Source of the DNA: a bacterium
GTDB lineage: Bacteria; T1Sed10-126
Direction: 5' to 3'
NCBI GenBank assembly: GCA_003557545.1
Contig: PWOD01000017.1
Coordinates: 1 to 7,336 of the forward strand
DNA length: 7,336 nucleotides
The notes beneath the pieces were generated by a model. It had not been told where the DNA came from, made no database searches, and worked only from the letters and a program-made list of their open reading frames with translations. Both the position numbers and the translations under genes were made by a program. How positions within the stretch are numbered: the stretch's first letter is position 1; each line of letters starts with the position of its first letter. Positions 1-7,336 of the stretch are shown here, piece by piece.

Positions 1-375
1 AAAAACATTTTCAACTCCCATCTCAGCTGCTGTCCCCGGCATAAGTTGCATTAAGCCCTGGGCACCGGCCGGACTGACCGCCATTGAATCACCGGCTGAC
101 TCCATCCGCATAACAGCATAAATCAATGCCTCCGGCAGAGAAAATTGTTCGGCGGCGTCGGCAATAATATCACTTAGTTCCTCAGAAGATGGCAGCTCAA
201 CCTGAGCAGACTCAATTAGATCCAGATCGAACAGTTTATGGCCCCCTTCAACCGGTCGGTCAAGAAGTTCTATTAGACCAGACTCAGAGCGGCGCAAATA
301 GATTCCCGCTGCCGCATCAATGCTGGTTATATTTAAAAAAACTAAAATTGCCAGTGCTAAAAAAAATAGTTTCAT
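1..375 (-). CDS. Secreted lytic transglycosylase, SLT family (N-terminal part, 3' end off window)
   Basis: The 125 visible residues show a probable signal peptide (about 1-23, hydrophobic core then D-A-A-A-G). A short module follows at 24-50 (starting IYLRRSESGLIELLDRP) that resembles the IY..DE.G.....D.P segment (DUF4124-like) often preceding SLT domains. The start of a family 1 lysozyme-like SLT domain follows from about residue 68. Family hallmarks are M-E-S with the predicted catalytic acid Glu92, A-V-S-P-A-G-A-Q-G-L-M-Q-L-M-P (99-113) and G-T-A. Such enzymes cleave peptidoglycan glycan strands to 1,6-anhydromuropeptides in the periplasm. The ATG at 375-373 is supported by GGGAG (386-382) 6 nt upstream. 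The gene lies 17 nt after the membrane-protein gene, as the last visible member of the prfB operon. The reading frame is open to the edge, so the C-terminal half of the SLT domain is not seen. Family is confident; the subfamily and specific role are not. Confidence 0.9.
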   Translation of the reverse strand, partial: MKLFFLALAILVFLNITSIDAAAGIYLRRSESGLIELLDRPVEGGHKLFDLDLIESAQVELPSSEELSDIIADAAEQFSLPEALIYAVMRMESAGDSMAVSPAGAQGLMQLMPGTAAEMGVENVF

Positions 376-392
376 TTCAAACTCCCGGGCGA

Positions 393-1826
393 TCATTCTG
401 CTGCTCGACCAAATTTAGGGTTCAAATATAGCTGTTCTAAACTCCAGAAAATCACAGCAGCTACAAACAGAAAAATCAACCTTGCAGGTGCCCCAAAACT
501 CAACAAACCCAACCAGCCAGCCACGGCAAGGAGTTTCAAAAAATCTCTTTTCTTACCTTCAACCGAAAAAAACCAGCCCAGTACAGGAAGAAAAATAACC
601 GCAATCAAACGGCCACCCTCAGGCAGAGCTGGAAACAGCTCCGGTAAATAAATGAAGCCTGGAATGATCAGCAACAGGAGAACAAAAAATATCAGGTCCT
701 CAAGATAAAGCGGCTGTTCACTCCAGTCTGCTTTGGGCCAAAAAAACAACACAGCCCCAACGACCAGTCCAATTAAAAGTTCCTCTGAACCGAGCAGTGG
801 AGCAAACCTATAGGGATAATAGATCAGGCCAGTTCCCAGCATACCGGCCAGCAAATACCAGCCATAGGCACGGCTTCCACGACGCCAGCCTAGACGTAAA
901 AAACCAGCCATAATAACTCCCGTGAGCACGGGATGACTCCAGCCAAAGGGGGCAAAAAATATTACTGCAACCCCGGCAACTATCCAGTTGTAAAAGGTTT
1001 CATCATAAGTAATTCCTAACAGAAGCAGAATGGCTCCCAGAAAAATAAATGCCAGCGAGTAAAAAACCGAGCTGAGTGGAGCGATGGTTCCATTATACAG
1101 TTCTGCCGGAAGATTCCCGGCTATCAGATACCGCTGATTCTCCTCGAGCACCGTCTCTGGTTCAAGTTCAACAACCTCCACACCTCGGCGCCATATATCA
1201 GTCAGTTTATCAACAAATCTATCGGGATAATAGCTGTCAGGTCCTGGCAAAATAACTCCCATTTCTGTTTCTGGACCGGGTCCCAGCAAAAACAGCTCAA
1301 GCTCCTCAGGACTATTCAAAACCAGGAAACTCGATCTGTTCTTGACCAGTGGGCTCTGTGGTTTTGCCAGCGGTTTATCAAAAAGTTGAGCAGGCGACAG
1401 GCTGGTTTCTAAAACATAAACATCAGGAAACCAGCTGCCGTCAAATCGCTGACCACGGTGGTCTCGATAGATCGATAGTTCGGGAATAGAATGGTTGACG
1501 AGACGGTAGATTGAACGCTGTTCAATAATCATATAGGTTTTTTCAGATCTAATATCAATCTCTCTTAACTGCGTAAATACAAACGGATTAAGCGGCAGTT
1601 GGGTTCGATAAAAATCAAACAGCTCCTGCCCGGTAAAAACACTTACCTCTCCCCGAGATACCAGATCTCCCAGCCTCTGCAAACGTAACATCCGAGGGCT
1701 GTCCTCCCGATAAATCTCCACCTGACGACCGAAACTCTCAATACCCAGCCGATGGAATAAAAGGCTGCCCGTGAAAAAAATTAACAGTCCAATAATTAGA
1801 TAACGTAAGGGTTTCGCTAATTTGAT
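393..1826 (-). CDS. Polytopic membrane protein of unknown function, probable AUC start
   Basis: I do not recognise this protein. From the proposed ATC start at 1826-1824 it is 477 aa. Residues 1-7 are basic, 8-25 form a membrane helix, and about 30-245 form a soluble, probably extracytoplasmic region. That region contains L-P-G-P-D-S-Y-Y-P-D-R-F near 193-204, followed by R-R-G-V-E-V-V-E-L. From about 250 to 463 there are roughly nine hydrophobic helices, and a short tail ends in R-A-A-E. The first conventional start in frame is a GTG at 1721-1719. Using it would delete a well-formed N-terminal helix that is open in frame directly after the prfB stop. No ATG, GTG or TTG lies between the in-frame TGA (1836-1834) and that GTG. 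The ATC gives M-K-L-A-K-P-L-R-Y-L-I-I-G-L-L, a typical membrane-protein N-terminus, and has an SD-like GGATGTGA at 1840-1833. It sits 1 nt after the prfB stop and 17 nt before the transglycosylase gene, so an envelope role is plausible but unproven. Confidence 0.8.
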   Translation of the reverse strand: MKLAKPLRYLIIGLLIFFTGSLLFHRLGIESFGRQVEIYREDSPRMLRLQRLGDLVSRGEVSVFTGQELFDFYRTQLPLNPFVFTQLREIDIRSEKTYMIIEQRSIYRLVNHSIPELSIYRDHRGQRFDGSWFPDVYVLETSLSPAQLFDKPLAKPQSPLVKNRSSFLVLNSPEELELFLLGPGPETEMGVILPGPDSYYPDRFVDKLTDIWRRGVEVVELEPETVLEENQRYLIAGNLPAELYNGTIAPLSSVFYSLAFIFLGAILLLLGITYDETFYNWIVAGVAVIFFAPFGWSHPVLTGVIMAGFLRLGWRRGSRAYGWYLLAGMLGTGLIYYPYRFAPLLGSEELLIGLVVGAVLFFWPKADWSEQPLYLEDLIFFVLLLLIIPGFIYLPELFPALPEGGRLIAVIFLPVLGWFFSVEGKKRDFLKLLAVAGWLGLLSFGAPARLIFLFVAAVIFWSLEQLYLNPKFGRAAE

Positions 1827-1827
1827 T

Positions 1828-2929
1828 TTAACTCACATCCGAACTTAGATAGGCTTCGATAAATCCGTCAAGCTCACCATCAAGAACCTTTTCAAAACTA
1901 TTTATTTCATATCCGGTCCTGTGATCCTTAACCTGTTGGTAGGGATGGTTCACATAGGACCGAATCTGGCTGCCCCACTCTATCGACTGCTTGGCTCCTT
2001 TGATCTCTTTGATATCATCCTTCTGCTGCTGGATTTTCAACTCCAGTAGACGTGATTTCAAGATTTTCATGGCAGTAGCACGATTTTTATGTTGACTCCG
2101 TTCATTCTGACATTTCACTACCAGCCCGCTCGGCTGGTGGGTGATTCGCACAGCACTATCGGTCATGTTAGCATGCTGGCCGCCCGGGCCACTTGACCGG
2201 AAAGTATCAACGCGGAGATCGGATTCATCGATTTCTACTTCATCATCAATCTCCAGATCAGGTGCAACCTGAACCGCCGCGAAGGAAGTGTGACGCCGAC
2301 TGTTAGAATCAAAAGGAGAGATTCTAACCAGCCGATGAACTCCTGATTCTCCCTTTAACTTTCCATAGGCATAGCTGTCATCCAACAACATAGTTAGATT
2401 TTTGATACCGGCTTCTTCACCGGGAGAAATATTGAGAATTTTATAATCAATCGACTCACTCTCAGCCCAGCGTCTGTACATCCGAAACAACATTTCAGCC
2501 CAATCGTGGGCTTCAGTCCCGCCAGCTCCCGGATTGATTGACAGAATTGCTCGACGATCATCATACTCTCCATCCAGGTAGAGTTGCCAGCGCAACTTAC
2601 TTAGAAGGTTTCCAACCGTCTTAAGACCCCTGTTTAACTCCGCCTCAAATTCAGCCTCTCCTGCTTCTTCTGAGAGTTCCAGCATCAGCTCCAGCTCATC
2701 CAGCTTTTCCTCTAACTGTGATATTCCTTCTATCTTCCTGTCTATCTCGCTGGCCTGCTTTGTGATACGACGAGCCGCCTGCTGATCGTCCCAAAAATCG
2801 GGCAGAGTCATCCGGGCCTGTAACTCTCGCTGAGTTTCCTCTAATTCAGACAGGTCAAAGATAGTCACTCAGTTCGATCAATGCTTCCCGTAATTTTTCC
2901 AAACGATCCCTATACTCACCATTATTCAC
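1828..2929 (-). CDS. prfB: Peptide chain release factor 2 (programmed +1 frameshift)
   Basis: RF2 recognises UGA and UAA stop codons on the ribosome and triggers peptide release. The first reading frame starts at GTG 2929-2927, 8 nt after AGGAGG, and runs 24 codons (ending E-L-S-D-Y-L) to TGA at 2857-2855. Slippage at CTT TGA C moves into the +1 frame (D-L-S-E-L-E), giving 366 aa, the usual RF2 length. Domain 1 is helical and coiled-coil-like (about 25-115). The core has G-A-G-G-T-E-A. The stop-recognition tripeptide S-P-F is at 204-206 (R-I-S-P-F-D-S). The peptidyl-transferase motif G-G-Q is at 249-251, in S-G-P-G-G-Q-H-A-N; the usual Val after GGQH is Ala. The position equivalent to E. coli residue 246 is Ser, one of the common forms. 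The C-terminus has W-G-S-Q-I-R-S-Y-V and H-P-Y..V-K-D-H-R-T. A conceptual start at GTG 2868 would be an artefact of ignoring the frameshift. It is the first gene of the left operon. Confidence 0.97.
1833..1840 (-). promoter_or_regulatory. SD-like site for the membrane-protein gene, inside the prfB 3' end
   Basis: GGATGTGA matches 7 of 8 bases of GGAGGTGA, the complement of the usual 16S rRNA 3' end. Its last base is 6 nt before the ATC at 1826-1824, a normal distance for an extended SD. It lies within the last codons of prfB, which favours translational coupling and supports the ATC start over the internal GTG at 1721. Confidence 0.5.
2854..2863 (-). promoter_or_regulatory. RF2 programmed +1 frameshift site
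   Basis: The ten bases TATCTTTGAC are identical to the E. coli prfB slippage site: CTT at 2860-2858, in-frame TGA at 2857-2855, then C. When RF2 is scarce the ribosome pauses at UGA and slips +1 to read GAC, which autoregulates RF2 synthesis. The stimulatory internal Shine-Dalgarno (AGGGGG in E. coli, immediately before TAT) is replaced here by AGTGAC and looks weak. Confidence 0.95.
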
Positions 2930-2937
2930 TAAAAAAA

Positions 2938-2943
2938 CCTCCT
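2938..2943 (-). promoter_or_regulatory. Ribosome binding site that fixes the prfB start
   Basis: A perfect AGGAGG lies 8 nt upstream of GTG 2929-2927. The nearby ATG at 2922-2920 is in another frame, so this site supports the GTG as the start of the short first reading frame of prfB. Confidence 0.85.
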
Positions 2944-2975
2944 GTTTTCAAACAATTCAGGGTCAGTTATTATCC

Positions 2976-3014
2976 CCCATATTTTAAATTATTTCTATAG
3001 TTTAAAACAGTGGG
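2976..3014. repeat. Imperfect AT-rich inverted repeat in the divergent spacer
   Basis: TTTTAAA (2982-2988) and TTTAAAA (3001-3007) pair perfectly around a 12-nt loop. The stem extends outward with one mismatch and one bulge to CCC (2976-2978) against GGG (3012-3014). It lies between prfB and mazG and could be an operator, a 5'-leader hairpin or chance in AT-rich DNA. It is not followed by a clear T-run. I found no convincing -35/-10 pair for prfB in the surrounding bases. Confidence 0.3.
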
Positions 3015-3075
3015 TTTTCTCTAAAAGAGCTCCAACCGAAGAAATTTAAAGGGAATCGTAGATGGGACAGTAAAA

Positions 3076-3103
3076 TTGACAGCCTGACTTGTTAAGCTAA
3101 AAA
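3076..3103 (+). promoter_or_regulatory. Candidate sigma-70-type promoter for mazG
   Basis: A perfect TTGACA at 3076-3081 is followed after 16 nt by TAAAAA at 3098-3103 (4 of 6 matches to TATAAT). This would leave a leader of about 75-80 nt before the mazG start. The leader contains CTGAACG twice (3152-3158 and 3170-3176), of unknown meaning. The -10 is mediocre, hence the moderate confidence. Confidence 0.4.
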
Positions 3104-3187
3104 CTTTATTCTATCCTTTATCCTAACAGAACAACGGGGCGAAAGATTACCCTGAACGTTTAACTATAACTGAACGGAGGAACGACC

Positions 3188-3595
3188 ATGACCGATACTA
3201 ATGACAGCTCTAACACAGGCAAACTATTTGAAAGTTTTGTTGAAAAGATCAAGTTTTTACGATCGGAGGAGGGATGTCTCTGGGATCGACAGCAGGATTT
3301 TGAGTCAATGTGTCCCCACCTGATGGAAGAGGCACGAGAGGTGGTTGAAGCCGTGCAGAGCGGGGATATATCAAGTGTCCGGGAAGAGCTGGGGGATCTA
3401 TTATTACATGTCGTATTTTTTAGCCAGATCGCCGCAGAATCAGGCGAGTTTACAATTACCGATGTGATTCATGAAATTAAACAAAAAATCATCCGACGCC
3501 ATCCACATGTGTTTGGCGATTTAGAACTTTCCAGCACCGAGGAGATAGTCACCAGCTGGGAAAAAATCAAACAGGAAGAACGGTCCAATTCCTGA
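3188..3595 (+). CDS. mazG: MazG-family nucleoside triphosphate pyrophosphohydrolase, single domain
   Basis: MazG enzymes hydrolyse NTPs or dNTPs to the monophosphate and pyrophosphate and are linked to nucleotide-pool cleaning and stress responses. The 135-aa protein has the all-alpha MazG fold signature. C-L-W-D (30-33) replaces the usual C-P-W-D. The first metal-binding pair is E48-x-x-E51 in M-E-E-A-R-E. The second is E67-x-x-D70 in E-E-L-G-D-L-L-L-H-V-V-F. R-R-H-P-H-V-F-G follows at 103-110. It ends at W-E-K-I-K-Q-E-E-R, which is the end of the first domain of the 263-aa E. coli MazG. The second tandem domain is therefore absent, and the native TGA with no trace of the second domain suggests a natural single-domain form. 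GGAGG (3176-3180) is 7 nt before ATG 3188. It is the only plus-strand gene, divergent from prfB and convergent with the transporter. Substrate cannot be read from the sequence. Confidence 0.93.
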   Translation: MTDTNDSSNTGKLFESFVEKIKFLRSEEGCLWDRQQDFESMCPHLMEEAREVVEAVQSGDISSVREELGDLLLHVVFFSQIAAESGEFTITDVIHEIKQKIIRRHPHVFGDLELSSTEEIVTSWEKIKQEERSNS

Positions 3596-3612
3596 GCTGA
3601 AAAGCTAATTTA

Positions 3613-5268
3613 TTATTCAACATAGCTGAAACTAACCTCCAGAGATTTTCTGGAAAAGCAGGTTTCAAACCAGTTTTCCGCCGGGCTCTCCTGAAAATTT
3701 ATCACTATTTCATCTGTATCAAAGGTCGCTTCAATTTCCCTGAGTTCAGACAGCAACTCCTCTGAGAGAAACACAACCTGCCCGCTGGCAATTAACCTGT
3801 TGACAGTGGTCAATAGCTTCTCCTGTGGGAACTCCCCGGCCGGAGAACAGCCATTCAGCCGTAAAATCTTCCCAAACAACCAGTTTTCAAACAGTTTTTC
3901 CGGTAAAAAAGAATGAAGTTTGCGGGGCAAAAGATAGCTGAGCAAAAAAAGCTTTTCAACCGATGGTTCTCCAGAAATCATCAGGATGCCGCTACCCCGA
4001 TAGGGTAACAGATCAGTTTGCCTGCTTTCCAATCGATAAAATAGATGAACATAGAGCCAGAGAAAAAATCGGGTCCAGAGACGGGGAAGAAAAAACAGCA
4101 GTAGCCCGGTCACCACAAGAGTTGCCGCTCCCACGATAAACAGTACTGTCTGGGGACCATAACCAAGCAGCTCAACCAGCAAAACATAGACGGCCGCCGA
4201 AAGAATAACCCCGGTAAATGTAAAAACATTAGCAGTCGCCAGCAAATCTCCCTTTTTGTCGGCCGGGGGTCTTTCCTGCAATGCCGTCTGAAAAGGGATT
4301 AAAAAGAGAGCGGAGAAGATTCCACTGATGAACAGCCAGAAATAAGCTGCGGCGGGGGTGCTATCAACCAGCGACAGGAAAAACTGGCTGAAGGTAAGAC
4401 CTGATGCTCCCAGAGGTATAAGACCAAGTTCAACCTTTTTTTCGGACCAGCGACCGGCCAGTAAACTACCTATTCCAATCCCCAGGGCCAGCGCCACAAA
4501 CAACAGGCTGGTCAATAGTTCACCAACCCCCAGTACTTCCAGACCATACACGTTGATAACAATGGTAAGAATTCCACCGGCCATCCAGGCATAGGCAAAT
4601 CCAATTATTAGGATGAACAGAACCCGGTCGCGCAGGATCCAGCTAAGACTGCGGGCAAAACGGTTCAAAGGAGAATAATCAATCGACAGCTGCGGGGCGG
4701 CCGGCGGCAGCGGTCGAATTAGCCAACCACTGAACAATCCGACGGCAGAAATAACAAAGAAAAAGATCCCCAACAGATAGGCCGGAGCCATTTCAAGCAT
4801 AACTCCTGCCAGGGCCACCCCCAACAAAATGGCTGCATAACTTGACATCTGAAGCAAACCGTTCCCTTCAGACAGCTGTTCATAATTAAGCAACTCCGGA
4901 ATAATTCCATATTTTGCCGGACTAAAAAAAGCACTCTGGGCAAACATAAAGAAGATCATCAGAAGCAGCATATGAAGGTTGCCCTGCCAGGCGGCAAACC
5001 CGGCCACGGTCATCACCAAAAGTTCTGCGCCCTTGGTCCAGAGAATAACTGTTCGCTTACTATAACGATCGGTCAACTGACCGGCCAGGGGAGAAAAGAA
5101 GATAAACGGCAGGGCAACAAAGGCCATGGCACCGGCCTGTTGCTCGCCCCCCACCATCTGTACCGCCAGCAATAAGTAGGTCTGCCGCAGAGCGTTGTCG
5201 TTTAAAGCTCCCAGAGCCTGAGAAATAATCATCGCTGTAAAACTCTTGTTTTTAAATAGTTTAAACAT
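3613..5268 (-). CDS. LplT-like MFS lysophospholipid transporter fused to a degenerate PlsC-like domain
   Basis: Of 551 aa, residues 1-400 form an MFS carrier of about 12 helices. LplT-family marks are G-A-L-N-D-N-A-L-R near the start, the loop motif G-Q-L-T-D-R-Y-S-K-R (63-72) and S-P-A-K-Y-G-I-I-P-E-L (116-126). LplT flips lysophospholipids inward across the inner membrane. Residues about 407-549 align in order with PlsC/Aas acyltransferases: L-F-Y-R-L-E-S-R...L-P, then P-R-K-L-H-S-F-L...K-I-L-R-L-N-G, then N-R-L-I-A-S-G-Q-V-V-F, and a final L-E-V-S-F. The catalytic H-x4-D is replaced by G433...E438 and F-P-E-G by L-S-E-E (501-504), so acyltransferase activity is not expected. This domain is also shorter than usual. 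The start is ATG 5268, 8 nt after GGAG (5280-5277); the TTG just before it lies too close. It overlaps the lnt stop by 8 nt, implying coupled translation and a shared role with Lnt. Transport substrate is inferred from family and context. Confidence 0.85.
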   Translation of the reverse strand: MFKLFKNKSFTAMIISQALGALNDNALRQTYLLLAVQMVGGEQQAGAMAFVALPFIFFSPLAGQLTDRYSKRTVILWTKGAELLVMTVAGFAAWQGNLHMLLLMIFFMFAQSAFFSPAKYGIIPELLNYEQLSEGNGLLQMSSYAAILLGVALAGVMLEMAPAYLLGIFFFVISAVGLFSGWLIRPLPPAAPQLSIDYSPLNRFARSLSWILRDRVLFILIIGFAYAWMAGGILTIVINVYGLEVLGVGELLTSLLFVALALGIGIGSLLAGRWSEKKVELGLIPLGASGLTFSQFFLSLVDSTPAAAYFWLFISGIFSALFLIPFQTALQERPPADKKGDLLATANVFTFTGVILSAAVYVLLVELLGYGPQTVLFIVGAATLVVTGLLLFFLPRLWTRFFLWLYVHLFYRLESRQTDLLPYRGSGILMISGEPSVEKLFLLSYLLPRKLHSFLPEKLFENWLFGKILRLNGCSPAGEFPQEKLLTTVNRLIASGQVVFLSEELLSELREIEATFDTDEIVINFQESPAENWFETCFSRKSLEVSFSYVE

Positions 5269-6820
5269 CAACAGGGCTCCTTTTATCTAAGGTTATCCAG
5301 TTCTGTTCAATAATTCCCAGCAGTAATAATATCAAAACAGCAGCCAGAGTAACCCAATCACCATAACGTGTGTAGAACGGGATTTGCTGGGGCTCGGGCA
5401 ATCTAGCCCGAATAGTCCCCTGCTGATAAGGCGATAGATAGCTGATAAATCTACCCCGGGGGCCGATAATAGCAGAAACACCGGTATTGCCTGCTCGCAG
5501 TAGCGGGCGGGCTGTCTCCACAGCCCGCATCCGGGCCTGATAGCCATGTTGAACATGGGAAGCTCTGCTGCGTGACCAGCTATCGTTAGATATGGTAATC
5601 AGCAGATCAGCACCAGCTTTCACCTGATTTCTAACCAGACTGTTAAAAGCACTTTCATAACATATCTGGACTCCGATTTTAGTAAGTTCAGAAGCCGACT
5701 CAAGTTCTATCAATCCACCCTTTTTTCCGGGCCGGTAACCATGCGTGCCCGTCCGGCGGGCCAGCCGCTCTAACCAGCCATAACGGCCCATCAGTGGAAA
5801 ATACTCCCCTCCCGGGACAGGAATCCTTTTAGTGTAGAAACCGGCTATATCAAGGTCTCGATCAACCAGCAGAGCTGCATTCAAATAATCCAGCTCCCGA
5901 GGTTTAGGATCATAGACTGTGGCTCCTAAAAAAATATCAAATTGCCGGTTAGTAACCTGCTCGATAAAATTTTTAAACCCAATATCCGGCCATTCAAGCT
6001 GCTGATCTGAGACCCTAAAGGAAGGCCGAACCAGAACTGTCTCAGGCCAGACCACAAGATCTCCCGGTTGAGCCCCGGCCAGCGTCAAAACAGCCAGCCT
6101 CTGACGCTGTAGCTCTCCCGGAGAAGCTATTGCAGGATCTACAGAACTAACATCAGGTTGAACAATTAAAACTTCTCGCTCAGTTAACTGTGGTGGCATT
6201 GAGTAAAATCCATAAAACCCTGCTATGAGAAAAATTAATAGTACTGTTCCACTTAGAATAACGGTGCGCAATCGACATTTATCAGTTAACCAGGCGGCAA
6301 AAGCCAGGGCAGTAAACAGCCATAAACCACCCCAGAGATACTCCCCCATCCACCTAACCGGTTGAATTAACTCGGTTCGAGCTGCCAGGGCCATTGCGAT
6401 TCTACTCCAGGGAAAAGCAACGAAACGCTGGCCGAATAAACCAACCTCAAGCAGCCATTCAACTCCTATCCAACCAGCAACAGCTATATATAGTGACCCT
6501 TTTGACAGCCTCAGAACAACCGCCCAGAGGGCAAAATATAACCCCAGGACAGACAGAATCAGAGGTAAAACTAAAGGGGAATAGGAATAAAACCAGTAGG
6601 TGTGTAAAAGATAAAAAACAATTCCAAATAGTAGCCCTGATCGCCCGGCTTCTAACCAGGAGCCAGCCCGGTCAACCGCCAGATAAAGCAGCATAAAACC
6701 AACAGGAACCAGTAGATAAAATCCCCAGGGTGGATAAGCCAGACCAGAGATAATACCCCCGGCCAGAGCCATCAGACCGGGTTTATATTTTAATAGACTT
6801 TTGACCAGCCCAGAAATCAT
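5261..6820 (-). CDS. lnt: Apolipoprotein N-acyltransferase
   Basis: Lnt transfers an acyl chain from a phospholipid to the N-terminal cysteine of diacylated lipoproteins at the outer face of the inner membrane, completing maturation and leaving a lysophospholipid. Numbered from ATG 6820 (519 aa; E. coli 512), helices fill about 14-206, a nitrilase-fold domain spans about 215-475 and a last helix spans about 489-505. The catalytic triad is present: Glu260 (V-V-W-P-E-T), Lys331 (Y-T-K-R) and Cys387 (Q-I-C-Y-E-S). Glu339 sits in G-G-E-Y-F-P. S-N-D-S-W and R-M-R-A-V-E-T-A-R-P-L-L-R-A-G-N-T-G are also typical. The loop after Lys331 reads I-P-V-P-G-G-E where L-V-P-F-G-E is usual. For the start, ATG 6820 has GAGG (6830-6827) 6 nt upstream. 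The TTG at 6832 and ATG at 6826 overlap or abut that site and are less likely. The stop overlaps the transporter start by 8 nt. Confidence 0.96.
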   Translation of the reverse strand: MISGLVKSLLKYKPGLMALAGGIISGLAYPPWGFYLLVPVGFMLLYLAVDRAGSWLEAGRSGLLFGIVFYLLHTYWFYSYSPLVLPLILSVLGLYFALWAVVLRLSKGSLYIAVAGWIGVEWLLEVGLFGQRFVAFPWSRIAMALAARTELIQPVRWMGEYLWGGLWLFTALAFAAWLTDKCRLRTVILSGTVLLIFLIAGFYGFYSMPPQLTEREVLIVQPDVSSVDPAIASPGELQRQRLAVLTLAGAQPGDLVVWPETVLVRPSFRVSDQQLEWPDIGFKNFIEQVTNRQFDIFLGATVYDPKPRELDYLNAALLVDRDLDIAGFYTKRIPVPGGEYFPLMGRYGWLERLARRTGTHGYRPGKKGGLIELESASELTKIGVQICYESAFNSLVRNQVKAGADLLITISNDSWSRSRASHVQHGYQARMRAVETARPLLRAGNTGVSAIIGPRGRFISYLSPYQQGTIRARLPEPQQIPFYTRYGDWVTLAAVLILLLLGIIEQNWITLDKRSPVDV

Positions 6821-6879
6821 TGGCATCCTCAACAGGTATATGTATAAATTAAGCCGCTTCAGAATAAACAGTTAAAATT

Positions 6880-6908
6880 ATTATAACCACTCAGTCTGGA
6901 TAACAAAG
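6880..6908 (-). promoter_or_regulatory. Candidate promoter for the lnt-transporter pair
   Basis: A perfect TATAAT lies at 6885-6880, with TTGTTA (4 of 6) ending 15 nt upstream, which is a short spacer. It would start transcription about 50 nt before lnt. A second TATAAT at 6939-6934 lacks a recognisable -35. The 138-nt gap after rlmH holds no clear terminator, so lnt may also be read from rlmH. Confidence 0.35.
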
Positions 6909-6958
6909 AAAATTAGCATTTAGATGAATATTAATTATAACCGGAATAGAACAAAAAA

Positions 6959-7336
6959 TCAGTCGACCGAATGATATGGATGGTTGGTTCTCAGGGCATA
7001 ACATCTATAGAGCTGTTCGACCACGACCAGCGCAGCAACCCCCTGGTTAAGCACAAGGGATCCAAGTGACCATGACCATCCAGCAGTCTCTATCTGCTTA
7101 CTGCTGAGCCCAGCTTTGCCGCCAATTAAAAAATCCACCCTGGAAACTGTCCTGAGCTTTTTAATCAACCAGTTATGAAGTGCTTCAGTGGTAATCTGCT
7201 GTCCCCCGGGATCAACTGCAACCAGCTGTCGGGGAGAAAGTTCAACCGGCGGGCTGTCAGTAACAATCTCCAGCTTAACATCGATAATTCTCTTCTGATA
7301 TTGGTAGATCGCCTGACTGATACCGGCGGTCTTAAT
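6959..7336 (-). CDS. rlmH: RlmH-like 23S rRNA (pseudouridine-1915 N3) methyltransferase, 5' end off window, divergent
   Basis: RlmH is a SPOUT-fold, SAM-dependent methyltransferase that modifies pseudouridine 1915 in helix 69 of 23S rRNA on assembled ribosomes. The 125 visible residues lack only about 10 N-terminal ones. Support comes from V-D-F-L-I-G-G-K-A-G-L-S (SAM-loop I-G-G), W-S-W-S-L, V-E-Q-L-Y-R, and N-H-P-Y-H near the end, close to E. coli T-N-H-P-Y-H. There are oddities. The stretch between L-E-I-V-T-D and L-V-A-V-D is about 18 residues shorter than in E. coli. The usual T-L-P-H-x-L-x-R segment reads V-L-N-Q-G-V-A-A, without His or Arg. The end is Y-H-S-V-D, not Y-H-R-E or Y-H-K. 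The frame is intact and flanking motifs keep their spacing, so this looks like divergence, not decay. Family assignment is good; retained activity is uncertain. The conceptual start at TTG 7168 is internal. Confidence 0.85.
   Translation of the reverse strand: MKTAGISQAIYQYQKRIIDVKLEIVTDSPPVELSPRQLVAVDPGGQQITTEALHNWLIKKLRTVSRVDFLIGGKAGLSSKQIETAGWSWSLGSLVLNQGVAALVVVEQLYRCYALRTNHPYHSVD

Follow-up and report, generated by a model that had tools for sequence, protein, structure and literature searches.

The window (the whole stretch of 7,336 nucleotides that was analysed) encodes, in this order, an rlmH-like gene (-) that was named by eye, lnt (-), a transporter gene (-), mazG (+), and prfB (-). 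The transporter gene, at 3613..5271 (-), encodes an LplT-type MFS protein with a C-terminal acyltransferase (AT) relic. The protein has 552 residues if translated from TTG and 551 residues if translated from the ATG at 5268. Upstream, lnt (apolipoprotein N-acyltransferase; 5261..6832 (-); PF00795, 1.3e-22, and PF20154, 7.9e-16) overlaps the start of the transporter gene with its end by 8-11 bases. Enzymes of this family produce lyso-PE. On the other side lies the convergent gene mazG (3188..3595 (+); PF03819, 1.6e-27), with only 17 bases between its end and the transporter stop codon.

Our sample of the phylum consists of two genomes, that of the window (G000) and that of a member of another genus (G001). 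The orthologous locus of the latter has the same transporter-mazG-prfB order. An lnt gene was not found within the 409 bases present on the contig upstream of the ortholog, and the overlap is not seen there. This locus is apparently the same as PWHN01000046.1 (MAG T1Sed10_126), according to the identical coordinates and protein found in a contig scan with an alignment. The alignment-based scan gave this one locus, and a contig scan with a single protein as the query gave no match.

Two other genes of the window were described in passing. The gene prfB (2855-2929 (-) and 1828-2868 (-)) has an apparent classical programmed +1 frameshift: its zero frame encodes VNNGEYRDRLEKLREALIELSDYL and then reaches TGA at the CTT TGA site, and the +1 frame carries on into the RF2 body. 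The copy of prfB in G001 is a single reading frame. A membrane protein of 442 aa (393-1721 (-)) has no Pfam match; a similar-looking ORF of 465 aa is located at the matching place in G001 (L026, 3933-5330 (+)), flanked by prfB and a lytic transglycosylase-like gene.

An LplT-type transporter with an acyltransferase relic

A Pfam search with the ORF detected only MFS families (PF07690, 1e-27). The closest NCBIfam family is NF006386, which describes MFS-AT-AMP fusions (PRK08633, acyl-[ACP]--phospholipid O-acyltransferase). The full protein matches positions 3-516 of the 1147 positions of this profile with an E-value of 1.5e-99; the bit score of 334 is below the cut-off of 1221. The LplT profile NF008397 matches residues 8-390 (E 4.8e-29), again below its cut-off (101.6 bits against 297). 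The transporter part, residues 1-408 (4048..5271 (-)), is homologous to LplT and is not a certified equivalog. Its Asp25 aligns with Asp30 of Escherichia coli LplT, a residue reported to be essential for transport from the effect of D30N (PMC11416262). The identity between the window protein and its ortholog over the MFS part is 59-65%. The full protein gave no match when its sequence was searched against the PDB, and a second LplT-like protein was found in neither G000 nor G001. We conclude that the gene probably encodes an LplT-type flippase that returns damaged lipids to the cell interior; the flippase activity is attributed by homology and by the conserved Asp.

The C-terminal 144 residues descend, as the profile searches confirm, from the PlsC/Aas AT domain of MFS-AT-AMP fusions. 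The tail alone matches NF006386 at 6.5e-7. With an HMM of 23 active AT domains, taken from related loci, the window tail reaches 18.7 bits and the ortholog tail 33.8 bits, compared with 2.9 bits for the best of 1000 shuffles. A profile-profile comparison by hhalign recovers the AT homology with a probability of 98% (E 8e-14, score 86.4; 200 column shuffles reach at most 22.8). PF01553 does not match the window protein even at E 10, so that only the fusion-family profile or a profile-profile comparison reveals the relationship. These results uphold the original prediction, made from the sequence by eye, of an LplT-type transporter fused to an AT-derived domain, with the ORF, the domain boundary, and the motif losses where it had placed them. 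The prediction had also described about 140 residues that follow the AT order block by block. This holds for the first ~90 residues of the tail (409-498; 3778..4047 (-)), to which the HMM and hhalign matches are confined. The last 54 residues (499-552; 3616..3777 (-)) are an open frame without detectable AT homology: in the HMM search and the shuffle test their similarity to the AT profile and to the ortholog does not exceed chance. The wording about a domain shortened before a recognisable final strand is therefore unsupported.

Both motifs of active acyltransferases have been lost. The HX4D slot (residues 435-440 in TTG numbering; 3952..3969 (-)) reads EPSVEK in the profile alignment, with the His and the Asp replaced, and TKKLST in the ortholog. 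The FPEG slot (residues 503-506 in TTG numbering; 3754..3765 (-)) reads SEEL, and VGDE in the ortholog; it lies beyond the significant HMM alignment and was placed by ungapped extension from the conserved Gly497. The alterations had been recognised correctly in the prediction, and its slots, G-x4-E at 433-438 and LSEE at 501-504, are each one residue off. Under either placement both motifs are absent, which supports the view of the tail as a catalytically dead acyltransferase relic. The suggestion that the fold is kept was not confirmed: AlphaFold with an alignment of two sequences (the window protein and its ortholog) gave a pLDDT of 35.5 for the domain and 37.1 for the full-length protein, and the tail sequence is only weakly constrained.

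In comparison with MFS-AT-AMP fusions, the window protein has the MFS part and the beginning of the AT domain in common with them and lacks the AMP-binding acyl-ACP synthetase domain, the rest of the AT domain, and both motifs. A loss of the AMP-binding domain downstream by a frameshift or an early stop can be rejected: the ORF ends at 3613 and mazG directly follows, leaving no room for a cut-off domain. E. coli LplT (encoded with Aas, b2835/b2836) is similar to the window transporter in its MFS part, including the Asp30 equivalent, but consists of 397 aa and has no C-terminal domain. LplT and Aas form a 1:1 complex via the AT domain of the latter; the catalytic mutant H36A of Aas keeps its binding to LplT while acylation is abolished (PMC11416262). 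Two-domain MFS-AT proteins (e.g., L107-L111, L034, L047) have the same architecture as the window protein, i.e., an MFS part followed by a C-terminal AT domain without an AMP-ligase. Unlike the window tail, their AT domains contain HX4D and FPEG and score ~190-280 bits.

Age of the motif loss and constraint on the tail

The only ortholog compared, which belongs to another genus, also lacks the motifs, and an ortholog with intact motifs was not encountered. A recent decay in one strain is thus rejected. The ortholog also shares an Asn-to-Gly change before the His slot. Since the motif loss and this change are common to both genera, the loss most likely predates their split.

The tail has evolved about four times faster than the MFS part at nonsynonymous sites (dN of 1.01 and 0.27, respectively, between the window protein and the ortholog), which indicates weak constraint in this lineage; in active fusions the AT/MFS dN ratio is near 1. 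Because dS is saturated, dN/dS is not computable for the pair. The two tails are identical at 34 of 136 positions, a value inside the shuffle range (mean 28, max 39). Their lengths are 144 residues in the window and 153 residues in the ortholog, and both are open at saturated synonymous divergence, for which the chance under neutral substitution is ~0.001-0.03 per lineage. Selection on the tail in the window lineage is only suggested by these data.

Intact acyltransferases are encoded elsewhere in the window genome, namely a stand-alone PlsC with the motifs NHTSVLD and FPEG, and an AMP-binding-ACP-PlsC protein of 900 residues with NHLSYLD and FPEG. G001 likewise encodes both kinds (PlsC; AMP-binding/PP-binding/PlsC). 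The larger protein, which combines AMP-binding, phosphopantetheine-binding, and PlsC domains in both phylum genomes (L104, 685-3387 (+); L105, 901-3753 (-)), is Aas-like and includes an ACP-like domain.

Degenerate acyltransferase tails in other clades

Among the 386 genomes surveyed for homologs, the strong homologs with an AT domain are mostly full MFS-AT-AMP fusions with intact motifs. Degenerate AT tails were found in the order Chlamydiales and in L053/L122, L049, and L112; the tails of L053 and of the L048 type give no AT homology score alone and were called degenerate AT domains by position and by relatives only. The assignment to Chlamydiales is based on the major outer membrane protein family in G254, G382, G117, and G425, and, for the families without a match to this protein, on the order grouping of the genome search. 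For L112 and L049, which show AT decay in MFS-AT proteins, relatives from the same order are mostly intact, so that these recent cases could help to date the loss; L122 is another MFS-AT protein with AT decay.

The Chlamydiales LplT-like proteins (L041, L048, L064-L103) resemble the window protein in having an MFS part and a degenerate AT tail of comparable length. They differ from it in forming a separate clade of the tree, and many of their tails are better preserved, with scores of up to 85 bits; tails of the genus Chlamydia give no score. Of the 26 tail-bearing Chlamydiales proteins in the sample, none has FPEG. HX4D is retained in nine of the 26, and in those nine the loss of activity is judged by FPEG only. 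Dead tails are present across the sampled Chlamydiales families. In the genus Chlamydia they are under purifying selection, judging by omega values of 0.07-0.10, which are two to three times those of the MFS part and far below 1 (rough estimates, as dS is high). In three Chlamydiales genomes (G410, G416, and G424) there is a long frame of the MFS type, which at 1154-1187 aa equals a full fusion in length; G410 and G424 have the shorter form next to it.

On the tree of the MFS parts, the label "dead" needs six changes, each required by supported branches; the window pair adjoins full fusions (support 80/86) outside the Chlamydiales clade. Independent losses of the AT motifs are therefore the simplest reading, in which the active state of particular ancestors is inferred. 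What is new here is that, by motif content, the loss recurs across clades in AT domains fused to LplT, including the 26 sampled Chlamydiales tails.

Possible roles of the tail

Our preferred explanation, which we regard as rather probable, is that the window protein is an LplT flippase, that a separate Aas-like enzyme has taken over reacylation, and that the fused AT domain persists on the cytoplasmic side as an appendage without catalysis, on a course toward loss. The protein would derive from an MFS-AT-AMP fusion in which the AMP-ligase domain disappeared wholly and the AT domain was stripped of its catalytic motifs. Lnt, whose gene lies upstream and overlaps that of the transporter, would generate lyso-PE in the inner membrane, the MFS part would flip it to the cytoplasmic face, and a separate enzyme would reacylate it in trans. 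For the latter, the best candidate is the AMP-binding-ACP-PlsC protein, whose gene lies at another place in both phylum genomes. The AT domain would stay attached as a non-catalytic appendage. Where it is still constrained, clearly so in Chlamydiales, it would most likely be an integral partner of the flippase with a structural or docking role, comparable to the AT domain of Aas with LplT in E. coli; in the window lineage it may be on its way to loss. The general path would lead from the shift of reacylation to a separate enzyme, through the loss of catalysis in the fused AT domain, to a domain that may be a scaffold and may finally vanish, leaving an MFS-only LplT. Both the trans partner and the docking function are inferred here. 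Of the roles proposed in the original prediction (lysophospholipid binding, gating, and partner docking), all of them hypothetical, docking is plausible because in E. coli the AT domain of Aas is bound by LplT even in the dead H36A form.

A stronger variant, which we hold only tentatively, is that the dead AT domain fused to LplT is a recurrent, selected pseudoenzyme module, i.e., a permanently attached scaffold for shaping the exit of the flippase or recruiting a free acyltransferase, conserved across Chlamydiales and arisen separately in the phylum of the window and in other bacteria. About as doubtful in general, and a serious rival for the window lineage, is the opposite explanation: an Aas-like enzyme took over, and the fused domain is a pure evolutionary remnant, functionless and decaying toward an MFS-only LplT as in E. 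coli. The fourfold faster change of the tail and its unalignable final 54 residues agree with such decay, as do the MFS-only homologs that occur among fusions on the tree, some frames of which may be cut by contig ends. On the other hand, the frame has stayed open and similar in length in both lineages despite saturated synonymous divergence, and in Chlamydiales the dead tails occur throughout the sampled families and are under purifying selection in the genus Chlamydia.

Fast change in an open frame, together with repeated retention in unrelated clades, would also fit a new functional domain on the AT scaffold, e.g., a sensor or regulator, serving something other than acyltransferase docking. 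We consider it improbable, as the two orthologs have no conserved new motif in common. It is hardly credible that the tail has retained acyltransferase activity, by means of a rearranged active site or with another acyl acceptor: Glu residues at nearby positions and the Chlamydiales tails with HX4D and without FPEG are outweighed by the loss of both the His-Asp pair and FPEG in the window protein and its ortholog, by the unrecognisable second half of the domain, and by the effect of H36A on acylation by E. coli Aas.

With the non-catalytic appendage as the preferred explanation, the meaning of these proteins lies in their relation to the E. coli system, where the AT domain of Aas is the docking site for LplT, whether or not it is catalytically active. 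Flippases that carry a dead AT domain of their own would be a natural evolutionary test of the idea of catalysis-free docking, and they would show the conversion of fused systems into separate LplT and Aas. In our literature search there was no paper that covers both LplT and Chlamydia. C. trachomatis is thought to recycle lyso-PE via the separate enzymes AasC and LpaT (PMC6167442), and the LplT-like proteins of Chlamydiales are a candidate flippase for this known lipid-recycling pathway.
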